Of a stretch of DNA of 64,000 nucleotides, positions 1 through 64,000 are shown in pieces. Each line of letters opens with the position of its first letter. Within the stretch, counting starts at the first letter, position 1. Below the pieces are notes generated by a model. It was not told the DNA's origin. It saw only the letters and a list, made by a program, of their open reading frames with translations, and searched no databases. Made by a program: the position numbers and the translations under genes. Source of the DNA: a virus; the IMG/VR virus record IMGVR_UViG_3300048919_000070, positions 1 to 64,000 of that record; one strand, written 5' to 3'.

Positions 1-1008
1 CTGGGACATGAAGAACTCTTCCCATGGGTCTTCTTGCGACACCCAGTTTTTCGAGAAGATTTCCATCGCCTTCCAGCCAGCGCGGCCGTCTTTGATGGCG
101 CCGAAACAACGAACACCGGAGAACACTGCTGGCGCGATGCCGAAGACTTCGGACGGCTCCAGGAAGTATTTCTGCGCGTTGGTTTCCGCATCCAGGTAGG
201 TCGCTTCGTAGATCCAGATACGGATTTCGCCAGCGCCGTTCAGACCGGACACGCGGCCAACGAACTCCAGACCTTCGAACTGATCCAGCAGACGGGTGAT
301 CTGAGTATCGGAACCGCCGAGACGGGTATCCATCAGACCGCCCAGGCCTACCAGCAGTTCTTTGTGGGCTTTGAAGTACGCGTTATACGCATCGCGGCCG
401 AAGTAGACATCGACGATTCGCGCGCCAGATTCGGTGTTAGCGATACGGCGCAGCGCGGAGATGTCGCCCATAGGGTCGGCACCAGCAGCGCTCCAGTCAG
501 ATACCAGCGTCAGTCCGGCGTTACGCGGGAACACAACGGTACGGGTCGGATACTTCTCGCCGGAGATAGTGACTTGCGCGTTCTTCGCGGCTTCACATGC
601 CAGCCATTCGAAACGGTTGTAGATGCGTTGTTTCTGCTGCGCCGCCAGGTCGGCCACGATGATGTCGTGACGCTGCTGGTTGGTGTACGAACCGGACACC
701 ATAGTTTCACCCGGCATACGCATCAGCGGGGCATTGATGTCGACTTCGTCTTTCTCCTTGATGTACGCAGGAGCCAGGGAGTCGGCAGTGTAGCCTTCGC
801 GGCGGTTGATCCAGCCTTGCACGTTAGGCGCAACGAATGGAGCAACACGACGGTAGTTGGTGTTCACACGTTCGAAGAAAATCTTATCCGTTTCGAAATA
901 GATCGAACGGCCATAGAAGCCTAAGAACAGGGAGAACGGGACTTTGATTTTGCGAATAACGCCGCCCGCGGTCTGCGTATCCCAAGGGTTGACGACTTGA
1001 TCGGACAT
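1..1008 (-). CDS. Major capsid protein, lambda gpE-like (3' end missing)
   Basis: The frame is open from an ATG at 1008 to the window edge, giving 336 residues without a stop, so the gene is cut by the window. It begins MSDQVVNPWDTQTAGG and contains INAPLMRMPGE and FGRDAYNAYF, and ends near the edge with ISFSKNWV-like text (actually EIFSKNWVSQEDPWEEFF), as in the lambda gpE family (phage capsid E). The ATG has AGGGGA about 8 nt upstream. By family, hundreds of copies form the icosahedral shell. It is the last gene seen of a head operon that runs terminase, connector, portal, protease/scaffold, decoration, capsid. Most of a typical ~340-residue gpE is present. Confidence 0.9.
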   Translation of the reverse strand, partial: MSDQVVNPWDTQTAGGVIRKIKVPFSLFLGFYGRSIYFETDKIFFERVNTNYRRVAPFVAPNVQGWINRREGYTADSLAPAYIKEKDEVDINAPLMRMPGETMVSGSYTNQQRHDIIVADLAAQQKQRIYNRFEWLACEAAKNAQVTISGEKYPTRTVVFPRNAGLTLVSDWSAAGADPMGDISALRRIANTESGARIVDVYFGRDAYNAYFKAHKELLVGLGGLMDTRLGGSDTQITRLLDQFEGLEFVGRVSGLNGAGEIRIWIYEATYLDAETNAQKYFLEPSEVFGIAPAVFSGVRCFGAIKDGRAGWKAMEIFSKNWVSQEDPWEEFFMSQ

Positions 1009-1040
1009 TCTGAATTCCCCTATTACCCGATAATCGGTAA

Positions 1041-1059
1041 ACGCCCGATCATCGGGCGT
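1041..1059 (-). other. Hairpin between decoration and capsid genes
   Basis: ACGCCCGAT and ATCGGGCGT form a perfect inverted repeat around one base (7-bp stem, 5-nt loop as RNA). A related imperfect repeat, CCGATAATCGG, lies just beside it at about 1027-1037. No U-tract follows on the minus strand, so it is more likely an mRNA processing or stabilising element setting capsid expression than a terminator. Confidence 0.4.
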
Positions 1060-1076
1060 CCATGTTTATGATTGCG

Positions 1077-1478
1077 TTAGCCTAACAGACGGCCGACGAA
1101 AATGTTAGACCCTGCGTATGCAAAAGCCAGACGGCGTTTGTCGTAGGTGTCAATGGACGCTGGCCACACCAGCGCTTCGTGGTTCGGCGCACCTGAATCA
1201 TAAACCTGAATGTGGTCGCCGCCAACCGTCGGCTGCGCGGTAAAACCGACAGGAACGGTTTCGTCGCCAGTACCGGCCGGATTGTACTTGATGTACTGGC
1301 CATTGGTTTTATTCAGCGCCACCACTTCGTATTTTTTATACTCAACGGTGTTCGCCCCGCCCGCCACGCCGCTGGACGTGTGTTTCGGATATTCGCCAGC
1401 CCAAAGCTGTTGCGGTTTGACGCCGTCCCAGTTTGAGTTACCGGCCAGATCATCCGGTTCGTAAATTGCTTGTACCAT
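1077..1478 (-). CDS. Head decoration protein, lambda gpD-like
   Basis: 133 residues, start ATG 1478 with GGAGAAG upstream. Position between the protease/scaffold gene and the capsid gene, size and text (MVQAIYEPDDLAG, YEVVALNKTNGQYIKYNP, ending AYAGSNIFVGRLL) fit the HDPD/gpD decoration family, which stabilises the expanded head at capsid three-fold sites. Lambda gpD is 110 residues, so this one is slightly longer. No catalytic features are expected. A hairpin at 1041-1059 separates it from the capsid gene. Confidence 0.85.
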   Translation of the reverse strand: MVQAIYEPDDLAGNSNWDGVKPQQLWAGEYPKHTSSGVAGGANTVEYKKYEVVALNKTNGQYIKYNPAGTGDETVPVGFTAQPTVGGDHIQVYDSGAPNHEALVWPASIDTYDKRRLAFAYAGSNIFVGRLLG

Positions 1479-1512
1479 TTCTCTTCTCCGTCAGGTCAGT
1501 GGACCGGTTGGC

Positions 1513-1938
1513 TTACGCGGTTTTCATTTCATCCGGGATCAGCGCCAGGATGTCGGCCATGCGGTTCTCTTCGCTGGCTTTTTCCTGGTTAGGCTTGATC
1601 TCAGGGTTTTTGGTGTCTTCCATTGCCTTAGCGAAGGTATTGGAACCGTCGTTCTCAGCTTTGGTACCGTTTTTGGTTGGATCGGTTTCGGCCTTTTCAA
1701 CCGGAGCCGGTGCCGCCGGTGCGGTCACTTTATCCAGGATAGCGCAGCACATCTCAGACGACAGGTCAGTATCGTATGCGAGGAACGACGCTAAGTCGCT
1801 TTGTGCTGACGCATTCGCATGGGTGTTAATCGCTTTCATGCGGGCGCGCGATTCCAGTTCGATGGTTTTTGCATCGACCGGCGCTTCGGCCTGCGCTTCG
1901 GTAGTTGGCTTGTTGGTCACTTTTGCTGCATTAGACAT
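1513..1938 (-). CDS. Nested scaffold protein, Nu3-like internal start
   Basis: An in-frame ATG at 1938 (MSNAAKVTNKPT) is preceded by GAGGA with a 7-nt spacer, a near-ideal ribosome binding site inside the protease gene. It would make a 141-residue protein identical to the C-terminal scaffold domain. Lambda does the same with Nu3 inside gene C. The product is hydrophilic and Ala/Glu/Lys-rich, as expected for a scaffold. Translation from this start is inferred from the site only. Confidence 0.6.
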   Translation of the reverse strand: MSNAAKVTNKPTTEAQAEAPVDAKTIELESRARMKAINTHANASAQSDLASFLAYDTDLSSEMCCAILDKVTAPAAPAPVEKAETDPTKNGTKAENDGSNTFAKAMEDTKNPEIKPNQEKASEENRMADILALIPDEMKTA

Positions 1939-2856
1939 ATCGTCTTCCTCGTCATCATTTTCGTCGAAGGGATCATACCCGTCAGCCATTCTTGACATCG
2001 CGGTAAGAATCTCTGCCGATGGATCGTTAATTGCGTCAATCAGTTTTAACTCTACCGCTTGTTCTGCCGTGTAGCAATCCGCCTCGGTAGCCAGGACAGA
2101 TTCTAGTGTGATTCCCCGACCTTCTGCAACGGTTTCGGCGAAATCCTGTCGAATCTCTTCCAGTCGCGCTTCGGTCTTTTCCTTCACATCCGGATCCAAT
2201 TTTTCGAATTGGTTGCCATCCACTTTGTGTTTACCGGCGTACATGAGCGTGACTTTCATGCCGATCGAGTCCATAAGTTCAGACACGTCGATGTGCATGG
2301 TCATCGCACCAACGGAGCCGGCCCCGCCACTTGGGGTCGACACCAGCTTGTCTACCTGGGAGCCTAACCAGTAGGCCGCCGAATAGCAACGCGAGTCGAT
2401 GATACCCATCGTCGGGGTTTCCATGGCTGCAATGATGGCGCCCGCTTCCGCGCAGCCGGATACTTCCCCGCCGCCGGAGTTGATGTCGTACACGATCAGC
2501 TGTACGTCGGGATCGGCATCCGCCATCATCGACATTTTGGAAATGTACTGATAGCCAGTCACCCACCCCCACGAACCGCCGAAGCGATTAATCAGCATCC
2601 CGTGAATAGGAATAACCGCCACGCCTCCGGCAAAAGCATACGGCTTTTCGTTAATCTCCGGCTGCATACCATAGGCGGCGACCACTTCCGCTTTCCATGT
2701 TGCATACAGCGCTTCTTCGTCTGCGCGTTCTTCCGGTGTCAGCGCCAGGAACCGGCCGAGGTCGATATCCATTGACGCTTCCGGAACCGCCAGTAATGGC
2801 TGCAGGCTGATACGTCTGGCCACGGCCTGAGCGATGGTCGTATTAATTTGAGGCAT
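1513..2856 (-). CDS. Head maturation protease (S49/SppA type) with C-terminal scaffold, lambda gpC-like
   Basis: 447 residues from the ATG at 2856; an upstream in-frame ATG at 2937 lies deep inside the portal gene and is less likely. It overlaps the portal stop by 14 nt. Residues about 75-260 are an S49 peptidase: VAVIPIHGML, the oxyanion region INSGGGEV, CYSAAYWL with probable nucleophile Ser159, and AGKHKVDGN with probable base Lys211. The last ~140 residues are Ala/Glu/Lys-rich and lack the protease fold, like the scaffold part of lambda gpC. Known role of the family: assembles inside the prohead, cleaves scaffold and portal ends, then is lost. The scaffold portion probably also has its own start at 1938. 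Confidence 0.88.
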   Translation of the reverse strand: MPQINTTIAQAVARRISLQPLLAVPEASMDIDLGRFLALTPEERADEEALYATWKAEVVAAYGMQPEINEKPYAFAGGVAVIPIHGMLINRFGGSWGWVTGYQYISKMSMMADADPDVQLIVYDINSGGGEVSGCAEAGAIIAAMETPTMGIIDSRCYSAAYWLGSQVDKLVSTPSGGAGSVGAMTMHIDVSELMDSIGMKVTLMYAGKHKVDGNQFEKLDPDVKEKTEARLEEIRQDFAETVAEGRGITLESVLATEADCYTAEQAVELKLIDAINDPSAEILTAMSRMADGYDPFDENDDEEDDMSNAAKVTNKPTTEAQAEAPVDAKTIELESRARMKAINTHANASAQSDLASFLAYDTDLSSEMCCAILDKVTAPAAPAPVEKAETDPTKNGTKAENDGSNTFAKAMEDTKNPEIKPNQEKASEENRMADILALIPDEMKTA

Positions 2857-4489
2857 CTGCGTTTTCCTTCTGGTCCTGGGTATCGTTGTTAGACATGGTC
2901 TGCTGACGGTCATTCGCCCCAGGCTTCGTTGCTTCACTGGAGAATGTCAGGCCAGCGGCCTTAATCAATTTCTCTTCTTTCTGACGCTGGCGCACCACGT
3001 CTTTGAAGTACATGCCGAGGTTCGCGGCTTCTTTGTCGTAGGTGGAGAAGCCTGCAGCAACGCGCATAACGGCCGCCTGAGTTTCTTTGACCTCGTCAAT
3101 CTGGCCACGTCCGGCGCCAATCCACAGACAACCGGTCAGCGCTTGCTTAACGAGCGGAGCATACAGGATCGATGGCTTCATTCCCACTGGCATCGGTAGG
3201 TTGCCCGCGTTCCAGTCTTCCTCTAGATACAGGTCGTACACTTCACCGGCCATGCGGTCAGCGATGGTTTTCTTCTTCGCTTGCATACGCTTGTGCGTCA
3301 GGTTCATGGCCGCGCGGGCAGACGAATAGTTCGTCTTAGAGAAGTCGCGGGCGAACTCTTCATACGAATAGCCGAGCGATGCCGCGATATGGCGAATCAG
3401 GGAGATCTCAAACTCGGTACCGACACCGCCTGGCGTACCTAACTGCTGCATGTTCAGTTTCGTGTTCGGGAACAGAACCGGAATGCTGGCGCCGTCGATC
3501 GTCAGGTTATTCGCTCCGCCCATGTACTCCTGCAGGCGGGACATGAACTGGCCGAGATATTCTTCCATGCCGAGTGAGTTTCCGCCCATGGCACCAGCAA
3601 GCATTTCCATTGGCAGTTCCGATTCCATCGTGGCCGCGTAGCTGGCTTTGATGACGGCGTTCTGCAGAGTGATGTCCTGGAACCGACGGGTCATTCGCAT
3701 CTGTTTCAGCGCGGCCACCATTTCAGACAGACCGCGAGTCTGGCCTGGAAGGTCGCGTTCGCAGATATGGACAAGCATTTTGCGCCCCCACGGCTTTTCT
3801 GCTTCGACTCGCTGCCATGTCACCTGTTGTGTCGTGCTGTACGGGTCGCCCATGTAGCCGTTTCGGATGTGGTAGGCGATAGGGCGTTCATACATGTCCA
3901 GTTCGACACCGCGGCGAAGACGCAACGTATCGGGGCCATTGTCGGGGTTACAGAGCCGGTCCGGGGCGATTAACTGGATGGCCGTGTTAAGCGGGCGGCC
4001 AAGTTGGCGAATCCATTCGGACGAGAAAATGATCTCGCCGGAATAGACGTGGGACGCCAGGCCAAGGCGAATCAGGCTTGACAGCGTATCGCGGCGAGTG
4101 GCGTCCAGATAGTTAGCGCGGGATTCAGCCAGTAGGTTGAAGCGACCTTCCACGGCCATGGAGAATTCTTCTTCCCACGCATCGTCGAAGCGCGGGTCGA
4201 TAGTTTTCAACACGTCGATATTCGGCTGCGCGATCAGCATGTAGCTGGCGCCGACGATACTGTCGCGGGTGGAGTGCAACACGCCGGACAGATAGCCGTC
4301 GTTCATCATGGCGTCGCGGCTGCGGTCATCCGTGATTTTCTTGGCGCCGTTCACCAGCGTATCCGGAGAGCCGCCGTATGGTTGCCAGCGCGCCATCTCG
4401 CGGGACATGATTTTAGCGCCTTCCAGTCCACCGCCGCCAAGTGCCATTGGCACCATCGCGTTCGACTCGGCGAGAGATAATTTTTTCAC
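2843..4489 (-). CDS. Portal protein, lambda gpB-like
   Basis: 548 residues with a GTG start at 4489, chosen because AAGGGG lies 7 nt upstream; the first internal ATG (codon 12) has no such site. The text KIMSREMARWQPYGGSPD, SRDAMMNDGYLSGVLHS, QLIAPDRLCNP and FARDFSKTNYSSARAAMN is typical of the lambda-family portal (PF05136). The family forms a dodecameric ring at one capsid vertex through which DNA enters and leaves, and binds the terminase and gpW. The length is close to lambda gpB (533). It lies between the gpW-like gene and the protease gene, the lambda order. Confidence 0.93.
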   Translation of the reverse strand: MKKLSLAESNAMVPMALGGGGLEGAKIMSREMARWQPYGGSPDTLVNGAKKITDDRSRDAMMNDGYLSGVLHSTRDSIVGASYMLIAQPNIDVLKTIDPRFDDAWEEEFSMAVEGRFNLLAESRANYLDATRRDTLSSLIRLGLASHVYSGEIIFSSEWIRQLGRPLNTAIQLIAPDRLCNPDNGPDTLRLRRGVELDMYERPIAYHIRNGYMGDPYSTTQQVTWQRVEAEKPWGRKMLVHICERDLPGQTRGLSEMVAALKQMRMTRRFQDITLQNAVIKASYAATMESELPMEMLAGAMGGNSLGMEEYLGQFMSRLQEYMGGANNLTIDGASIPVLFPNTKLNMQQLGTPGGVGTEFEISLIRHIAASLGYSYEEFARDFSKTNYSSARAAMNLTHKRMQAKKKTIADRMAGEVYDLYLEEDWNAGNLPMPVGMKPSILYAPLVKQALTGCLWIGAGRGQIDEVKETQAAVMRVAAGFSTYDKEAANLGMYFKDVVRQRQKEEKLIKAAGLTFSSEATKPGANDRQQTMSNNDTQDQKENADASN

Positions 4490-4499
4490 TGTCTTCCCC

Positions 4500-4757
4500 T
4501 TAGAAGATGAATCGGAACGCTTTCTGCGGCTGCGAGGCTGGCGTACAAATGCAGCCGTTTTCGCGCATGTACGACAGCAGCGTTTGAATGTACTGGTTCA
4601 GCGCCTGACGGTTTGCCGCGGTGAATTCCACGCGCTCGCCGTTCTGGTCTACCACGACACGCACTGCGCCGCCCGTCACCAACTGGCTATACGCCTTTCG
4701 TGCATCCGCCAGCATGTCCTGCAGTTCTTCGCAGGTAAGTCCAGAACAATCAAACAT
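4500..4757 (-). CDS. gpW-like head-tail connector
   Basis: 85 residues, ATG 4757. It lies between the large terminase and portal genes, the exact place of lambda gpW (68 residues). The text LTCEELQDMLADARKAYSQL followed by VRVVVDQNGERVEFTAANR matches the gpW helix/beta-hairpin/helix pattern. The last ~20 residues, with two Cys, extend beyond lambda gpW. Role by family: binds the portal after packaging and keeps DNA in the head while tails join. Confidence 0.8.
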   Translation of the reverse strand: MFDCSGLTCEELQDMLADARKAYSQLVTGGAVRVVVDQNGERVEFTAANRQALNQYIQTLLSYMRENGCICTPASQPQKAFRFIF

Positions 4758-4765
4758 AAATCCCC

Positions 4766-6844
4766 CTAAGCCATTTCCGAACCGAATTTAGCGAAATCAT
4801 AGCGGGAAGCGGGCGCGCGGACAATCGCGCCTTTCTCTGTTATGAGTTCGACCATGATATTTTTCTCCCACTCTTCCGCCCACAGCGGCGGCCGGTCCCA
4901 CTGAATGTGTTCAATGCCGATGTAAGGGGAGATGGCACCGGCGATGCAGTATACGCCTAAGTCCCATGCTTCGTTTCGCTCGCTGTTCGGGTTCTCCCAC
5001 CCCTTCGGTGTGCGTACCTCCACGCAGAGTTCACGGTAATAGTCGTCGGACAGCCAGTCCGGATGAACGACCATGCCTTTGCCTGGCGTCATCACCCCCA
5101 GTCGGCCGTCGAACATATCTTTAACCAGGTTGGTGTTGATCAGCAGCACCGGAATTTCCCCGCGCGCGTTGGCGTAACGGTCTTTACGGGTGGAATCCGG
5201 ATACGTCAGCGCCACGCGTGGGGTGTTCGGGGTGTTGCGCCCTTTAATCAGCAGGAATCGCCCGCCCAGTCCATAATCTCCGCTGTTCAACTGACGGTAA
5301 TAATTATACGCGTTAGCTGTCACGCCCGCGCGGCCGCCGGAGTCACAAACGGTCAGTTTGACGGCCATGTGGCCAATGCCGCCTTCCAGTGGGTACTTCG
5401 CGCGGATGACCTGACGCGTGATGGTGTGCCAGTCGTCCAGGTACCCTGCAGGATCGAGCGGTTCCGGATCCCCGTTGTCGTCTAGTCGCTGGTCGTTCTT
5501 CACGATGTCGAACCGGTCAATCAGCACCTGATCAAACGGTTGTCCGGGACGGATGCCCCACACCTGCACCACGAATTTCGACTTCTGGACGTCGATGGTG
5601 GCCATCAGGAACCGGACGTCGTTCGGCACCTGCTTAACCGGCAACGAGATGGCCATGGCCTTAATGCTATCCGGCGACCGGACCGACCGCATAGATTTCG
5701 GCAGGTATGGCATACCCATGTCCGTGTTCCAGAACTTTTTCAATGCCTCTTCCGACATCGTGCGCTGGTACTCGTCCTCGGCGTTCAGGTAGTAGAACAC
5801 CAGCTTTTCCCACGTCACGAATGCGGCGGCCACGCCTTTCAGCCAGTACGAAGCGATAAGGTTATCCGGTACCTCGCCGACCAGTTGGCCATTTTCGATG
5901 CGCATACCTTCCGGCACCCATATACCCCATTGCTGCATTTCTCGGCGGTCTTTGTAGTCGATCAGGCTCCCGCACTCAGGGCAGATCATCTGGACGGTAC
6001 GGGCTTTCTCCAGGTTGGTCGGCTTCGTCTTATCCCACGTCAGCAGTTCGAACCGGCCTTCGAAATACTCTTCGCAGTGCGGGCATGGCCAGAACCACAA
6101 ACGGCGGTCGCCGCGGTTATACAGGTTGGCGATACCATCGCACGGTGGCGCTTCGTGTGGGCTGCGGGCAATCCACTTCGGGTCGATAATCGGCATAGAC
6201 GGCGAGGACTCCGCCATGCACATGGCCATGGAGCCGAACGTGGTGGTACGTTTTGAGCCGAGGTCGAACGGGGAGCCTTCGCCGCCCACGTCCATCGGGA
6301 ATCGGTCATAGTCGGTCATCAAAACTCGCCCGATTGGACGACCCGCCAATTCACCTGGCGCCGGATGCGACAGCGACAGGATGGTGCCGTTTTTGAAGTG
6401 TTTGTCGAACACGTTATCCGCGTCACGCCCTTTCAAAAGCTGCTCGCCGACTTTCTTCGAATGCAGCATAAGACGGTCGATACGACGAATGGAGAAGTCA
6501 CGGGCAAGGTTGTGCGTCGGGTTGTAGATGATCATGTCCATCGGGTCGACGATGGTGGTATACAGCGTGGTATTCAGGATCATGGAGTCCGTCTTACCCG
6601 TCTGCGCCGACATCATCAGCGCCATGGCAATTTTCGTCCTGCTGGTAAACATGTCCATCGGCTCAACCATGTACGGGGTTTCCGAGTTCTTCCATGGTCC
6701 GATGTATGCACCTGGCTGGTAGACGTACCGGTATTTCATCGCCGCCTGCGAAACGGAGATACGTTCCGGCGCGCGGATGGTGTCTACCAGGTCAAGAAAG
6801 ACGTCGTACAGCGAATCGAAGGTCTTAGAGTTCGTCGTTTTCAT
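4766..6844 (-). CDS. Terminase large subunit, lambda gpA-like
   Basis: 692 residues (lambda gpA 641). ATPase motifs are an atypical Walker A, MSAQTGKTD (about residues 78-86), and Walker B RVLMTDYDRF. Two CxxC pairs, CPHC and CPEC, form a likely zinc site between the ATPase and nuclease parts. The nuclease half contains MATIDVQKSKF and TVCDSGGRAG, which carry the acidic residues of the family. It uses ATP to pump DNA into the prohead and cuts concatemers. The start overlaps the end of the small subunit gene by 20 nt, suggesting translational coupling. Confidence 0.93.
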   Translation of the reverse strand: MKTTNSKTFDSLYDVFLDLVDTIRAPERISVSQAAMKYRYVYQPGAYIGPWKNSETPYMVEPMDMFTSRTKIAMALMMSAQTGKTDSMILNTTLYTTIVDPMDMIIYNPTHNLARDFSIRRIDRLMLHSKKVGEQLLKGRDADNVFDKHFKNGTILSLSHPAPGELAGRPIGRVLMTDYDRFPMDVGGEGSPFDLGSKRTTTFGSMAMCMAESSPSMPIIDPKWIARSPHEAPPCDGIANLYNRGDRRLWFWPCPHCEEYFEGRFELLTWDKTKPTNLEKARTVQMICPECGSLIDYKDRREMQQWGIWVPEGMRIENGQLVGEVPDNLIASYWLKGVAAAFVTWEKLVFYYLNAEDEYQRTMSEEALKKFWNTDMGMPYLPKSMRSVRSPDSIKAMAISLPVKQVPNDVRFLMATIDVQKSKFVVQVWGIRPGQPFDQVLIDRFDIVKNDQRLDDNGDPEPLDPAGYLDDWHTITRQVIRAKYPLEGGIGHMAVKLTVCDSGGRAGVTANAYNYYRQLNSGDYGLGGRFLLIKGRNTPNTPRVALTYPDSTRKDRYANARGEIPVLLINTNLVKDMFDGRLGVMTPGKGMVVHPDWLSDDYYRELCVEVRTPKGWENPNSERNEAWDLGVYCIAGAISPYIGIEHIQWDRPPLWAEEWEKNIMVELITEKGAIVRAPASRYDFAKFGSEMA

Positions 6845-7397
6845 CTTCTTCGTCCTTTAAGCGCTGGAATGCCCCGCCGAGGGTTTCGCGGGTCATATTA
6901 ATCAGGCTATCCATTTCCTGTACCAATGCTTCGCGCTGCTGCTCACTCAGGATTTCACGACGATCGATGGTGTCCTGCACCTGACGGACTCCGGTAACGA
7001 AGTTCTTCACCCACACGCCCAGCAGCATCTGAATCTGAGACGTCTCCCACAATTCCCCTTCTTCTCGGAGATAGGTCAGGCGGGCGCGCTTACCGTTCCA
7101 GAACTCCTTCGACAGCAGCGGAGGCAGGTCTTGCGGGTTCATGGTTCGAAGGCGTTCTTCGATAAACGCCGGATCGATGTCGCAGAGATATCCGGCGACG
7201 TCGCGCAATTTGTAGATAGGGTTTCCGTTTCGATTGGCGCATGGTTTCACTCCGGCATCGTGGATGTAGCGCGTCACCGTTCGACGGTCACGATCGAAGA
7301 TATCGGCCAGTTGTGAGATTGAACAGCCTTCGTGGATCATCGACCGCGTCTTTTCGTCGGGGCCGGCGTTCTTAATGTCTTTGCGATTGTCTGCCAT
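6825..7397 (-). CDS. Terminase small subunit, Nu1-like
   Basis: 190 residues, ATG 7397 with AAGGA upstream. The N-terminal third holds a helix-turn-helix (GCSISQLADIFDRDRRTVTRYIHDAGV), followed by a helical, coiled-coil-like stretch that would mediate oligomerisation. Position directly upstream of, and overlapping, the large subunit supports the call. It would recognise the packaging start site and recruit the large subunit. The C-terminus is strongly acidic and ends DEEDENDEL, a tail shared with several replication proteins of this phage. A terminator lies just upstream at 7414-7451. Confidence 0.82.
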   Translation of the reverse strand: MADNRKDIKNAGPDEKTRSMIHEGCSISQLADIFDRDRRTVTRYIHDAGVKPCANRNGNPIYKLRDVAGYLCDIDPAFIEERLRTMNPQDLPPLLSKEFWNGKRARLTYLREEGELWETSQIQMLLGVWVKNFVTGVRQVQDTIDRREILSEQQREALVQEMDSLINMTRETLGGAFQRLKDEEDENDEL

Positions 7398-7413
7398 GTC
7401 AGTCCTTAAAATG

Positions 7414-7451
7414 AAAAAAGACGCTGCCGATAATTTACGGCGAACGTCTTT
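7414..7451 (-). terminator. Intrinsic terminator after the replication operon
   Basis: On the minus strand AAAGACG, then an interrupted inner pairing CGCC/GGC(G), then CGTCTTTTTT. The stem is followed by a U-run. It lies between the end of the helicase gene (7470) and the start of the terminase small subunit, so it separates replication and head transcription units. Expression of the head genes then needs read-through or a promoter I did not recognise. Confidence 0.7.
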
Positions 7452-7469
7452 GTATTTGCAACGTGTGAT

Positions 7470-8996
7470 TTACAGCAAGTCGTCTTCGTCGGCCATGGCC
7501 GTTGCCCGCGCTGCCTCTTCCACTCGTTTCATCGTCGCTTCCCTGACCTTACGCTGCAGGTACCGGAGCCTGTTAAGCAGCGCCTGTTCGCCATCCTGTT
7601 TCTTCTTCAACGATTCCCATGTTCGCAGATCGTATGTGCCTTTGGAAAGCAGAAGGTGAACGAATACGCGTTCTTTCTGCCCCTGCCGGTCGAGTCGCCC
7701 GACGAACTGCAGGAAGTTTTCTAACGACGGGTGGATGTCGAAGAAACACATCTGATTGGTTGGCTTCTGCAGGTTAAGGCCGTGCGCTGCAGACTGCGGG
7801 TGTGCGATCAGCATCTTGATTTTTCCCGCATCCCATTTCTTCTTGTACTTCCCTTCCTTGTCAAGAACTGTAGCCCACGGGAACCGTTTTTTCAGGCGTT
7901 CCAGTGATTCTTCCCAATGGTACGCCAGCAGCAGCGGTTTGCCGTCGAGCTGGTCCAGCAGTTCTTCCAGTTCATCCAGCTTTTCATCGTGGAGGTAGTG
8001 GGGTCGGCGTTTCAGCACCATTTTGCCTTCACGGGTAGGGTGCGGCTCCTTCCACGTCTCATACACCATGCCGCTGGCCATCTGCAGCAGTTTGCCCCAA
8101 ACAGCCGCTGCATTATCGGCCACGATTTCGACCTCACCCAGTTCCAGGACGCTTTCTTTCTCCATCGTCTTGTACTGCTGCTCGAACGTCGCCGACATCG
8201 GCAGGATGTGTTCGACGAAGTGCGGGTCTTCCTTCTTGCCGGGTAAATACTCCGGTCCCATGACGAGGGTGATGTCAGAGATCTTTTTGTCGATTTCCGG
8301 TTTCAGTGTGTCGATGACTTCCCACTTGCGAGTGTAGTAGTCCTGGCGGAAATAGTCGTTCCGGTAGTGGGTGATAACCTTGCCGAGACGATCACCTGCG
8401 TCCAGAAGGGCGATCTGCGCGAACAGGCTTTCGTATCCTTCGGATGCCGGGGTGGCCGTCAGTTCGATAAGGCGTTCAATGTTGTTGAACTCCAGCAGCA
8501 GTTTTTTGAAGCGCTGCGACTTGTGGTCTTTGAACTTACTGGACTCGTCGATGATCACGCCGTCGTATGGCCAGTCTCTGCGCCAGTAATCGACGAGGGC
8601 CGGCACCATCTCCATGTTGACCATGTCCACCGACGTTTTACTGGTGCGCGAGCGGCGAAGCACCGCCTGCGTTTTGGTTTCCTTGGACGTTTCCGGCTCG
8701 TCGGACAGCACCGTATAGTCCAGCATAGCGAGGTGGCGCCACTCGGCGAACGTTTCTGGCCACGTCACACGGGACACGCGCAGCGGGGCGATAATCAGCC
8801 AGCGGTTAATCTCCAGGTTGGCCAGCGTATCGAACAGCACCGTACCGGCCACGGTCGATTTGCCGAGGCCGAGCGCCATCCACAGGCCGCATTTCTTCAC
8901 GCGCATGGCGAAGTCGATGGCCATTAGCTGATAATCGTGCTGGTGGTCGCGGGTGAGTTCCGCTGCTGCAGCGCGGGCATTAGCGTCGAAATACAT
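7470..8996 (-). CDS. SNF2-type DNA helicase/ATPase
   Basis: 508 residues, ATG 8996 with GGAGGA upstream. Superfamily 2 motifs in order: Q-like DYQLMAIDF, Walker A ALGLGKST (Lys46), IIAPLRV (Ia), VIIDESSKF (II, DESS instead of DEAH), ELTATPASEGYESLF (III), and VGRLDRQGQ near residue 435 (VI). This is the compact phage SNF2-like helicase usually paired with a VRR-NUC nuclease, as here: the start overlaps the nuclease gene by 17 nt. Likely role: DNA or fork remodelling in replication or recombination; the substrate is not shown. The C-terminus, ADEDDLL, is acidic. Confidence 0.88.
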   Translation of the reverse strand: MYFDANARAAAAELTRDHQHDYQLMAIDFAMRVKKCGLWMALGLGKSTVAGTVLFDTLANLEINRWLIIAPLRVSRVTWPETFAEWRHLAMLDYTVLSDEPETSKETKTQAVLRRSRTSKTSVDMVNMEMVPALVDYWRRDWPYDGVIIDESSKFKDHKSQRFKKLLLEFNNIERLIELTATPASEGYESLFAQIALLDAGDRLGKVITHYRNDYFRQDYYTRKWEVIDTLKPEIDKKISDITLVMGPEYLPGKKEDPHFVEHILPMSATFEQQYKTMEKESVLELGEVEIVADNAAAVWGKLLQMASGMVYETWKEPHPTREGKMVLKRRPHYLHDEKLDELEELLDQLDGKPLLLAYHWEESLERLKKRFPWATVLDKEGKYKKKWDAGKIKMLIAHPQSAAHGLNLQKPTNQMCFFDIHPSLENFLQFVGRLDRQGQKERVFVHLLLSKGTYDLRTWESLKKKQDGEQALLNRLRYLQRKVREATMKRVEEAARATAMADEDDLL

Positions 8997-9294
8997 TTTT
9001 CGCGTCCTCCAGGCTGTCGAACCAGTGAACTTCTACGCCGTGTTTGGCCAGTTCCCGCGCGCGAATCTTCTGCAGGGGAGACGGACGCTTACCGAACTGC
9101 TTTATCTCGGCCAGGATGAACTCGCTTTTATCGCCAGTCTTCCGGACGAAGCCGCGGTCTGGCATCCCGTTGAACGCCGGACTGGTGACTTTGAACTGCA
9201 TCCAGCCGTGGTACTCAGCGAACTCACAAATACTTTTTTCCACTTTCGATTCGCGGATGGTGGCGGCCACCGCGAACGGGTCTTTTCTCGGCAT
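8980..9294 (-). CDS. VRR-NUC domain nuclease
   Basis: 104 residues, the usual size of stand-alone phage VRR-NUC proteins. Catalytic pattern of the PD-(D/E)XK fold: GMPDRGF (Asp46) and FILAEIKQ (Glu63, Lys65), followed by LQKIRARELAKHGVEVHWF, the conserved helix and strand that close the domain. Family members cut branched or flap DNA. It sits between the polymerase (4-nt gap) and the helicase (17-nt overlap), so the three are probably translated together and used at replication forks. Confidence 0.88.
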   Translation of the reverse strand: MPRKDPFAVAATIRESKVEKSICEFAEYHGWMQFKVTSPAFNGMPDRGFVRKTGDKSEFILAEIKQFGKRPSPLQKIRARELAKHGVEVHWFDSLEDAKNVFRR

Positions 9295-9298
9295 ATCG

Positions 9299-11506
9299 TT
9301 AGTCCTTCATGTAGAACGGGCCAGTCCATCCAGCGCCGCCGAGGTGCATTCCTGGCGCCCATGACAGTGGGGCGGTCATATGCTCCTGCAGGCGTGGCAG
9401 CGTGTGATAGGTGTCCTTGCGTTGTTCGTGGCAGACGATTTCATCGTGGATGTGCATGACGATTTTGAAGCCGTCGCGGGTGGCGCGGATGATACCGGCT
9501 TTCAGCACGTCGCGGGCAATCGCCTGTACGATGTTTTCCACCAGTTTCCCGCCGTGGGTGTACTGACGCGACCACTTACGGGTCTTCTGGTCCATACCCA
9601 TGTACGACAACTGGTATTTCGTATACGACTCTTCGACGTAGTCCGTGACTTTGACGCGTTTCCCGTTGCCGTCGCGGACGATTTTTTCGACCTTGTTGCG
9701 GAAGGTGCGTTTGACCGGCAGCACTTTCGGGTCGAAATACCACAGGCGGCGGCCGGAAGGAAGACGAATCGCCAGGAACGGCTTACGGTACTCAAAAGTC
9801 ACGCGGCCACACTGCACCGGCTGTTTCGTTTTGAGGCACTTAAACGCGGCCTGCTCCAGTTCGAACCACAGATCAACAATCTCCGGACAGAGTTCACGGA
9901 ACACGCGAACGTGTTCTGCCGCTTCTGCCTGGGTCATGTCGACGCCCATGTTCTCCGCGTAGCCCCACAGTCCGGTACGGGTGAACGTTTCTGTTTCCAT
10001 GCCGCCGCCGAGGCGGTAGCCGCAGCCGAGCGTCGCCGGTTTGGCCATGGAGCGTTCTGCCTTCGTGACCTCGTCGTAAGCCTTGTCGTACAGGTGCATG
10101 GCGAACGATTTGTAGATATCGCGCCCACTGGACAGCACTTCCTGGAACCATTTGCAGTCCGACAGCCAGCCGATCACCACCGATTCAATCGACGCAAGGT
10201 CGCACACGCGGAATTCGTGGTCTTCCTCGGCGCGGAACGTAGAGCGGATGCAGCCGACGATGGCTTCCATTGGCTCTTTCATCCACAGGGACAATTCATC
10301 GTAACGGCCAGCACGGATGATTTCGGTGGTGGTGTTCAGTTTCCGGATGTCCCCGTCTTTCGGCTCCAGACATTTCGGGGTGCGGGGCAGGTTCTGCGCC
10401 TGTACTCTGCGCCCCGCCCAACGCTGAGTACGCTGCGCGCCCGCCATCTGGAACGCATAGCGAAAACGGCCGGCACGGGAAGCGTTGGCGATCGTGGTGT
10501 ACTTTCCGTGACTGGTGGATGCCGCCCACTTGCGCTTTTTCAGCACGACGATACAGTCTTCCGTCATCTTGTGGGAGAAGCGGTTGAGTGCGGTTTTAAC
10601 GGATGCCGCTTTACAGTCAGGGAACGGATAGCCGCGTTTCTGCAGCCATGGCAATAACTGAGCCGTGGAGTTCGGGTTGGCCAGTCCGGTGATCTCGCGC
10701 AGTTCGTTGACCAGTTCTTCCTTGCGGCGGTCTTTCAGAACGATGGCGTTCTCGGCCATGCGCAAGTCGATTGGCACCCCGCGGTCGTTGATTTCCTGAT
10801 CGATAGCGTATGTCGCCCACTCGGACGGCGGGATCGGGTATTTATCTGGCCGGTCCAGGCGCGAGGCGATACCCATCTCGGCCGCGACGTCCATGACGTT
10901 ATACACGCAGTAGGCGAACCACTCTTCCGGATACTTAGCGGGGTCGCGGAACATGCCGCCCACGTTCTTTCGCTGGCGCTCCGGAACCGGTACCGAGAAG
11001 AACTTAATCAGGTCTTTTCCGATGTCCAGTTTTGCCTGCTCTTTCAGGCCGACGGCCGCGCCAATCTGCGCCAGCGTACCGCCGAATCCCATCATGTAGG
11101 CCAGCACCATCGTACAGCGCCAGTCCTTGTAGCCGATGTTGTCGCCCAGGCCCATAGCGAACTTCGTGATGGTGCGTTCGAACTGAGCGTTGAAGGCGTG
11201 TTTCAGAACGTTAGGATCACAAAAAATCGCAATTAAGCGACTTGGGAATTTCCCCATTTCCACGTTCCAGTGGAACCAGTGATTACCGTCCGGCCTGATT
11301 TCGCACCATGTCGCCATAAGCGGGTGCGTGGATGGGTGGTTTGCGTATCTGTCCTGCCCGAACTTTTTCAGGTCTTCTTCTGAGCGCGTTTCATAGTCGA
11401 TATAGATATCGCTCGGCAGGTTTTCGCAGTTGTGATAGTCCTGGCGTTTAGCGGGAAGAACGGCAAGTTTCTTCGCTATCTCCAGGGTCATTTCGCCAAC
11501 AATCAT
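9299..11506 (-). CDS. DNA polymerase, family A, with 3'-5' exonuclease
   Basis: 735 residues, ATG 11506 behind GGAGAT. The N-terminal exonuclease has SDIYIDYETRS (Asp37, Glu39). Polymerase motifs: A, VCDLASIESVVIGWL; B, RSMAKPATLGCGYRLGGG; C, VMHIHDEIVC (Asp688, Glu689). No 5'-3' exonuclease domain is present, as usual for phage replicative enzymes. It is the likely replicative polymerase. The replication genes run SSB, polymerase, VRR-NUC, helicase, with a terminator between SSB and polymerase that would lower polymerase output relative to SSB. Confidence 0.95.
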   Translation of the reverse strand: MIVGEMTLEIAKKLAVLPAKRQDYHNCENLPSDIYIDYETRSEEDLKKFGQDRYANHPSTHPLMATWCEIRPDGNHWFHWNVEMGKFPSRLIAIFCDPNVLKHAFNAQFERTITKFAMGLGDNIGYKDWRCTMVLAYMMGFGGTLAQIGAAVGLKEQAKLDIGKDLIKFFSVPVPERQRKNVGGMFRDPAKYPEEWFAYCVYNVMDVAAEMGIASRLDRPDKYPIPPSEWATYAIDQEINDRGVPIDLRMAENAIVLKDRRKEELVNELREITGLANPNSTAQLLPWLQKRGYPFPDCKAASVKTALNRFSHKMTEDCIVVLKKRKWAASTSHGKYTTIANASRAGRFRYAFQMAGAQRTQRWAGRRVQAQNLPRTPKCLEPKDGDIRKLNTTTEIIRAGRYDELSLWMKEPMEAIVGCIRSTFRAEEDHEFRVCDLASIESVVIGWLSDCKWFQEVLSSGRDIYKSFAMHLYDKAYDEVTKAERSMAKPATLGCGYRLGGGMETETFTRTGLWGYAENMGVDMTQAEAAEHVRVFRELCPEIVDLWFELEQAAFKCLKTKQPVQCGRVTFEYRKPFLAIRLPSGRRLWYFDPKVLPVKRTFRNKVEKIVRDGNGKRVKVTDYVEESYTKYQLSYMGMDQKTRKWSRQYTHGGKLVENIVQAIARDVLKAGIIRATRDGFKIVMHIHDEIVCHEQRKDTYHTLPRLQEHMTAPLSWAPGMHLGGAGWTGPFYMKD

Positions 11507-11520
11507 TAGCCATCTCCGAT

Positions 11521-11550
11521 AAAAAAGCCGCCCCGAAGGACGGCTTTGCT
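11521..11550 (-). terminator. Intrinsic terminator between SSB and polymerase
   Basis: On the minus strand AAAGCCG, a 10-nt loop, CGGCTTT, then a T-run. It follows the SSB stop (11561) by about 10 nt and precedes the polymerase start. It probably attenuates rather than ends transcription, since no promoter is obvious before the polymerase. Confidence 0.8.
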
Positions 11551-11560
11551 GGTGGTCAGA

Positions 11561-12247
11561 TTATAAAGCGTCTTCGTCATCGTCGTTGCTGTTGCTGCTC
11601 GACTGACGGCTGCCGGATGATTTCGGCTGCTGCTTCTCGAAGTATTCATCATCTTCGTCATCGTCCCACGCGCCATCAGTGTCGATAGGTTCTTCACCCA
11701 GGCGAGTATCGTCGCGGCGCCACTTCACAGATACCAGACCGGCGTTCACACGCTTGGCCGTCGTACCTTTTTTCTGGTCGCGGTAGTTCTGGCCCCATGG
11801 GCGGATCAGCATGTCGCAGCGGACGCCAGGGTAGAACAGGTCGCGCAGTTCTTTCGCTGAGTCGATTTCATCACCATCGACAGACAGGAAAGACGGTTTA
11901 CGGGATTCGCTCGCCTTAATCTGGTACATACCGGCCAGTTCAGGTCGCAGGTCTTCATCGCCTTCAACAACGAACCATTTGTCTTTGCTGCATTTGCAGT
12001 CCTTGTCTTCCATGATCTTTTTAATCATGTCGACCAGGTATTTTTTAGACTCCTGGAAACGGTCGGACTCGATCAGACCTTCCATGCCGTACTTCTCTAC
12101 TTCGCCGCCGTCGTCACGGGTGAACTTCTGCGGTTTGTCAAAGTGCGGGTAGGAACACTTCACATCCAGAAACTTGACGTAGCCTTCTTTGTAGAAGATC
12201 ACACCTTCTTTCGGGAATTTTTTCTCAACTGTCAGTTTACGGGCCAT
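11561..12247 (-). CDS. Single-stranded DNA-binding protein, DUF2815 family
   Basis: 228 residues, ATG 12247 with GGAGAA upstream. The text VIFYKEGYVKFLDVKCSYPHFDKPQ and LIRPWGQNYRDQKKG is typical of DUF2815, a family that I recall has been shown to be an OB-fold SSB in chi-like phages. The N-terminal ~170 residues form the domain. The last ~55 are a low-complexity acidic/Ser tail ending SNSNDDDEDAL, like the acidic tails through which SSBs bind partner proteins. Position between the DUF2800 nuclease and the polymerase supports a replication role. Confidence 0.85.
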   Translation of the reverse strand: MARKLTVEKKFPKEGVIFYKEGYVKFLDVKCSYPHFDKPQKFTRDDGGEVEKYGMEGLIESDRFQESKKYLVDMIKKIMEDKDCKCSKDKWFVVEGDEDLRPELAGMYQIKASESRKPSFLSVDGDEIDSAKELRDLFYPGVRCDMLIRPWGQNYRDQKKGTTAKRVNAGLVSVKWRRDDTRLGEEPIDTDGAWDDDEDDEYFEKQQPKSSGSRQSSSNSNDDDEDAL

Positions 12248-12262
12248 GCTATTTCTCCGGTA

Positions 12263-13597
12263 TCATCGTTGTGACGGGAAGTAGAAATCGTCTTCTTCGT
12301 CGTTCATGGCAGATTTAGTATCTCCGCCAATTTCAGGTCGTTTATCGCTTAGTGGCACCAGTGTAGGCGCGCCTTTCGTCGATTTCACAATCGGACTGAG
12401 GATTTTCGGAAGTTCCTTTCTCTTCAATCCGGTGGCCATGAGTGCTTCTTCCGCCTGGTTCGGAGAAATCATCTCCGTTTTCCAGATGTCTTCTTCACTC
12501 AATCCTGCCTCAAGCAGAATCTTAACGGCTTTTTCCTCGTCTGCAAACTGCCGGAAATTACGTCCATCCACCAGTTTGTATCCAGGGACATCACCGCCAG
12601 CTAATGCTCGTCTGGTTAGTTCAGTCTGTAGCGACTTGAACCAGTTTTCTATCGTCGTCCGGTATTTCAGGACGTTGGCTAACTGCGCATTCGTCAACGA
12701 TTGAGGCGTCTGGAACTGCAGGTAAAACAAGTCCTCGTCCAGGTCTTCTTTCAGTGTCTTAATCTGCGTGTCGGTGATGGGGAATTGCCCGTCCTCCGGG
12801 AATCGCAGTTCAAGAACCTGTCGTGCCATGGCCAGTCGAGCGGGGCAGGTCTGTCGGATACGGCAGAAACCACACTGTTTCACACCGGCCACCAGCGGGG
12901 CATCAAGTTTCCATGCCTCTGCTGCCTTGCGTTTAACCAGTTCGCCGAAGCCCATCAGTTCTTCGACGGTGCATTCCCACTCTTCGAAGTGGTCGAGTCG
13001 GGGTTGCACGATGCAGATTACGATCCGCTTGATGTAGTAGAAGTCACGAATTTCCATGTACTTCGCATACGCGTAGATCAGCAACTGCGTGTTTTTGATG
13101 GCATCGACTTTAACCCCTTTCCCGTATTTCAGGTCGCGGATATAAAGCGTGTCACCGTCGATTGCACAAAAATCCAGTGTCCCTTTTTGGCCAGGCACCG
13201 GCGTTAACATCGAAAAGTCTACGCGGCTTTCTATGAACTTTTCGCCAGGGGTCATCATGCACACGTCGACATACTCTTCGACGTAGATGAACATCCCGCG
13301 CGTTATCTGTATCTCGAACCAGTCGGTGCCGTTCTCAATCCAGACCCACTCGCCTAACCGCTCTTTCGGCTTCCGGCCAGTGGTTAGCCATTGTTCCGCT
13401 AACTCATGCGCCACCGTTCCTTCGGCAGCAAAAATCCCGGTATCGTCTGGAGCCAAAATATTTGGAATCAACGAACCGGGACAGTTCATCCACCTGGACG
13501 AAGCGGACGGCGAGAATATCGAATGGTCGCCGTCCGCAAATCGTTCGTAGATGGCCTGCAGACTTAGCGAATTACAGTTCTTCTTCGCTGTTGTCAT
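12263..13597 (-). CDS. DUF2800 nuclease (Cas4/RecB-like PD-(D/E)XK)
   Basis: 444 residues. Hallmarks: FSPSASSRWMNCPGS at the N-terminus; AEGTVAHELAEQWL; the nuclease core KGTLDFCAIDGDTLYIRDLKYGKG (Asp of TLDF, Asp and Lys of DLKYGKG); and a Cys cluster CGFCRIRQTCPA, which with the N-terminal Cys could bind an Fe-S cluster as in Cas4/AddB relatives. The family accompanies DUF2815 SSBs in phages, as here. Likely a DNA exonuclease in recombination or end processing. The start at 13597 overlaps the upstream gene by 26 nt and has no strong ribosome site, so it may be translationally coupled. Confidence 0.85.
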   Translation of the reverse strand: MTTAKKNCNSLSLQAIYERFADGDHSIFSPSASSRWMNCPGSLIPNILAPDDTGIFAAEGTVAHELAEQWLTTGRKPKERLGEWVWIENGTDWFEIQITRGMFIYVEEYVDVCMMTPGEKFIESRVDFSMLTPVPGQKGTLDFCAIDGDTLYIRDLKYGKGVKVDAIKNTQLLIYAYAKYMEIRDFYYIKRIVICIVQPRLDHFEEWECTVEELMGFGELVKRKAAEAWKLDAPLVAGVKQCGFCRIRQTCPARLAMARQVLELRFPEDGQFPITDTQIKTLKEDLDEDLFYLQFQTPQSLTNAQLANVLKYRTTIENWFKSLQTELTRRALAGGDVPGYKLVDGRNFRQFADEEKAVKILLEAGLSEEDIWKTEMISPNQAEEALMATGLKRKELPKILSPIVKSTKGAPTLVPLSDKRPEIGGDTKSAMNDEEDDFYFPSQR

Positions 13598-13973
13598 CGG
13601 CGGTGTTGCCGTTGTCCAGGTCAGCGATCGCGGCGCAGATTGCGTCGTACACTTCTTTGGACTTGTCTTCCGGCACGTCAGCGATCGCGTCGTAGCCCAG
13701 TTCTTTGGTCAGCGCTTTCGCCGCCTTCATGTCGGTCGCGTTTTTATACTCGACCAGTTTCGCTTTCAGCGTGTCAGGATCAACCACTTCCGGTTTCGCT
13801 TTGCCGGTTGCTTTGCCGCCGGTTGCTTTACCTTTCGCGCCGCCGGTAGCCTTCTCGGTGGTCTTTTCGTTGCCAGCGTCAGTTGCGCCGCCGATGGTGC
13901 CGCCCGCTTTAATCAGCAGAGTCAGTTCTTTTACTGCAGCGGTGTTTTCCTGGATAGCTTGTTCGAGAGACAT
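13572..13973 (-). CDS. Small Ala/Lys-rich early protein, unknown
   Basis: 133 residues, ATG 13973 behind AGAAGGA; first gene after the promoter at 14039-14067. Three parts are visible: an N-terminal helix (EQAIQENTAAVKELTLL), a low-complexity linker of ATGGKATGKAK-type repeats, and a C-terminal helical domain ending in acidic DDNSEEEL. The start resembles many phage proteins found beside DUF2800/DUF2815 genes, but I know no function. Being promoter-proximal in the replication operon, it may be an abundant accessory DNA-binding protein; this is inference. Confidence 0.75.
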   Translation of the reverse strand: MSLEQAIQENTAAVKELTLLIKAGGTIGGATDAGNEKTTEKATGGAKGKATGGKATGKAKPEVVDPDTLKAKLVEYKNATDMKAAKALTKELGYDAIADVPEDKSKEVYDAICAAIADLDNGNTADDNSEEEL

Positions 13974-14038
13974 TCGATTTTCCTTCTAAACGGTTAATTT
14001 TCGGTGTGTCCGGTAGGCTGTTTGCCGCCGGTGATTGA

Positions 14039-14067
14039 AAGATACGCCTGACCGGAAAATACGTCAA
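14039..14067 (-). promoter_or_regulatory. Sigma-70-like promoter for the minus-strand replication operon
   Basis: Minus strand: -35 TTGACG (14067-14062), 17-nt spacer, -10 TATCTT (14044-14039). Start of transcription would be near 14032, about 60 nt before the ATG at 13973. It faces the replication genes 13973-7470. The AT-rich stretch just upstream (about 14068-14100) could act as an UP element. Confidence 0.75.
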
Positions 14068-14165
14068 CACTTTTTTCGAAAAATATTTAAAAATTTGTCG
14101 TCGGTACCGATCATGTCTGCCTCCGCGCGGGGTAATATAGCCTCGAATGTCTCTTATGCTTGCCT

Positions 14166-14183
14166 TTCTGGTACATCTGGTAC
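14166..14183 (+). repeat. Tandem 9-bp repeat in the HTH gene leader
   Basis: TTCTGGTAC followed directly by ATCTGGTAC, 40 nt before the HTH gene start. The exact 9-mer and the same 9-bp period recur in the repeat field at 17442-17468. It is a candidate operator of the HTH protein, or a second binding site of an origin-binding protein. A possible -10, TAATAT, lies upstream at 14133-14138 without a good -35. Confidence 0.6.
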
Positions 14184-14222
14184 ATCATCACGGAGATCGT
14201 AACCACCAATATGGAGTATCCA

Positions 14223-14507
14223 ATGTCACATTTACCGCTGCCAGACCACCTGAAAACCGCCGATGACGAAGGTGTTCTGCGTTTTGTTATTACGCGCGCG
14301 GGTCTGTATGCCATCAATTCTGGCTTAGTGAAGGAGATAGCGGAACACTGCGATTTACGTCCGGACGTGCTGTCCCGTTTCATGCGCGAAGGCCATTTCA
14401 CCCCGCGCGCTGCCACGTTAATCGAAAGCAAACTGGGACGCCAGTACGTCCACTGGGAATGGCTCGTTAATCCGCGCGAATGCCTGAAAAACGGAGGCAT
14501 TTATTAA
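14223..14507 (+). CDS. Small helix-turn-helix DNA-binding protein (Cro-like)
   Basis: 94 residues. The ATG at 14223 is chosen because GGAG lies 6 nt upstream; ATGs at 14160 and 14211 lack a site, and the first overlaps the repeat at 14166. The central part, SGLVKEIAEHCDLRPDVLSRFMREG, reads as a helix-turn-helix, followed by FTPRAATLIESKLG, as in phage Cro/CI-type regulators. It overlaps the primase gene by one base (TAATG). It may regulate its own leader, which carries 9-bp repeats also present at the putative origin. Confidence 0.7.
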   Translation: MSHLPLPDHLKTADDEGVLRFVITRAGLYAINSGLVKEIAEHCDLRPDVLSRFMREGHFTPRAATLIESKLGRQYVHWEWLVNPRECLKNGGIY

Positions 14508-17137
14508 TGGCTAAAACTTCGCTTCATCAAGTCGGCGAAGACCTGGCCGTTAATGGCTACATCTTTACGCCGATCCGGCGGAAATTGAAGGCGCCGTTAT
14601 TCAAAAACTGGACTACGAACGACTTCGAAGGAAACTGGGAAAACTGGGTTCTGCAACACGGTGATTGCGGGGCCGGCATCCTTACCGCCAAAAACCCTGC
14701 CGTCGACCTGGATATCCGCGACGAAGAACTCGTCGAGCACATGTCTGATTACGTGGAACTGGTGTATGGCAGCGCGCCTACGCGTGTGGGTATGGAGCCG
14801 AAACGCCTGCTGCTGTTCAAACTGTCCGGCGCTAAATTCCAGACCATGAAATCTGTCTGGCATGACGGCGACCCGAAAGACAAAAAGACCCCGAAACACG
14901 AAGTTCAGATCCTGGGGGATGGCCAGCAGTTCATCGCTTTCGGTATCCACCCCGATACGAACAAGCCGTACAAATGGGTGGCCAATGGCGACCCGACAGA
15001 AGTAGACCATGATGCCCTGCCAACGCTGACCGAAGCGCAGGCGTTCGACATCATCGCCGAGTTTGACCGCGAGTGTGCGAAACGCGGGTGGACTCACTCT
15101 ATGGCCGTGCGCGGGCAGTCCCTGGGATGGGACGACGAGGACGAAGAGTACGAAGAAGATGACTGGGTAAACTCCGCCGTCGACCAGTACAGCCAGTATG
15201 ATGGTGATTACGATGAACTGGAGCGCAAAGTTATGCTGCTGCCGGGTGCGGAGGATTACCAGCAGTGGATTCGTGTCATCGCAGCGCTGCAGACCGGTGT
15301 GGAAGACCAGGACCGGGCATACGACATCGCCCTGAAATGGTCGGCGCAGGCCAATAACTTCGACCAGGATGCTTTCGACCAGAAGTGGGACGAGGGATTC
15401 AAGCACGATAAAAAGCGCCTGATCTCCTTCCGTTCGCTGCTGCAGGAAGCCAACGAAATCGAAGACCGCCAGCGCGCGGAAGCCGTCGAAACGCTTATCC
15501 CGAAATTCTCCGGCGCCACCAGCCGCGACGAGTGGGTGGAAGCCGCCAACCATTTCCGCAAAGTCAAGATGTTCGGAATGGCGCGAATGGACGTTGTGAA
15601 GGTCGCCTGCGACAAATACAACGACCTCATGGGGCGCAAGCTGACTCCGGCGGAAATCAAGAAGAACCTGTCATACCGTATCGACCCCGACGACCTGCCA
15701 GGTTGGCTCATGCAGTGGTGTTTCAACCGCCAGACCGGCCTTTTCGTCAACATTCGAAACGGCTCGTCCAGTAGCGTCCAGGCTTTCGACCTCGCCATGC
15801 GCCGCTACATGGTGGACGAAGATCCAGACACGACTCCGGCAAAACTGGCCATGGATATTTACCAGGTTCCGGTGGTGGACGGCGTGATGTATAACCCGCT
15901 GGCGCACGGCGAAACGCCGAACGGCGAGTGGAAGCCTGTTCGTGAATGCGCGGGCCGGCCGGAGTTCTTCCGCTTCTTCGAATCCGACAACCTAGCCTAC
16001 TCCGCGGATAATGGCCGCATCTTCCTGAATACCTTCCATCCGGACACGATGGTGGATATGCCGGACGAATACAGCCAGCGCGACCTGAAAAACATCCAGA
16101 TCATGAAGGACTTTTTCATGGTTCAGTTCCCGGACCACAAAGAGCGCGAGTACGTGATGGAATACTTCGCGTGGGCGATCAAAAACCCAGGGAAGCGAAT
16201 CAACTACGCCCTGATCATCCACGGTTGCCCTGGTTCGGGTAAAACCATCATCCGCGAGATGTTCCGCTGCATCCTGGGTGACGCGAACGTCGGCGAGGTA
16301 AGCAACTCCGACCTGCAGAGTAACTTTACGAAGTGGGCTGAGTCGGACATCGTTAAATTCGTGGAAGAAGTGTCGGTGGTCGGCCACGGTTATGACGTGC
16401 TGAACAATATCAAGCCGTTCATCACTAACCCGATAATCTCCGTCCGCCGTATGCGCGAAGACAGCCTGAAAGTGCGTAACACCGCCAGTTACATCATGGT
16501 GACGAACGACCCTGCAGCGCTGCCGATCGACGACAACGACCGCCGTTATCTGGTGGTGGCCAGTCAGTTCCAGGATAAGAAGCGCGACCTGATCCCGTTC
16601 CTGAAATCTGAGCCGAATTTCTTCAAACGGTTCGACCGCGCTTTCCGTCAATCCGCTGGCGCGCTGCGCAAATGGTTCAGCGAATTCCAGTTCCGGAAAG
16701 ACTTCAATCCTTCCGGTGGCCATGCCCCGATGGACACCATGGCGCGTGAACGAATGATGGCTCTTTCGAAGGACGATTTCACCGATTCCGTGATGACGTG
16801 CGTAAGCGAAAACTCGACTCGCAACGTTTGCCGGGACATCATTTTCATGCCGGATTTGATGGCCTATCTCGATCGGGAAATTGAGAACTTTAAGGCTCCG
16901 AACTCGCGTTCGATTTCACGAAAAATGGAAGCGGCGGGATTCTATCGGGTGGCGTCCACGCACTCCGGTAAAGTTCGCATCGACGGAAAACTGGGACGCT
17001 GCTATTCACCTCAACCGAAGCATTTTGAACGCCCTGACGGTTCCCCGGATGCCGATGAAATTCGTGCATGGCTCGATCGTCATAACGAAGCGAATGTACA
17101 GGAGGAAGACGAATTCGACGAAGATGACATGCTTTAA
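14507..17137 (+). CDS. Primase-polymerase / SF3 helicase fusion
   Basis: 876 residues; ATG 14507 with GGAGG 9 nt upstream. The N-terminal bifunctional primase/polymerase domain has the catalytic AVDLDIRD (Asp67, Asp69) and the later QFIAFGIHPDT. A PriCT-like helical segment is seen around residues 235-320 (DYQQWIRVIAALQTG). The C-terminal helicase has Walker A HGCPGSGKT near residue 575, KFVEEVSV (Walker B) and MVTNDPAALPIDDNDRRY, the sensor/arginine region of D5/SF3-like helicases. It would prime and unwind at the origin. The tail FDEDDML is acidic. A terminator and a repeat field follow directly. Confidence 0.92.
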   Translation: MAKTSLHQVGEDLAVNGYIFTPIRRKLKAPLFKNWTTNDFEGNWENWVLQHGDCGAGILTAKNPAVDLDIRDEELVEHMSDYVELVYGSAPTRVGMEPKRLLLFKLSGAKFQTMKSVWHDGDPKDKKTPKHEVQILGDGQQFIAFGIHPDTNKPYKWVANGDPTEVDHDALPTLTEAQAFDIIAEFDRECAKRGWTHSMAVRGQSLGWDDEDEEYEEDDWVNSAVDQYSQYDGDYDELERKVMLLPGAEDYQQWIRVIAALQTGVEDQDRAYDIALKWSAQANNFDQDAFDQKWDEGFKHDKKRLISFRSLLQEANEIEDRQRAEAVETLIPKFSGATSRDEWVEAANHFRKVKMFGMARMDVVKVACDKYNDLMGRKLTPAEIKKNLSYRIDPDDLPGWLMQWCFNRQTGLFVNIRNGSSSSVQAFDLAMRRYMVDEDPDTTPAKLAMDIYQVPVVDGVMYNPLAHGETPNGEWKPVRECAGRPEFFRFFESDNLAYSADNGRIFLNTFHPDTMVDMPDEYSQRDLKNIQIMKDFFMVQFPDHKEREYVMEYFAWAIKNPGKRINYALIIHGCPGSGKTIIREMFRCILGDANVGEVSNSDLQSNFTKWAESDIVKFVEEVSVVGHGYDVLNNIKPFITNPIISVRRMREDSLKVRNTASYIMVTNDPAALPIDDNDRRYLVVASQFQDKKRDLIPFLKSEPNFFKRFDRAFRQSAGALRKWFSEFQFRKDFNPSGGHAPMDTMARERMMALSKDDFTDSVMTCVSENSTRNVCRDIIFMPDLMAYLDREIENFKAPNSRSISRKMEAAGFYRVASTHSGKVRIDGKLGRCYSPQPKHFERPDGSPDADEIRAWLDRHNEANVQEEDEFDEDDML

Positions 17138-17171
17138 CGATTTTCTGAAATTGGCCAATTTTTGAAATCAG

Positions 17172-17203
17172 ATCCCTGGAGAAATCCGGGGATTTTCGTT
17201 TTT
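17172..17203 (+). terminator. Intrinsic terminator after the primase-helicase gene
   Basis: ATCCCTGG, a 6-nt loop, CCGGGGAT, then TTTCGTTTTT. Eight-bp stem with one G-U pair, 35 nt after the stop. Confidence 0.85.
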
Positions 17204-17995
17204 GTAGGCGTGAAAATTCACGTTTTTCGGCCATTTTTCGCGTGATTTTCCATGGTATTTTCGTGAAAGTACCAGAACACGAAAACTTCCGGTACAGGGT
17301 TAAGCGTATGATCTATAAGAGGAAATCGACTTCGTGCCGAGTGTACCAGAAAGGTTCAGTTACGCGTTATATATGAGATACGATCTATGTAGTGTGATCA
17401 GTCTTATTTAGACAGTGGAGTCTTAATGGAACCTTATAAACTTCTGGTACTTCTGGTACTTCTGGTACTAATAAACTCTAAGTTATCGGAATATAAAGAA
17501 ATTTTGTTGTACCAGAAACTGTACCAGAAACTGTACCAGAAGCCGTACCAGAAAGAGTTGTGCCGAAAGTACCAGAACTTCCATGGAAAAGTGGCAGTGG
17601 AGCCATGGCCGATCCCGCAGATTTCCGTAAACCGCGGCTCTGCGCCCCCGCGGCATTCGAATGGGGCCGGGGAAGTACCTTTTGACCCCCATCAAGAATT
17701 CTTCCGAAATCGCCCCGCCACGACGCGCAGCTAGCCAGGCAGTACCATCGCATTACTTACTACGCGATCGCCTCGTCTGCCCCCCATAGCGGCGCTAGAA
17801 TCGCTATCCTGATATACGTGTTATACGTGATATGCAGATATTCACCATGATCGGGGTGATCATAGTGTGCGGCGGTGTTCTGTATGGGGTGATCTCTGAA
17901 TGCTACGAATGAATAAAAACAGGCGGGACCAGTATCATGATCGCCACGTTGTACACGGCAACCACGAAAGCAAGGATGAAGGGCAAGCAATAGAA
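17204..17995. other. Non-coding region, candidate replication origin
   Basis: About 800 bp without a convincing gene. The left part holds the 9-bp repeat field (17269-17577). The right part (about 17580-17990) shows no clear signal; the only open frames are short, lack ribosome sites, or are made of repeat sequence. Position next to the primase-helicase gene and between opposing transcription units suits an origin. Confidence 0.5.
17269..17577. repeat. Iteron-like repeat field (GTACCAGAA / TTCTGGTAC)
   Basis: Exact GTACCAGAA at 17269, 17343, 17509, 17521, 17533, 17545 and 17569; exact reverse complements at 17442, 17451 and 17460; a variant, TTCCGGTAC, at 17287. The three reverse copies are strictly tandem (9-bp period); four forward copies have a 12-bp period. 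The two clusters point in opposite directions around an AT-rich 40-bp centre (17469-17508). This is the architecture of iterons flanking an unwinding element. The bound protein is unknown; the HTH protein and the primase-helicase are candidates. Confidence 0.8.
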
Positions 17996-18023
17996 ATAAA
18001 AAAGCCCGCCATGATAGACGGGC
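17996..18023 (-). terminator. Intrinsic terminator of the 20935-18058 operon
   Basis: Minus strand GCCCG, a 10-nt loop, CGGGC, then TTTTTTATTT. It follows the stop of the DUF5983-like gene by about 35 nt. Confidence 0.85.
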
Positions 18024-18057
18024 AATCGTGAAGCCAGATTAAACGAGGTGTTACTGA

Positions 18058-18807
18058 TTATTCGTGATCATACTCCTGCAACCCATCGATCACAGGACCA
18101 TCCGCGTCCATATGTGCGGCCTGATACCCGTGTTTATAAAGAGCCGCTTTTACGGCCAGGATATCCGGCTGTTGCGCTATCCAGTATGCGGATACGTTCT
18201 CTTCTTCAATCAGCCCTATCTCGTCCGCTGCATCAAAGCGGATGATCCAGCCGTATACAGTTGGGTGAATCCAGAAAGGGAGATCCCTGTTGCTGGTGAT
18301 ATCGTTAAGCCCTTTCAGCGTGGCGGGCGTGAGGTGGCAAGTAGACAACCACGCGGATCGGTAGTTCTCCTTAAACGGATCAGCGGCGGCGGCCTTTTCT
18401 TCGGCTTTTCTGGCAAGGTCGAAAGCGGCGGGATAATCCTCGTTAACCATGCCGTCAATGTTCCATACTGCATCGTGATGACCCGCGATCACCCCCATAA
18501 CAGCCGCGCCCTGGGCACACCATAGCGATCCGATACTGTCAGATTGCACGAATTCAGGATCGAACCCTTCCACGTTAGCGCCGCAATCCAGCGCGTAAAA
18601 GTAGGCCGTTTCAATGTCGCCGTGCATCATTTCGCCGCTGGTGGTTTCGAAATGCACGATCAACGGATCATTCTCTTCGCGGTCGATATCCAGGATGAAA
18701 GCGGTAAACTTTTTAGCGGTAGTCATAGCAATGGCCTCGAAAGCGTCTAATTCGGTTAATACGTCGTCTAATGTTGGTTTATTGCGGTTGCCGTTCAGAG
18801 TGATCAT
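18058..18807 (-). CDS. DUF5983-like protein
   Basis: 249 residues. The ATG at 18807 is preferred: it overlaps the upstream stop (ATGA) and has GGGG 7 nt upstream; an ATG six codons earlier lacks this. The C-terminal ~100 residues match my memory of DUF5983: STCHLTPATLKGL, FWIHPTVYGWIIRF, and the ending MDADGPVIDGLQEYD. In plasmids and genomic islands DUF5983 genes often sit beside antirestriction genes, suggesting an accessory or anti-defence role, but no activity is known to me. The N-terminal half is acidic and unrecognised. Last gene of its operon, before a terminator. Confidence 0.65.
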   Translation of the reverse strand: MITLNGNRNKPTLDDVLTELDAFEAIAMTTAKKFTAFILDIDREENDPLIVHFETTSGEMMHGDIETAYFYALDCGANVEGFDPEFVQSDSIGSLWCAQGAAVMGVIAGHHDAVWNIDGMVNEDYPAAFDLARKAEEKAAAADPFKENYRSAWLSTCHLTPATLKGLNDITSNRDLPFWIHPTVYGWIIRFDAADEIGLIEEENVSAYWIAQQPDILAVKAALYKHGYQAAHMDADGPVIDGLQEYDHE

Positions 18808-19613
18808 TTTGCGCCCCATATCCATTTTGTATCGTCTTCACTTACGCCGTCATAGTTGTTCACGATGCACTCGAAAGGAATATGCCCCGCGATAACCTGG
18901 AACACATACGCGCCATTTTCGGCGGCAAATTCTAACCATCCCTCAGCCGGAAGCCCGAATGATCTACGGTAGACCGTTAACGCCTCCGCAACGATTGCCG
19001 CCGCGTTTTCTACGTTGATATGGCAGATGAAAGGGCGTTCAGTGTATCCCTTATCGCCTAACACCTGATCGGCAATCCACACGGTAAACGGTTTAGTTTG
19101 CGGCGCGTCCGGCTGTTCTTTGCCGATCATCGCGTCCACCAGTAAGCGCAAGCGGTTATGTACACCCCTTTCCCCGTTCTCACTGGTGATCCGTGAGTGT
19201 TCCAGTTCACGTCCGTAAAGCGCCCCGCATAACTGATAAGCCGCGTTTAACCCGGCGTACACGTTGGTATTACAAAAGCGAAGCGTGACCAGTTGCGCAT
19301 AATCCGCCGTGACGCCGTCCGTGCCATCGCGCAACCAATAAAACCCCCTGATCCATTCCTTATGGCGGCGCGGGTTACTGTTCCCGCTGATCGCATAGGT
19401 CAACACGGCTTCCGCGAAGTGTGCGCGGTTATAGGCGGGCATATCCCGATCCCACAATTCCAGCATGGTCGCCAGTACAGCCGCGCAAGCCGTCCGCCCG
19501 TCCGCCGCCTGTTTAGTGATTAACAGCGCCGCGCCGCGCCAGTTGCCGCCGTCGTTGATGGTATCAATTGCCCTATGTGCTAACTCACGCGCATTGTTGA
19601 TTTTAATATTCAT
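18804..19613 (-). CDS. Unknown protein of accessory operon
   Basis: 269 residues, ATG 19613, overlapping the upstream stop as ATGA and the downstream start as ATGA. No domain recognised. The text is that of a mixed soluble protein with several Cys and Trp; the N-terminal third is helical and Ala-rich (LAHRAIDTINDGG, TACAAVLATMLELW), and YAISGNSNPRRHKEWIRGFYWLRDG is distinctive. No signal peptide or membrane segment. Tight coupling on both sides suggests it acts with the DUF5983-like and DUF1482-like neighbours. Confidence 0.7.
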   Translation of the reverse strand: MNIKINNARELAHRAIDTINDGGNWRGAALLITKQAADGRTACAAVLATMLELWDRDMPAYNRAHFAEAVLTYAISGNSNPRRHKEWIRGFYWLRDGTDGVTADYAQLVTLRFCNTNVYAGLNAAYQLCGALYGRELEHSRITSENGERGVHNRLRLLVDAMIGKEQPDAPQTKPFTVWIADQVLGDKGYTERPFICHINVENAAAIVAEALTVYRRSFGLPAEGWLEFAAENGAYVFQVIAGHIPFECIVNNYDGVSEDDTKWIWGAK

Positions 19614-19873
19614 TTGGTAGTCCCCATGTAAGGCAGTGCAGCATTCAGATCCGCGATGATTTGCGCGGCGGTACGGTGATCGCGGGTATCAATCAGCACG
19701 GTGTGATCTACCGCGCCGCACGACAGATAGCGATCGTCTAAGGTCTGCGCGTTTTTCTCCATCTCAACCACGCACGGGATCACAGCGTCGTACACGTCAA
19801 CGATATAATCCTGGCAATCGTCACCGCCGGATAACAGCGGCATACACACGGATAAAATAAGGCCGATACTCAT
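19610..19873 (-). CDS. DUF1482-like small protein
   Basis: 87 residues. The pattern LILSVCMPLLSGGDDCQDYIVDVYD with later C-VVEME and YLSCGAVD resembles DUF1482, a small Cys-rich family of enterobacterial phages and prophages. The hydrophobic start could be a signal or buried helix; it lacks a proper lipobox. Four or more Cys could form disulfides if exported. It shares one base with the upstream gene and four with the downstream one. Function unknown. Confidence 0.6.
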   Translation of the reverse strand: MSIGLILSVCMPLLSGGDDCQDYIVDVYDAVIPCVVEMEKNAQTLDDRYLSCGAVDHTVLIDTRDHRTAAQIIADLNAALPYMGTTK

Positions 19874-20112
19874 TATTTAATTTCCTTTGCCGCGTCCACC
19901 ACGGCGATCAAGTAAGACGAAACATAAACAGCATGACGGCACGAAAGAGCATTTTTAAATAACATCCAGCGCCCGTCCGTAAATTCAATCCGGTATCCGT
20001 CACGGTCGAACGTCAACCCATCGCGGGTTTTCCATCCGGCCAGGTGGCGGCGTGTTCTGCTGAATTCCGCGCAAGCCTGAACAACCGATCTACGTTCACA
20101 GATACCGATCAT
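19873..20112 (-). CDS. Unknown small basic protein
   Basis: 79 residues, ATG 20112. Basic N-terminus (CERRSVVQACAEFSRTRRHLAGW), then a beta-like stretch (YRIEFTDGRWMLF) and a short helix. No known family recognised. It lies between the Cys-rich 271-residue protein gene and the DUF1482-like gene with a one-base overlap downstream. Confidence 0.6.
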   Translation of the reverse strand: MIGICERRSVVQACAEFSRTRRHLAGWKTRDGLTFDRDGYRIEFTDGRWMLFKNALSCRHAVYVSSYLIAVVDAAKEIK

Positions 20113-20122
20113 GATTTATTCC

Positions 20123-20935
20123 TTAATTCCGGAAATTCGCTAAAACAAGATGGAATTTTTCGCCGTGCTGAGGCACACCACAACATTCACATTTAAACGA
20201 TGTATCTCGTTCTGTTTTGTCATGGTCAATTGAAAGCGTGTTCCACTCGTTAGCCCACGCAATAACGCCGCGTCGTGCATTCTCTTCAATTTTATCAGTT
20301 CCTACGAATCCGCTTGCGTCGTCATTGGCAATCAGACAGGCGCAAGCGTTACACACGGAAGCCTGATCAGCGTGTTGCACCTCGTCACCTGGCATGATTC
20401 TATAATCCGGCGATTCACCATTCAGGCGCTTAATCATTTCACGCAATCCCATATTAATATTTGAAAGGTAAATTCTTTCATTGTCGTTTTCGGTTTCGGC
20501 AATGCGCTTATTATTAATTCCGATTTGTTCAGTAATTGGCGCGATCAATTCCTGGCGGCGGTTATATTCGATATGGGCGTTTACCATTTCCACCAGGCGA
20601 TCCATATTTTCGGTTAATCCGTTGCCGCTGCAATCCTGCCATTCTGATTGGGACCAATCATCTAAATTACTGGCGATATAACCGTGTACCGCGTCCGCCA
20701 TATTTTCATAACCGTTATCTTTCAGTGTTTCGGCGGTTTCGGTCTGGAAAGCATTTGCCGCACTATTAACGATCAGGCTTGCCAGTAATTCAGAGTTGCG
20801 CCATAACAGCTTTTTATCGTACCCACGGCGGCTTTTGCCGTCGTTCAGGAATTCCACCAGGGGATTAACATCCACGCCCGCCGCTTTCATGATTGCCGCC
20901 GCGTTAATCAGTGCGTTTAATGCTTTCTTGCTCAT
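20123..20935 (-). CDS. Unknown protein with C-terminal Cys pairs, first gene of its operon
   Basis: 270 residues from MSKKALNALINAAA. The ATG at 20935 has GAGG with an 8-nt gap; a longer frame from 20992 would start upstream of the predicted transcript start (about 20984), so it is rejected. The N-terminal part is helical. The C-terminal part has CNACACLI and FKCECCGVPQ, two Cys clusters that could bind zinc, separated by a segment (GTDKIEENARRGVIAWANEW) seen in several phage hypothetical proteins. Function unknown. Driven by the promoter at 20991-21018. Confidence 0.7.
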   Translation of the reverse strand: MSKKALNALINAAAIMKAAGVDVNPLVEFLNDGKSRRGYDKKLLWRNSELLASLIVNSAANAFQTETAETLKDNGYENMADAVHGYIASNLDDWSQSEWQDCSGNGLTENMDRLVEMVNAHIEYNRRQELIAPITEQIGINNKRIAETENDNERIYLSNINMGLREMIKRLNGESPDYRIMPGDEVQHADQASVCNACACLIANDDASGFVGTDKIEENARRGVIAWANEWNTLSIDHDKTERDTSFKCECCGVPQHGEKFHLVLANFRN

Positions 20936-20990
20936 GGTCATTTCCTCGTTAATCTGTCGTTTCGTTGTTTTTGTTTGGTGGTGCACTGTC

Positions 20991-21018
20991 AAGATAACAC
21001 ATACGCCGCGAAGGTCAA
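20991..21018 (-). promoter_or_regulatory. Promoter of the 20935-18058 operon (TTGACCTTC family)
   Basis: Minus strand: -35 TTGACC (21018-21013), 16-nt spacer, -10 TATCTT (20996-20991). Spacer and leader (GCACCACCAAACA) are shared with promoters at 23548-23576 and 24091-24119. Confidence 0.8.
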
Positions 21019-21044
21019 CCGTTTTTCACCGTAAGCCAGACGAC

Positions 21045-21083
21045 AAAAGGCCGCAACCCCGCATAAACAGGGGATTGCAGCCC
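21045..21083 (-). terminator. Probable terminator of the 23501-21121 operon
   Basis: Minus strand: GGCTGCAATCCCC pairs with GGGGTTGCGGCC (one bulge, one wobble) around a short loop, followed by TTTT. It lies between the last gene (stop 21121) and the next promoter (21018). Confidence 0.65.
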
Positions 21084-21120
21084 GAAAAATTATTTTTCGC
21101 GTTATGCGGATTATGTGAAC

Positions 21121-21297
21121 TTAATCACGTTTCGGCTTTTCCGGCAGGATGAAGCCCACGAAAGCGGCGGCAATAAACGCCACGCCCGCCGCCGTGAAAA
21201 ACCAGCGCGGCGAAAGGTACGGATAAGGCAGATTGAACACCACCAGCGCGGCAAATAACACCATGACCAGGGCAAAGAGACAACGGATTAAAGGCAT
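21121..21297 (-). CDS. Small two-helix membrane protein
   Basis: 58 residues from ATG 21297 to TAA 21121, short enough to be missed by length filters. Two hydrophobic segments (about residues 5-22, LFALVMVLFAALVVF, and 34-52, FTAAGVAFIAAAFVGF) with a positively charged end, KPKRD. The start lies 2 nt after the upstream stop, so it is coupled. Possible inner-membrane effector such as a superinfection or anti-host protein; the function is not shown by sequence. Confidence 0.65.
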   Translation of the reverse strand: MPLIRCLFALVMVLFAALVVFNLPYPYLSPRWFFTAAGVAFIAAAFVGFILPEKPKRD

Positions 21298-21298
21298 A

Positions 21299-21499
21299 TC
21301 AGGCCACCTGTAAAATTAAGGTAAATGGATTGTTTGAACAGCCGATCAGGCGTCCCGTTTTACGTTCACGCAAATAGACCATGCGACGCCCGAAACATTG
21401 ACGGAATTCAACACGGCAACGGCGATGCACCCGCAACAAGTCACGCCCGATATAAAAGCCGATGAAGGCATAGCCGCAAATCAGGAATAACATGATCAT
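21299..21499 (-). CDS. Small membrane-anchored basic protein
   Basis: 66 residues, ATG 21499 overlapping the upstream stop as ATGA. N-terminal hydrophobic anchor (MIMLFLICGYAFIGFYIG), then a basic tail rich in Arg with three Cys (HRRCRVEFRQCFGRRM). Topology would place the basic part in the cytoplasm. No family recognised. Confidence 0.6.
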   Translation of the reverse strand: MIMLFLICGYAFIGFYIGRDLLRVHRRCRVEFRQCFGRRMVYLRERKTGRLIGCSNNPFTLILQVA

Positions 21500-21789
21500 G
21501 ATTCACGCCCCAGGATCACGGCCTCGTTATCGTCCACCAGCTTAACCAGGAGACGGCTAAACGCGGTTTCGCTGAATGATCCATGCCAGCCAGCCGCGCC
21601 CGCTTCCGTGTGCGACTCTTCGCGCATACAATCAACCATTGCATAAACTTCATCCTGATAAATAAAGTACAGGGATTGATCGGCGGTTTCATAATCGTAA
21701 TTTTCGATCTGTTCCTTCTGCTGTTCTTCAGTCAGTTCATGGAAATAAACAACGGGGATTGACTCAGTAGTTAAAATTTTAATGGTCAT
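21496..21789 (-). CDS. Unknown small acidic protein
   Basis: 97 residues, ATG 21789. Rich in Glu/Asp/Tyr (ELTEEQQKEQIENYDYETAD), with a middle segment YFIYQDEVYAMVDCM and an acidic C-terminal half. The net negative charge and small size recall DNA-mimic anti-restriction or anti-CRISPR proteins, but I see no specific match. Coupled to the next gene by ATGA. Confidence 0.6.
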   Translation of the reverse strand: MTIKILTTESIPVVYFHELTEEQQKEQIENYDYETADQSLYFIYQDEVYAMVDCMREESHTEAGAAGWHGSFSETAFSRLLVKLVDDNEAVILGRES

Positions 21790-21799
21790 GGTGATCCCC

Positions 21800-22435
21800 T
21801 TATTCGTGGATTTTGCCGTAAGCGGTGAATTCTAAATCGTCGCCGTTGCATTCAATATATTCGGCGGTGTATTCGTCGCTTTCCTGATATTCCAGATCCT
21901 CAGCCATAGCGACGCAATAAGCATCAATTGCAGCTCGAACAAGATCGCCTAATTGCGTTTCATCCGTGGGCTTTTTCAGGAATTCACGGAAAGGCTGTAA
22001 AAGCGTTTCATCGTGGCATACGCCGGTATAGTTGCAGCAGTCCGCCGCACGGTAAACGCCGCTCATACGCTTAACAACGTGATCAGTTTGCTTGAAACCG
22101 TAGCGGACGACGTCACGCGGGACGGTGTAAACGCGCGGCCCTGGTTGCAGTCCCTTAATGTTATTCACGATCCACGTATACAGCCGCGCCCCGCTCACAT
22201 ATTCAGCGGGCAGATCGTCAAAGTCGAGATCTACGCGGCAACCGTCCAGGCCATAGGACCAATCTTTAATTTCCATCCCGATATCAGCGGCGAAAGCTTC
22301 TAAGCTGGCTTTATATTCGGAATAATCAAAATCGTGGTGTTTTAAAATGTTATTGCGAACAGATTGAAGCGCGATCTTTTTCGCGGCGTCGTTCAGTTCA
22401 GAGAAAGAAAACAGGTCAATCGTTAATGTGCGCAT
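21800..22435 (-). CDS. Conserved phage/plasmid hypothetical protein
   Basis: 211 residues, ATG 22435. The start LFSFSELNDAAKKIALQSVRNN and the end YIECNGDDLEFTAYGKIHE follow a pattern I recognise from many phage hypothetical proteins (ELs-eAk-kA at the N-terminus, N-x4-F-x3-G at the C-terminus). Acidic overall. Cys cluster CCNYTGVC near residue 133. No known activity. Second and third genes of its operon are separated from it by about 57 nt of leader. Confidence 0.6.
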   Translation of the reverse strand: MRTLTIDLFSFSELNDAAKKIALQSVRNNILKHHDFDYSEYKASLEAFAADIGMEIKDWSYGLDGCRVDLDFDDLPAEYVSGARLYTWIVNNIKGLQPGPRVYTVPRDVVRYGFKQTDHVVKRMSGVYRAADCCNYTGVCHDETLLQPFREFLKKPTDETQLGDLVRAAIDAYCVAMAEDLEYQESDEYTAEYIECNGDDLEFTAYGKIHE

Positions 22436-22492
22436 GGTAGATCCTCGTTATATCGTCGTTATGGTTTCGGCTGTCGTCGTGCAATAAATCAA

Positions 22493-23032
22493 TTACAGAT
22501 AACGCAATGAAAAAATCCGGTCATCATTGTAAGACTGGATATATTCATGAATCCGGTAGCCCTCGATCCCGCTTTCCTTGCTAACCTCGTTAATCATTTC
22601 CAGCATAATGCCAGCCGCATGACGGGCAAAACCCTGGATATCTGATCCATCCGCTACGCCAGGTTTATAATTCACGCGGATACCATTCGGGAACAACCAA
22701 CTAAACGCCTTCATATATGCCGCGCCTTTATTGGTGGCGGGCATGAAACGCACGGTGATAGACATATACAGCGGCATGAATTCCGGTACCTGGTTAATCA
22801 GGAATACCCAACCGCCATTATCCGCATGGTGTGGGGCGCTGTTCACGATAGTAAAACGAGTACCACGCGCCGCGTTAATCTGATCCAACGTGGCAACCAC
22901 GGCGGCGCGGTGATTCTGTTCACTGTTCAGCGCGTCGTCCCACAAAACACGTTTAGTGCCATACTGGCTTTTAACCTGGACGCGCCCCTGTCCGCTTGCG
23001 CCTGCTTTATACAGCGTGGTGATAGTTTGCAT
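22493..23032 (-). CDS. Unknown protein of accessory operon
   Basis: 179 residues, ATG 23032 with GGGGA upstream. No recognised domain. Regions: a beta-rich start (RVQVKSQYGTKRVLWDD), a central hydrophobic stretch (VFLINQVPEFMPLYMSITVRF) and a helical C-terminal third (FARHAAGIMLEMINEVSKESG). No signal peptide. Second gene of the operon that starts at 23501. Confidence 0.6.
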   Translation of the reverse strand: MQTITTLYKAGASGQGRVQVKSQYGTKRVLWDDALNSEQNHRAAVVATLDQINAARGTRFTIVNSAPHHADNGGWVFLINQVPEFMPLYMSITVRFMPATNKGAAYMKAFSWLFPNGIRVNYKPGVADGSDIQGFARHAAGIMLEMINEVSKESGIEGYRIHEYIQSYNDDRIFSLRYL

Positions 23033-23045
23033 GATGTTCCCCTTA

Positions 23046-23501
23046 TTAACGGTTAGATTTACGGATGAAATGCTTTTCTACAGCGGTGCGGTGTTCTTCC
23101 CCTAACAGGCCGATCAGGTGTTCAGCCATATCCGCGCAAAGGACGTCGCCCGCTATCGCGTCCCACGTAAAGCCGCTACGGCTGGACGCTTCGCGCATAC
23201 TCGCTTTGACCCTGGCGATCTCGTTGCCGTGGCAAGGTTCAACCATGAGCGCGGTTAACAGGCCGCCGTGTGAAGCAAGCCAGCCCGCGATCACCTCGTC
23301 GGAAGGACGGACGGCAACGAGCTGATCCGCGCTGATATCCAGCCAGAAAGAAAACACATAGCGGACGCCGTCGATCTCCACGGTTTCGGAAAACTCTTTA
23401 CCTTTGCAGATAACCGCCGCGCTGATATAAGCCGCCGCCGGATTCTGGACAGCGCCGCCGCCCGCGAAATATGAATGAGTAAATAAAACTGGTGTATTCA
23501 T
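23046..23501 (-). CDS. Unknown protein, first gene of accessory operon
   Basis: 151 residues, ATG 23501 with GAGG 8 nt upstream, about 40 nt after the predicted transcript start. No family recognised. The N-terminal half looks beta-rich (AAVICKGKEFSETVEIDGV, YVFSFWLDISADQLV); the C-terminal part is helical. As the promoter-proximal gene in the 23501-21121 operon it is likely made early and in quantity; inference. Confidence 0.6.
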   Translation of the reverse strand: MNTPVLFTHSYFAGGGAVQNPAAAYISAAVICKGKEFSETVEIDGVRYVFSFWLDISADQLVAVRPSDEVIAGWLASHGGLLTALMVEPCHGNEIARVKASMREASSRSGFTWDAIAGDVLCADMAEHLIGLLGEEHRTAVEKHFIRKSNR

Positions 23502-23547
23502 CTTGTTGCCTCGTTGATTCGTGTCGTTGTTTGGTGGTGCCCGCTAA

Positions 23548-23576
23548 TTATTAATGACCTACGCCGTGAAGGTCAA
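23548..23576 (-). promoter_or_regulatory. Promoter of the 23501-21121 operon (TTGACCTTC family)
   Basis: Minus strand: -35 TTGACC (23576-23571), 17-nt spacer, -10 TAATAA (23553-23548). The leader carries GCACCACCAAACA, also present after the promoter at 20991-21018. Confidence 0.75.
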
Positions 23577-24090
23577 CCACCTATCAAAATTTATTTCACT
23601 TTTGCGGACGATCACCACCACCGACAGCGGCCTAAACCCGCGCCCCGCCTGGCTTCGCGGTATCTGTAGACAGCACGAAAACGCCAGGTGATCACCACCA
23701 GCGCCACCCCGACAGCCCGCCAGGCCAGGCGCGGCGCGGCTTCCAGCCGATCGCACCCCCGAAAAATCGAAATACGCCCCGAAAATCAACGACTTACAAA
23801 AATTTAACTTAAAAACCGACAAACGTGAACACCCCTATCGGGCCAACTTTTTCTCCGGTATCTGAAAAGAGGTCGAACTCCCTTACTCACTTCAAAAAGC
23901 CCATGAGCGGATCAATTTTGGCCACGCGTTCTGAGCGTTTCCCGCGCGCTCTATCACTTCAGCAACCCCGTGAGCGGATCAATTTTGGCCACGCGTTCTG
24001 ACTCTTTCGCACTATCACTTCGGCAACCCCATGAGCGGATCAATTCTGGCTGCAGTTTCTGAGCGATTGAAAAATAATCGTGAAAACGTG
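23577..24090. other. Divergent control region without genes
   Basis: About 510 bp between divergent promoters at 23576 (minus) and 24091 (plus). It contains GATCACCACCA twice (near 23609 and 23689), the three direct repeats 23888-24062, and AT-rich patches near 23760-23830. Open frames here are antisense or cross the promoters and are not credible genes. Confidence 0.6.
23888..24062. repeat. Three ~48-bp direct repeats
   Basis: Copies start at 23888, 23955 and 24016. Shared core: CACTTC, 5-6 variable bases, CCC(A/G)TGAGCGGATCAATT, then TGGC and TTCTGA. Copies 1 and 2 are identical over more than 30 bp of the core; copy 3 has several changes in its right half. Spacing is 67 and 61 bp. Located upstream of the plus promoter at 24091. 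Confidence 0.85.
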
Positions 24091-24119
24091 TTGACCTTCG
24101 TGGCGTGTGTCGTTTATAT
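24091..24119 (+). promoter_or_regulatory. Promoter of the plus-strand early operon (TTGACCTTC family)
   Basis: -35 TTGACC (24091-24096), 17-nt spacer, -10 TTATAT (24114-24119). The leader ATCCACCAGCAAACA resembles the leaders of the two minus-strand promoters. Precedes the gene at 24150. Confidence 0.75.
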
Positions 24120-24149
24120 TTCAATCCACCAGCAAACAGGAGCAACAAA

Positions 24150-24452
24150 ATGCCGAAGAAATTAACCGTCGATACCACTGCAGTCAGTAAGCCGGCCCGC
24201 ACCGGATTACGCAGCCAACTGGCCGCCCTGCAGGTAGGGCAAAGCGTAACGATCAGCGAAGTATCGGTGCCGGAGAAAGGCGAGGCGGCAATCACCGCGG
24301 CTATCCGTACCAGCCAGAAGTTACGCAGCAATAACAGCCGGTCAGTCACTGACGTCCGCAACAAGACCGGCCAGAAGTACACGATCAGCAGTTCAAGAAC
24401 CTGGGAGAACAACGCGTTCACCTGCCACCTTCAAATCATCCGTATCGCATAA
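24150..24452 (+). CDS. Small basic protein, paralogue of the 30660 gene product
   Basis: 100 residues, ATG 24150 with AGGAG 8 nt upstream. Basic and Ser/Thr-rich. The stretch GLRSQLAALQVGQSVTI and the later NKTGQKYTISSSRTW align with SSLTSQIAALDLGEV and GMSGAEFSIETSHT of the protein at 30660, including spacing and the final beta strand (LQIIRI / VAIIKR), so the two look like distant paralogues. Both are promoter-proximal. Possibly small DNA- or RNA-binding proteins; no known family recognised. Confidence 0.7.
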   Translation: MPKKLTVDTTAVSKPARTGLRSQLAALQVGQSVTISEVSVPEKGEAAITAAIRTSQKLRSNNSRSVTDVRNKTGQKYTISSSRTWENNAFTCHLQIIRIA

Positions 24453-24462
24453 GGTAATGACC

Positions 24463-25410
24463 ATGACTAAACGTACTTTGCAAGAACACATGCGTCCGGC
24501 ATACGCCCCGCAGAAACTGTCCCGCCTGCGCATCATGATCGACAAGGAAAGCCTGTCGACGCAGCCGAACGCAGCATTCATTTCCCTGAGTGCGGTTGTA
24601 ATGGACTTCGATGCGAAATCGCCCCAGGAGTCCCTGTTGAACCGCTTTAACATGTACGTCGCCTTCGACTCGGTGTTCAAATATGCGGACAGCGGCGCGG
24701 GCCACATAGACCCGCAGACGATTTTGTGGTGGTTCAGTCAGTCAGATGCTGCCCGCATGGATCAGGTACACGGACAGGAAGAAGCGCTACCCCTGCGTGA
24801 CGTACTGGTGGCGTTCAACAACTGGGTGAAAGACATGGCCAACCTGTATGGGGTACACCGCGACCGCGTCGAAATCTGGTCATGCGGACCAATGCAGGAT
24901 CAGAACTGGCTGGAACACGCATGGCGTGACACTTTCCCGGACAGCATGTTTTCCACGAAACCGGAATGGCCATGGTGGGGCGTTCGCTGCGGCCGGTCCT
25001 TCCTGTCCACCTTCTACAAAGTGAAAGAAGGCGTGGCCAACGAAGGCACCCTGCACGTCGGTATCGACGACTGCTGCAACCAGGCTCGCAAGCTGTTCGC
25101 CATCATCCGTTCCATTGACCTTGCCGACCCGGACCTGCGTAATGTGATGCTGCAGAAGGACGGCACATGGCTGGATCTGGACGACTTCTCCCCGCTGAAC
25201 CTTGTGAACATCGACACGGACGGCACCGAAGAACTGGGGTCAACCGATCAGGAAGGGACGTTGCTGTTCAACTGGCAGGTGGAGACAAAGGCAAACGGAC
25301 AGGCCAGCACACACAAGGGAATGTCGCAGCACCAGGCGTATGAGTTCGCCGAGAAGTGGTATCAGGACCACCCAGGCAGCGCATATCCGACGGTTTCACA
25401 GGAGAAATAG
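24463..25410 (+). CDS. DEDD-type 3'-5' exonuclease (Rv2179c/DUF5051-like)
   Basis: 315 residues; ATG 24463 has AAGG 8 nt upstream, whereas the ATG at 24457 is too close. RLRIMIDKESLSTQPNAAFISLSAV carries the first catalytic pair (Asp27, Glu29) in the pattern of Rv2179c-like exoribonucleases; IWSCGPMQDQNWL and HVGIDDCCNQA supply the later acidic residues. The C-terminal ~80 residues are an extra region. The family degrades RNA or DNA from the 3' end. Second gene of the early operon. Confidence 0.8.
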   Translation: MTKRTLQEHMRPAYAPQKLSRLRIMIDKESLSTQPNAAFISLSAVVMDFDAKSPQESLLNRFNMYVAFDSVFKYADSGAGHIDPQTILWWFSQSDAARMDQVHGQEEALPLRDVLVAFNNWVKDMANLYGVHRDRVEIWSCGPMQDQNWLEHAWRDTFPDSMFSTKPEWPWWGVRCGRSFLSTFYKVKEGVANEGTLHVGIDDCCNQARKLFAIIRSIDLADPDLRNVMLQKDGTWLDLDDFSPLNLVNIDTDGTEELGSTDQEGTLLFNWQVETKANGQASTHKGMSQHQAYEFAEKWYQDHPGSAYPTVSQEK

Positions 25411-25416
25411 CCAGTA

Positions 25417-25671
25417 ATGAAGCCGATGACAGCAGTATTCGGCGCGGTCGTGGTATCGGCGGTACTGCTGTTTGCGGCCGAGCCTCGCCACCAGCGCGAA
25501 ATGGTTCACCTCGTTGACCGGTACGCCGGAAATAACTATCCACCACTAACTGAATGGGCTAAAGAGAATGACGACGCAAGTAGAAATACCGCAGGGCGCG
25601 GGCAAAACCAACAACCCGAACGGGATCGTCGTAGTACGCGGGAAACAGGGGTGCGGGAAGACACGCGATAA
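25417..25671 (+). CDS. Small membrane-anchored protein overlapping the next gene
   Basis: 84 residues. N-terminal hydrophobic segment (TAVFGAVVVSAVLLFAA) would be a signal anchor, followed by a charged periplasmic-type part (HLVDRYAGNNYPPLTEW). The last 34 codons overlap the P-loop gene at 25568 in another frame and look low-complexity (Arg/Glu/Gln), so only the first ~50 residues may be under selection. The ribosome site (GGAG) is 12 nt away, which is long. Function unknown. Confidence 0.45.
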   Translation: MKPMTAVFGAVVVSAVLLFAAEPRHQREMVHLVDRYAGNNYPPLTEWAKENDDASRNTAGRGQNQQPERDRRSTRETGVREDTR

Positions 25672-25936
25672 GGACGTGCTGGCGCGCTTCTTCCAGTGTG
25701 AGCATATCGTTGACGACGTGGGCTACAACATTTTCCACCGCCCGCACATGCACAACATGAAGAGTCTGCAGAGCCAGATGCGACAGGCGCTGACTCAACC
25801 TGGGCGCGTACTGATCCTGACCTGCGCCGAAGCGCGTCACGTAGAGTACGCCATGAGCCGTCATTTCCCGACACTCTTTGCCGGAGTGTTCGACTATGAC
25901 GAAGTAATGTCCACCATCAAAAGCGGGGCGATTTAA
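25568..25936 (+). CDS. Small P-loop NTPase-like protein
   Basis: 122 residues. GIVVVRGKQGCGKTRDKDVLARFF is a clear Walker A (GKQGCGKT, residues about 25-32) on a strand-loop-helix unit. A later hydrophobic strand, GRVLILTCAEARH, could serve as a Walker B region but lacks an obvious acidic pair. At this length it is a minimal or degenerate kinase/ATPase fold. It lies 2 nt before the next gene. The role is unknown. Confidence 0.65.
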   Translation: MTTQVEIPQGAGKTNNPNGIVVVRGKQGCGKTRDKDVLARFFQCEHIVDDVGYNIFHRPHMHNMKSLQSQMRQALTQPGRVLILTCAEARHVEYAMSRHFPTLFAGVFDYDEVMSTIKSGAI

Positions 25937-25938
25937 CC

Positions 25939-26697
25939 ATGGATAAATTACGCAAAACGCAAAAACGTATGCCCGACCTCAATGGTCTTCCTGGTTGGGT
26001 AACACTGGCCGAACTGTCTAACGGCGACCAGAAGTTCATCGTACAGCGCCACCTGCTGACGATGATCGAGACAACCATCACCCGCGACGAAGCGTTTGTC
26101 CTGGTGGAAGCTCTGGTGGATCACTTCACGCTGCCGGCCCCGACGACCATCCCGAACGGCCATGGACCGGTCGGTGCGTTCTATGCGCAACTGGACGATG
26201 CGCGGGCGCGGGACTGCTCGCACATCTCGCTGTCGCGTGGCCATGCCAATCTGGTTGCCGAGCATATCCGGCTGCTGGAAGAACAACTGGCCGCCCTGCA
26301 GAAGCAGGTGAACGATCCGGAGCGTGTGCGCCGCCTGAACGAACACGCGGCCATTATCAATCTGCTCGGCTACGTGCAAGACGGCAGCGATCAGGTCGTC
26401 ACGCTGTTCCAGGACGACGCCACGCTGGACTGGGTAGTGAAGACCGGCCAGAAGTCGGAGCACGGCCGCACCCTGGCCGAAGCGTTACGCGCCCACTTCC
26501 CCGGTGAGGACGAGGAAAGCCAGCAGGTCAGGAAGTTCCTGTCATCCCAGTCCCGACTGAAAGAAGTGGATGTCGAGATCCCTGACGAGTGCGTGGCCAC
26601 CGGCCAGTCGTGTGAGTACGCGCCGGACGGTCCGGACGGCGAGATGCAGTGCAAATACTGCGGGAAGTCCATCGAACACAAGAACGCGGACGTGTGA
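25939..26697 (+). CDS. Unknown protein with coiled coil and C-terminal CxxC
   Basis: 252 residues, ATG 25939 just after the upstream stop. The middle has a predicted coiled coil (VAEHIRLLEEQLAALQKQV). The last 35 residues hold four Cys (DECVATGQSCEY and MQCKYCGKSIEH), a probable small zinc knuckle. GWVTLAELSNGDQKFIVQ near the start is distinctive. No known family recognised. Confidence 0.65.
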   Translation: MDKLRKTQKRMPDLNGLPGWVTLAELSNGDQKFIVQRHLLTMIETTITRDEAFVLVEALVDHFTLPAPTTIPNGHGPVGAFYAQLDDARARDCSHISLSRGHANLVAEHIRLLEEQLAALQKQVNDPERVRRLNEHAAIINLLGYVQDGSDQVVTLFQDDATLDWVVKTGQKSEHGRTLAEALRAHFPGEDEESQQVRKFLSSQSRLKEVDVEIPDECVATGQSCEYAPDGPDGEMQCKYCGKSIEHKNADV

Positions 26698-26698
26698 T

Positions 26699-27097
26699 AT
26701 GGCGCTGATCAACGAGAAACTTAACAAGTTCCAGAAAGCGGCGGTCTACCGCTGCTTACCGGGCGCCGACCTCGACGATGATGACCTGGACGTCATCTAT
26801 TCGGCCATGCTGAACTACGCCGAGTTCTCTACGCCGGTGAAAGTCCGGCTGACCATGCGCCGAGTCCGTGACCTGAAACCTGGCGACCTGATTGTCGGAC
26901 GTGTGGGCGGCGCGATTAAGAAGGTGATCGGGGTCTATCCGGACGCGTCCAATCGCGGGCACCTCGGACACGTCGGCGAAATGAAATGGCGCGTCGACTT
27001 CGTGCTGGACAATCCCAACTGGAACCGCGAAGGCCACGACTTCCGGTATCCGGACTTCTATTACCTGATCGTGAAACAGGAGCAACGTGATGCGTAA
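26699..27097 (+). CDS. Unknown early protein
   Basis: 132 residues, ATG 26699, 1 nt after the upstream stop; a longer frame upstream is antiparallel noise within the previous gene. The N-terminal part is helical, and the C-terminal half is beta-rich with VRDLKPGDLIVGRVGG, a pattern often seen in small SH3-like or translation-control folds, and ends YYLIVKQEQRDA. Function unknown. It overlaps the MazG-like gene by 8 nt. Confidence 0.6.
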   Translation: MALINEKLNKFQKAAVYRCLPGADLDDDDLDVIYSAMLNYAEFSTPVKVRLTMRRVRDLKPGDLIVGRVGGAIKKVIGVYPDASNRGHLGHVGEMKWRVDFVLDNPNWNREGHDFRYPDFYYLIVKQEQRDA

Positions 27098-27581
27098 CAT
27101 AAACGGATACCTGGAGGCGTTGAAGAAGCGCTTCCCTGGCTGCAAAGTTGGGTACCACTATGAGTTTGACGAGTTCCAGGTGGTGCTGGACGACGGCGAA
27201 TCATTCCGTCATGAAGACCCGACACAACTTGTCCGTGACGTAGAGGACTACCGGAAGGCGCAGAAAGCCGAGGCAGAAGCGAACAACGAAGGCCTGGCGC
27301 TGTTCCACACGCTGCTGGATAAAGCGAAAGAGCGCGCCATTATTGCGGCCGAGAAGTTCCCGCAGCCCAACTACGTGCTGAACAAGTTTTCCGAAGAGTC
27401 CGGCGAAGTGGTGAAAGAGATCATCCACTACACCGAGAACCGCGGCGACTGGGCGCGCGTGGAAGACGAAATCGTCGACCTGCTGGCCATGACTCTGCGT
27501 CTGCTGAAAGAAGGCGACGGCGTTATCGGATTCATCCCGCCATACCTGAAAGGGGGCGACAATGTCAAAAGTAATCCTTAG
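27090..27581 (+). CDS. MazG-like nucleotide pyrophosphohydrolase
   Basis: 163 residues, ATG 27090 with AGGAG 7 nt upstream. The C-terminal ~90 residues have the MazG helical pattern: KFSEESGEVVKEIIHY (EExxE-type metal site) and WARVEDEIVDLLAMTLRLL (ExxD). The N-terminal ~60 residues form a separate beta-rich unit (GYHYEFDEFQVVLDDGESF). MazG-type enzymes hydrolyse NTPs or dNTPs, or ppGpp-like alarmones, and in phages may adjust host nucleotide or stress signalling. Overlaps the next gene by 20 nt. Confidence 0.75.
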   Translation: MRNINGYLEALKKRFPGCKVGYHYEFDEFQVVLDDGESFRHEDPTQLVRDVEDYRKAQKAEAEANNEGLALFHTLLDKAKERAIIAAEKFPQPNYVLNKFSEESGEVVKEIIHYTENRGDWARVEDEIVDLLAMTLRLLKEGDGVIGFIPPYLKGGDNVKSNP

Positions 27582-27798
27582 CGAACGCCTGGTCATCATC
27601 CTCGGACGTCTTCTCGGCGAGGACTATGCCTGGCGCGGTGTTGAGTTCACGAACGACACGGAAGGTCTGTTCACGGAAAGATTCATGGACGAAGCAAAAA
27701 CCGGATTTTTCAACGACGAAGCAGATTTGTTCGTGGCGGAGGAAGAAGACGTGATCCGGTTCTTCGAAAAGGTCGCAGAGGAGAACGGCAATGACTGA
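27562..27798 (+). CDS. Unknown small acidic protein
   Basis: 78 residues, ATG 27562 with GGGGG upstream. Strongly acidic in the second half (FNDEADLFVAEEEDVIRFFEKVAEENG). No recognised domain. Overlaps both neighbours by 8-20 nt, so it is coupled to the MazG-like and ASCH-like genes. Confidence 0.6.
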   Translation: MSKVILSERLVIILGRLLGEDYAWRGVEFTNDTEGLFTERFMDEAKTGFFNDEADLFVAEEEDVIRFFEKVAEENGND

Positions 27799-28120
27799 AC
27801 GCGTATTGCAGTTAGCCGTCGAAGGCGAATACTTCGAGGCGTTCCTGGATGGCTCGAAGAAGCACGAATACCGTCTGGCCAATAACTACTGGCAGCGCCG
27901 GATTGTCGGCAGGGAGTATGACAAGCTGATCCTGACGTGGGGGTATCCGAGCAAGACAGACAAGAAGCGCCGCATCGAAATGCCTTACACCGGCTATGAG
28001 TTCCTGGACTCCATGCAGCACAAGCATTTCGGCGACGGTATCGTTCAGGTGTTCGCTATCAATATCGCCCCGCGCGAGCAATGGACGCACGATCCTGCGC
28101 TGTCGCACAAAAAGACATAA
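27791..28120 (+). CDS. ASCH-domain-like protein
   Basis: 109 residues. LAVEGEYFEAFLDGSKKHEYRLANNYWQ followed by YDKLILTWGYP fits the ASCH fold, where the G-x-K-x-x-E-Y-R segment lines the putative RNA-binding or nucleotide-binding cleft and a strand with G-Y follows. Some ASCH proteins bind RNA or hydrolyse modified nucleosides. Last gene before the promoter at 28147. Confidence 0.65.
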   Translation: MTERVLQLAVEGEYFEAFLDGSKKHEYRLANNYWQRRIVGREYDKLILTWGYPSKTDKKRRIEMPYTGYEFLDSMQHKHFGDGIVQVFAINIAPREQWTHDPALSHKKT

Positions 28121-28121
28121 A

Positions 28122-28140
28122 TTGTCGGTACCCGCGACAA
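28122..28140. promoter_or_regulatory. Inverted repeat upstream of the 28147 promoter
   Basis: TTGTCG, 7-nt centre, CGACAA, ending 7 nt before the -35. No T-run follows on the plus strand, so it is more likely an operator or RNA stabiliser than a terminator. Confidence 0.4.
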
Positions 28141-28146
28141 AAACGA

Positions 28147-28175
28147 TTGACCTTCACGACAGGTGTGTGCTAGTT
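28147..28175 (+). promoter_or_regulatory. Promoter for the 28205 operon (TTGACCTTC family)
   Basis: -35 TTGACC (28147-28152), 17-nt spacer, -10 CTAGTT (28170-28175). The first bases of the spacer (TTCACG) match the other family members. A small hairpin, CTTAG/CTAAG, lies in the leader before the AAGGGGA ribosome site. Confidence 0.7.
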
Positions 28176-28204
28176 TTCATCTTAGGTACAACTAAGGGGA
28201 CAAC

Positions 28205-28474
28205 ATGCACACACCTGAACGCTATTTAGAAGTATTCCAGGAGGGGCGCCTTGCCGGAGAGATCGGGGTAAGGCGCGAGCACAACCCATTCCTGGGTACT
28301 GATCTCGCTGACGCATGGGAAGAAGGACGCCAACACGGGGAACAAAACTTCGAACTGTTCAAGCGAGATCTGGATGATCACTTTAAAGGGACCGGCCGCC
28401 ACCTGGCTATGGTAGCCGCCACCGTGATATTTTTAGTCGTCATCACCGTCATATTCTTTTTAACGGAGCATTGA
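28205..28474 (+). CDS. RMF/CrpP-like domain with C-terminal membrane anchor
   Basis: 89 residues, ATG 28205 behind AAGGGGA. Residues about 8-45 (FQEGRLAGEIGVRREHNPF, then DAWEEGRQHG) follow the spacing of ribosome modulation factor and CrpP-like proteins (G-x2-A-x3-G, N-P-[FY], W-x2-G-x3-[GA]). Residues about 66-86 are a transmembrane helix (MVAATVIFLVVITVIFFL) with almost nothing after it, so it is tail-anchored with the domain in the cytoplasm. A ribosome- or nucleic-acid-binding role at the membrane is only inference. Confidence 0.55.
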   Translation: MHTPERYLEVFQEGRLAGEIGVRREHNPFLGTDLADAWEEGRQHGEQNFELFKRDLDDHFKGTGRHLAMVAATVIFLVVITVIFFLTEH

Positions 28475-28475
28475 T

Positions 28476-28808
28476 ATGCACATGCCAACACTTAAAACCC
28501 ATCGGAAACGCGTGGGACTGACCGGCGACATCCGTTTCCGCAGGCAATGGTTTACCCGCAAGATGATCCTGCAGGTGGCCGTGATTTACGAAGTGGTTAA
28601 GTACCGCTACCCGCAAGAACTGACCGACCCGAACACCCCGTTCACCACGGAGGTCGAGTGGGAGGATGCAGACGGGTCTGCCGCCCTTCGCGTGATGTTC
28701 CGCCTACCGCCATTCGGTCCGAAGCTGGATTTCGGTGATCCTAAAATTCCAGAATTCGCGGGAAACGGCGAGTACAGAAGCGCTCGCAAGGAGTTCGTCA
28801 AGAAATGA
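28476..28808 (+). CDS. Unknown small protein before the methyltransferase
   Basis: 110 residues, ATG 28476 two nt after the previous stop, with GGAG upstream. Basic N-terminal half (TLKTHRKRVGL, RFRRQWFTRKM), then a beta-rich part (FTTEVEWEDADGSAALRVMF) and a basic end. No family recognised. Overlaps the methyltransferase start by 4 nt. Confidence 0.6.
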   Translation: MHMPTLKTHRKRVGLTGDIRFRRQWFTRKMILQVAVIYEVVKYRYPQELTDPNTPFTTEVEWEDADGSAALRVMFRLPPFGPKLDFGDPKIPEFAGNGEYRSARKEFVKK

Positions 28809-29830
28809 CGGTCTACTATAACGAGTTCGACCCTAACGCTGCCGACTGGCTTGAAAACCTGATTTTATCCGGCGACCTGCCCGACGGCGTGGTCGACCGA
28901 AGGAGTATTGTCGATGTCCAACCATCCGACCTTCGCGGCTTTAACGCCTGTCACTTTTTTGCCGGAATTGGCGGCTGGCCGCTCGCCTTACGAATGGCCG
29001 GTTTCCCCGATGACTTTCGCGTATGGACCGGCAGTCCTCCCTGCCAGCCTTTCAGTAACGCCGGAAAACAAAAAGGTCGCAGCGACGATCGCCACCTCGC
29101 GCCAGTCTGGTGCCGACTCGTCAAAGAGTGCCAACCTGCAATTATGTTTGGCGAACAGGTTGAGAACGCTATCAAAAAACATTGGCTCGACGATTTATAC
29201 GATCAACTGGAAATGGCGGGTTACGCCGTGGGATCGGCCGTACTGCCAGGCGGTATCATCGGCGCGCCGCACCGCAGGGAACGAATCATGTTCGGCGCTC
29301 ACCGGCTGGATGTCCCCGACAGTGATGTCGAAAATTGGGGGACGCTCACCGGAGAGTTTGGCCAAACGGCAGGCGGACAGGTTGAAGAGTGGCCGGACGT
29401 CGCTAAGTCCTGGGAACCTGGGCGAGCAACTTACGATGTATTACGCAGCCTGGCCGACGCCCACGGCATCGGACGTGAAGGGATCGGGACCGACCGTCAT
29501 CCGGCAGGACGGGAAGGACAGGACGTGGGATCGGATCGACTTCGCTGCGGAACAGGGATTCAAGACAACAATGCTCCGCATTACATGCCTTGGGGAATTG
29601 TTGACTGGGTCTGCGGCGGGGATGGTAAGTGGCGGCCAATTGAACCCGGCCTTGCCCCGCTGGTTAATGGGTTTTCCGATATCGTGGGACCGGGAAAGTC
29701 CGAGATATTACGCCTGGCTCGCAGTAACAAAACAATCCGGCTTAAAGGCTACGGGAACGCCATCATCCCCGCGCTCGCTGCCGAATTCATCCGAGCCTTT
29801 GTCCTCGCCATTGGCGACAGTCGACTCTGA
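28805..29830 (+). CDS. DNA cytosine-5 methyltransferase
   Basis: 341 residues, ATG 28805 overlapping the previous stop. Motifs: I, CHFFAGIGGWPLAL; IV, TGSPPCQPFSNAG with catalytic Cys80; VI, FGEQVENAI (ENV-type); VIII, HRRERIMF; X, LKGYGNAIIPALAAEFI. The middle holds DGKWRPIEPGLAPLVNGF, typical of phage Dcm-type enzymes before the last motifs. It would methylate phage DNA against host restriction. The gene contains a second, out-of-frame gene (28914-29846) over nine tenths of its length. Confidence 0.9.
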   Translation: MTVYYNEFDPNAADWLENLILSGDLPDGVVDRRSIVDVQPSDLRGFNACHFFAGIGGWPLALRMAGFPDDFRVWTGSPPCQPFSNAGKQKGRSDDRHLAPVWCRLVKECQPAIMFGEQVENAIKKHWLDDLYDQLEMAGYAVGSAVLPGGIIGAPHRRERIMFGAHRLDVPDSDVENWGTLTGEFGQTAGGQVEEWPDVAKSWEPGRATYDVLRSLADAHGIGREGIGTDRHPAGREGQDVGSDRLRCGTGIQDNNAPHYMPWGIVDWVCGGDGKWRPIEPGLAPLVNGFSDIVGPGKSEILRLARSNKTIRLKGYGNAIIPALAAEFIRAFVLAIGDSRL

Positions 29831-29846
29831 GGATGACCTCTTATGA
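28914..29846 (+). CDS. Overlapping gene nested in the cytosine methyltransferase (+1 frame)
   Basis: 310 residues in the +1 frame of the methyltransferase gene. ATG 28914 has AGGAG exactly 8 nt upstream, and its TGA overlaps the next ATG at 29843 as ATGA, both marks of translation. The protein reads coherently: CLANRLRTL, TINWKWRVTPWDRPYCQ, YAAWPTPTASDVKGSG, GGQLNPALPRWLMGFPISW, ending in the acidic DSEDDLL seen on other proteins here. I recall WPTPTASD and LNP-x-W-x-MGFP segments from phage proteins annotated as methyltransferase-related. Function unknown; possibly a methyltransferase partner. Confidence 0.6.
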   Translation: MSNHPTFAALTPVTFLPELAAGRSPYEWPVSPMTFAYGPAVLPASLSVTPENKKVAATIATSRQSGADSSKSANLQLCLANRLRTLSKNIGSTIYTINWKWRVTPWDRPYCQAVSSARRTAGNESCSALTGWMSPTVMSKIGGRSPESLAKRQADRLKSGRTSLSPGNLGEQLTMYYAAWPTPTASDVKGSGPTVIRQDGKDRTWDRIDFAAEQGFKTTMLRITCLGELLTGSAAGMVSGGQLNPALPRWLMGFPISWDRESPRYYAWLAVTKQSGLKATGTPSSPRSLPNSSEPLSSPLATVDSEDDLL

Positions 29847-30073
29847 TCACGGTAAAAACGGCTGCTAAGATGGTGGCCATTGCCCTGGTAAACAACAAGA
29901 TGATCGCCGACATCAACGGCGCTCTGAACGAAGCAGACCGGTATGGTGTGTCCGAAGACAATCCCTCCCGCCGTCTGCTGAATCGTCTGTTGAAGCGCCA
30001 CCAGCACATCGCGGACAAGATGGTTCACTATGCCACCCAGTTAACAAGAGAGAACGATTATGCCGAAAAATAA
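29843..30073 (+). CDS. Unknown small helical protein
   Basis: 76 residues, ATG 29843 overlapping the stop of the nested gene (ATGA), which suggests it is translated by ribosomes leaving that gene. Predicted mostly helical, with alternating charge (KTAAKMVAIALVNNKMIADI, RRLLNRLLKRHQHIADKM). No family recognised. Overlaps the next gene by 14 nt. Confidence 0.6.
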   Translation: MITVKTAAKMVAIALVNNKMIADINGALNEADRYGVSEDNPSRRLLNRLLKRHQHIADKMVHYATQLTRENDYAEK

Positions 30074-30389
30074 ACCACTGAACTTCGAAGGTGCCACGCT
30101 TAAATCCGGCGGTGGCAGTATCAGCAACGGCATGTACGTGAAGAATTTCTGGCGCGTGGAGTTAGCCGACGGAACCCAAATCCAACGCGATTACTACTAC
30201 AGCGGAAAGAACGGCCAGTATTTCTGGAAACGCTGGTGGCCAAACGACGACATCGCCACCTGGCGCAGCAGCGAAAGCCGCGGCAGTTTCCGTAAACTGG
30301 GCGACTTCGACAACGCGGCCGTTGACGCGTGGGTTAAGGCGCATCCGGATTTCTACGAAGACGGCACCAAAAAGTACGAGGAACGCTGA
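30060..30389 (+). CDS. Unknown small protein
   Basis: 109 residues, ATG 30060 with AGAGA upstream. Beta-rich middle with many aromatics (VKNFWRVELADGTQIQRDYY, YFWKRWWPNDDIATW). The C-terminal part ends with helical, charged residues. No known domain recognised. Confidence 0.6.
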   Translation: MPKNKPLNFEGATLKSGGGSISNGMYVKNFWRVELADGTQIQRDYYYSGKNGQYFWKRWWPNDDIATWRSSESRGSFRKLGDFDNAAVDAWVKAHPDFYEDGTKKYEER

Positions 30390-30390
30390 C

Positions 30391-30585
30391 ATGGACGAGG
30401 AAATGGAGTTTTACGGCTACTGGCTGTATCACGAATGCGATTGCGGCGGCATTCTGACGTCGTGGGCGCAATACGAAAGACTCCATGCCAGCGACCCACT
30501 TGTCGAGCGAGTTTCCTGGGAACGGTATAAGCAGGCACATGAAGACGGTTGGGATGTGGAGTGGACAGAGAACGAAGAACTGTAG
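30391..30585 (+). CDS. Unknown small acidic protein
   Basis: 64 residues. ATG 30391 has AGGAA 8 nt upstream; an earlier in-frame start lies inside the previous gene without a site. Acidic with Tyr/Trp (MDEEMEFYGYWLYHECDCGG), a Cys pair CDC, and an acidic tail, TENEEL. No family recognised. Last gene before the promoter/operator at 30599-30643. Confidence 0.6.
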   Translation: MDEEMEFYGYWLYHECDCGGILTSWAQYERLHASDPLVERVSWERYKQAHEDGWDVEWTENEEL

Positions 30586-30598
30586 TCCACCTGAAAAA

Positions 30599-30643
30599 CT
30601 GTTTGACAGGAAGAACGCATGTAATTATCTTTCTGTCAAACAG
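30599..30643 (+). promoter_or_regulatory. Promoter framed by a paired operator
   Basis: -35 TTGACA (30603-30608), 17-nt spacer, -10 TATCTT (30626-30631), a near-consensus promoter. CTGTTTGACAG (30599-30609) covers the -35, and its exact inverse, CTGTCAAACAG (30633-30643), covers the start region. Each arm is itself CTGT-N3-ACAG, so these look like two sites for a dimeric repressor, 34 bp apart. Drives the gene at 30660. Confidence 0.75.
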
Positions 30644-30659
30644 CCAAAAGGATCTTATC

Positions 30660-30983
30660 ATGACCGACCAGCTTTCCATTGCCATGCAGATGCCGGATGA
30701 CGGCGTCCAGAAAGGCTCCCGCAAACAACCTTCCTCCCTGACCAGCCAGATTGCCGCGCTGGATTTAGGGGAGGTCTGCTGCAAAATGGTGGCCGTTGAC
30801 GCCGCCGACCTGAAATCCCTGTCTACCATCAAGAAAGGTCTGTCCGACGGCGCGTATTCCAGCGTTAAGGGTGCGAAGAACCGCAATGGTATGTCAGGCG
30901 CTGAGTTCTCCATAGAAACTTCCCACACCATCACCGCCAGCGGCAACGTATACGCCGTGGCCATCATCAAAAGGATGAAATAA
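30660..30983 (+). CDS. Small protein, paralogue of the 24150 gene product
   Basis: 107 residues, ATG 30660 with AAGG upstream. SSLTSQIAALDLGEV, then a basic mid-part and GMSGAEFSIETSHTITASG, VYAVAIIKRM align with the 24150 product. Like that gene it directly follows a promoter. Gene-proximal position and basic mid-part suggest nucleic-acid binding, unproven. Confidence 0.65.
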   Translation: MTDQLSIAMQMPDDGVQKGSRKQPSSLTSQIAALDLGEVCCKMVAVDAADLKSLSTIKKGLSDGAYSSVKGAKNRNGMSGAEFSIETSHTITASGNVYAVAIIKRMK

Positions 30984-31408
30984 TGACTGAACTAAACCTG
31001 TCCGCTGCAGAGGTTGGCCGACTGACGCACACTCTGACCGAAGCGCTTATCGAACTGGGTATCAATGCCGGTGAACGCGGAGAGAATTACCCGCTGGTTC
31101 TCGCCGACCTGGTACCGGCCATCAAAAAGCTGAAACAGTCGAACGAAGCCCTGCAGGGCGAAATCAAAATCATGGAAGCCGTACAGGAACGACTGTCCGA
31201 CGACCTGGAAGAGAAGTTCAACCAGATGCAGGTCAGCCTGATCGCCTTCGTCATGTGGAAATGCGGCCGTAAAACACTGGCCATCGACAGCCGCGAAATC
31301 ACGGACACCACGCGTTTCGGTGCGCAGCAGATTGGCGTGAAGGCCGTCGACAAGTACACCACGCAGTACCAGGTTCGCCCACTGAAAGGTGATCGCCATG
31401 GCCGATGA
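30983..31408 (+). CDS. Unknown coiled-coil protein
   Basis: 141 residues, ATG 30983 sharing one base with the previous stop. Residues about 45-80 form a probable coiled coil (AIKKLKQSNEALQGEIKIME, ERLSDDLEEKFNQMQ). The last ~60 residues include a hydrophobic segment (VSLIAFVMWKCG) and an extended part. No family recognised. Overlaps the next gene by 11 nt. Confidence 0.6.
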   Translation: MTELNLSAAEVGRLTHTLTEALIELGINAGERGENYPLVLADLVPAIKKLKQSNEALQGEIKIMEAVQERLSDDLEEKFNQMQVSLIAFVMWKCGRKTLAIDSREITDTTRFGAQQIGVKAVDKYTTQYQVRPLKGDRHGR

Positions 31409-31760
31409 TCTCGCCCGCTTGAATGCGGAGCCGGCCCCGCCGGAATTCCTGACACTGGACGAGGCGGCGGTAACGTTCCTCGCCCTGCAGCGCATCCTGA
31501 AAGTCCACAGCCCATCTTTCGCTATGTTGAAAGCGTGTGGCCACACGGTTGAGCGGGAAATGCGCCACAACGTTACTACTGTCGTCGAAGAGATCAGCAT
31601 GATGAATCTGTCTCCGGCGCGACAGGAAATCATTTCGGAACACCTGTTCCGGAAACTGGGCGACCTGTCGTCCGCTATCGACAACCTGCGCCTGATATCC
31701 GAAGACCTCATGAATTCGGATATCCAGAAAATACTGGCGCGCTACGAAGGAAGGGATTAA
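31398..31760 (+). CDS. Unknown helical protein upstream of the RdgC-like gene
   Basis: 120 residues; ATG 31398 has AAAGG 8 nt upstream, better than the GTG at 31389. Predicted mainly helical (TLDEAAVTFLALQRILKVHS, AIDNLRLISEDLMN). No known domain. It shares one base with the next gene. Confidence 0.6.
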   Translation: MADDLARLNAEPAPPEFLTLDEAAVTFLALQRILKVHSPSFAMLKACGHTVEREMRHNVTTVVEEISMMNLSPARQEIISEHLFRKLGDLSSAIDNLRLISEDLMNSDIQKILARYEGRD

Positions 31761-32959
31761 TGGCTACTTTCGCTAACAAACTGAGAGGGTTTAACGTGAT
31801 GCGCCTGGAGAAATCCATGGTCGCAGATTCGTACCCACTGAAACACTTATGGTCTGGCCACTCTGCAGAAGAGGTTGCCCGCGCCATGAACCTGCAGGTC
31901 AAAGAGGCATCGGAAACCACCCCGCTGTATGCCGAAGACCCTGCCACCTCCGCATGGCTGCGATACGGCTTCGCCCGCATCACGGACGCGCTGCCGTTCA
32001 TGGAAATAGAGTGGCAGGACGACAGCGACTTCGACCCCGCGGACACGGTGTTCCATGCGCTCGACAACGGCCAGATCTTTGCCATCCTGGAACGTCGTGA
32101 ACGCATCCTGCCAGGTGACACGTTGCGCGCCGAAGTCCAGAAGGAAGGGGCGAAACTGGCCAAGCGTCAGGGCGAAGAACTGAACCGTAAACAGTGGGCG
32201 GAAATCAAAGACGTCGTGGCCGCCCGTCTGCTGTCGAAAGCCCTTATCCGGACCCGTCAGATCCCGGTCCTGTTCCAGCGCTCCGTCAACGACCCTGACA
32301 TCTACGACGTGTTCTACTTCGTCAGCAGTCACAAGGTCGTGGAAGACGTGAATACCGCGCTGTTCCGCCGCGCGTTCACCTCGTTCCCTGCGTACCCGTT
32401 TGAGAACGACCTGACGCTGCCCGTCAAATGGCTGCTGACGCGTATCCTGAAAGAGACGGAAGGCGATAAGGCGTGGCCAACGTTCGTGCCGTACACGTCG
32501 GCTAAACTGACTGATAAGGCATCCGGCGGTTCGGCGTACTCGTTCAAAGACCAGATCCTGCGCGGTTCTGACGGCGAGTTCGACCCACTGGTGGCCGAAG
32601 CGCTGGAACAGGACTATGAAGTGGACAACATGTCCATGCGCTTCTGGCAGAAGTCGCCTATCGATCACGCCCTCGGCTACACGTCGTTCAAGCTCAACGC
32701 GAAAGGCGTGTTCTCCGGCATCAAAGTGTCGGACATTCTGGTGGCCGAGCGGGGCAGCGTGGAAAGCGACAGCGCGATGCTGGACTTCAACGCTTACATG
32801 TTCCTGTATACGGACATCATCGGGGACATGATCGGCTACCTGGAAGACCTCTGCTCCTACTTCTCGCCTGACCGCCAGCGCGACGAGGAAGACGGCACGG
32901 GCAAAGTCGGCGAAACGGAAACCGTCGACGAAGAGTATGACGAGAACGACGAACTGTAA
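31760..32959 (+). CDS. RdgC-like recombination-associated protein
   Basis: 399 residues, ATG 31760. Text in the N-terminal half recalls RdgC: a GF-type segment (LRYGFARITDALPFM), ERRERILPGDTLRAEVQKEG with the LP motif, then ELNRKQWAEIKDVVAARLLSKALIR, the conserved helix pattern of RdgC, and VSSHKVVEDVNTALFRRAF. RdgC forms a ring that binds duplex DNA and limits RecA filament formation; host RdgC is ~300 residues, so this version is longer. The extra C-terminus ends in the acidic EEYDENDEL. Surrounded by unknown early genes. Confidence 0.6.
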   Translation: MATFANKLRGFNVMRLEKSMVADSYPLKHLWSGHSAEEVARAMNLQVKEASETTPLYAEDPATSAWLRYGFARITDALPFMEIEWQDDSDFDPADTVFHALDNGQIFAILERRERILPGDTLRAEVQKEGAKLAKRQGEELNRKQWAEIKDVVAARLLSKALIRTRQIPVLFQRSVNDPDIYDVFYFVSSHKVVEDVNTALFRRAFTSFPAYPFENDLTLPVKWLLTRILKETEGDKAWPTFVPYTSAKLTDKASGGSAYSFKDQILRGSDGEFDPLVAEALEQDYEVDNMSMRFWQKSPIDHALGYTSFKLNAKGVFSGIKVSDILVAERGSVESDSAMLDFNAYMFLYTDIIGDMIGYLEDLCSYFSPDRQRDEEDGTGKVGETETVDEEYDENDEL

Positions 32960-32968
32960 GGGGCGGGT

Positions 32969-33202
32969 ATGGCAGCACCGAAGTACGAAACATACCGCAA
33001 GATGTTAGCCGACATGGAGGTCGGCCATTCCTTCTTCGTGGAGGGAAAACAGCCGAAGGACGTTTACTTCTTGCGACAGGTGGCGCGGCGGGCCGGCATT
33101 AAAATTTCCATCCACCGTGTCGAGAACGACGAGATCTACCAGGGGCAGGCGGGCGTCCGCGTCTGGAAGGAGAAACCGGACAGTGAAGATGACAAACTCT
33201 GA
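32969..33202 (+). CDS. Unknown small protein with acidic tail
   Basis: 77 residues, ATG 32969 behind AAGGGGCGGG. Basic middle (YFLRQVARRAGIKISIHRVEN) and an acidic end, PDSEDDKL. KMLADMEVGHSFFVEG and the following segment resemble other phage hypothetical proteins of ~75 residues that I cannot name. Overlaps the next gene by 14 nt. Confidence 0.65.
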   Translation: MAAPKYETYRKMLADMEVGHSFFVEGKQPKDVYFLRQVARRAGIKISIHRVENDEIYQGQAGVRVWKEKPDSEDDKL

Positions 33203-33605
33203 CCCGTTCCACATACCGTCCACGTCCTCCCGTCAGGGCGTCTATAAGCACTGGCGTAACTGGCGGACTGGCGTGATCATCGAAACCATCCACAAGCCCG
33301 ACGAGAAGACGGAAATCTGGTGGGATAGCGAGTTCGAAGCCGTCGTGCTGTTCCACCACCAGGGGCAGCAGATTGTCTTCTGCGATCCGCTGCTGGAAGT
33401 CATGAAGATGCAGCCCCGCCACAACGGCTGCACGGTCATCCGGCTGGAAGAATTCAACCAACTGGTGAAGCAGTACGGAGGTGAGAACACGCACGGCTAT
33501 CTTTGCAATAGGACAAATGATGATTTGACAATCGAATCGTTACTAACTATTAATATGGATAGCCGTAGTGAACTTACTTCTGTACTGAAAGCGCCCTGGT
33601 ATTAA
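33189..33605 (+). CDS. Unknown protein with divergent C-terminal segment
   Basis: 138 residues, ATG 33189 inside the end of the previous gene; no strong ribosome site, so probably coupled. Core text: GVYKHWRNWRTGVIIETIHK, EIWWDSEFEAVVLFHHQGQQ, RLEEFNQLVKQYG. From about residue 105 on, the DNA (33500-33605) turns AT-rich with different codon use, encoding NRTNDDLTIESLLTINM. This could be a recent insertion or recombination joint replacing the original C-terminus. Followed by a terminator. Confidence 0.6.
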   Translation: MTNSDPFHIPSTSSRQGVYKHWRNWRTGVIIETIHKPDEKTEIWWDSEFEAVVLFHHQGQQIVFCDPLLEVMKMQPRHNGCTVIRLEEFNQLVKQYGGENTHGYLCNRTNDDLTIESLLTINMDSRSELTSVLKAPWY

Positions 33606-33635
33606 TTTTGGTGGAAGGTAACGAGAGACTCATTT

Positions 33636-33661
33636 TGCCCCGCACGTCGGGGCATCTTTTT
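33636..33661 (+). terminator. Intrinsic terminator
   Basis: TGCCCCG, loop CACGT, CGGGGCA, then TCTTTTT. Ends the 30660-33605 unit; the next promoter begins 15 nt later. Confidence 0.9.
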
Positions 33662-33675
33662 ATCCGTAAAACTTG

Positions 33676-33722
33676 TTGACATGCGATCTAACGGTGGTGT
33701 AATTTGTAATAGTAATTACAAA
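33676..33722 (+). promoter_or_regulatory. Promoter with a palindromic operator (TTGACATGCG family)
   Basis: -35 TTGACA (33676-33681), 16-nt spacer, -10 TGTAAT (33698-33703). The spacer (TGCG, AACGGTG) matches the promoter at 36593-36620. TTTGTAAT-AGTA-ATTACAAA (33703-33722) is a perfect palindrome at the start region, a likely operator absent from the sister promoter. Confidence 0.75.
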
Positions 33723-33735
33723 CGGAGCTACCTCA

Positions 33736-34368
33736 ATGAAACTACCGAGTATCACGCCTTACCGGCCATCGAAAGTCGAATGGCCATCCTCGGCCACACC
33801 GGATTTCGGCGGTGAAATCGGCCTGATAATGCACGACGGCTCGTTCCCCTTCTTCGTCAGCAGCACCGGAAAGACCAGTGACCTGCCGGACGATATCGCA
33901 GAAGAGGTCGACCCGCTGTACGCTATTGCTGCGAAAGAGTTCAACCCTGTACGCCCGAAAGACTTCGACGGTCTGGCTATCTATGGCCACCTCGTCAAAG
34001 GATACTTCTTCGGGCGTTTCGCTATGCGCGCTGGCGTGGCCGCCGGTACCGAAAAGATGCGCGGCGACCTCGGCATGGCGCGGGCGTCGTTGATGCGGAT
34101 CATGCTGCAGGCGGGAATGATTCACCAGGAATACAAAGGCCGCATGTGGATCGCCCCGTCGTTCCCCGTGCTATGCGATGCGCAGTTTGGCCGCCAGTTC
34201 GCCAAGTGGCATGGCCATCCGACGCTGACCGACCAGTTCGCTTCCCGGACCCTGCCAAAAGTCCCGACGTTCGGCGCGCTGCTGACCGACATTTTCGTAA
34301 CCTACACCCCAACCGGTGCGATCAGTATGCGCGCCACCGAAGACCAGACGGAGAACCTTTGCTTATGA
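33736..34368 (+). CDS. Unknown middle protein
   Basis: 210 residues, ATG 33736 with GGAG upstream. No recognised domain. The first half holds FPFFVSSTGKTSDLPDDI and YGHLVKGYFFGRFAMRAGV; the second half looks like a winged-helix or similar small unit (GDLGMARASLMRIMLQAGMI followed by YKGRMWIAPSF). First gene after the promoter at 33676; it overlaps the next start by 4 nt. Confidence 0.6.
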   Translation: MKLPSITPYRPSKVEWPSSATPDFGGEIGLIMHDGSFPFFVSSTGKTSDLPDDIAEEVDPLYAIAAKEFNPVRPKDFDGLAIYGHLVKGYFFGRFAMRAGVAAGTEKMRGDLGMARASLMRIMLQAGMIHQEYKGRMWIAPSFPVLCDAQFGRQFAKWHGHPTLTDQFASRTLPKVPTFGALLTDIFVTYTPTGAISMRATEDQTENLCL

Positions 34369-34937
34369 AACTCGTTTATATTGCCGGCCCGTACCGCGCT
34401 GCTGACCAGGCTGGCGTTGAAGCCAATATCCATCTCGCCCGCCAGACGGCCGTTGCTCTGCTGAAAGCGCTGCACCACAAGCCTGTCGTGGAAATCATCG
34501 GTGGCCATGGCTACGACGATGCGCCGGAGAGCCGCAGTATCCTGGAGAAGATGGGGCGTGAAGCGCCATTCCCTGTCATCCCGCACATGAACACCGCCCT
34601 GTTCGACTACACGCCAGGCATCTCTGGCATTGACGCGGACTACTGGCTGCGCGGCACCCTGCGCCAGATGTGGGACTGCAGTTATGTTATCCTGACGCAT
34701 CCGGATGCCGCAGAAAAATCCATCGGCACCTGTAACGAGGTGTACGAAGCGAACCGCTGCGGGATACCGGTTTTCGAAGACGTTCCAGCGTTCATTTACT
34801 ATCTGACTGACGAGAAGTTCCAGGCGCAGGTGGACGACTGGGTGAAGAAGATTAAGCAAGACCCAACCGGCTATCGTGTTGGCCGGACGCGTCATGTATT
34901 CGGGAGTCCTTTAGATGAATCACAATCACAGAAGTAA
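34365..34937 (+). CDS. Nucleoside 2-deoxyribosyltransferase-like protein (DUF4406-like)
   Basis: 190 residues; ATG 34365 overlaps the previous stop (ATGA). The start KLVYIAGPYRAADQAGVEAN and the later PFPVIPHMNTALF, then MWDCSYVILTHPDAAEKSIGT and EANRCGIPVF, follow the deoxyribosyltransferase/DUF4406 pattern (AGPY, N-x2-A, P-x-PH, D-x-VI-L, S-x-GT-x2-E). Such enzymes exchange or hydrolyse bases of deoxynucleosides; in phages they may salvage or alter nucleotide pools. An insertion (GHGYDDAPESRSILEKMG) separates the two halves. Confidence 0.7.
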   Translation: MKLVYIAGPYRAADQAGVEANIHLARQTAVALLKALHHKPVVEIIGGHGYDDAPESRSILEKMGREAPFPVIPHMNTALFDYTPGISGIDADYWLRGTLRQMWDCSYVILTHPDAAEKSIGTCNEVYEANRCGIPVFEDVPAFIYYLTDEKFQAQVDDWVKKIKQDPTGYRVGRTRHVFGSPLDESQSQK

Positions 34938-35106
34938 GTACCGCACGACTGACCAGTTCGTTTGCCCTGGGTGCGGAAAAAGTTGGGACGTCAATGATAC
35001 CGACGTCCCTGAATGCGTAACCGAGGCCGAGATCGGTTTACGCGAGCGGTCTGCGGGGAAGGGGACTCACAAGCAGACCAAAACTATGTACCGGAAGAGG
35101 TCATGA
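34915..35106 (+). CDS. Small zinc-ribbon-like protein
   Basis: 63 residues, ATG 34915 overlapping the previous gene by 23 nt. FVCPGCGKSWDVNDTDVPEC provides C-P-x-C and a third Cys, a half or minimal zinc ribbon. The C-terminal part is basic (RSAGKGTHKQTKTMYRKRS). Function unknown; overlaps the next start by 4 nt. Confidence 0.6.
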   Translation: MNHNHRSKYRTTDQFVCPGCGKSWDVNDTDVPECVTEAEIGLRERSAGKGTHKQTKTMYRKRS

Positions 35107-35306
35107 TTAGGCGGATTATCTTTGTCATTCTCTTCACGGTAACTGCCATCGTCGTCATCGCAGGTTGGACGGTGGCCGCGCCCATCGTCTTTGCCTGGCA
35201 GACAATCGCAGGTGCCTGGCGGGGGTTCCGGAACGCGTCATACATTATGCGCATAGGATTTGACCGAACCATTAAGAACTATCTGGAAGGAGTAAAACGG
35301 CTATGA
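35103..35306 (+). CDS. Small membrane protein
   Basis: 67 residues, ATG 35103 overlapping the previous stop. Basic start (MIRR), a strong hydrophobic segment (IIFVILFTVTAIVVIAGWTV) and a weaker second one (APIVFAWQTIAGAW), then a basic amphipathic tail. Likely inner-membrane. It sits among early genes, away from the lysis cassette, so a holin role is not favoured. Confidence 0.6.
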   Translation: MIRRIIFVILFTVTAIVVIAGWTVAAPIVFAWQTIAGAWRGFRNASYIMRIGFDRTIKNYLEGVKRL

Positions 35307-35593
35307 CTTCTGCAGCAAAAGATTTGAAAAGGGCGCTGGTTGTTCAGCAGATCAGCGCGGCTACCGAATTCACCCCGCAGGAGGTCGAAGGATTAATGGC
35401 ACCAGGTCATCCCATGGCCGTGCTGTTCGACCTCATGTACGAACAGATTGAAGGTCTGCAGGAAACCAACCTTCGCCTGAACGACGCTGTCACCAAGGCA
35501 CAGCAGAAAGCGGATCTTGCGGCCATGAAGGCGCAGGAATACTTCGTTCGTCTGCGTGACGGCAAGCTGCTTAACCAGGGGGAAACATTTTGA
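35303..35593 (+). CDS. Unknown coiled-coil protein
   Basis: 96 residues, ATG 35303 with GGAG upstream. The second half is a likely coiled coil (LMYEQIEGLQETNLRLNDAV, KAQQKADLAAMKAQEYF). No family recognised. Overlaps the next TTG start by 4 nt. Confidence 0.6.
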   Translation: MTSAAKDLKRALVVQQISAATEFTPQEVEGLMAPGHPMAVLFDLMYEQIEGLQETNLRLNDAVTKAQQKADLAAMKAQEYFVRLRDGKLLNQGETF

Positions 35594-35844
35594 GCCAGCG
35601 AGAGCAATTCCAGGAACGCGTTCAGCGCATGGCCAGCCGGAATAACCTGAAAACGGAAATCGTGGCCAGCACCGGCGCCATCTACATCTTTGCCGAGGGC
35701 AACGAATCGGTGAAGGTTCTGGCGTCCATGGCCGCCCGCCCGTGCCAGGTGGTGATCCAGTTTGCCGACGGCACCGTTCAGCGCGAGCAATGGGCGCTGC
35801 TGGAAGCGGTGTGCCGCAACCTGAAACTGGGGGCGCCTGCATGA
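35590..35844 (+). CDS. Unknown small protein, TTG start
   Basis: 84 residues. The start is TTG 35590, overlapping the upstream stop, with GGGGGA 7 nt before it; the first ATG would remove 13 residues and has no site. Mixed alpha/beta text (LKTEIVASTGAIYIFAEGNE, CQVVIQFADGTVQREQ). No known domain. Overlaps the Dam gene by 4 nt. Confidence 0.6.
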   Translation: MSQREQFQERVQRMASRNNLKTEIVASTGAIYIFAEGNESVKVLASMAARPCQVVIQFADGTVQREQWALLEAVCRNLKLGAPA

Positions 35845-36527
35845 ACAGCTACGTGCGCAGACTGGAAGCCGTGAAGGACCAGCGTTTCCATGAACTGAAA
35901 GAGATTGGCGACCAGTGGCGTACCGGCGACGCGCTTTTCCACGGCATTGAAACACTCTGCCTGCCGTCGGAGAAGCGCCGCCCGCCTAAGTTCGTGCTGG
36001 ACCTGTTCACCGATGGCCAGAACTCGAAGTGTCCGGACTACTTCACGGCCGAGGATAACGCGCTGCTGCAGGACTGGACCGGCCGCCTGCAGGGCATCAC
36101 CGAGGAAGCCGACTATGCCTTCGCCAACCCGCCGTATTCAATCATTCAGTCGGACGAGGGCGATATTATTACCGGTATGGCGCCGATTATGGAAAAGGCG
36201 CTGGAAGAACGGGAACAGGGCGGGCGCTTCGCCTTCCTGATTAAAGCCGCTACCAGTGAAACGTGGTGGCCGGACAGCGAACCGGATCGCACGTACTTCA
36301 TCAAAGGCCGCGTGGCGTTCGAACGACCTGAGTGGTTCCGGCCAGAAAAACCGGTCAGCCGCCAGTCAGCGTTCTTCGGCTGCGCGGTACTGGTGTTCAA
36401 TAAGCACTTGCCGCGCGACAAGGAACCAGTGTACATTCACCGGAAAGAACTTCTGGCATTCGGACGCAAGCGGGCAGAAGAACTGGCAGAGATTCGGCAG
36501 CGGCATATCCAGTCGTTTTCGTTGTAG
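35841..36527 (+). CDS. DNA N6-adenine methyltransferase (phage Dam family)
   Basis: 228 residues, ATG 35841 behind GGGGG. IGDQWRTGDALFHGIETL and KFVLDLFTDGQNSKCPDYFT match the N-terminal pattern of phage N6A methyltransferases (PF05869); FANPPYSIIQ is motif IV (NPPY) of adenine methylation. RFAFLIKAATSETWW and the C-terminal helix complete the fold. It would methylate adenine in phage DNA, complementing the cytosine enzyme at 28805 against restriction. Followed by a terminator. Confidence 0.88.
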   Translation: MNSYVRRLEAVKDQRFHELKEIGDQWRTGDALFHGIETLCLPSEKRRPPKFVLDLFTDGQNSKCPDYFTAEDNALLQDWTGRLQGITEEADYAFANPPYSIIQSDEGDIITGMAPIMEKALEEREQGGRFAFLIKAATSETWWPDSEPDRTYFIKGRVAFERPEWFRPEKPVSRQSAFFGCAVLVFNKHLPRDKEPVYIHRKELLAFGRKRAEELAEIRQRHIQSFSL

Positions 36528-36552
36528 TAGCCTCCAGGGATGGGATAAGAAG

Positions 36553-36580
36553 TCCGGCTTTCGAGCCGGATTTTTTATTT
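36553..36580 (+). terminator. Intrinsic terminator after dam
   Basis: TCCGGCT, tetraloop TTCG, AGCCGGA, then TTTTTTATTT. The stable UUCG loop and T-run make it near-canonical. Confidence 0.92.
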
Positions 36581-36592
36581 CCTGAAAACCTG

Positions 36593-36620
36593 TTGACATG
36601 CGAAACAACGGTGATAGTAT
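36593..36620 (+). promoter_or_regulatory. Promoter (TTGACATGCG family)
   Basis: -35 TTGACA (36593-36598), 16-nt spacer, -10 TAGTAT (36615-36620). It shares TTGACATGCG, AACGGTG and TTTGT with the promoter at 33676, and both follow a terminator by 12-15 nt. Drives 36657-39339. Confidence 0.75.
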
Positions 36621-36656
36621 TTGTCATAACTTCCACACGTCACTAAGGACGAACAA

Positions 36657-37526
36657 ATGAGATCATCACGTATTGCATTAGGCGGATTCGGTTACGGCGG
36701 CATAGCTGCGATTGCCGCATCCTTGGGTCTGTCTTCCGGCGTAGTAACCGGCCGTAATCGCTCGATCGGCAAGCCTACGGCACTCGCTGCCCGCTATACC
36801 GCAGAAGCGGCAGCAATCGAAACGTGGAACCACAAAGTCGACGAGGCGAAGGCCAGGAAGAACATCACCTTCGGCCGCCGCAAAGAGCGCTCCCCGAAAA
36901 AGCGGATGCTGCCGGCCCCGTCCAACCGCGGCGCCACAATCATCGGCGATCTGATCTTCAACTATCAGGTGCATAGCAACAACGTGATGAACGAGTTCAC
37001 CGGCCAGCGCGCTAAAGAGTACATGCGCCGCGTGGGCGGCCGTTCGATTGACGGGGTTAAGGCGGAAGCCGAGCACCTCCACCGCGCCCGCAATAAGCAC
37101 CAGAAAAAGGTGTCTCGCATGATCGGCGGCCGTACCCTGCGCGTCATCCAGCAGTTATCGAACAACCAGCAGCAGCACTTCGAAGAGAAGCGCCAGCATG
37201 ACTGGCAGTTATGGACGCCGATCGATAATGGCATCTGGCAGTATCAGGTTCACGACGAGGTGTTCCCGTACTTCATGTTCAACGACGAAACGGGAAACCT
37301 GTTTGAGTTCGATCCAGCCAGGCTCCACTTCGAATGCGTCGAAGATGCCAACGTGGCCGCGCAGTATTACGTTGACTGGGTTAACGCGAAGACCGAGTCG
37401 GACAAAGAAGCGCGGGAGAAAGACTTCAAAGACTACTGCGAACAGTACGGCCACACGCTGACCGCAGCAACAAACACTATCTCCGCTGACGAAGCGGGCG
37501 ACGAAAACTACGCACTGGAAGGTTAA
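36657..37526 (+). CDS. Unknown protein with Gly/Ala-rich start
   Basis: 289 residues, ATG 36657 with AAGGA upstream. The N-terminus is Gly/Ala/Ser-rich and mildly hydrophobic (RIALGGFGYGGIAAIAASLG), possibly a membrane-interacting or signal-like segment. The middle is very basic (KARKNITFGRRKERSPKKRM; RARNKHQKKVSRMIGG), and the C-terminal third is acidic and aromatic (VHDEVFPYFMFNDETGNLFE). This charge split suggests nucleic-acid binding plus a separate domain. No family recognised. Confidence 0.6.
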   Translation: MRSSRIALGGFGYGGIAAIAASLGLSSGVVTGRNRSIGKPTALAARYTAEAAAIETWNHKVDEAKARKNITFGRRKERSPKKRMLPAPSNRGATIIGDLIFNYQVHSNNVMNEFTGQRAKEYMRRVGGRSIDGVKAEAEHLHRARNKHQKKVSRMIGGRTLRVIQQLSNNQQQHFEEKRQHDWQLWTPIDNGIWQYQVHDEVFPYFMFNDETGNLFEFDPARLHFECVEDANVAAQYYVDWVNAKTESDKEAREKDFKDYCEQYGHTLTAATNTISADEAGDENYALEG

Positions 37527-37528
37527 TC

Positions 37529-38728
37529 ATGAGCATGAGAAATGTACGTTGGGTGGAAGATGTGCTGTCCCGTAATGGCCGAGATAGCGAACTGAACGAA
37601 GTGGTAAAAGTCATGGCCAAGTTTGGGTACGAAAAGGTGGAACCACTGCGGGTATCCGAAGCCCGTCCAGACCCCCACCCAACGCCGGAACAGTTCGCCA
37701 AGGAAGTAAAACACGTCCTTGGCAGGCCGGACAGCCGCTTCCATGAGACGCTTAAAGAGTGTTTACGGTCAGTCGGGTACGTGAAACCCGATACGCCGAG
37801 GAAGGCCGAAGATATCCAATCTTTCGCTAACCGTGTGGATACCGCCCTCAGCGACCCGTTGAGCATTTTTCACGCCGACGTGAAAGCGGTCGTCCTGAAT
37901 CGTGGGTACTACCTTCCGCAAGCGGCTAACCCGAACGTGTTCGAGATCGACCTGACGGGCATCCCAGTTCACCTGCAGGAAGTGTTCAAAGTCCACGTCG
38001 ACTTAATGTTCGGCGGTCTGGTGGCAGGTGAGAAGAAGCAGTCCGGCACCGAATTCATGAAGTGGGACGACGACTCGTTTAACGTCGGCGATGCGCTGGA
38101 ACTGGCATTCAAGAACATCATGAAAGGCCACATGGCGGATGCGTCGAACTTCCTCATGTTCATCAACGCGCGCGGCTGGACGATAACTCCGATCCTGTTC
38201 CGTAACCATCTTCCACGACTGCCATGGGATGAAGACCCGATTACGGTGGATCCGACGCAAGTTCCGCTGGCGCAAGTACCCCGCAAAGGGTCGAAGAAAC
38301 CGAACACCGGATTCTATACCATGACGCACGGCCGCGATGTTCCGGACGGATACATCAGCAGCATGAAAGACGAACTGTATGAAGGCAAACTGCACTGGAT
38401 ACGCGCTGTTCGCGGATATGATGACCTATTCCACGTCCTGGCGCTGGCGTATGACCAGGCGGCGCGCGGCAAAGGGAAAGAGCGTCACGCCAATAACAAG
38501 CCGTTTGCCAAGCAGCCGCTGATAGAACTGGCGGATAAATTCGGTACCGGATTCCTGCTCGGCCAAGCGGCCAAGAAGCTGGAAGAGTGTCAGATCCTGC
38601 CGTTTGGCGCGGACGTCAAAGAACTGCTCGGCGCAATCGTCTACACGGCTGCAGCAGTCATCCACCTGGAGATGACAGCGGAACGCAATGCACTGGAAGA
38701 TCCGGACGAACTGGATGGGACTTTCTAA
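37529..38728 (+). CDS. Unknown protein with a conserved C-terminal helical domain
   Basis: 399 residues, ATG 37529 behind GGAAGG. The C-terminal ~100 residues contain GKERHANNKPFAKQPLIELA, FLLGQAAKKLEECQ and KELLGAIVYTAAAVIHLE, a pattern I have seen in other phage hypothetical proteins (RHA-x4-PF, GQA-x-KK-x2-E, LLGAI-Y-AAAV), sometimes near MazG genes. The N-terminal part has repeated ~45-residue helical units (LSRNGRDSELNEVVKVMAKF and VLGRPDSRFHETLKECLRSV), plus a central segment. The acidic end is EDPDELDGTF. Function unknown. Confidence 0.65.
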   Translation: MSMRNVRWVEDVLSRNGRDSELNEVVKVMAKFGYEKVEPLRVSEARPDPHPTPEQFAKEVKHVLGRPDSRFHETLKECLRSVGYVKPDTPRKAEDIQSFANRVDTALSDPLSIFHADVKAVVLNRGYYLPQAANPNVFEIDLTGIPVHLQEVFKVHVDLMFGGLVAGEKKQSGTEFMKWDDDSFNVGDALELAFKNIMKGHMADASNFLMFINARGWTITPILFRNHLPRLPWDEDPITVDPTQVPLAQVPRKGSKKPNTGFYTMTHGRDVPDGYISSMKDELYEGKLHWIRAVRGYDDLFHVLALAYDQAARGKGKERHANNKPFAKQPLIELADKFGTGFLLGQAAKKLEECQILPFGADVKELLGAIVYTAAAVIHLEMTAERNALEDPDELDGTF

Positions 38729-39339
38729 TGGCCAGACACTACATCAACACGAACGGCATCCGTGGCATGGCCATGGGCGGTGTTCTCCTGGACATCGACG
38801 TCATTACAACGGTTGGGTCGTACTGGCCCGCCACGCCGCAGGAGAGCTCTTATTTCGACGTGCTGCTGGACGACGGCCGAACAGTGAAAGTGGTATTCGA
38901 CAGTTCGATACCGGTAGACCGGCAAATGGGTGAACATGCCCGCCTGGTGAAAGAGATCGTCAGGAAGTTCGGTCTGACCGGAGAAGGCGAACCATCCGGC
39001 GTCAGCGATGGCCGCAAGTCCATCAAAGACATCGACTTCGAACCGGTGGCCAAAACCTTCTACGACGCCACTGATCCAGACGGTGCCATTCTGCTAACGG
39101 CCAGGGGTTTAGGTGCGTACACCGCGTATCTGTACTCACTGGATGCCGAAAGCGAGCACCATCGCGGCATTATCGACGCGTCAATCCGGCAGGTCGAACA
39201 GTTCGCGGTGAAGGTGTTCGGGGATAGTCTGGCCATGGACGAATTCGGTAAAGCGCGAGACACGACAACGTGGAGCGTGGCCACCGATGACCCTGGCCGG
39301 ATAGTGTCGCCGGAGTTCGGCAAAAAGGTAGACTGGTAA
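38728..39339 (+). CDS. Unknown protein, last gene of the plus-strand region
   Basis: 203 residues, ATG 38728 overlapping the previous stop (TAATG). A longer upstream frame is inside the previous gene and is rejected. No domain recognised. The middle (YFDVLLDDGRTVKVVFDSSI) is beta-rich; the second half (LTARGLGAYTAYLYSLDAES) is helical and Tyr-rich. Coupled to the 37529 gene. Confidence 0.6.
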   Translation: MARHYINTNGIRGMAMGGVLLDIDVITTVGSYWPATPQESSYFDVLLDDGRTVKVVFDSSIPVDRQMGEHARLVKEIVRKFGLTGEGEPSGVSDGRKSIKDIDFEPVAKTFYDATDPDGAILLTARGLGAYTAYLYSLDAESEHHRGIIDASIRQVEQFAVKVFGDSLAMDEFGKARDTTTWSVATDDPGRIVSPEFGKKVDW

Positions 39340-39344
39340 AAAGA

Positions 39345-39370
39345 AACCCCGCACTACGCGGGGTTCTTCG
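39345..39370. terminator. Bidirectional terminator between converging regions
   Basis: AACCCCGC, loop ACTAC, GCGGGGTT, with an A-rich run (AAAAAGA) on the left and TTCTTCGTTTT on the right. It lies between the plus-strand gene ending at 39339 and the minus-strand gene ending at 39373, so it can stop both. Confidence 0.9.
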
Positions 39371-39372
39371 TT

Positions 39373-39861
39373 TTAGGCTGGCGGAATCGCCGCAATCTGT
39401 CGGGCAACCTCGTCGTGGATCAGCTTAGGCGAGAACATACGCTGCCCTGTCTCCGTCCCCGTCTGCAGTTCGGTCGCCGTGGCCAGCGCCGGAAGCGTTA
39501 CCGAGCCGCCACCGCCGCCCGCGATTGTGCCGACCACGATGACCTGCACGAATTCACGATAGGCCGAGGTGTCGCCGAGGATGACGGTCGGTCCGTAGGC
39601 CAGCGCGCCGGACGTACCGAGGGCGGTTTCCAGTTTATCCGCGAACGCGGACATCAACTGGTCGCTGATAACCTGATAGGCGGTCACTGCGTTGCCGGTG
39701 CCGGTACCCACGAACTGAACCAGTTTAGTCACGCCGGACTGCTGGCCAATCACGAACGGCAGGCCAACCGGCTGTTTGCCATCCGCGATTGCTGCAGTTA
39801 CCAACGAGGCCAGTTGCGCAGGACTATCCGCCTGCAGAATGGAAGTGATATCAACTGCCAT
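39373..39861 (-). CDS. Tail-fibre-associated or accessory protein, unknown
   Basis: 162 residues; ATG 39861 has GGAG 8 nt upstream, while the longer frame from 39930 lies inside Rz1. The N-terminal part (SPAQLASLVTAAIADGKQPV) resembles DUF1737-like segments (L-x2-V-x3-I-x-G-x-QP-G). The C-terminal part (ATATELQTGTETGQRMFSPK) resembles the A-x-EL-x-G-T motif of phage tail fibres. A Gly run joins the halves. Last gene of the late operon; it overlaps the Rz1-like gene by 11 nt. Confidence 0.6.
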   Translation of the reverse strand: MAVDITSILQADSPAQLASLVTAAIADGKQPVGLPFVIGQQSGVTKLVQFVGTGTGNAVTAYQVISDQLMSAFADKLETALGTSGALAYGPTVILGDTSAYREFVQVIVVGTIAGGGGGSVTLPALATATELQTGTETGQRMFSPKLIHDEVARQIAAIPPA

Positions 39862-40096
39862 GCTTTTGCTCCTTACGTTTAGGTGGTTGCCAGCCGCAGA
39901 GACTGACGCCGGTTTCATTATGCAGGACAATCTGGCGCTTTGTCCCGTCCGTCAGCACATCTTTTCGACTGGGGTAGATCGGCGTGGCCACCGAGCAAAA
40001 CGCGGGTGCCAGTGTGGCCTTAGTCCCGCATCCAGTCGTCAGCGCGCTTATCGAGATCGCTATCAGACATGGAATCCACTTTTTGTTTCGCGTCAT
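39851..40096 (-). CDS. Rz1: Outer-membrane spanin lipoprotein (Rz1-like)
   Basis: 81 residues from MTRNKKWIPCLIAIS. The signal peptide ends in a lipobox, LTTGC, so the mature protein is a lipoprotein. The rest follows the Rz1 pattern FCSVATPIYPSRKDVLTDGT, HNETGVSLCGW (P-I-x-P-S-x-D, N-x-G, C-G-W). The gene starts inside the Rz-like gene in another frame and runs past its end. By family it pairs with the inner-membrane spanin to disrupt the outer membrane at lysis. Confidence 0.82.
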   Translation of the reverse strand: MTRNKKWIPCLIAISISALTTGCGTKATLAPAFCSVATPIYPSRKDVLTDGTKRQIVLHNETGVSLCGWQPPKRKEQKHGS

Positions 40097-40265
40097 TGAC
40101 TCGCTTCTCCGCTTCAACGTGAACCTGGAAGTCATTGGCCATCTGGCTTTGCTTCTGTTCTTCTTTGCCGTCGCGCCGGCCCCGATAGAACGCTGCCACC
40201 AGACCACCAACGAAAAGGGCGGCCACAATGAGCCACCCCTTAATTCGCTGCCATATCGTCAGCAT
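40020..40265 (-). CDS. Rz: Inner-membrane spanin (Rz-like)
   Basis: 81 residues, ATG 40265. One N-terminal membrane helix (WLIVAALFVGGLVAAFY) followed by a charged periplasmic coiled coil (QVHVEAEKRVNDAKQKVDSM). The short length is at the low end for Rz. Overlap of the following Rz1-like gene in another frame is the classic spanin arrangement. It shares one base with the endolysin gene. Confidence 0.82.
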   Translation of the reverse strand: MLTIWQRIKGWLIVAALFVGGLVAAFYRGRRDGKEEQKQSQMANDFQVHVEAEKRVNDAKQKVDSMSDSDLDKRADDWMRD

Positions 40266-40969
40266 TACGCCTCGGACAAGGTTGACAGTTTCTGCCGACG
40301 CCAGTGGGAGTACGCCAGCGCGACGGCCGCCCCCACCATTACGACGCCGATCGTGATGCGCATCCAGTCGCCGGAGGTCAGGTCATCGCGGCTGTTACTG
40401 ATTGCCGCTGTCACCTGCGGGATAACGCCTGCCAGTTGGTCAATGGCCACGCCTGCTGTCGCGGTTGCGGCTACGGTGGTAGTCGTTACGACCTTCTTTT
40501 CAGTCGGCACCACACCGGCACGGCGCAGCGCTTCCTGGATGACGTCGTCCTTGTACCAGGTGTTGCCATTGGACAGCGGGCCGGTGCCGTTCTCATGTCG
40601 AATAATGCCTTCCACCAGCCCACGCAGCGTATTGTAATCGTGCATGTTCAGGATTTCAGCGTTAGGGTCAACGTTCAGCAGGGCGGCCACCTGCTTGGCA
40701 TACGCCGTGACGTTGTTTTCCTTGGCGGGCGCCCAGCGCTCGATCACCTCGCGTACCGAGTCAATCTTGCTGCCGTCGTTCGCCTTACGCTTATCGTAAT
40801 ACGTGATTAACGTCACCGCGATAGCCCTGATACCGCTGACTGGGTCAACGAACTGAGCGAATCGTGGGTCGGTCTTCTGCGAAGCAGGGACCAAGCCCTG
40901 CCATGGTGATCCCCATTCAATGTTGCCAGGATTATTGTTTCTAATCCCACGCGGCTGTTGCTTTGCCAT
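40265..40969 (-). CDS. Endolysin with C-terminal membrane segment (P5-like)
   Basis: 234 residues, ATG 40969. RGIRNNNPGNIEWGSPWQG at the N-terminus is the hallmark of the PRD1 P5-like / virion or endolysin peptidoglycan-hydrolase family, followed by PRFAQFVDPVSGIRAIAVTL. Residues about 165-190 are an Ala/Thr hydrophobic stretch and 205-225 a membrane helix (ITIGVVMVGAAVALAY) with a basic end. The C-terminal anchor may hold it at the inner membrane or assist release; the exact export path is not shown. Part of the lysis cassette. Confidence 0.8.
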   Translation of the reverse strand: MAKQQPRGIRNNNPGNIEWGSPWQGLVPASQKTDPRFAQFVDPVSGIRAIAVTLITYYDKRKANDGSKIDSVREVIERWAPAKENNVTAYAKQVAALLNVDPNAEILNMHDYNTLRGLVEGIIRHENGTGPLSNGNTWYKDDVIQEALRRAGVVPTEKKVVTTTTVAATATAGVAIDQLAGVIPQVTAAISNSRDDLTSGDWMRITIGVVMVGAAVALAYSHWRRQKLSTLSEA

Positions 40970-40971
40970 TG

Positions 40972-41250
40972 TTAGTATTTCCCGTTAGTTGTCCCGTTTC
41001 GGCCGACAGTAAGGATAATGTTATCCAGTTTGGCGTTGATACTTTTGAGGTCTTCGCGGGTATCGGTTGCCGTCTGTCGCTGCTGCGTTTTCATCTCGGC
41101 GATTTGGGCGAGCGCGAAATCTGCCTTGGCGTTGACGGTGCCGATATACTGCAGCCCCGCCGCACCTAAACTGATAATCGTGACCGTTACACCGATCAAC
41201 GAAATCCAGTTAACTTTTTCGCGCGCACCCCCTGCTGGAATGTCGCTCAC
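40972..41250 (-). CDS. Candidate holin, GTG start
   Basis: 92 residues from a GTG at 41250 with GGGGG 7 nt upstream; a longer frame from 41394 is inside the upstream gene and unlikely. One membrane helix (NWISLIGVTVTIISLGAAGL) near the N-terminus, then a charged coiled coil (QRQTATDTREDLKSINAKLD). Position directly upstream of the endolysin supports a single-span (class III) holin, although such proteins can also be accessory lysis factors. Confidence 0.65.
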   Translation of the reverse strand: MSDIPAGGAREKVNWISLIGVTVTIISLGAAGLQYIGTVNAKADFALAQIAEMKTQQRQTATDTREDLKSINAKLDNIILTVGRNGTTNGKY

Positions 41251-41296
41251 AAATAAACCCCCTGTAGCATTACGTAATCCGCGCCTAAAGAATACC

Positions 41297-43414
41297 TCAA
41301 GACGTTTGAATGTACACGATGCTGATTGTAATGATTGGACGGTGTTTAATCGCATAATCTGGTACCCCATACAGCGTCGGGTCCGGTAGAGCAACCATCT
41401 GCAACGCCATATCGACAGTTAGAGTGGAAGCCGGATTAGCTGGATTCGGGAACGATGTGACTTTCGACACCTGCGTTACTGCCTGACTAACTTCTGCAGG
41501 TGACACCATGTTCGCCGGATCGCCATAATCGGCACTGGTGGAAGCCTGAATCGAAATTTGAGTTAGGGTCACGGATGATACCGGAACCGTCGGGTCAGGG
41601 AAAGTATCGCTTGTTGCTTTTTGCACCACTGCTTGCGTTACTTCCGCCCATACCTGGCTAACCGTAGGATCAGGGTATTCCACTTCGGACGCGATGGTTT
41701 CTACAACCTGGAACGCTTCACCTGGTTGCGCTTCTTTTGTCGGGTCCGGATACGTGTCGTCGGTATATGCGGTCATCACGGAAATCTGGTCGGAATAAAC
41801 GGGCGAAATCGGTTCTGCAGGATCAGGATACACCGCATTACGTGCTACCGCCTCCACCGTTTGTCCGATAAAAATCCCTTTCGTGGCCAGGTCGGACGCA
41901 GGCGTATAGAACAGGTATTGCGATGTCAGTTGTGCCAGTTGCAGCGCGCGGGTGAACGACTGCGGATGTACGACGTCGGAATGCTGCAGCGTCTGGATAC
42001 CCAGTTGGGAAGTAAGCGCGGCATTAACCGGCGGGATCATATCGCCTGGTGATGGGTACTGCGTCCACTGCAGCCATTCCAGGTGCGCCTGCGGAACAAC
42101 GGCCGGAGACGTCCAGACAGGCAGAGGGTTCGACTGCAGCGCCACCATGGCCATCTGCGGAACGGCCGTTTGCGACTGCATGATATCCGGATTGGTGTAG
42201 TCCGTGTCCTGCGTGGCCACCTTCAATACGGACTGCATGGCATTCGTTTTGCCGATGTCGCCAGGCGGGTCGTACAGCGCTTCCTGCACCACCAGTTCGG
42301 CTAACTGCAGCGCGCGGGTATCAGACTGCCAGACCGGCAGCGGCGTAGACTGCACCACCTGCATAACGTTCTGGCCAGCGAGGTTGGGACCAACGATAAG
42401 CGGCTCGCCATCGGTGTGCTGCAGCGCGACCATGACTTCCTGATACACCTCGTCGGTACCCTGATCCGGCAGCGGCGACGTGTAGTCGAACAGGGTCTTC
42501 ATGGCCACCTGACTGACGGCGGTATCCGACCACGGCAAATAGCCCATAGGCGTCTGCTGGAGGACTTTAAACGACACATGGTAGGCCGTGGTGGTCGAAC
42601 GCGGCAGGAAGCCCATAGGGGTGCGGTACAGTTCCCACTGCGCCAGCGACAGCGCGTAATGCGGAGACTGCCAGATCTGCATCGGGGTTTGCTGAACGAC
42701 CTGCATCGCCTGCTGAGACACGTAGTCCATGGACACCGGAACGTGCTGGTGGATATCCGACTGCAGCACCTGCATGGCTTCGGACATAACGGCTGTCATG
42801 CTCTGCGGCGGCGAGAAAGTAATCTTCTGGACGGCCTGCAGGGTTTCCGACATCACGCGGGTCTGCGACCACGGCATCGGGGCAATCACCTGCTGGACAA
42901 CGCGCTGGACTAACTGAACGGCGCGAGTCGTGGAGATCGTGTCCGCCGTGGACGGGAAGTCCGTTTTCTGGCTGACCTTCTGGAAGAACTGCGGCACGTA
43001 TGCGGCGGATCCGGTTTCCACCTGATTGATGATGAACGCCAGACGGCCGGTAGAGACGAAGCCCGCCGGTGGCCGGATGATAAAGCCGAGGCGGGATGTC
43101 TGAACGAGGCCGACGAAATCAGGGGTGCGGGTTTGTGCCGTCAGCGCGGTAAGGCGGTATGACGCCATTCTGAGCGTCGGCGCGTCCAGGTAGACCATTC
43201 CTACGCGTTCAGTGGAAACGACACCTTTCAGATCCGGATTGCGGGTGGCCGACGCCAGCACGGTAAGGCGATAGCTCGCCATGCGGATGTTCGGGGCGTC
43301 CTGATAAAGCATGGCCAGACGCGACGTAGAAACTATGCCGCCAAGGTCAACGCTACCCCCTCTGTACGTCAGCGCCACCAGCCGGTAACTGGCGACGTTA
43401 ATATCTTCGGCCAT
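41297..43414 (-). CDS. Tandem-repeat structural protein, unknown
   Basis: 705 residues, ATG 43414 with AGGGA upstream. Two repeat classes are visible. Residues 1-125 hold about three copies of a ~40-residue unit: ASYRL-x2-L, a TR-x-PDL or similar, G-x-VST-x-R, then Y-x-DAP. From about residue 160 to 680 there are about a dozen degenerate ~40-residue units with a-x-Q-x-A-x-VALQ-like helices and P-x-PVWQS or YPDP turns. The sequence is rich in Gln, Val, Ala, Pro and Thr, with almost no Cys. Likely an elongated virion fibre; no known family recognised. It sits between the lectin-like array and the lysis genes. Confidence 0.7.
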   Translation of the reverse strand: MAEDINVASYRLVALTYRGGSVDLGGIVSTSRLAMLYQDAPNIRMASYRLTVLASATRNPDLKGVVSTERVGMVYLDAPTLRMASYRLTALTAQTRTPDFVGLVQTSRLGFIIRPPAGFVSTGRLAFIINQVETGSAAYVPQFFQKVSQKTDFPSTADTISTTRAVQLVQRVVQQVIAPMPWSQTRVMSETLQAVQKITFSPPQSMTAVMSEAMQVLQSDIHQHVPVSMDYVSQQAMQVVQQTPMQIWQSPHYALSLAQWELYRTPMGFLPRSTTTAYHVSFKVLQQTPMGYLPWSDTAVSQVAMKTLFDYTSPLPDQGTDEVYQEVMVALQHTDGEPLIVGPNLAGQNVMQVVQSTPLPVWQSDTRALQLAELVVQEALYDPPGDIGKTNAMQSVLKVATQDTDYTNPDIMQSQTAVPQMAMVALQSNPLPVWTSPAVVPQAHLEWLQWTQYPSPGDMIPPVNAALTSQLGIQTLQHSDVVHPQSFTRALQLAQLTSQYLFYTPASDLATKGIFIGQTVEAVARNAVYPDPAEPISPVYSDQISVMTAYTDDTYPDPTKEAQPGEAFQVVETIASEVEYPDPTVSQVWAEVTQAVVQKATSDTFPDPTVPVSSVTLTQISIQASTSADYGDPANMVSPAEVSQAVTQVSKVTSFPNPANPASTLTVDMALQMVALPDPTLYGVPDYAIKHRPIITISIVYIQTS

Positions 43415-43423
43415 CTGCTATCC

Positions 43424-44527
43424 CTAAGATTTAATGGAAAAGCCGGTCTTCACGGCAGACAGGTCTGCGATAGTCCAGTTATTCCCGTCGGGTTTTTTAT
43501 CCAGGTACAGAGGGCGGTACGAGTATGAACTCGTCGGTGGCAACATGATGTCCCCTGTCGACACGTTGCCAGCCCCGAAGTTCGCTTCGGTTGTCAGGAC
43601 GTGCGTTGCTCCACCGAAGTTTCCAAGATAGGATTCCGCCCCCACAGACAATACCTGCTGCAGCGATTCAAAGCCAGCCAGTACACCGCCCTGTTGATAC
43701 TGCTCGCGCTTGCCGACCACGTTGGACGTGATGTATCCGGTAGCGTTGACGGTGTTGACGAAGTCTGACAACTGGCTGTAATGCGCGGTGCCGTCGCCGC
43801 CAGTCCACTCGGTAATCACGTCTGCCGTGGCCGCAACCGGAAGAATGCGCGCCGTTCTGCCAGGGCGATACTGCAGGCCGGGATTACTCAGGTCGACGGA
43901 AACGAAGTCCAGCAGGTCGACAGTGATCGCTGGCGGCGGTGAAACCGTAGTGACGTTACTAACCAGCAGATACAGGAATCCTGGCGTGGCCGGATTGACG
44001 ATAGAGGTACCGGCAGGCGGGGTCATTAAGAAATCGTCCAGCCAGACTTTATACGCGCCAGCAGCAGAACGGTAGATTTCCACCGTGTAGAACTTGTCGT
44101 AGTTGAACGCGAACGTAACCGGCTGAGTAGTCGTCTGCTGACCATTGTTGGTCGGACCGAACAGGTTACTGTTCATATACCAGAACGTCGTGTTAACGGC
44201 GTTGGTCGCGGCTGCGATCATATTCAGACGGAACGCCACCATTCGCGCGCTGCCGTTGTTATTCACGCGCAGGCGGAACGACATGTAGCCTTCGCCATTC
44301 GTAGGGAAAGGCAAGCCGTAAGTCTGCCCCTGACTGTTAGCCGCGTTGGCGAGGGTGTACGTGATTCGAAGCCCTCGACGGTTGATGGTCGCGCCTGCCG
44401 GTGTCGTGTCTGACATCACGACCATCTGCGCGGACGCGTAAGACGTGTCTGCCGGAATGCTAAGACCTCGCGTGTTAAGCGAGGCGATGTCCGGTACGTT
44501 GAAGTTTTCTAAGCGATAGACGCCCAC
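43424..44527 (-). CDS. Lectin-like tail protein, paralogue 5 of array
   Basis: 367 residues, GTG start 44527 with AAGGGG 5 nt upstream. Shares the array's signatures: a ConA/LamG-like beta-strand unit (FYTVEIYRSAAGAYKVWLDD), the segment YITSNVVGKREQYQQGG, and the C-terminal NWTIADLSAVKTGFSI. The N-terminus (GVYRLENFNVPDIAS) differs from the DGF start of the others, making it the most diverged copy. Probably a virion surface or receptor-binding component. Confidence 0.7.
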   Translation of the reverse strand: MGVYRLENFNVPDIASLNTRGLSIPADTSYASAQMVVMSDTTPAGATINRRGLRITYTLANAANSQGQTYGLPFPTNGEGYMSFRLRVNNNGSARMVAFRLNMIAAATNAVNTTFWYMNSNLFGPTNNGQQTTTQPVTFAFNYDKFYTVEIYRSAAGAYKVWLDDFLMTPPAGTSIVNPATPGFLYLLVSNVTTVSPPPAITVDLLDFVSVDLSNPGLQYRPGRTARILPVAATADVITEWTGGDGTAHYSQLSDFVNTVNATGYITSNVVGKREQYQQGGVLAGFESLQQVLSVGAESYLGNFGGATHVLTTEANFGAGNVSTGDIMLPPTSSYSYRPLYLDKKPDGNNWTIADLSAVKTGFSIKS

Positions 44528-44536
44528 GGTAGCCCC

Positions 44537-45721
44537 TTAGTTTAAAAGTTTGATACCCATTGCAGCAGCGGTGATCTCGCTTGGTGTCCACTTTAAACCG
44601 GTTTTCGGGTTCAGAGAAACATCGAACACGTAGTTATTCATCGTGCTGAGTACCAGCGTTCCCGACTTCGCGCTTTGCCCGTTGGTGCCGTCATACTGCG
44701 TGGCCGCCGTCAGTGTGTGCGTACCGTCTGCCATGGTCATCCCGTAGGCTTTTACCGCGACGCCATAAACGGTGGCCGCATTCGCTGCCACGGCATCCGG
44801 ACCCACATACAGGTCGGTGGCCGCAGAACCGGCCGTAAGATACGAAGGCGTGGCCAGTTCGTTGGTTTGCTGCAGGACTGCGGCGTTCGACGCGAATCCG
44901 GTAGGGCGATCCCACTGAACGGAGAAGTCTGCCTGCGGTGCCAGTTCCAGTACGCGCGCGCCAGGACCGAGAACGCCGGTATGAACCGCGTCAATGCCAA
45001 GCACGTACATGTTAGAGAAGATCATGTCGTGGAAGCCGTTGCCGTTGTTCGCGTTGTTCCCTGTCCACATGCCAACGCCGAAGCCGTTCTTCGTCTTGAA
45101 CGTTCCGGTGTACGCCACGTCCAGAACCAGAATCCCGTTAGCGTATGCACGAAGGCGCTGGACATCCGTTTCGATAAGGATTTCGAAGTGGATGTCGGTG
45201 TTCGCCTTCAACTGGTCGGAAGTCGTTGTTTCCGTACCTGCCGCGCTGTATGCGATCCCCGCTGTAGTCCCGTCTGTCGGAAGGAAGAACCGGCAAAGAA
45301 GACCCGGAGGCGTGGCCGTCGAGTTAGCTGGCGGCGCTGTTACCATTGACCCATCGAATACACAAATAGACGGACCGGTCGTCGCGCTGGATACCGTCGG
45401 GACAAACTGGCACATGAAGCCGATGACGAACTTGTCATACGGCGTCGTTTCGATAGCCTGCATAAGCACACTCAGCCAGGTAAACGCCGTGGCCGAGTTT
45501 TTACGGAGGTTCAGTTTGTTGCGGGTGGCAAAGACCGGATCCGCCTGAATGATTGCCTGCGTGTTCGAAAACGCGGCCGATGTTCCGTTGATGATGCTGT
45601 ACGGGATCCATCCTGCCTTGTACAGAAGCGACGCTTGCCCTAACGCCGTGGTTGTGCCGTTAGGGAAAGCGATAGTCTGCCGAGCAAGGGTAGTGAAGCC
45701 GTCCACGAATTGTACGGACAT
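44537..45721 (-). CDS. Lectin-like tail protein, paralogue 4 of array
   Basis: 394 residues, ATG 45721 with AAGGAG 5 nt upstream. Begins MSVQFVDGF, has HFEILIETDVQRLRAYANG (LamG-like strand, turn, strand), then VLGIDAVHTGVLGPGARVLE, a divergent SYLTAGSAATDLYVG, and ends LKWTPSEITAAAMGIKLL. Longest member, with an Ala/Thr-rich insertion near residue 130. The family resembles jelly-roll carbohydrate-binding domains, but ligand residues cannot be read. Confidence 0.72.
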   Translation of the reverse strand: MSVQFVDGFTTLARQTIAFPNGTTTALGQASLLYKAGWIPYSIINGTSAAFSNTQAIIQADPVFATRNKLNLRKNSATAFTWLSVLMQAIETTPYDKFVIGFMCQFVPTVSSATTGPSICVFDGSMVTAPPANSTATPPGLLCRFFLPTDGTTAGIAYSAAGTETTTSDQLKANTDIHFEILIETDVQRLRAYANGILVLDVAYTGTFKTKNGFGVGMWTGNNANNGNGFHDMIFSNMYVLGIDAVHTGVLGPGARVLELAPQADFSVQWDRPTGFASNAAVLQQTNELATPSYLTAGSAATDLYVGPDAVAANAATVYGVAVKAYGMTMADGTHTLTAATQYDGTNGQSAKSGTLVLSTMNNYVFDVSLNPKTGLKWTPSEITAAAMGIKLLN

Positions 45722-45730
45722 ACAGTCTCC

Positions 45731-46765
45731 TTAGCGCGTCACGATGCCGAAGGTTGCTGATTCGACGGCGTTCTGCGACCACGAACCGCCACCTGGAGGG
45801 GTTTCGTAGGTAGTCTGCAGGTACTTGTTCGTCTCAATCAGGGATAACTGCTTCTCGTCGCTAATGCTGTTTACGGTCAGCTTGAGGCCGAGTTTACGGT
45901 CATCCAGGTCGCCCTTACGCGCCAGCGCCACCAGACCCACGCCATAGATCGTGTTGCTGTTCGGCAGCACGGCATTGGAACGGAACTCGTCAGTGTTGCC
46001 ATTCACGTTGGACTGCAGGTACGGCTTGTTCGTTTCCAGTGGGGCAAGCTGCGCGGCCACGTCGTAATGGTTGGTCGGTGCCGGTGACGCGCCGTTCGGA
46101 ACAATCGTCCACTGCGTCGTGATATCTGCAGTCGGGAAGCGCGTGTTCACGGAGCACGGACCAAGGCGGTCAACGCGGGTGCCGGTTGCGTTATCCAGTA
46201 CGTAGAGGTCGTCGATAATCTGAACGCCAGCGGCGGACTGAGTAGCGGTCTGTCCCCAGGTGATTGTCACCGGATTGGACGGCGCGGTACCCATGGCCAC
46301 GGACAACTGCAGTTCGTCGTTCGCATACACCGTGATGGTGTTGGCTGACGTGTCCAGCACGACTTCAATGAAGTACCACGCGTTCAGGATCAGCACCGCG
46401 GCGCCAAGCGTAGAGCCGATTTTCAGCTTACCTGTCGTCGGATCCCAGTCGAGGTCGAGAACACCGCCTTCGATACGGCAGACACGCATACGCGCGCCGG
46501 TTGCCTTAATGGCGAAGCCGAAGACAATCTTCGTTGCGCCGACAGCCGGAGTGTAGCCCCACGAAATAGATGGAACGGTAGACGAACTGGCCGGTACCGA
46601 GAACTGCAGGGCGCGCTGGCCAGTGATGCGGCCGTCGACAATCGCCAGTGTGGTAGACGTCGGGTTTCGAACGGTGTAGTTCGCCGCCTCCAGGTATTTC
46701 TGGACGACGGTGCCTACCTGGCCAACTGGGGTGTAATGGTCGAAACCATCAATCCACATAAGCAT
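45731..46765 (-). CDS. Lectin-like tail protein, paralogue 3 of array
   Basis: 344 residues, ATG 46765 behind AGGAG. MLMWIDGFDHY, WYFIEVVLDTSANTITVYAN (ConA/LamG-like), IDDLYVLDNATGTRVDRLGP, PYLQSNVNGNTDEFRS and the ending WSQNAVESATFGIVTR. Most typical member together with the next gene. Only 9-13 nt separate it from its neighbours, so all are made from one message. Confidence 0.75.
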   Translation of the reverse strand: MLMWIDGFDHYTPVGQVGTVVQKYLEAANYTVRNPTSTTLAIVDGRITGQRALQFSVPASSSTVPSISWGYTPAVGATKIVFGFAIKATGARMRVCRIEGGVLDLDWDPTTGKLKIGSTLGAAVLILNAWYFIEVVLDTSANTITVYANDELQLSVAMGTAPSNPVTITWGQTATQSAAGVQIIDDLYVLDNATGTRVDRLGPCSVNTRFPTADITTQWTIVPNGASPAPTNHYDVAAQLAPLETNKPYLQSNVNGNTDEFRSNAVLPNSNTIYGVGLVALARKGDLDDRKLGLKLTVNSISDEKQLSLIETNKYLQTTYETPPGGGSWSQNAVESATFGIVTR

Positions 46766-46778
46766 GATTTATCTCCTG

Positions 46779-47747
46779 TTACGGTCTGACGACGACACCG
46801 AATGGGGTGTCCTGCAGGTTAGTGTTGTCCCACGCCACATTACCAGGTGCCTGCGGGAAAAACGAGTAAAAGTATTTCGGGGTAACGTCCAGGGTAGTGA
46901 CGAGATTCTCTTTCTGCGTCGACCCCTTCGGTCCAACCACCACGCCCATCTGGCGGGCGTCGATATCGTTCTTGCGGGCGCGCACGACCACGCCTACGGC
47001 CGTAATCGTTCCGGTACCGGCTGTCGCGCCGGACTTGAACAGATCCTGCGCCCCGCTGACGGAAGACTTGATGAACTCGGTTTCCGACGGCGGAAGGTTA
47101 TCCACCATGGCAAAGTGATCGTCGCCGGTAGCGGGACTCCACTCTTTCAGGAAATCACTGGTCGGCAAACGCATCGTAATGGCCTGCGGTCCAACGCGCG
47201 CTACCGGCGCACCGCCAGAACCGTTGTTCAGCACGAAGATATCGTCCACGCGCTTCACGCTCTTAATCGGCGCCGCCCACGTACAGTCGAACGTCGTCAG
47301 GCCGGTCATCGCGGCGGGCAGCGGTACCGTCAGATCGAGAACGTTGTTGATGTACACCTGAATCTGGTTCTGGTTCTTATCGATCACCATTTCGTAATAA
47401 TACCAGACGCCCAGTACAGGGGTGACAGTGCCTTTCGCGCCGTTGATCTGAATCTTGTCCGGCCACTGCAGGGTAACGCCGTTTGCAATGGCCACGATGT
47501 CGTCACGCTGCGTCTCGGCCATGTAGGCGAATCCGATAACCGTCAGCGGCGCCGTGGACACGAACGCGCGTTTAATTGAGCCTGCCAGGTTAGTCGTGCC
47601 GAGCATGACCGCTTTGGTGTCGCTGTTGCGGCCGTTGCTAATGGCCACGCTGCCCGACACGGTGTATCCGGCTGCAGGTAGCTCGGTTGCCACCTGCGAC
47701 GTTGACATATTGGAAAACTGTTCGAAACCGTCCATATGGATCAGCAT
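46779..47747 (-). CDS. Lectin-like tail protein, paralogue 2 of array
   Basis: 322 residues, ATG 47747 behind AGGAG. MLIHMDGFEQFSN, WYYYEMVIDKNQNQIQVYIN, VDDIFVLNNGSGGAPVARVG, EFIKSSVSGAQDLFKSG and the ending WDNTNLQDTPFGVVVRP. Same domain order as its neighbours: short DGF start, about 200 residues of beta-sandwich, then a second beta-rich part with the S-x-V-x-G motif. Confidence 0.75.
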   Translation of the reverse strand: MLIHMDGFEQFSNMSTSQVATELPAAGYTVSGSVAISNGRNSDTKAVMLGTTNLAGSIKRAFVSTAPLTVIGFAYMAETQRDDIVAIANGVTLQWPDKIQINGAKGTVTPVLGVWYYYEMVIDKNQNQIQVYINNVLDLTVPLPAAMTGLTTFDCTWAAPIKSVKRVDDIFVLNNGSGGAPVARVGPQAITMRLPTSDFLKEWSPATGDDHFAMVDNLPPSETEFIKSSVSGAQDLFKSGATAGTGTITAVGVVVRARKNDIDARQMGVVVGPKGSTQKENLVTTLDVTPKYFYSFFPQAPGNVAWDNTNLQDTPFGVVVRP

Positions 47748-47750
47748 GGG

Positions 47751-48692
47751 TTAACTCCTGTTCAGCACTGCGCCGAACTTCTCGGCCAAGATGGATTCCG
47801 CCGTGTCGCTCTGTACCGGCACATCCGAGTAACGATACTTCCAGTCCATCGGAATATCCGTGTTCGGGACATTGCGGCCGCCGAACTTCATTGTCAGGGT
47901 CAGGTTGTCGACGGTCGTTTTACGGACTAACGATACCAGACCGAGCGCCAGAACGTTATTGTTATCCGGCAGCGTTTGCGAAGACGTGAATGATTCTTCT
48001 GCGCCCGTCACGTTGCCGATCAGGTAACGGTCAAGTTTATCCGTCGGCAGCGGACCAACCATCGCCCAGTGTGCGGCAGTTGGGCTTGTGGACGGCGCCC
48101 ACTCGTTCGGAGTTTCGTCCTTAGTAGGGAAGCGCGTCACGATCTGCATTGGCTGGATGCGCGCGCCGTCGTTCATGTAGAAGTCGTCGTAGTTCTTCGT
48201 TGACCCGACATCATCCGGCACCGCGTTCCACGGATTGAGGCGGCAGGTCACGACGTTGGCAGTGGCCAGTTCTTCCGGCATGGTGCCGACGAAATCCTGA
48301 CGGCCGTTAAACCAGACGACCATCTGGCGGGCGTTGCGGCGTAGCTCCACCTCGCAGTAATACCAGCGGGACTTCACAGGGCCGGCATTACCGGTTTCCC
48401 CGCCAACGAAGTACGGGCGGCCGGTAGATACGCTGAGAGCCAGGGTAACGCCATTGTTAAACTGGATCAGCGCGCCCCGCTTATCGAACTGAAACGCGAA
48501 GCCGACGGAGAAGCGATCCCCCGACCATGGCCACCCGCGCGATACTGAACTGCTGGCGCAGACAAGCGAACGTCCTGTTTTGCGACCGGTCCCTGTCACC
48601 ACGTTCCCCAAAATGGTGTAATCGGCCAACCGCATTTCCGCCGCCGGATTCTCTGCTTTGTCGAATTGTTCGAATCCATCAATGAATGGCAT
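47751..48692 (-). CDS. Lectin-like tail protein, paralogue 1 of array
   Basis: 313 residues, ATG 48692 behind GAGGT. MPFIDGFEQFDK, WYYCEVELRRNARQMVVWFN, YDDFYMNDGARIQPMQIVTR, RYLIGNVTGAEESFTSS, and the ending ESILAEKFGAVLNRS. The closest to the tail-tip gene. Shortest copy. As with the others, a role in the virion tip or fibres is inferred from position and fold. Confidence 0.75.
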   Translation of the reverse strand: MPFIDGFEQFDKAENPAAEMRLADYTILGNVVTGTGRKTGRSLVCASSSVSRGWPWSGDRFSVGFAFQFDKRGALIQFNNGVTLALSVSTGRPYFVGGETGNAGPVKSRWYYCEVELRRNARQMVVWFNGRQDFVGTMPEELATANVVTCRLNPWNAVPDDVGSTKNYDDFYMNDGARIQPMQIVTRFPTKDETPNEWAPSTSPTAAHWAMVGPLPTDKLDRYLIGNVTGAEESFTSSQTLPDNNNVLALGLVSLVRKTTVDNLTLTMKFGGRNVPNTDIPMDWKYRYSDVPVQSDTAESILAEKFGAVLNRS

Positions 48693-48700
48693 GTTCTACC

Positions 48701-49426
48701 TCACGTCACGATGTTCAGGCGAAACGCCCAACCGAAGTTCTTGAATCCTGCGATGATATCAGTCGGCGCTTTAATAGCGAAGATGTCCCCCGCACCGAAT
48801 GACACCGGACTCGGAATGTCGAACTGGCCAGTGGTAGAGCCGGAAGGGATCATGATTCTCCCGACCTTCGTGGCGTTTCGGTAGATGGCCAGTTCAACGT
48901 ATCCCGGACTACCGGCCACCAGCCGGAATGAACTACCTACTGCGTTCTTAGGCAGGGACACCGCCTGCACCAGCGGCAGGAACATGATCCACTCGTCTTT
49001 GTCCACTGCGTAAGGGACAGTACCGCCGATGTCATAGTAAAGCGGGAGGACGCCTGGGTCAGTTCCCGGGGTTTGGCCGGTTGTCTCGTCGACCCACTGC
49101 ACCCCGTTATACCAGATCCACGCTTCGATATTGACCAGTCGGGCGCGCAGGCCACGCGTCGGGGTGAAGAACACCCACTGGCCAGCGAGACGATACGCCA
49201 TCTTGCCGTCCTGGTTAGCCCAGTCGCCGGAAGAAGGCGTGGCCACAATGTACTGATCGCCGTCCTCAACGTTCTGAGGCGGCGACCCGAAGTTCATGTT
49301 CAGGATGTAGGGGTTCATCAGGGCGTCCATCAGAACCATGTTTTGGTTCATCGGACCGCCCCAAAAATCCTCCCCTGCAGCCCAACCGTACAGCACCCCG
49401 AAACGGGGCGCGGTAACTGCTGGCAT
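48701..49426 (-). CDS. DUF2793 tail protein
   Basis: 241 residues; ATG 49426 has AAGGAG 9 nt upstream, while a longer frame extends into the tail-tip gene. Residues about 10-110 match DUF2793: GVLYGWAAGEDFWGGPMNQN, MDALMNPYILN, NVEDGDQYIVATPSSGDWAN, and DGKMAYRLAGQWVFFTP. The C-terminal half is beta-rich and unassigned. DUF2793 proteins are found with tail-tip genes in siphophages and gene transfer agents. Confidence 0.8.
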   Translation of the reverse strand: MPAVTAPRFGVLYGWAAGEDFWGGPMNQNMVLMDALMNPYILNMNFGSPPQNVEDGDQYIVATPSSGDWANQDGKMAYRLAGQWVFFTPTRGLRARLVNIEAWIWYNGVQWVDETTGQTPGTDPGVLPLYYDIGGTVPYAVDKDEWIMFLPLVQAVSLPKNAVGSSFRLVAGSPGYVELAIYRNATKVGRIMIPSGSTTGQFDIPSPVSFGAGDIFAIKAPTDIIAGFKNFGWAFRLNIVT

Positions 49427-49437
49427 ATTGATTCTCC

Positions 49438-52400
49438 TTAAAGCGTTTTCGGCAGAGTGTTCGCCCAACCATGATCCCAGTCGTATGACCATGAGCCTTC
49501 GAAGTCAGGGTCTGGCGGCTCCGGCGGGTCAACGATGATTGGCGGAATCTCCGGTGGCCAGTCAGGGTCTACTGGGTCAGTCGGGTCTGGCGTCGTCGGG
49601 TCAGTCGGGTCTGGCTCATTCGGACCACCAGGATCGCCTGGATTGCCGCCGCCACTTCCGCCACCAGAACCACCGCCAGGTTGATTGCCGCCGCCAGGCT
49701 GCTGACCAGGAGGACAGGCATTCGTCGGAACACTGACATAAAACGAGTATCCCTGCCATGATTCTAAACCACTTGGGTTCACTGCGAACAGCGTCATCAT
49801 GATTGTCACGTTGCCGCAGGCGTTGAACACCGGCCCCGCTTTCGCGCCGTCCGCTTCTGCCATGGCCGCGGTGTACGTGAAGCCGGTACCGTCGATGTCG
49901 TACTGACGCAGGGTAAATTTATCCGCGCCGCCTTTGCTGTTCGGCAGAACGTAACCCACCCAAACGCGATACTTGACGCCAGGTTCCGGACCAATGTTGC
50001 CCGCTGTATGGTCTACCGCGTCCCCCGCCTGAGACAGACGGTCGCGGTGTGTCCACGACAGGTTGACGTCGCGCGCATGGTAGATGCCCTGAGCGTCACG
50101 CGTGAACGCATCGGTACGAATCCACCAGCGATGGTTGTCGATATACACGTCGCCAGGGGCATACGGCCGGACCGGTCGCGTCTTCATCTGGATGTTCGTC
50201 TGCGGCACCTGATCGAGCGGGTACGGGACGGTGTGGGTTTCCGGTTTCAGTTTCACGCCCACCCACTCCTGACCGCCGTAGACGTAGCCGGAGATGGCGT
50301 TTTTCTTCTGGAAGAACCAGATCGGCGTGTTGCGGTAGTGAATCGCGGGAACCGTGTCTGCCACGCCGCGGCCGAGCACCAGGAAGCCGTTGCCGATAGA
50401 GTCGATGCGGACGATCTCTTTATCAATCAGGGCGAGGTCGCCTACGGAAATCCCCTCCAGCGGTACGCCGTCCTGTTCGGATGTCGCGCCAAACGAAACC
50501 TGCGTATCCAGGTAATCCAGATTGGTGGTTGTCACCGCCCACGGAGTGAACGCGCCGGAGCCGGACGACTGCCAGTTCTTAGGCGTGTACACCGGATTGC
50601 CTTTGCTGTCGTAGGTAACATCCAGCGCCGAGGACCAGAACTCATAGCCATCGGTCAGACGGTCAGAAGTACGGGCAACCACGCCCATCGGACGCGAGTT
50701 AGACAGGCTGAGATTCAGGCGATACAGTTCCAGGTACGGCGCTTCGAACAGCGTGGCATCCATGACCACCGGCATGAGCGTCATCTGGCTCGCTGCCTGA
50801 CCAAGTGAAGCCATGGCCAGACCGTCAGTCGGCATACCGCTGCCATCGCTGTCATCAACGTCGGTTGCGGTCTGCTGGCCAAGTGAAGCCATCATCAGGC
50901 CATAAGTCGGGGTAGAGTCGTCCCCGCCGTCCGTATCGCTGACAGTCATGGACGTCTGCTGCGCAAGCTGCGCCATCTGCAGATAGGTCGCCACGTCTTC
51001 CACCTGAATCTGGATCCGGTAGCCCTGCCACGATTCGTAATTATTCCGGCGCGTGAACAGCGTCGCGGACATGTCGAACACGCGGCCGTCGTCCTGCTCG
51101 GTCACGCCAAGGTCAGACATAGCCTGCGTCCACAGATACTGATAAGACGTTCCGGTGATGCCGGTTTCCTGACGGACGAGAACGTTCTGGTCGTTGTAGA
51201 AGCGCAGGACATACGACGTGCCTGGCTCCGGACCAATGTTCCCGATTTCGTGATCCACGCGGGTATCTTCCTGCGCCACACGATCGCGGTGTTTCCAGGA
51301 GATAGTCAGTACCGGAGCATTCTTGCTTAACGACGTTTTCACGTACCAGCGCCACTGATCGTTCAGCCAGACATACCCTGGAGCATACGGACGGTAGAAG
51401 CGGAAGTTCATGACAACGGTATCGATCGGCGCGTCTTCCAGTGGGTACCGGCCAGCGAGGGTGTACGGCAGCACTTTGCCGTCGACAGTCTCGCCGCCCA
51501 CGTAGGCCACGGAATCCGAACCGACTTCGTCTTCGAAGAACCACGCCAGTTGTCCGGCTGCTTGTGGGGCCGGCACCGTGTCATAAACGCCACGCGCTAC
51601 CGTCAGCCAGTATTCGTTACCCATCTCGGCGATAGCGTCCACGCGCATAATCTCTTCGCCCAGGTAGATACACTCGCCCACCACCATCTCGTCTTCGTCT
51701 TTCAGCTTGTTCAGTTTGACGGTGGTAGTCAGGTAGGAAATGTTCTCCATCAGTTCGCCGAGCGGAACGAAGCCCCCTTGGCCACGGATTTCGAATGAGG
51801 ATTCGCCGCCCGCGCGCATGGCCAGATCGTAGCCCATCGACAAACTGGTAGGCTTTTCTGCGGCCATGCCGTAATAACCCCATTGCGGTTGGATGGCGTT
51901 GAACTCCCCTGGCGGGTACATGCGGTTCAGGAGCGCGTAGGGAACCTCGTAGGCGCGTCGGCGGGCGATGGACGGCAAACGGTCAGGTGGATTCGTTACC
52001 GGCGGCTGTACGGCCGCTGTACCGTTCACAGGCATGGCGAAGACGTCTTCCACTGCAGAGATATGCAGATAGCCATCGGTCATCGGCATTTCTTCCACAG
52101 CACCGGCACGAATGGCGATGTCGATGCCCCCGCGCTTAGGATCCTGAATACGGAAGACGGTACCAGGCTGAATCTTCCAGCCGCGGTGGTCGACCTTAAT
52201 CTTGAATCCGCGGAGGGGCAGCGCCTGCGCATTCAGGTCGCGGTCAGCGAGACGTTGGGCCAGCTCGGCAGTCGGCGCGCCCATGTAGTCGACGTTGCTG
52301 GAAACGATCGACCCTGCAGTCTGGATACCGGCCAGGTTCTGCGAGCGCACCTTCCCGTCTTCGTTCGACAGCGGCGAGTGATAGCCGACCACGATTTCGT

Positions 52401-53235
52401 TAATCAAACTGGTACCGGCGGCCACCGAACATTCTTCCACGGCGATAAGGCCGGAATCGTTCGTGAACACCGGCAACTGTTCAAACACGTAATCGTCGCG
52501 GATCAGTTTAATCGTCAGCAGGCCGGTCTGTTTATCGACGTACATCGTGGCGCCGAGGTGGTCCAGAATGTTCTGCGCGAAGGAGTCCAGGTTGTCGGTA
52601 CGTTTCCACGCAAGGCAAAGCCCCATCCCTTCTGAGTAAGCAAGGTCAGCAGCGTATTGCCATTGCGCTTCGTACATCGCCGAACGCGGGATGCCACGAC
52701 CCCACACTCGGTTGGTGCACGCTTCATACAGGATGTGGACGCCGTTCATCGACTGGATGGTGCCGACGCGCGAATGCCCGTCATCATCGGTGTACGTGGT
52801 GGTCTGGTCGATGCGAATCTTCGACGGGTACCACGTAGCGCCGTCCCACCCCTGCAGCAGTCGGCGCAGTTTGAACGCCCACGGTTTCGGGTACGGGTTC
52901 ATGGCGCAGACCATGCCGTCAAAGAACAACGTCACGATGCCCCTGAACTCCGGCGACAAACCTGGCAGAATGGACTTCACCTTAGCCGAGACAGTCTGGC
53001 TTTCCCCGCCCAGGTAAAACTCGGCGTTCCCGTCGATACCACCTTCGGCCTTGGTACCGCCGAAAAGCTCCGGCTTACTGATCTTGAAAGCGGTGTTGGA
53101 CGTCATCTCGCCCGTCCATGCCGTCCGGTCGCCCACGCGGATTTCCAGCAGCGCGTCGACCGGTCCCCGGCACATCCCCATTTGCATCGACATTAAGTAT
53201 TTAAAGCCGACTGTAACGTTCTTGGCCTTACCCAT
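49438..53235 (-). CDS. Tail tip / host attachment protein (gpJ-like)
   Basis: 1265 residues, ATG 53235 with GGAG upstream. The N-terminal ~400 residues (VTVGFKYLMSMQMGMCRGPV, LLEIRVGDRTAW, FDGMVCAMNPYPKPWAFK) are typical of the large siphophage tip proteins. An approximately 250-residue module occurs twice (ARGVYDTVPAP and RGVADTVPAI, RPYAPG, SWKHRDR/SWTHRDR, GNIGPEPG). Between the copies is a linker with three M/A-x-L-x-QQT-like units. The last ~100 residues are Gly/Pro/Asp low complexity. It would form the distal tip and contact the receptor. Confidence 0.88.
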   Translation of the reverse strand: MGKAKNVTVGFKYLMSMQMGMCRGPVDALLEIRVGDRTAWTGEMTSNTAFKISKPELFGGTKAEGGIDGNAEFYLGGESQTVSAKVKSILPGLSPEFRGIVTLFFDGMVCAMNPYPKPWAFKLRRLLQGWDGATWYPSKIRIDQTTTYTDDDGHSRVGTIQSMNGVHILYEACTNRVWGRGIPRSAMYEAQWQYAADLAYSEGMGLCLAWKRTDNLDSFAQNILDHLGATMYVDKQTGLLTIKLIRDDYVFEQLPVFTNDSGLIAVEECSVAAGTSLINEIVVGYHSPLSNEDGKVRSQNLAGIQTAGSIVSSNVDYMGAPTAELAQRLADRDLNAQALPLRGFKIKVDHRGWKIQPGTVFRIQDPKRGGIDIAIRAGAVEEMPMTDGYLHISAVEDVFAMPVNGTAAVQPPVTNPPDRLPSIARRRAYEVPYALLNRMYPPGEFNAIQPQWGYYGMAAEKPTSLSMGYDLAMRAGGESSFEIRGQGGFVPLGELMENISYLTTTVKLNKLKDEDEMVVGECIYLGEEIMRVDAIAEMGNEYWLTVARGVYDTVPAPQAAGQLAWFFEDEVGSDSVAYVGGETVDGKVLPYTLAGRYPLEDAPIDTVVMNFRFYRPYAPGYVWLNDQWRWYVKTSLSKNAPVLTISWKHRDRVAQEDTRVDHEIGNIGPEPGTSYVLRFYNDQNVLVRQETGITGTSYQYLWTQAMSDLGVTEQDDGRVFDMSATLFTRRNNYESWQGYRIQIQVEDVATYLQMAQLAQQTSMTVSDTDGGDDSTPTYGLMMASLGQQTATDVDDSDGSGMPTDGLAMASLGQAASQMTLMPVVMDATLFEAPYLELYRLNLSLSNSRPMGVVARTSDRLTDGYEFWSSALDVTYDSKGNPVYTPKNWQSSGSGAFTPWAVTTTNLDYLDTQVSFGATSEQDGVPLEGISVGDLALIDKEIVRIDSIGNGFLVLGRGVADTVPAIHYRNTPIWFFQKKNAISGYVYGGQEWVGVKLKPETHTVPYPLDQVPQTNIQMKTRPVRPYAPGDVYIDNHRWWIRTDAFTRDAQGIYHARDVNLSWTHRDRLSQAGDAVDHTAGNIGPEPGVKYRVWVGYVLPNSKGGADKFTLRQYDIDGTGFTYTAAMAEADGAKAGPVFNACGNVTIMMTLFAVNPSGLESWQGYSFYVSVPTNACPPGQQPGGGNQPGGGSGGGSGGGNPGDPGGPNEPDPTDPTTPDPTDPVDPDWPPEIPPIIVDPPEPPDPDFEGSWSYDWDHGWANTLPKTL

Positions 53236-53443
53236 TGTTGTTCTTCTCCGCTTCCATTCGGTGTGCCAGTTCGATAACGGCGTTCATCTGCGCATCCCCG
53301 TAAGCGCGCACCTGTTCTTCCGGCATCCCGTTCTGTAGCGCGTACATGATTTCTTCGTCGGTCAGGCCAACGCGTTTCATGCGGTTGACCAGTCCACGGC
53401 CGCAGAGTTTAGCGGCACGGATATGTTCGACAGTGATAAGCAT
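53228..53443 (-). CDS. Small tail-assembly protein
   Basis: 71 residues, ATG 53443 behind AAGGGGG. Helical, with GRGLVNRMKRVGLTDEEIMY and QVRAYGDAQMNAVIELAHRM. It overlaps the tip gene start by 8 nt. In similar phages small genes at this position accompany the tip protein; no specific function known to me. Confidence 0.65.
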   Translation of the reverse strand: MLITVEHIRAAKLCGRGLVNRMKRVGLTDEEIMYALQNGMPEEQVRAYGDAQMNAVIELAHRMEAEKNNNG

Positions 53444-53452
53444 AAAGCCCCC

Positions 53453-53695
53453 TTATTTTTTCGCGTTCTTCGCTTTAACTTTCTTCGTGCGGAAATTGCC
53501 GGTGGCCAGAACGAACCAGTCGGAGATCCACACCTCGCCAAAGATGACGGTTTGCGGCGTACCTTCATCAATCTGCGGGATGTTCATATCATCGTAGGTG
53601 CCAGGCTGCGGTTGCGTTGGCTTGGGCGCCAGCACGATAGATAGCACCATACTGGCCACCATCATAATCAGCATCGCCCACGTCATCGGTTCCAT
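53453..53695 (-). CDS. Tail-assembly membrane-like protein
   Basis: 80 residues, ATG 53695 behind AAGGAGG. N-terminal hydrophobic helix (WAMLIMMVASMVLSIVLA) followed by PKPTQPQPGTYDDMNIPQID and GTPQTVIFGEVWISDWFVLA. This hydrophobic-start plus IPQ-x2-EGTP-x-VIFG pattern is common in siphophage proteins just before the tip gene. It may cap the tip or sit in the membrane on ejection; inference. Confidence 0.7.
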   Translation of the reverse strand: MEPMTWAMLIMMVASMVLSIVLAPKPTQPQPGTYDDMNIPQIDEGTPQTVIFGEVWISDWFVLATGNFRTKKVKAKNAKK

Positions 53696-53704
53696 GTTGC
53701 CTCC

Positions 53705-54529
53705 TTAGAAAATCGGGTCGCCTGAGAACGGCGATTTGCCAGGGATGTGCGGCTCACCGCCGTAGTTGGCCACGTTGTTGAATTTGCTGCTGCAGGTGAG
53801 AATGACACGATTGCATCCTGGGTAAATGTATATCGGATCCCCGTTCGCAATGCCATCGCTTCGTCCAAGCAGGGTAATCGTGTTGCCAATCTGCGACGTG
53901 ATGCCTCGGCGGTTCGGACCACCTGTCCGGCGGTCTACCCACTCGACGAATCCGGCCGTGAAGTAGTTGTCCCCGAAAGCAGCGATGTCCGCGGCCACGG
54001 TGATTTTCCCGCCCTGCGCGTTGGTAACGGTGGTCGTCAGTTTGTGGGCGTCTTTGTTAACTTTGCAGGTTGCCTGGTCGTACAGAACGTAAGGACAGCC
54101 GCGCTGCCACGTCAGGCGTAAGCCATTCCGCTGCATGGTGGGACCAAGCGTCTGGCAGGTAATCTCGGCCACTCCGGGAGTCGTGAAGTTCACGTTATTG
54201 ATGAAGCCGACGTAGTTGTAGGCCATCTCGTTGTCGTTCTCATGGACGCGGGCGCGTTTAACCATGACATCGTTAATTGGCGGGGTGTTAACGTAGAGCG
54301 ACACAAGGTCGAACGTGATCGGCAACCGGATGGTGAATGAGTCCGTCTGCGCTTCGCCGGTCTGGCTGACGCCGTCATCCTCAATGCCGAGCGTTTTGTA
54401 CAGACGCCCGCCGACGGAAATATCGCTGTCAGCGGACGTCACGTACCACGCCTTTGTGTCGATGGTGAATTCGTATAGGTGAATGGGACGCCCACTAAAT
54501 GTCGACGCCTCATACTCGTTGTACGCCAT
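53705..54529 (-). CDS. Distal tail protein, DUF2163 / BR0599 family
   Basis: 274 residues; ATG 54529 has AAGGAG 6 nt upstream, and the longer frame is rejected. IHLYEFTIDTKAWYVTSADS, RLYKTLGIEDDGVSQTGE, the DUF2163 signature LTWQRGCPYVLYDQATCKVN, and near the end DPIYIYPGCNRVILTCSSKF NNVANYGG-type text identify the BR0599/DUF2163 family. The conserved Cys pattern may bind metal or form disulfides. Found between tape measure and tip genes; part of the distal tail complex. Confidence 0.85.
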   Translation of the reverse strand: MAYNEYEASTFSGRPIHLYEFTIDTKAWYVTSADSDISVGGRLYKTLGIEDDGVSQTGEAQTDSFTIRLPITFDLVSLYVNTPPINDVMVKRARVHENDNEMAYNYVGFINNVNFTTPGVAEITCQTLGPTMQRNGLRLTWQRGCPYVLYDQATCKVNKDAHKLTTTVTNAQGGKITVAADIAAFGDNYFTAGFVEWVDRRTGGPNRRGITSQIGNTITLLGRSDGIANGDPIYIYPGCNRVILTCSSKFNNVANYGGEPHIPGKSPFSGDPIF

Positions 54530-54539
54530 AGCCTTCTCC

Positions 54540-56243
54540 TTATGGGAATACGGCTGGCGCTCCATCTCTTCGTTCAATGAATCCGTGTAGCGCCAGCACA
54601 CATTCTGCCGGTCCTGTCAGGTCAGCGTGGTGTGTGATTTCCACGGTGTCCGACGCCAATCGGCAGTATGGCATGAAGCATAACACTCGAATGTCTTCCT
54701 TGGCGATAGACCCGATGGTCTGGTCGAGGTATAAATATTCCACCCCATCCTCGGCGCGCGAGCTAACAATGCGGGCAGTGAGCGCCGTCCCATCGCGTTT
54801 TTCCAGGTACAGGTTGCGCCGGATTTCCTGCAGCAGATCCGCATAATACGAATACCCTGTCTGCTCCACCGCGATGTATCCGGTAGCCGGATTGATGTCT
54901 TCCACCAGCGTGAAATCCTCCAGCCAGTTAGGCGCGTAGAACGGCTGCGTCTGACCAGCCATGGCATACAGCATCTGGATGAACGTGAACTTCTCCTTCT
55001 TCCCTTTCAGCAGCCACGGCAGTGACCAGTCCTGCGTTTCCTGATTACCGGCGTCCATGACATACGGGATGCCGGTCTGGTTGTCTGTCCAGAACACAAC
55101 ACGGTCGAACGAGTGGGAAATGTTCTCCTTCCAGTTCGGGCGCTGATTAATGATCGGCAGGTTATCGCGGCCGTTACGCGGCCAGCCGACGTCGTTGAAA
55201 ATCCACGATGGCTGGATGAACGACTCGGCCGTGACAACGCGGAAACGCACCTGGAAATCGGCAGCAGCGTTGGTGTAGTTGTCCGCCTGGACAGCATCTT
55301 CAATCACGGACACGCGGCAGGGGAACAGTCGGAAGTTCGACCAGTCTTTTTTCAGTCCGGTGGCCAGCACGATGCGATCGTTATGCACCTCCAGGATAGG
55401 CACCAGTTCGTAATCGAAAATCTTCGACCGGTCCATGTTGCGGAGGATGGCCACGCCACCAGCGTAATAGTTCCGGTAGGTGAAGTCGCCGTGGATAACG
55501 GTTTCTTTCTCGGTCAGGTTCCACTTGATGAACTGGGTGTCGAACCACAGCGGGATAAGGCACTGGTCGCGGCCGAGGCCGATAATGGCCATCTCGATCG
55601 CACGGCGTTTATTCTTCAATCCGCGGAACTGCGCTTCCACGTACCGGCGCGGGAATCGGCGAATCTTGCGGCGCTGCTCGGCACCGGTTTCCGACGTCTG
55701 GACTGTCGACAACCACGCCCACGATTCGGTAATGCCGTCTCCCCAGTTCGGCTCCGGCAGGAATACCGGCAGGCTGAGAATATTACTCCCGCTGCCCGCC
55801 GGTTTAGCGCCAATGTCCGGCCACTGGGATTCATTGCCGATCATGCCGTTCGGGTCTGAGATGCTTTCCGGCACCACGTTCCCGCTGTTGTAGAACGCCC
55901 ACCCCGCGTATGCCGGAGTGTTCAGCGGACCATTGAAGTACGAAACATCCAGGCGGTGCCACCCCTGATCGACAGTGACGTACTCAAACGTCGACACCGC
56001 CATGCCAGCGGTACCGATTTGCGTGGAGTCGATGAACATCGTCATGGAGTCGTCGGAAGCCATCTGCACGGTGTACACGCCGCCGTCGAAATACTGCCAG
56101 CGGGACATGTAGTACGTGTGGTTCGCGGCTGCTCCGGAGAACGCGTCCTGGACGTATAGCATCCAGGCGTTGTTCATCTGCTGCGAGAATGTCTTGACTG
56201 TCGCGTTAGCGTCGCGTGTCCCCTTAACTGCTTTATCGGCCAT
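54540..56243 (-). CDS. Distal tail / baseplate hub-like protein with PA14-like N-domain
   Basis: 567 residues, ATG 56243 sharing one base with the tape measure stop. Residues about 28-135 look like a PA14-type beta-sandwich (YYMSRWQYFDGGVYTVQMAS, DDSMTMFIDSTQIG, WHRLDVSYFNGP), often carbohydrate-binding. The rest (about 180-567) includes RRKIRRFPRRYVEAQFRGLK and WILLKGKKEKF-like text (WLLKGKKEKFTFIQML), as in phage distal tail proteins of this position. Role inferred from place between tape measure and DUF2163. Confidence 0.7.
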   Translation of the reverse strand: MADKAVKGTRDANATVKTFSQQMNNAWMLYVQDAFSGAAANHTYYMSRWQYFDGGVYTVQMASDDSMTMFIDSTQIGTAGMAVSTFEYVTVDQGWHRLDVSYFNGPLNTPAYAGWAFYNSGNVVPESISDPNGMIGNESQWPDIGAKPAGSGSNILSLPVFLPEPNWGDGITESWAWLSTVQTSETGAEQRRKIRRFPRRYVEAQFRGLKNKRRAIEMAIIGLGRDQCLIPLWFDTQFIKWNLTEKETVIHGDFTYRNYYAGGVAILRNMDRSKIFDYELVPILEVHNDRIVLATGLKKDWSNFRLFPCRVSVIEDAVQADNYTNAAADFQVRFRVVTAESFIQPSWIFNDVGWPRNGRDNLPIINQRPNWKENISHSFDRVVFWTDNQTGIPYVMDAGNQETQDWSLPWLLKGKKEKFTFIQMLYAMAGQTQPFYAPNWLEDFTLVEDINPATGYIAVEQTGYSYYADLLQEIRRNLYLEKRDGTALTARIVSSRAEDGVEYLYLDQTIGSIAKEDIRVLCFMPYCRLASDTVEITHHADLTGPAECVLALHGFIERRDGAPAVFP

Positions 56244-59200
56244 TAGCTTTTCACCATTTGCTTAACTGTTGACAGTTGCCCGCGCAGACCGATGATAAGC
56301 GCCTGCTGTCCTTCCGGCGTTTTCATTGCTTCGGCAAGGGCAGCGCGTCGGTCATCTACTGCGATAAGGCGCAGGCTGCTCGGTCCCTTGTTCCCGCCAC
56401 CGTTAAGGATGTGGCGTGGGTCGTCGCGCGTCAATACCTCTTCGCCTCGTTCCAGTACGCTCGGCACCTCGTTAGGGCGCAGGCCGGAGTTAGGCGCTTG
56501 GCCAGCAATACCGCCAGTGTGGTACCGCGGCGCCACGCCGAAGGCCGAAGCAGGCAGCGCACGTTTGTGGCCACCTCCGCCGCCAGCAACCCCGCCGGTA
56601 TGGTTCTGGCCACTGACCAGTGAACCGGCTGCAGACCCGATAGACCCCATGATTCCGCCAGCGCCGGAGAACGACTGCAGGTAGCGCAGGATCATCGTTT
56701 TCAGAATGGCCATGGCAAGATCTTTCATCAGGTCTGCGAAGAACAGACCCATCGTCACGCCAAGCTGCTGTACCGCTTCTCCCCATGTCTGAGTACCCTG
56801 ATAAACTTTCGTCAGGTTATCCACGATAGAGTCGAAGGCCGTGTCCAGACCGTTAAGCAGACCGCTCGTCAACTGGACGTAGAATTTCTCCACGGCGCGC
56901 TGCGAGTTCTCGATCTTCACCTGCATGGTGTCCAGGTTGACCATGAGCGCATTAAACGCTTCCGGATCCATGGCGGCCTGATTGGCGATAGCGAACTGGC
57001 GCAGGGCATCAATGTTCGCCAGGATTTTAACCTTGGACTCGTCGTACAGGGCGTTCAGTTGTTCGACCTGCTGCTGCTCGGTGATAAGTCCGGCATCCGC
57101 TTTCGCGTTAATTAACGCCTCGTTATCTTTGCGCTCCTTGCTGTTCGAATCCACCTTGGCCTGCAGGCGCTGCAATTCCTGCGCGGCGGTCTGTTGCTTG
57201 ACGGCTTCGCTGGTGGTCTGTTTCAGAACATCGAGTCGCTTCTGCATTGCGGCAGCGCCGGACTTATCGAACGCCGCGATTTTCTTAATGCGGTTTTCGA
57301 GATCCTTATACTGGTCTACCGCGGCTTTCACGGCCGCCGCTTCACGCTCGCCATAGCTGGAGGTCGGGTCGCCGTATACAGCTTTCTTCTGCGCGCGGCT
57401 TTCGGCCTGTTCCAGATCCGTCATGGTGGACTGAACGAGGTTGGCGCGTTTGTTGACTGCGCCGGCCCCGCTGCCAGCATGGTCAGCCTGGTACGCTTTG
57501 CGCTCGTTCTCCACCGCCTGTTCAATCAGTTCCTTTGTGCGTTTCAGCGTGGCGCCGCCGTACTTCTCGGCTTCCTTCAACTGCGCGGCGTAAGACTGGC
57601 GTACCAGCGAGATGCGGGTGTTCAGGTCGTCCTTGGCCACGCGTTTCTGCTGCGCGATGGACTGCTTCGCCAGATTGTCACGCAGCGTATCCAGTTTCTT
57701 GTTGAAAGACTTCTCGTCCACGGCCTGACGGTCAAACGCGGTTTCCGTCTGCGAACGGCGGAAGCCTGCCACGGCATCCATGTCTTTTTTAAGCTGCTCG
57801 GTCTGCGCTTTGACGTTTGCCGGGATCGGCGCGTTCTTCGCTTCGTACTCTTTTTTCAGTTCGTCGAATTCTTTGTACTTGCCGGAGATCACGCCTTTGA
57901 TGTAGTTGAACGACACCACGACGTACTTGATCATTCCGTCGACGATACTGCGGACTGTCTCTGACTGATCGTACAGCACCTTCCCGATGTCAAGCGCCAG
58001 CAGGATCCATCCAATGTACGGGATGGCGCGCGTCAGCAGTCGCATGGCCAACGCAAGGCCGCGCGTCGCCGTTGTCGCCGTCCCCATGCTGCGGGCGAAG
58101 ATCAGAATCATTGCCTGCAGGTTACGAATGCTGGTGTTCGCCGTCGAAGCCATACCCGCCAGGTCTTTCAGCGATGTGCCGAAGGAGTAGGCCAACTGGA
58201 TGCCTTTGACAAACGCGATGTTGGCCAGCGCCCATTTGACCAGGTCGAGGTTCTCCACAAGGAACTGCGCGGCGCCCGCCACGGTAGAAAACGCGGCGCC
58301 AAGGTCTTCGGCCAGTTGCTTCCCTTCGTTGCTTTCCAGAAGCTGAGTCAGGGAGGTAATGAGTTTGCGGTACGCGTCCAGGAAGCCGGAGTCGGCCAGC
58401 GCCAGGTTGAAGCGGAACTTCGCGTTATCCAGGGCGTTCTGCTGCGCCACGATACCGGTACGCATCTGCTCCGTAGCGTCCGTGGTTTCCTTGGCCAAGT
58501 CGCGCATGATGGAGATAACGGCCGTCGAGTCCAGCACGGCGTTTTCCATGTACTTACGAAACTCCGGCTCGGTAAGGCCAAGCGCTTTCGCACCGGCCGC
58601 AAACGCGCCAGGGATCTGTTCGCCGAACTGCTGCTTGAATTCTTCCGCTGAGATGTTCCCCTTCGACAGCATCTGTTCGATCGCCAGGAAGACAAGGTTC
58701 ATCTGGTCGGCGGTCTTACCGTATGCGGTACCGATCGAGGTGACGTTTTCGAACAGTTCCTTCGATTCTTTCTGGCCAAGGCCGCTGCCCTTCGCTGCTG
58801 CGGAGAACTTGCCGTAGGACTTGGCCATGCTTTCCAGGTTAGAGCCGAAGTAGTCGGCCACCTGATTGACGTACTCCCACTCTTTCGCCTGCGCCTTCTG
58901 GTCCTTACCGACCACGACGGCAATCGCGGACATCGTCTGCTGACGGGTAATCGCCGCATCGACTGCAGAGTTCGCCAGGTTGATGGCACCGAACACGCCG
59001 CCGTATGCAGCAGCCAGCGCCAGCAGTTCGCCACGCAAACGCTGCGCCCACGACAGCGCGGTTTTCTGCTGGTCGTAGTTGTCTTTGGTTTTCTTGCCCG
59101 CCTGGTCTGCGGCAGCACCGTTCCGGCGGTACGCTTCGGTCAACGCGTTCTGCGCGGTGGTCGTGTTCTTCGCGGCCGCAATCAGGCGCTGCTCGGCTTC

Positions 59201-60376
59201 CGTCAGGTTACGGGTGTCGATGCCCGCCGCGCGTAACTGCTGCTGAATCTCACGCGCCGACATCGACGTCCGGCTGAACTGGGTAGAAAGCTGAGACAGC
59301 GTCTGCTGCGCCTGACGAAGTTTCTGGCTAATAGCTGCCGTGTCTGCGCCGGTCTGCGTCAGCGCCTGAGTCAGTCGCATGACCTCCGCGCGAGCCTGGC
59401 TGTATTCGCTGCGCAGGCGGGCCAGCTCCTGCGTCTGGGTGCGGAACTGGTCGACCATCTGCGCCAGCGCCGTAACCGTTTCGCGGGCGTTTTTCAGTTC
59501 ACGGATTTTACCGGCAAAGTCGGTGATCGGCTTCTTCGTGCCGGTGACGCCGGCCCGCACTCTTTCCACGGCCTGATTCAGACCGTCCAGGGTCTTCGCG
59601 CCGTTGCGGGATGGGTCGGTGATGTTCCGGATTTGCTGCGCCAGCGACACCGCTGCTGTCCCTGCAGTACGCATAGACGCGGCCGTGCTGTTCCAACCGT
59701 TCGCCACGGCGCGCTGCTCGGCGGCCAGTTGACGCAGGGCGTCCTGCTGACGTTTGAGGTTGGCGGCCAGTTCCTGCTGCGCTGCTGCCTCCTGAGCGGC
59801 TTTCAGTTGCTGCAGGTGTTTGGCGTTGTTCTCGATCGCATTGTCCTGCTTGGCCAGTTCCCCGTTCAGGGTGGCCATGGCCGTCTCAATGCGTTTAGTC
59901 GCCTGCTGCGTCTGGTTAGCGGCAATGCCATAACCGGCAAGGCGTTGCCCCAGTTTCGTCAGGGTATCGGTCTGTTTCAGTACGGCACGTTCTTCACGCT
60001 CGCGCGCGGCAGACAGGCGTTTGAGTTCCGCCTCTTCTTTCTTGAGGATCTTATCCTGCTGCGCCAGCTTGGCCGCGTATGCCGTTTGTGCCTGCGCTGC
60101 AGCGAGTGCGCGTTTGCGTGTCTCGTCCAGGGCGCGGGCTTGGTTCTCGTATGCTTTGACGTCGGCGATCTGTCGCAGCATCGCCTTGGCCACTTTCTCC
60201 AGGTCGTTATAGCTGTTTTCGAGATCACGCACCGAAGCGTCGCCCTTCTTAGCCGCGTCGCGCTGGTCTTCCATGGCCTTGGACAGTTTGTCCATTGTCC
60301 GGGTCAACTGGTCGAAGGTCTGCTTCGAGTAGTCCTTCGCGCGGATTCTTAGCGTGATATCTTTATTGTCAGCCAT
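56243..60376 (-). CDS. Tape measure protein
   Basis: 1377 residues, the longest gene. Heptad-rich coiled coils over residues 1-450 and 850-1100, the conserved tape-measure segment FLAIEQMLSKGNISAEEFKQ with FGEQIPGAFAAGAKALG near residue 560-590, and hydrophobic stretches at about 700-830 (IPYIGWILLALDIG) expected for membrane insertion. A Gly/His-rich part near 1300 (GGVAGGGGGHKRALPA) precedes the end. At about 1.5 angstrom per residue it predicts a tail near 205 nm. Located after the frameshifted chaperone genes as usual. Confidence 0.95.
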   Translation of the reverse strand: MADNKDITLRIRAKDYSKQTFDQLTRTMDKLSKAMEDQRDAAKKGDASVRDLENSYNDLEKVAKAMLRQIADVKAYENQARALDETRKRALAAAQAQTAYAAKLAQQDKILKKEEAELKRLSAAREREERAVLKQTDTLTKLGQRLAGYGIAANQTQQATKRIETAMATLNGELAKQDNAIENNAKHLQQLKAAQEAAAQQELAANLKRQQDALRQLAAEQRAVANGWNSTAASMRTAGTAAVSLAQQIRNITDPSRNGAKTLDGLNQAVERVRAGVTGTKKPITDFAGKIRELKNARETVTALAQMVDQFRTQTQELARLRSEYSQARAEVMRLTQALTQTGADTAAISQKLRQAQQTLSQLSTQFSRTSMSAREIQQQLRAAGIDTRNLTEAEQRLIAAAKNTTTAQNALTEAYRRNGAAADQAGKKTKDNYDQQKTALSWAQRLRGELLALAAAYGGVFGAINLANSAVDAAITRQQTMSAIAVVVGKDQKAQAKEWEYVNQVADYFGSNLESMAKSYGKFSAAAKGSGLGQKESKELFENVTSIGTAYGKTADQMNLVFLAIEQMLSKGNISAEEFKQQFGEQIPGAFAAGAKALGLTEPEFRKYMENAVLDSTAVISIMRDLAKETTDATEQMRTGIVAQQNALDNAKFRFNLALADSGFLDAYRKLITSLTQLLESNEGKQLAEDLGAAFSTVAGAAQFLVENLDLVKWALANIAFVKGIQLAYSFGTSLKDLAGMASTANTSIRNLQAMILIFARSMGTATTATRGLALAMRLLTRAIPYIGWILLALDIGKVLYDQSETVRSIVDGMIKYVVVSFNYIKGVISGKYKEFDELKKEYEAKNAPIPANVKAQTEQLKKDMDAVAGFRRSQTETAFDRQAVDEKSFNKKLDTLRDNLAKQSIAQQKRVAKDDLNTRISLVRQSYAAQLKEAEKYGGATLKRTKELIEQAVENERKAYQADHAGSGAGAVNKRANLVQSTMTDLEQAESRAQKKAVYGDPTSSYGEREAAAVKAAVDQYKDLENRIKKIAAFDKSGAAAMQKRLDVLKQTTSEAVKQQTAAQELQRLQAKVDSNSKERKDNEALINAKADAGLITEQQQVEQLNALYDESKVKILANIDALRQFAIANQAAMDPEAFNALMVNLDTMQVKIENSQRAVEKFYVQLTSGLLNGLDTAFDSIVDNLTKVYQGTQTWGEAVQQLGVTMGLFFADLMKDLAMAILKTMILRYLQSFSGAGGIMGSIGSAAGSLVSGQNHTGGVAGGGGGHKRALPASAFGVAPRYHTGGIAGQAPNSGLRPNEVPSVLERGEEVLTRDDPRHILNGGGNKGPSSLRLIAVDDRRAALAEAMKTPEGQQALIIGLRGQLSTVKQMVKS

Positions 60377-60704
60377 TGGTCATAAGCCCCTTAATAACTT
60401 TCTGGAAAAACTTGCCGCCCTCTTTAGTCATAATACTCGACGCGGCGGCTTGCAGCACGATCCCTTCGCTGGCCAGTTGACGGTTGTTCATCTGCCTGAC
60501 CATCTCAGCGGTACCGATTAACTTGCCAAGGGTAAGTCGGTCTGCGTCGGGGATATTGTTCATTTGCAGGTAGACGACATGCGCCCGAATATTGGAAAAC
60601 CATTTCTCCGCTTCGTGGCGCTCGTCTGGTGTTACGCTGGAATCATCCCCAGTTTCGGAGCCGCTAGCCTCACCTGCTGGATCAGCGCTCCGATTAGCTT
60701 TACC
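60369..60704 (-). CDS. Tail assembly chaperone, -1 frameshift extension (gpGT-like)
   Basis: The -1 frame is open from about 60760 to a stop at 60369. After a slip at G-GTA-AAG (60704-60698), inside the upstream chaperone gene, translation would add 109 residues beginning ANRSADPAGEASGS, through WFSNIRAHVVYLQMNNIPDA, to FFQKVIKGLMTNG. No independent start with a ribosome site precedes this frame; the ATG at 60563 is in mid-domain. Lambda-type phages make G and GT this way just before the tape measure. The fusion would be 248 residues. Confidence 0.75.
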   Translation of the reverse strand, partial: GKANRSADPAGEASGSETGDDSSVTPDERHEAEKWFSNIRAHVVYLQMNNIPDADRLTLGKLIGTAEMVRQMNNRQLASEGIVLQAAASSIMTKEGGKFFQKVIKGLMTNG

Positions 60705-61114
60705 GGTCCGCCGAAGTCGTCAGCCGACAGCGCGTAAATGTGGCCAAGGGCGCGACATTGGATGTGCATCGGCCAGCGGCGAATCTCTTCCAGTGACGCC
60801 AGATCCGGATTACCGTCTTCGCCCAGTTCGTCAGCGGCCATAGCGATGATGTCGGCCATGATTGCCGGAGCGCTGGCGCAAATGTCGGCAATGAAAGCGG
60901 CGAAGTCCGCGTCAGTCATCATCGCGCCAGGGTCTTTGCGTTCGGACACTTCCTGATAATGCTCCCAAAGGGTCAGCAGTTTATCCAGGTTGTCGTAATG
61001 CAGGCTTACCAGTTGGTTCAGGTCGTGGAAGGCAAGGCCGCGAACATCGGCGTAAATAGTCCCCTGCGAATCTGTTACTTCTCGGCGCGGTACCGCGCGT
61101 TTCTGAATGGCCAT
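60632..61114 (-). CDS. Tail assembly chaperone (gpG-like)
   Basis: 160 residues, ATG 61114 with AGGAG upstream. Text: TIYADVRGLAFHDLNQLVSL, FAAFIADICASAPAIMADII, DLASLEEIRRWPMHIQCRAL. Size, helical character, and place between the tail tube and tape measure fit the gpG family. Residues 1-139 would be shared with the frameshift product. The pair wraps the tape measure during tail assembly and is absent from virions. Confidence 0.8.
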   Translation of the reverse strand: MAIQKRAVPRREVTDSQGTIYADVRGLAFHDLNQLVSLHYDNLDKLLTLWEHYQEVSERKDPGAMMTDADFAAFIADICASAPAIMADIIAMAADELGEDGNPDLASLEEIRRWPMHIQCRALGHIYALSADDFGGPVKLIGALIQQVRLAAPKLGMIPA

Positions 61115-61154
61115 CGTTATAGTCTCCTGTTTGTGGACACCGCTAATCTAGCAA

Positions 61155-61185
61155 ATAAAAAAGGCCAGGGGTTAGCCTGACCTTT
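61155..61185 (-). terminator. Intrinsic terminator after the tail tube gene
   Basis: Minus strand AAAGGTCAGG, 6-nt loop, CCTGGCCTTT, then TTTTATTTG. Ten-bp stem with one G-U. It would raise the ratio of tail tube protein to chaperones and tape measure. Confidence 0.85.
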
Positions 61186-61203
61186 GAATATTTTGCGTTC
61201 CGC

Positions 61204-62391
61204 TTACGGGGCGGTGACAGACAGGTTCGCCGTCTTCGTTGCTCCGCTGGACACGACGGTGGCCGTAATCTGCACGGTACCCGCGCCGGTGGCGGTTGCT
61301 TTGACCGTGGTGGTGGCCACGCCGGACGCGTTAGTCGTCACGGTGGTCTGCGCCAGGGTCACTGCAGTAACGCCCGATGGCAGAGCACCACGCGCCAGTG
61401 TTACCTGCTGGTTGTTAGCCGGTTGGCCAGCGGCATCCAGGACGGTAACGGTAACGGTGGACGTCGCGGTGTTATCGCCAGCGATAGACGTCGGGTTCAG
61501 CGTCAGAGTAGAGACGGTCGCGCCCGCGCCCGCGTTACCAGCGTCCGGAGTAGGACGGTAGGTGATCTGCGATGGGGTGTTGCAGTCTTTTTTCAGCACA
61601 CCGAAGTTGAACGAAAGCTGCTGCCAGTCGTCGCCTTTCAGGGCGTAGTCGCCATTCGGGGTCAGGTTGACCTGCGGCCAGTAGTAGTTCATCTGCAGAC
61701 CTTTCGGGTTATCCGAAATGAAGCGCAGCGCCCCGCGAACGGTATCGTCGGAGGTGATGAACATGTCGGTGGAACCGGCTTTGCGGTTGTACTGAGCGTA
61801 CAGCTTAGACGGCGCTACCAGGTCTGGCGCATCGGGTTCGATGTACACGCGGCCGGTGTCTGCTTCCAGTTCGTAGTTGCCCGCTGGCAGCAATGTCAGG
61901 CCGGAAACGGTTGACAGGTCGCCGGAGCCGATCACGATGGAGGCGTTAGCCGAAGCGTAATACAGTTCGAAGTTAGCCGCGTCGATGTTCCCCAGACCTT
62001 GCGGCTCGTCTACAGTCTGGCCAAGCTGGTAGAAATATCCGCGGGTGACAGCGTTCTCGCCGTTCAGACCTTCCTTAACATCGGACTGCTGCGTGTTAAC
62101 GATGGTCTGGCTATTGCCGCCGAAGAATGCCGCCACGTTCTCGATCGAGATGTTATCGGTGATGAAGCTGCCTGAACGGGTGTTCTGCAGAGTCATCTGG
62201 TCGTCCATCTCCTTCACGCCATAATCGGACGAGAAGTGGTCCAGCGTGGTGACGTCCTGCGTGGCGTTCAGTTCTGGCGTGTTGCCCAGGTAACGCTCGC
62301 CGGTCGGATTGCCCTTGTTATCCTGACGGTCGAAGAAGAGTCGACCACGGCCTAATACAAGGTTGTTTTTCTCATTAACGCAAGTGGCCAT
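61204..62391 (-). CDS. Major tail tube protein with Ig-like C-terminal domain
   Basis: 395 residues, ATG 62391 behind GGGGGG. Residues about 1-285 contain ERYLGNTPELNATQDVTTLD, IENVAAFFGGN and the LPAGNYELEADTGRVYIEPD segment typical of tube proteins of chi-like phages. The C-terminal ~100 residues are an Ig-like domain of the Big/invasin type (STLTLNPTSIAGDNTATSTV, VTVLDAAGQPANNQQVTLAR, TVTTNASGVATTTVKATATG), probably displayed on the outside of the tail. A terminator follows directly. Confidence 0.85.
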   Translation of the reverse strand: MATCVNEKNNLVLGRGRLFFDRQDNKGNPTGERYLGNTPELNATQDVTTLDHFSSDYGVKEMDDQMTLQNTRSGSFITDNISIENVAAFFGGNSQTIVNTQQSDVKEGLNGENAVTRGYFYQLGQTVDEPQGLGNIDAANFELYYASANASIVIGSGDLSTVSGLTLLPAGNYELEADTGRVYIEPDAPDLVAPSKLYAQYNRKAGSTDMFITSDDTVRGALRFISDNPKGLQMNYYWPQVNLTPNGDYALKGDDWQQLSFNFGVLKKDCNTPSQITYRPTPDAGNAGAGATVSTLTLNPTSIAGDNTATSTVTVTVLDAAGQPANNQQVTLARGALPSGVTAVTLAQTTVTTNASGVATTTVKATATGAGTVQITATVVSSGATKTANLSVTAP

Positions 62392-62414
62392 TTCGACCCC
62401 CCTTTATTTGTTGA

Positions 62415-62921
62415 TCAACATTTAAGGTCACGAACAATTGTAAGCCGGACCGGCTGATAAAAATACGCCATCGGCGAAACATCATCGCCGCCAGGGCGGA
62501 CGACTGCAGGGTCCAGTTCAATCTTAGAGATCATCCCGCCCAACATGAAGTATTCCGGATACTTCCCGCCGCTCATGCCATTAGAACGCGACGCGGCGAT
62601 TTTGCCAAGCTGCGTTTCGACATCGTGCAAAAAGAGGTATGCAGCATCCGTTGGGTGTTCCTGCCCGTTCGCTGAGATGAAGCCCTGAATCAGCAATGTC
62701 CAGGCGTCCTTGCTCACCGTGTTGTCTTCTGTCGCCCAGTCTGAAATGTCCGAACGCGGAGACTCCAGCAGAGCGAGGAAAGGCACTGCGGTTTCCTGCC
62801 CGAACTGCGACCGGCCCCGCCACGTTCCTTTGCTGTCGGTTGTAAAGCCGTTCGCCACGGTGATTTCGTTCAGGATTGTCGTTAATTTCTGTTGAATTTG
62901 CAATTTAATCAGCGCGCTCAT
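62415..62921 (-). CDS. Tail terminator-like protein
   Basis: 168 residues, ATG 62921 overlapping the upstream stop. The start LIKLQIQQKLTTILNEITVA, the middle WTLLIQGFISANGQEHPTDA, and the end YFYQPVRLTIVRDLKC fit the gpU-like tail terminator pattern: N-terminal helix, LIQG strand, final beta strand. Position upstream of the tube gene agrees. Rings of this protein stop tube growth and join the head. Confidence 0.7.
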   Translation of the reverse strand: MSALIKLQIQQKLTTILNEITVANGFTTDSKGTWRGRSQFGQETAVPFLALLESPRSDISDWATEDNTVSKDAWTLLIQGFISANGQEHPTDAAYLFLHDVETQLGKIAASRSNGMSGGKYPEYFMLGGMISKIELDPAVVRPGGDDVSPMAYFYQPVRLTIVRDLKC

Positions 62922-63541
62922 TCGATAAGCCTCGAAAGTTGTCGTAAGAATTCGGCCTGCACAAGATTCCCGAACGGCTCCGTTACCTTGCTGCGGGTGT
63001 CATTGAAGACCTGCGCTACCGATGGCCCGTACAGCAGCGCCACCGAGCCTTTGACCAGCCATGACTGGTGCGTCGTCTTCTTGTTGGCCAATGTGGATTC
63101 CCCTGGCGCCAGCCGGACTGCCAGGCCGAGGTTGTAATGGTCTTCCGATTTCGATGCGCCCTTATTCAGTCGAACCAGCCAGCCTTTCTTGATGAACGTC
63201 GTCTTCCCTTTCTTCACACGTACCGTAACGCCTGCTTCCGGACCACGCCCCACGGCGGAGCTTGTGGCAAAGCGGGCCAGGCTGGTGGCACGGTCACGCG
63301 ATCTGATAATGGCTTCGGGGTTCTCGTTGGTGGCCAGTTTGGCCACGCCAAGGCGGTCGCCGGTGAGGTAGCTTTTGTTAAAGCTGATCTCGTCGGTCAT
63401 GTAGTTCTTGATAAGCGCCATGCCTTTGCCTTTCACGGTATCGTTGATGGCAATGCGCATGGCGACTTTTGAATTATCGGGGAATCGGTGGAAGTAGTCT
63501 CGCAGTCCGTCCAGCGCGGCGACGTCGATGATTGGTTGCAT
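62918..63541 (-). CDS. Minor tail / neck protein, gpZ-like
   Basis: 207 residues, ATG 63541 behind GGGGG. FPDNSKVAMRIAINDTVKGK at the N-terminus, then a basic middle (VTVRVKKGKTTFIKKGW) and LYGPSVAQVFNDTRSKV near the end are typical of the minor tail protein Z / HK97-gp10-like neck family (Y-GP-x3-Q-V). Position next to the tail terminator agrees. It helps complete the tail's head-proximal end. Confidence 0.72.
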   Translation of the reverse strand: MQPIIDVAALDGLRDYFHRFPDNSKVAMRIAINDTVKGKGMALIKNYMTDEISFNKSYLTGDRLGVAKLATNENPEAIIRSRDRATSLARFATSSAVGRGPEAGVTVRVKKGKTTFIKKGWLVRLNKGASKSEDHYNLGLAVRLAPGESTLANKKTTHQSWLVKGSVALLYGPSVAQVFNDTRSKVTEPFGNLVQAEFLRQLSRLIE

Positions 63542-63542
63542 G

Positions 63543-63893
63543 TTACCCCCGCGCTACCTGCCAGATTACTTCGATAGGACCAACGATTGGTTCCTGGGTT
63601 CCGAGGGTCAGGACGGTACCGTCTGCCATTGTCACAATCCCGTTGTTGCGGAGCGTGACGCCCTTGGCCAGCAGTTCTTCCCTGTCGAAAATGATGCGTT
63701 CGATACCTTCGATTGTCTCGGCATACCCTGCGCCTTCCAGGTCGCCGCCTACTTGGATCTTGTTATGCCACCGGACAGTAAGGGCGATTTCCGGCTGCAT
63801 GAAGTCCATGTATTTCGCGTCCCCGCCGAATGTATTATGCACCACTCGGCGGGTGCGGGCTTTGACCGTCTGCCAGTCGAAGCCCTTGGCCAT
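63543..63893 (-). CDS. Head-tail completion-like protein
   Basis: 116 residues, ATG 63893 overlapping the stop of the partial gene upstream (TAATG). Beta-rich: IALTVRWHNKIQVGGDLEGA, AETIEGIERIIFDREELLAK, VTMADGTVLTLGTQEPIVG. The size and place suggest a head closure or stopper protein such as gpFII-like, but the match is to type rather than text. Confidence 0.6.
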   Translation of the reverse strand: MAKGFDWQTVKARTRRVVHNTFGGDAKYMDFMQPEIALTVRWHNKIQVGGDLEGAGYAETIEGIERIIFDREELLAKGVTLRNNGIVTMADGTVLTLGTQEPIVGPIEVIWQVARG

Positions 63894-64000
63894 TACAGGT
63901 CGCCTTCGTCAGCGTCTGTTGACTTCTGCTCGTCGGCCAGTTTGGCTTTCTCCTGAGCGGCCGCTTGCTTTTTCTTCTCGGCTGCTGTCAGCGGCTTATC
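63893..64000 (-). CDS. Partial gene, Ala/Lys-rich C-terminus
   Basis: The frame enters from the window edge and stops at 63893, giving 35 residues (DKPLTAAEKKKQAAAQEKAK then LADEQKSTDADEGDL). Low complexity, helical, acidic end. Its position between capsid (continuing off position 1) and neck genes suggests a small head or neck protein, such as a packaging-accessory protein like lambda FI. The 5' part is outside the window. Confidence 0.6.
   Translation of the reverse strand, partial: DKPLTAAEKKKQAAAQEKAKLADEQKSTDADEGDL

Follow-up and report, generated by a model that had tools for sequence, protein, structure and literature searches.

Positions 17269-17577 of the DNA described here very probably constitute the replication origin of a tailed phage of the Casjensviridae, with the adjoining primase-helicase acting as its initiator and as the reader of its repeats. 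The window, which is the whole stretch of 64,000 nucleotides that was analyzed, comes from a viral record of 64,605 bases, the nearest named relative of which is Erwinia phage pEp_SNUABM_08 (Gwanakrovirus); the primases of the two share 88% identity. The order in this part of the window is HTH gene, primase-helicase, hairpin, iteron array, and cos-like 12-mer, and the individual features are as follows:

14166-14183, minus strand: a 9-bp tandem pair of iterons (GTACCAGAA, GTACCAGAT) ahead of the HTH/primase operon, lying outside the array of the earlier, sequence-only reading.
14223-14507, plus strand: first gene of the operon, encoding an HTH-like protein of 94 aa (phrog_7401); it shows no covariation with the iteron word.
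14507-17137, plus strand: primase-helicase, the proposed initiator, with PrimPol (PF09250), PriCT-2, and DUF5906 helicase domains.
16730-17134, plus strand: C-terminal domain of the primase-helicase, predicted to be winged-helix-like and proposed, from covariation and a model, to read the iterons.
17170-17195, plus strand: terminator-like hairpin behind the primase gene.
17269-17277, plus strand: iteron box 1, GTACCAGAA, the template box at p=131 after the primase stop.
17287-17295, minus strand: iteron box 2, variant GTACCGGAA; a box 2 at 18-22 bp also occurs in relatives with other words.
17343-17351, plus strand: iteron box 3; in the 20 template-fitting loci its distance from box 1 is 73-77 bp.
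17442-17468, minus strand: left tandem of three iterons with a 9-bp period; a tandem of 7-9 bp is kept in relatives.
17469-17508, no strand: AT-rich centre, 80% AT; the same place averages 73% AT in 19 arrays.
17509-17553, plus strand: right tandem of four iterons with a 12-bp period, all exact word matches.
17569-17577, plus strand: last iteron, an exact word match.
17637-17648, no strand: cos-like 12-mer GCTCTGCGCCCC (complement GGGGCGCAGAGC), assigned by its likeness to the chi end and by cos annotation in relatives.

A word search of the window located ten exact copies of GTACCAGAA within 17269-17577, seven on the plus and three on the minus strand, starting at 17269(+), 17343(+), 17442(-), 17451(-), 17460(-), 17509(+), 17521(+), 17533(+), 17545(+), and 17569(+), with the variant GTACCGGAA at 17287(-) as the eleventh member of the array. 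This agrees in full with the sequence-only reading, which had reported ten exact copies and one variant, three in tandem in one direction and four at a 12-bp period in the other with 40 bp of AT-rich DNA between them; the period of the triple is 9 bp. Matches to GTACCAGAA with at most one mismatch number 31 in the whole window as against 8.4 expected (sd 2.9), a count which none of 100 shuffles reached, and the word score between the primase stop and cos is 30.5, where the maximum of 30 shuffles was 5.0. Two features of iteron origins are present: a short word in several copies, regularly spaced and beyond chance, and beside the iterons an AT-rich element. The latter, the 80% AT centre of 40 bp, stands in a window of 43.9% AT in which 0.0125% of the 40-mers reach 80%, and is likely to be the DNA unwinding element.

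The array had also been placed in a gene-free region after the primase-helicase gene and its terminator. The hairpin at 17170-17195 does lie between the gene and the array. Freedom from genes holds as far as the annotation of relatives reaches; mechanical ORFs at 17426-17734(+) and 17478-17753(-) do overlap the array, and no support was found for either of them. Cumulative GC skew, proposed as a check, has no extremum at 17 kb and hence gives no support for an origin at that place. A scan for sigma-70 promoters returned a number of hits equal to chance. Folded as a single strand the array region is strongly structured (z -7.2), because its iterons are opposed. Beyond the array, GGGGCGCAGAGC is one base off the cohesive end of phage chi, which is GGTGCGCAGAGC (PMC4342425), and the annotations of Smarc1, Seifer, Enc34, BcepNazgul, and Siskin put cos ends at the equivalent position.

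Sixteen annotated phages were read between primase and cos, and arrays of other words were seen there. The words include CCCTAAGT in the Newforgelanevirus group, GTTACAA(G/A) in chi and Seifer, GGTAACAG in SP-030, ATTACAA(A/G) in BSPM4, ATTACAAA in Enc34, GACACACT in JC01, GGTCCGAA in AH2 and BcepNazgul, and GTCCCATAA in pEp_SNUABM_08. Absence of the repeats from near relatives, which the sequence-only reading had named as refuting an origin, was not what was seen: they are present, with the word altered where the C-terminal domain of the primase-helicase is altered. A de novo word search covered 69 unique loci (83 given, the window included, less 11 duplicates and three that were short downstream, L017, L043, and L068); the weakest loci (L091, L093-L103) and repeats of earlier loci (L026-L029) were not entered. 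In 52 of the 69 the best word beat all 30 shuffles made for that locus. No word rose above the shuffles in the other 17, among which Redjac and AVP3 have an explanation. The Redjac array starts some 700 bp past the stop, behind an HTH-like stretch, and the searched stretch ended at 900 bp. In Aeromonas phage AVP3 (L023, 1-700) the operon is inverted, and four exact copies of ATTGCAGT lie between cos and the operon, upstream of the latter. The HTH-primase operon is turned round relative to cos in the Aeromonas loci L058 and L065 as well as in AVP3. The record of Salmonella phage ST-101 (L015) seems to be missing the stretch from the primase terminator to cos, array included, perhaps through an assembly join.

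Across relatives with different words, the boxes keep their order and spacing. A word-blind template was drawn up consisting of box 1 on the plus strand, box 2 on the minus strand at 18-22 bp, box 3 on the plus strand at 73-77 bp, a minus tandem of 7-9 bp, and a plus box 46-56 bp further. It scored 29-35 out of 35 in 20 of 37 loci, the best of 740 shuffles scoring 28; since its ranges were set after the spacings had been viewed, the template describes them, with a chance control, and does not predict them independently. The 37 loci were picked from those with a visible word, and one of them, L009, ends with its record and could not fit. The words that fit include GTACCAG, GTCCCGT, TGTCTTA, CCCTAAG, GACACAC, GTAACAG, GTTACAA, and ATTACAA. 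The 17 loci off the template include Enc34, L044, Siskin, and the Burkholderia group (AH2, BcepNazgul, and similar), whose words are strong. The stretch between the tandem and the next plus box, with its mean of 73% AT in 19 arrays, compares with 57% for the whole gaps. The array lies anywhere between roughly 55 and 225 bp from cos, with its inner spacing kept.

The iteron word probably follows the C-terminal domain of the primase-helicase, which we propose as its reader. Covariation was examined in 22 loci (21 after merging near-identical ones), with words assigned by eye. In a partial Mantel test on the 21 loci the correlation of the word with the C-terminal domain, given the body of the protein, was 0.39 (permutation p 0.0002), and that of the word with the body, given the C-terminal domain, was -0.09 (p 0.86). 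Nineteen pairs of loci have a body identity of at least 0.88; they are non-independent and represent about four separate switches. C-terminal identity is 0.92-1.00 in the nine pairs that share a word and 0.57-0.90 in the ten that do not, and the body identities of the two classes overlap. Where L005-L007 and the window, which have one word, are set against pEp_SNUABM_08, which has another, the separating changes cluster in the last ~125 residues of the primase and include the start of the presumed recognition helix and the wing of the predicted structure. Primase residues 561-620 (about 16187-16366 in the window), by the Walker A motif, also track the word (partial r 0.36).

Individual pairs illustrate this. 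The Salmonella phages SP-030 and BSPM4, with the words GGTAACAG and ATTACAA(A/G), are 98% identical in the primase body and 66% in the C-terminal domain, and both their HTH proteins and their small terminases (TerS) are 100% identical. The corresponding figures for SP-030 and Seifer are 97% (body), 63% (C-terminal domain), 97% (HTH), and 81% (TerS). SP-030 and SP-088 differ in word and share 94% of the body, 63% of the C-terminal domain, and 100% of the HTH protein; PIN2 and L044, which also differ in word, share 97%, 58%, and 68%, respectively. Seifer and SP-088, by comparison, have one word, a body identity of 92%, and a C-terminal identity of 95%. The TerS proteins of Seifer and PIN2 are 98% identical, and their words differ. 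The window and L005 have one word and a nearly identical C-terminal domain, yet their HTH proteins are 55% identical. The HTH protein, the HTH reading of which comes from the annotation of its relatives as transcriptional regulators, was accordingly rejected as reader, being identical in SP-030 and BSPM4 despite different words and divergent in the window and L005 despite a common one. The sequence-only reading had found no initiator gene of known type; this is probably wrong, the comparison pointing to the C-terminal domain of the primase-helicase.

The last 135 residues of the protein were modeled with AlphaFold2 from a 45-row alignment, giving a pLDDT of 77.9, helices at 14-27, 40-50, and 59-68, and a two-stranded wing. 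Foldseek returned nothing convincing with this model (best E 0.16), and VIA-align matched it to many winged-helix domains with Z up to 5.2, a level that common arrangements also reach. With such scores a C-terminal winged helix is plausible but weakly supported. No solved P4 alpha domain appears in either fold list, which bears neither way. No Pfam family was found for the C-terminal domain of the window protein, and the one match to this domain in a PDB sequence search was weak (E 0.018) and to a different kind of protein. In the rest of the protein, PF09250 (PrimPol) was found and a bacterial Toprim-type primase was not, the helicase is SF3/D5-like in that PF19263 scores above its cut-off and the solved phage primase 6k9c matches residues 510-694, and the helicase match to TIGR01613 falls below its cut-off. 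We take PF19263 to belong to the SF3/D5 group.

The divergence of the C-terminal domain continues into the array. When the DNA of SP-030 and BSPM4 is compared in 150-base bins, identity is 90-100% as far as about nt 2100 of the primase (86% in the bin furthest out). It then declines to 79, 64, 68, 56, 50, and 46% over the codons of the C-terminal domain and over the array, and recovers to 90-98% just before cos. It falls at about the same place in SP-030/Seifer, PIN2/L044, and L005/pEp_SNUABM_08. The C-terminal domain and the origin thus look to have been exchanged as one cassette. A Cro-like gene in the gap of SP-030 sits inside the exchanged block, as it does in Chivirus with such a gene; none is annotated or was seen in the gap of BSPM4, PIN2, or the window, so that the Cro-like protein is not a general reader. 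Across the relatives, the word has changed several times together with the C-terminal domain, often with the spacing unchanged.

Copies of the word also stand in front of the operon. Among the 21 loci examined, own-word copies occur before the operon in the window, L005-L007, pEp_SNUABM_08, and L030, taking the form of clean 9-bp tandems, each of the phage's own word, in the window, pEp_SNUABM_08, and L030. The remaining 15 have no own-word copies there, bar three single one-mismatch matches. The pair at 14166-14183 in the window is likely to serve autoregulation or as a second initiator site. The promoter regions of L005 (4620-4720) and L006 (4630-4700) contain one exact GTACCAGAA beside copies of the GTCCCAAAT type, which resemble the word of pEp_SNUABM_08, and this mixture looks as if caught between two words. 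Sites of the GGTACC type, often paired and inverted, precede the HTH gene in the window (14103-14109) and in the same region of chi, Enc34, and L006; they are shared by phages with different iteron words and are, by eye, candidate operators for the HTH protein.

The last iteron lies 60 bp from the cos-like 12-mer, and in AVP3 the array stays beside cos despite the inverted operon, both of which would suit a cosB-like packaging site where the small terminase, next to cos, binds the repeats. That reading is quite unlikely: TerS is identical in SP-030 and BSPM4 and nearly so in Seifer and PIN2, both of them pairs with different words, the distance to cos varies where the inner spacing is constant, the copies before the operon switch along with the array, and other motifs adjacent to cos (the GGGGCTATGG type) stay constant, by eye, while the iterons change. 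Alternatively, the copies that precede the HTH/primase operon in the closest relatives of the window could mark an operator array for the HTH protein, concerned with transcription control only. We regard this as very unlikely, given HTH proteins that are identical in SP-030, BSPM4, and SP-088 with different words and diverged in the window and L005 with one; the majority of the copies, moreover, come after the end of the operon, 15 of 21 loci lack own-word tandems before it, and the separate inverted GGTACC sites look the likelier HTH operators.

That the origin is read by some other factor, whether a host protein, another protein of the phage, or the primase's helicase portion, would accord with the correlation of residues 561-620 with the word, and the comparison took in part of the phage genes. 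Such a reader is quite unlikely, in that SP-030 and BSPM4 share a host genus and differ in word, and in that the exchanged block consists of the primase C-terminus and the array, plus in some phages a small regulator which is absent elsewhere. Finally, the same 12-bp and 9-bp tandems elsewhere are mostly peptide repeats, and the region folds as a single strand, as would a coding or structural repeat (a VPE-type peptide repeat or a stem-loop site) with no origin function. The 21 outside loci with a tandem 9-mer (L122, L123, L127-L145) mostly code for VPE peptide repeats and have a single orientation, as opposed to two in the window. A search for the 12-bp triple found 12 viral contigs, three of them L005-L007 and the other nine of single orientation, and that for the 9-bp triple found 12 bacterial contigs, all of single orientation; no satellites or plasmids carrying the window's word were among the matches to either. 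The 7-, 8-, and 11-bp spacings of relatives are incompatible with any reading frame, the fold follows from the opposed iterons, and Chivirus has not retained the opposed long tandems, all of which makes a repeat of this kind extremely unlikely. The earlier interpretation is supported in part, the origin-type iteron array beside the primase-helicase being well supported by comparison (52 of 69 loci, the spacing template, and the C-terminal covariation).

From the array and its neighborhood we infer how binding, opening, priming, and autoregulation might proceed at such an origin. The winged-helix-like C-terminal domain of the primase-helicase would bind the 9-bp iterons, so that copies of the protein gather on the two opposed clusters. 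Rings of the SF3-type helicase would then assemble and open the AT-rich centre, the PrimPol domain would prime both strands, and extension would fall to the family-A polymerase, ssDNA-binding protein, and helicase that the phage itself encodes. In the window and its near relatives the extra copies before the operon probably let the primase-helicase control its own synthesis by feedback at the promoter. Over evolutionary time, domain and array change or are exchanged jointly, with the rest of the protein, and often the box spacing, staying as they were.

The best reading of these sequences is an initiator-iteron origin of the SaPI/P4 kind in a PrimPol-helicase phage. The Rep protein of SaPI and Cch2 of SCCmec are described as reading iterons downstream of their genes through their C-terminal domains (PMC7581432). 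The window resembles them, as far as that account goes, in having a proposed initiator helicase with a C-terminal domain that is predicted to bind DNA, and iterons, which lie directly downstream of the proposed initiator gene. Unlike the window, SaPI and SCCmec are satellite or cassette elements whose helicase has no fused PrimPol, whereas the window is part of the genome of a tailed phage that encodes a polymerase of its own, and many words occur within its one virus family. The alpha protein of P4 is reported to combine primase, helicase, and a C-terminal winged helix that binds the origin repeats in one protein (PMC4234260). The primase-helicase of the window likewise joins primase and helicase to a C-terminal domain that is proposed to bind origin repeats. 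The P4 primase is of the bacterial (Toprim) type, in contrast to the PrimPol (PF09250) of the window with its sub-threshold TIGR01613 match, so that the window protein is not of the P4 alpha family proper.

In plasmid pRN1, orf56 and orf904 are described as an operon of a small regulator and a PrimPol-helicase, for which a C-terminal winged helix was proposed, with a required origin region downstream; the origin is given there as a stem-loop without iterons, and the same account reports that no specific binding was found (PMC4234260). Stem-loop recognition was proposed for PrimPol-SF3-winged-helix proteins, that of phage BIP-1 included (PMC4234260). The layout of the window, with a regulator and PrimPol-helicase operon followed by the origin region, is that of pRN1 and BIP-1/BPP-1; it differs from pRN1 in possessing short iterons, and an iteron-free long stem-loop was not found. 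In BPP-1 (L121, about 1050-1200), a relative of BIP-1, a 9-bp repeat, GTTTGCCTC/GAGGCAAAC, occurs as two pairs of opposite orientation on either side of an AT-rich centre, about 0.5 kb beyond the end of the primase gene, and may correspond to the published stem-loop. In the PLE satellites of Vibrio cholerae, the DNA-binding domain of RepA is reported to covary with the origin through module exchange, and the selecting force suggested there was an origin-directed nuclease (PMC8263062; background PMC7145576). The window and its relatives appear to share with PLE the change of DNA-binding domain and origin as a module; the PLE initiator, as described, differs in being an unrelated RepA_N protein with an N-terminal DNA-binding domain and iterons of about 30 bp.

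No description of an origin or iterons in chi-like phages was found in the open-access literature, as judged by title and abstract. What the comparisons present is, very probably, a known kind of origin in a new setting, together with a testable rule, namely that the iteron word tracks the primase-helicase's C-terminal domain. This bears on the published suggestion, in the form given in PMC4234260, that PrimPol-SF3-winged-helix proteins recognize stem-loops and not iterons. SP-030/BSPM4/Seifer, PIN2/L044, and the window/pEp_SNUABM_08 are natural chimeras in which the word has changed and the geometry has been kept; they make changes of initiator specificity, and origin words as barriers between related phages, testable in phage-host pairs. 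More tentatively, the C-terminal domain of the initiator and the origin word in the Casjensviridae might form a "lock and key" cassette which is selected for change and is swapped or re-evolved with its box geometry preserved, such that co-infecting relatives, satellites, and origin-directed nucleases could not use or attack each other's origins. If so, the plan may extend to other PrimPol-helicase phages such as BPP-1, for which a stem-loop rather than iterons has been suggested.

Follow-up and report, generated by a model that had tools for sequence, protein, structure and literature searches.

Multispecific methyltransferases of Bacillus phages, including SPR and phi3T, carry several tandem recognition modules within a single chain and a single reading frame. 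M.EcoHK31I is a two-polypeptide C5 methyltransferase described by Lee, Kam and Shaw in 1995. The gene of its small chain, too, reportedly overlaps the large-chain gene in another frame. C5 methyltransferases require a large domain, comprising motifs I-VIII and X, together with a small domain that contains the recognition region and motif IX, and naturally split members of the family exist (PMC3404938). In the two-polypeptide M.EcoHK31I (YGGCCR), motifs I-VIII and X are carried by the large chain and motif IX by the smaller chain, with the predicted target-recognition domain placed on the large chain (PMC3404938). The two polypeptides of M.AquI (CYCGRG) separate motifs I-VIII from motifs IX-X, with the distal recognition region located on the second chain alongside motif IX (PMC3404938).

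The window analysed here is a stretch of 64,000 nucleotides contained in a 64.6-kb virus record, and it is closely related to Erwinia phage pEp_SNUABM_08 (Casjensviridae) and a 64.3-kb "plasmid" of Enterobacter hormaechei. It encodes a C5 methyltransferase (protein A) and, nested in the same DNA, a second protein (protein B). The preliminary description had placed B in the +1 frame of the methyltransferase gene as a frame open for 310 codons, with AGGAG exactly 8 nt ahead of its ATG and a stop codon overlapping the ATG of the next gene (ATGA), and each of these points was confirmed (28914-29843 for B relative to 28805-29830 for A, AGGAG at 28901-28905, ATG of the next gene at 29843). No Rfam family was matched in the region. 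The features are as follows.

28805-29830, + strand: gene A, the large (catalytic) chain of a C5-cytosine methyltransferase, 341 aa, with motifs I-VIII and X, identified by PF00145, PHROG 363 and AlphaFold2
28914-29843, + strand, stop codon at 29844-29846: gene B, nested +1-frame protein of 310 aa and proposed specificity chain, identified by selection and stop depletion
28901-28916, + strand: ribosome-binding site of B (AGGAG) with its ATG at 28914-28916, lying within the A codons for RRSIVDV
29039-29047, + strand: motif IV of A, PCQ with the catalytic Cys, invariant among A homologues
29261-29284, + strand: motif VIII of A, GAPHRRER, from the alignment of A homologues
29289-29633, + strand: variable/target-recognition region, with frame B selected and frame A a passenger
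29307 and 29451, + strand: starts of the B modules at W132 (WMSPT) and W180 (WPTPT), inside the variable region
29634-29690, + strand: motif-IX-like segment of B, GGQLNPALPRWLMGFPISWD, with B-dominated substitution
29741-29827, + strand: motif X of A, LKGYGNAIIP, and the C-terminal helix, from the alignment and a pLDDT of 82-95, with purely A-like substitution
29730-29843, + strand: C-terminal tail of B without constraint, DSEDDLL included, with an A-like substitution spectrum (0.056, 0.019, 0.225) and differing between relatives

Protein A is a catalytic large domain without motif IX and without a folded small domain. It belongs to the PF00145 family, possessing motifs I-VIII with the catalytic PCQ as well as motif X, and it also matches PHROG 363, while the alignment to PF00145 (E 3e-21) covers only positions 58-164 of the 324 in the profile. 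Motif IX was absent from 248 A homologues, and A does not combine motif IX and a target-recognition domain in one chain, as single-chain enzymes do. In the AlphaFold2 model, residues 1-180 and 320-341 were predicted with high confidence and residues 191-264, in the variable region, were disordered. Comparison of this model with M.HhaI gave a Z of 15.2 over 165 aligned residues with an rmsd of 3.0. A thus shares the large-domain fold of the single-chain M.HhaI and M.HaeIII, which, unlike A, are complete with a recognition domain and motif IX of their own.

The frame on which selection acts changes along the gene. Comparison of five close relatives in the window clade, codon position by codon position, showed that the third positions of A are free to vary upstream of the B start (0.232 per site) and are damped to 0.078 over motifs I-VIII. 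In the variable region, variation shifts to the first position of A, which is the wobble position of B (A1/B3 0.115 versus A3/B2 0.037), and beyond about 29730 it is back at the A wobble position (0.225). Among 78 independent locus pairs, the first ~45 codons of B were A-like, the stretch up to motif VIII was shared between the frames, the motif-IX-like stretch was B-dominated in 51 pairs and not in 11 (51/62), and the remainder was pure A. Substitution counts in the variable region did not separate the frames across the 78 pairs when distant pairs were included, because distant pairs align poorly there; in close, alignable variable regions all 42 of the 42 independent pairs had substitutions dominated by the B wobble position. 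The protein identity of the variable region was 0.872 for B, 0.693 for A and 0.685 for the meaningless +2 frame (43 pairs, 85% nucleotide identity), with B higher than A in all 43. Since the identity of A is no better than that of the +2 frame, frame A is a passenger in the variable region, and it is frame B, not frame A, that codes for the recognition region. Little constraint was found on the first ~45 and the last ~38 residues of B.

Protein B ends in a segment of the form LNPxxxxWLMGxPxxW, which is its best-conserved part and resembles canonical motif IX (e.g. RRLTPKECQKLQGFPDWF). The pairing of this segment with canonical motif IX by hhalign was without significance (E 0.088), and when the diverse B alignment (A3) was compared with profiles of canonical methyltransferases, the match did not fall on motif IX. 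Judged by its pattern of residues, the LNPxxxxWLMG segment may nevertheless represent motif IX. Between the 5th and the 75th percentile of loci, the IX-like segment is separated from motif X of A by 32 nt. B further carries one to eight WxTP modules of ~35 aa each, and the same module can recur at another position in loci that have different modules otherwise (439 module pairs at different positions). The modules look like swappable recognition units, and DNA would be contacted by the WxTP modules. Several tandem modules in B, with their presumptive DNA-binding role, are reminiscent of SPR and phi3T, although the modules of the window lie in a nested second gene. Sequence searches of Pfam, NCBIfam and PDB with B revealed no relative, AlphaFold2 modelled B alone poorly (pLDDT 62, pTM 0.34), and the structure search of PDB with that model was empty.

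In mycobacteriophages (L185 and L348-L355), A ends after motif VIII, and B possesses motif X (KLIGNGVVVQQ) in addition to the modules and the IX-like segment. Because motif X sits in B in these phages, A lacks motif IX and the recognition region is selected in B, A and B very probably make up a single C5-cytosine DNA methyltransferase split over two chains, with the specificity chain nested in the catalytic gene. B is most likely the missing DNA-recognition part of methyltransferase A. The preliminary description had proposed dual coding, which stands, and had named no function; the evidence now points to B as the recognition/motif-IX half of the same enzyme. In the proposed mechanism, A would supply the large catalytic domain with motifs I-VIII and X, SAM binding and the catalytic Cys, and B, translated independently from a ribosome-binding site of its own within gene A, would supply the small domain with the target-recognition modules and motif IX. 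Neither A nor B would methylate alone, the presumed A+B complex would be the cytosine methyltransferase, and its methylation might shield the phage DNA from host restriction. A codon-recoded A expressed alone would lose B and, if the proposal is true, should be inactive. The lack of a recognised family and of a confident fold for B would also suit a real nested protein with another role, such as an anti-restriction factor or a methyltransferase regulator, but this is improbable, as A would then have neither motif IX nor a recognition region under selection, and the shift of motif X into B in mycobacteriophages would be left unexplained.

By anatomy, the window pair would work like M.EcoHK31I, to which it is likened by description and not by sequence, as A corresponds to a large chain with motifs I-VIII and X and without motif IX. 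Different from M.EcoHK31I, selection evidence places the recognition region of the window pair, a variable module array, on the small chain that is nested; the pair is therefore not filed as a member of the M.EcoHK31I type, whose predicted recognition domain is on the large chain. The mycobacteriophage relatives are similar to M.AquI in having motif X in B, and only in these relatives do the IX-like segment and motif X both lie on the second chain. In contrast to M.AquI, motif X of the window belongs to A, and gene B lies inside gene A instead of following it. The window pair is accordingly classified as a natural split C5 methyltransferase of a new layout, widespread in phages and prophages.

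The start signals of B are under selection. At the conserved RSIxDV motif of A, codon choice yields GAG and ATG for frame B (63 of 123 loci versus 18.2 expected), and the GAT codon is used at this motif in 86 of 99 loci versus a usage of 0.42 (binomial p ~1e-20 for the codon choice, with the relatedness of the loci ignored). These selected signals and the constraint on B upstream of motif VIII favour separate initiation over frameshifting. If B were mainly made by +1 ribosomal frameshifting from A, a single chain of A (motifs I-VIII) and B (recognition region and motif IX) would result with no separate subunit, which would restore the usual motif order I-IX and agree with the passenger state of frame A past motif VIII. 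Such a route is very doubtful, for constraint on B already exists ahead of motif VIII, in a stretch where the frameshifted chain would still read A, GAG and ATG are selected at the B start, A retains motif X downstream, and a fused gene was found in 0 of 354 loci.

Frame B is a genuine protein under strong purifying selection. From motif IV to just upstream of motif X in 79 loci selected by A alone, the +1 frame contained 2 stops versus 239.5 expected, while the +2 control frame of the same loci was not depleted (824 stops versus 749 expected). In 2000 synonymous-codon shuffles of A with its protein sequence kept, frame B was open in none, with a mean of 5.9 stops. Scored against a B-family profile from which the query had been left out along with its two close relatives, the real B reached 217.9 bits versus 84.9 ± 11.2 bits for the shuffles (maximum 123.9). 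As ~85 bits are imposed by A, similarity alone is weak evidence for B, and it is the excess that counts. That frame B is a chance open frame, its likeness imposed by conserved methyltransferase sequence, has a negligible probability: part of the similarity is indeed forced by A, as the ~85 bits surviving the shuffling and the short matches to the B N-terminal profile in two canonical-methyltransferase loci indicate, but stop depletion, the shift of the wobble position and the shuffle test reject it. The codon-level selection analysis over homologues, which had been suggested as a check, thus favours a coding B and, across many homologues, supports the view that two linked proteins are encoded by the same DNA. 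Same-strand dual coding is strongly supported here and phylogenetically broad, and the selected frame is shown region by region.

B matches PHROG 1008 and 31772 and was found by tblastn in 216 phage records. Of 354 loci taken from viral contigs, phage records and bacterial genomes, 353 have B overlapping A in the +1 frame; the sole exception (L207) contains two tandem A/B methyltransferase pairs that were cross-paired by the script. Neither a fused nor a solitary B was found among the 354 loci. The locus sets were drawn up in order of similarity rather than at random, and the least biased of them is the one selected by A. The preliminary description had counted a lack of homologues outside methyltransferase DNA against B, and B was in fact never found without A; since selection on B is independently shown, this constant company reflects obligate nesting, and the coding of B stands. 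According to their titles, the bacterial loci with the pair include members of the Firmicutes, Proteobacteria, Bacteroidetes, Spirochaetes, Synergistetes, Planctomycetes, Acidobacteria and Nitrospirae. As a control, C5 methyltransferases matching the whole of PF00145 in ten of the same bacterial genomes, relatives of the single-chain M.HhaI and M.HaeIII, showed no open +1 frame, with 7-21 +1 stops as when shuffled; these full-length enzymes either match PF00145 over its whole length or show motif IX in their own frame, and they lack a full-length B. The C5 methyltransferases of the same genomes that match PF00145 only to about position 200 had 0 +1 stops and carried B. As only genes with the short PF00145 match have an open +1 frame, B is confined to one class of C5 methyltransferases.

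The chances are about even that the loci represent a widespread, never-fused overprinted pair whose specificity is written in the second frame by a series of exchangeable recognition cassettes of ~35 aa each. If so, phages would alter or broaden their methylation specificity by swapping cassettes that have to stay open in both frames, with the catalytic frame a mere passenger. On the split-enzyme reading, the annotated frame of many phage and prophage genes listed as single "DNA cytosine methyltransferases" would specify just one half of the enzyme. Should the modules set the specificity, the methylation targets of phages would become readable and testable.

No description of a phage-wide nested gene was found in the literature searched. 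The A/B arrangement is mostly recorded as a single gene, and B is annotated in a few records: both frames are annotated in K1ind2, as "C-specific methylase" and "Mte8-like", the record of Paenibacillus phage Shelly lists an "internal gene", and the annotated gene of Cronobacter phage JC01 is frame B. The record of the mycobacteriophage Mundrea contains two overlapping "DNA methylase" genes. Only A is annotated (PGAP) in pTO42E (L386, NZ_CP139333.1), the circular 64.3-kb E. hormaechei "plasmid". Since its B is 97.4% identical to that of the window, pTO42E may be a phage-plasmid or a phage assembled together with its host; plasmid searches gave few matches. In five loci (L056, L058, L070, L132 and L134) a stop interrupts A and B stays open, and in four others (L109, L120, L122 and L163) a stop lies in the N-terminal ~30-48 codons of B with the rest of B open; sequencing error or decay may account for these stops. 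Komagataeibacter phage phiKX2 (L184) has an HNH-like open stretch in the A frame after the methyltransferase DNA and before motif X, possibly a mobile insertion.

The acidic DSEDDLL end of B had been likened to the ends of other proteins of this phage and taken as a sign of coding. The occurrence of such tails was confirmed in eight other ORFs, but the tail was rejected as evidence for B, because it differs between close relatives (DSEDALL, ECEDDLL and, in L006, a read-through) and because substitution beyond about 29730 follows frame A alone. Among ORFs of at least 70 aa, acidic tails ending in Leu occur in those ending at 17134, 30582, 32956 and 33199 on the + strand and at 6828, 7473, 11564 and 13575 on the - strand, the tails being EDDML, ENEEL, ENDEL, SEDDKL, DEDAL, SEEEL, DEDDLL and ENDEL, two of which have the longer forms DSEDDKL and ADEDDLL. 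Several of the acidic-tailed ORFs in the window resemble replication or DNA-handling proteins, and a shared docking tail is possible.

Follow-up and report, generated by a model that had tools for sequence, protein, structure and literature searches.

A lectin-like protein array encoded at the tail-tip locus of a chi-like phage: a conserved trio followed by two apparently exchangeable modules

Results

Gene Organization of the Tail-Tip Region

The window analysed in this study was a 64,000-base stretch drawn from a 64,605-base IMG/VR virus record. Its nearest annotated relative was the Erwinia phage pEp_SNUABM_08 (Gwanakrovirus, Casjensviridae); in the comparison with this Gwanakrovirus sequence (SNUABM08), 78% of 12 kb was matched at 83.7% identity. 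Judged from this related sequence and from the common tail-tip gene order, the window phage is a chi-like phage (Casjensviridae). The order on the minus strand was J tip protein, short fibre, five lectin-like genes (slots 1 to 5, here s1 to s5) and a 705-aa repeat protein. The J or hub protein (positions 49438-53235, 1265 aa) gave a Phage-tail_3 match, and its residues 3-1262 matched PDB chain 8vjh_A, a 'minor tail protein', with E=0. The short tail fibre protein (48701-49492, minus strand, 263 aa as listed) contained DUF2793 (Pfam PF10983). The array comprised s1 (47751-48692), s2 (46779-47747), s3 (45731-46765), s4 (44537-45721) and s5 (43424-44527), the last of which had a GTG start codon. 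These minus-strand open reading frames of 313, 322, 344, 394 and 367 aa confirmed the five consecutive genes of 313-394 residues that an earlier note, made from the sequence of the window, had described. The ribosome site that it gave each gene was likewise found, with a Shine-Dalgarno-like purine-rich stretch before all five starts (TGAGG, AGGAG, AGGAG, AAGGAG and AAGGGG). The note had further placed the array next to the tip gene; the tail-tip context held, but the DUF2793 short fibre gene lies in between. The 705-aa protein (41297-43414, minus strand) is rich in V/T/A/Q/P/S, and the 22/25-residue repeat periodicity of its relatives, together with its position, makes it a candidate long-fibre shaft.

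Homology of the Five Array Proteins

The proteins s1, s2 and s3 were mutually similar, with 28-31% identity and BLASTP E values of 2e-18 to 2e-40. Only these three matched the full-length phrog_2448 HMM, over nearly their full length, with E values of 2e-64 for s1, 2e-80 for s2 and 4e-92 for s3. The phrog_2448 match of s5 was limited to the C-terminal part (E 2e-8), and s4, which had none, matched phrog_10924 and phrog_6368. The pairwise similarity of s4 and s5 to the family was marginal (E 0.003-0.03). By profile-profile comparison (hhalign), the trio profile matched s4 with 98.3% probability over 327 columns and s5 with 98.6% over 326 columns, while the neighbouring 705-aa protein, taken as a control, reached only 0.1% against the array and is not a paralogue. 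These results indicated, at the level of sequence homology, that all five array genes are full-length paralogues, with 15-31% identity of the others to s1. The shared ancestry proposed earlier was thus upheld, by BLASTP for three genes and by profile-profile comparison for the other two. The literal motif layout proposed with it was present in full in three genes only and in part in s4 and s5. The 394-aa s4 kept the DGF start, and its other motif positions read IHFE, AYAN and MGIK; those of the 367-aa s5 read ENF, FYTVE, VWLD, YITSNVVG and TGFS.

Searches of Pfam and NCBIfam yielded no usable match for any of the five proteins, and a PDB sequence search found no relative of them. The weak PDB sequence matches to botulinum NTNHA (E 0.0095) were rejected as kinship and read as a lectin-type fold in common only. 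In a mixed alignment of 18 family sequences, conservation was nowhere high enough to scan a collection with. Array genes occur in more than 160 phage records, and most genomes list them as hypothetical.

Predicted Fold of the Family

The AlphaFold2 model of s3, built with 72 family members, reached a pLDDT of 96.6 and consisted of an N-terminal concanavalin-like domain and a C-terminal beta-sandwich. The predicted ConA-like lectin/glucanase domain (about residues 1-197; 46175-46765, minus strand) was tested as residues 1 to ~200 and aligned to ConA-like domains with VIA-align Z scores of 13.7-18.5 over 165-198 residues. Its fold matches included sialidase lectin domains, Cip1, GH131, alginate lyases, ERGIC-53 and Emp46/47. 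The C-terminal domain (about residues 197-344; 45731-46177, minus strand), modelled alone by AlphaFold2, was again predicted to be a beta-sandwich, with a pLDDT of 94.4. Its structural matches were weak and of the CBM type (Z at most 7.6), and Foldseek gave no match with E <0.001; the lack of a confident match does not make this modelled domain a new fold.

Predicted structures of viral orthologues of s1, s2, s4 and s5, assigned to slots by phage and protein length, matched s3 over most of their length with TM of about 0.5-0.9. The weakest match to the s3 model among the predicted viral structures was that of JS26 s5. The predicted structure of an AchV4 virion protein also matched the s3 model over most of its length. 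Collectively, the models supported a family-wide common fold, with the ConA-like fold of s4 and s5 taken entirely from viral orthologue models and homology. The ConA-like lectin fold expected by the earlier note was therefore predicted for s3 and for the orthologues, and unrelated folds were not found. A ConA-like fold common to the family does not by itself assign a function, and a modelled lectin fold in the array is no proof of sugar binding.

Distribution and Ancestry of the Array

The order short fibre, s1, s2, s3, s4, (s5) and repeat gene was observed in 30 of 30 chi-like environmental loci (L027-L056), genes cut at contig ends or frame-broken being excepted. The same order was found in named phages including Chi, YSD1, JS26, JC01, Enc34, Redjac, pPM_01 and XAP3, and the AchV4 cassette was a diverged variant of it. 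The fifth slot is optional and was present in 6 of the 30 loci. The window s1 was orthologous to slot 1 of all chi-like loci, including Chi gp32, and s2 was orthologous to Chi gp33. In a quick tree with SH-aLRT support only, slots 1, 2 and 3 each formed one clade (support 99, 98 and 98), which indicated that the duplications are older than the phage family. Together with the recurrent order, these clades argued against a local duplication burst. The earlier view that the genes had been duplicated repeatedly, in contrast to the usual single fibre, was not borne out, since the trio is ancestral and each of its slots is inherited as a clade.

Separate tandem copies occurred in more distant phages; L060, for example, had two sister copies and L064 had four. 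The four family copies at L064:6962-12678 lie in an apparently different phage and form an independent tandem array. In L044, L050, L051 and L056, slot 2 was enlarged to 623-675 aa and slot 4 measured 712-739 aa; the N-terminal part of the enlarged slot 2 of L050 and L051 matched YCF48/BNR-type propeller repeats. Chi-like cassettes were also present in GenBank records labelled as Staphylococcus, Enterococcus and Listeria phages, including the 147-kb SA1 record, and these labels probably reflect wrong hosts or contamination.

Conserved Trio and Exchangeable Slots

In the comparison of the window with pEp_SNUABM_08, amino acid identity was 89% for s1, 85% for s2 and 91% for s3, the most conserved member, against 46% for s4 and 36% for s5; the 705-aa repeat protein was 69% identical. 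The environmental locus L028 showed the same protein identities as pEp_SNUABM_08. Identity at fourfold-degenerate sites was 0.63-0.71 in s1-s3 and 0.33, that is, saturated, in s4 and s5. The nucleotide similarity was lost at position 45712, nine bases into s4, and returned near 43503, at the end of s5. The opposite pattern was observed with locus L045, where s4 was 86% identical and s1-s3 were only 38-52% identical. A recent transfer of s4 between the window and L045 lineages was ruled out because the fourfold sites of s4 were saturated (0.41). Since the protein was nevertheless 86% identical, the allele class common to both appears to be old and strongly constrained. The loci L043, L045 and L027, which carry the slot-4 allele class of the window on different backbones, were obtained from metagenomes whose IMG numbers are neighbouring (33000489xx), which looks as if a single survey had produced them.

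The backbone group of the window formed a clade with a support of 100 in both the s3 tree and the tree of the 705-aa gene. Constraining this clade was rejected for s5 (p-AU 6e-5) and for s4 (p-AU 2e-93), the s4 test clade having been picked after the identities were known. Across 26 genomes, mutual distance correlations were 0.87-0.96 among the short fibre and s1-s3, and only 0.44-0.57 between s4 and these genes. Between alleles, the N half was more divergent than the C half in both s4 (39 vs 56% identity) and s5 (30 vs 44%). In Salmonella-type chi-like records, s3 was at least 90% identical to Chi in 105 of 110 matching records, and s4 in only 13 of 103. Because the s4 and s5 trees conflict with both flanking genes, the simplest reading of these comparisons is an array made of a fixed trio, s1-s3, and an exchangeable slot 4/5 cassette. 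The saturated synonymous sites suggested that the exchange is old. Fast evolution with saturation could partly mimic such an exchange, but the L045 pattern counters this for s4. By these sequence comparisons, only slots 4 and 5 appear to vary and exchange as expected of specificity modules, and their swapping between phages suggests that they are likely host-recognition parts.

Virion Proteins, Host Dependence and Neighbouring Genes

LC-MS of purified virions has detected two members of the array family, AchV4 gp25 and gp26, at 75% and 36% coverage (PMC7996906). The third and most diverged copy, gp27, and gp28 were absent from the table of MS-detected proteins (PMC7996906), and so was the AchV4 homologue of the 705-aa protein. 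The presence of array proteins in virions thus holds for two AchV4 members. The Serratia phage JS26 shares the five slots and depends on flagella; MS of its virions confirmed 21 proteins, 10 of which are structural-cluster hypotheticals left unnamed in the main text of that paper (PMC8754663). The flagellum requirement of Chi has also been published. Chi-like phages with the same cassette have been described with a single 220-nm fibre (PMC4342425, PMC6631126), which is curly (PMC4342425). A study of 2023 stated that the Chi fibre protein was not shown experimentally (PMC10399903).

The annotated tail fibre gene (the short fibre) matched the R4C fibre in PDB chain 8gtc_S (E 2.6e-6), a chain that carries the label 'Ribonuclease III'. 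The R4C fibre protein forms three short trimers on the tail tip (PMC10276861), and as a relative of this short claw fibre, the annotated chi-like tail fibre is a poor candidate for the 220-nm fibre. The 705-aa repeat gene followed the array directly in every locus that reached that far, and the long chi-like fibre may be built by this adjoining gene. Chi and YSD1 are reported to differ in host range (PMC10399903). Between them, we counted 27 amino acid changes in the repeat protein, 6 in J, 3 in s4 (residues 39, 108 and 151) and 0 in s1-s3 and the short fibre; the repeat protein was the most changed tail protein. Slots 1-3 were ruled out as the cause of this host-range difference because their coding sequences are identical. 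With 3 changes against 27, s4 is not the sole host-range candidate, and we regard the 705-aa protein as a serious fibre and host-range candidate. The Chi tip was reportedly solved by Sonani and colleagues in 2024 with four proteins, none of them from the lectin-like array. Missing from this structure by that report and from the PDB by sequence search, the array may be flexible or lie outside the core.

Discussion

We favour a reading, with a probability of roughly 0.6, in which this chi-like siphophage carries, at the locus, a distal adsorption cassette with an ancient, vertically inherited s1-s3 part, probably structural, and exchanged s4/s5 specificity modules. The homology, the fold, the fixed order, the ancestry of the trio and the exchange of s4/s5 alleles were computed here. 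The presence of two members in AchV4 virions and the flagellum dependence of the five-slot JS26 were shown by others. The position in the virion, the division of labour and the ligand are what we infer. The five would be two-domain virion proteins, with a ConA-like lectin domain at the N-terminus and a beta-sandwich behind it, and would assemble at or past the tail tip and outside the rigid J core. Anchoring or oligomerisation would fall to the C-terminal domain, which is the more conserved, and the N-terminal lectin domain of s4 and s5, which varies more, would touch the host surface, either the flagellar filament or a surface glycan. Slots 1-3 would form the mount for these specificity modules.

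The earlier note had read the five as independent receptor-binding proteins in a multi-specific or branched surface array. The lectin-like N domain of the family and the strong dissimilarity of the paralogues are consistent with independent receptor-binding proteins, but slots 1-3 are conserved and co-inherited across hosts and are identical in Chi and YSD1, and inspection of the s3 model revealed no domain for anchoring or branching. Branching is further not supported because chi-like virions bear one 220-nm fibre. We therefore consider this reading unlikely. It is very improbable that the array proteins are enzymes such as glycan lyases or hydrolases. Although the top structural matches include GH131 glucanases and alginate or glucuronan lyases, and all five share one invariant glutamate in the W-Y-x-E strand, the non-enzymatic lectins ERGIC-53 and Emp46/47 match at similar Z, Pfam and NCBIfam gave no enzyme family match, and the strand with this glutamate is common in lectin-type domains.

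A single long fibre could accommodate the array in another way. The five proteins may be segments or decorations of one long curly fibre on the 705-aa shaft, with the gene order running from tip to distal end and the variable s4 and s5 as the distal part; this agrees with the adsorption-cassette reading on the roles of s4 and s5 and differs on where the proteins are located. Such segments would fit the one 220-nm fibre per chi-like phage, which a homologue of the R4C short claw fibre is unlikely to form alone. They would also fit a flexible part, as no array member is in the PDB though Chi-type J is. The repeat gene adjoins the array in the loci reaching it, and, following the gene order, variability climbs between slot 3 and slots 4/5; other phages have long tail fibres whose proximal segments are conserved and whose distal ones vary. 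However, the placement of array proteins in the fibre is putative, the AchV4 homologue of the 705-aa protein was not MS-detected, and the YSD1 fibre was reportedly assigned by Dunstan and colleagues in 2019 to YSD1_29, which we take from its locus tag to be the J homologue. We regard the fibre-segment arrangement as possible but on balance doubtful. A more specific arrangement seems to us quite unlikely. In it, s1-s3 would be an obligate hetero-oligomer that arose when a homo-oligomer was triplicated and that sits on the three-fold tail tip and mounts one asymmetric fibre. The 705-aa protein would be the 220-nm shaft wrapping the flagellum, and s4 and s5 would be exchangeable heads that decide which flagellin or surface glycan the phage recognises.

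Under the adsorption-cassette reading, telling the fixed trio apart from the two exchangeable modules and singling out the repeat protein yields three named, testable candidates in phages with laboratory hosts (Chi and JS26). They bear on what builds the long chi-like fibre and what determines host range.

Compared with known systems, the s3 model has no beta-helix, unlike branched polysaccharide-degrading tailspike systems. The N-domain fold is like that of L-type or ConA-like lectins (ERGIC-53, Emp46/47 and sialidase lectin domains), but with only 7-14% sequence identity for s3, and ligand binding by the array is putative. The R4C/RcGTA baseplate, with its hub, megatron and three fibre trimers, has a DUF2793-type short fibre beside a large J/megatron, as here; since the PDB holds no sequence homologue of the array, the solved R4C tip is no template for it. 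JS26 has the complete set of five slots, with the repeat gene, in the order of the window, whereas its s4 and s5 are only 36% and 26% identical to those of the window, and the flagellum dependence is that of JS26. Chi (gp32-gp34) and YSD1 (YSD1_31-33) have phrog_2448 family genes that match slots 1-3 of the window in gene order and in copy arrangement. Chi has four slots, whereas the window has a fifth, like pEp_SNUABM_08, JC01 and JS26.
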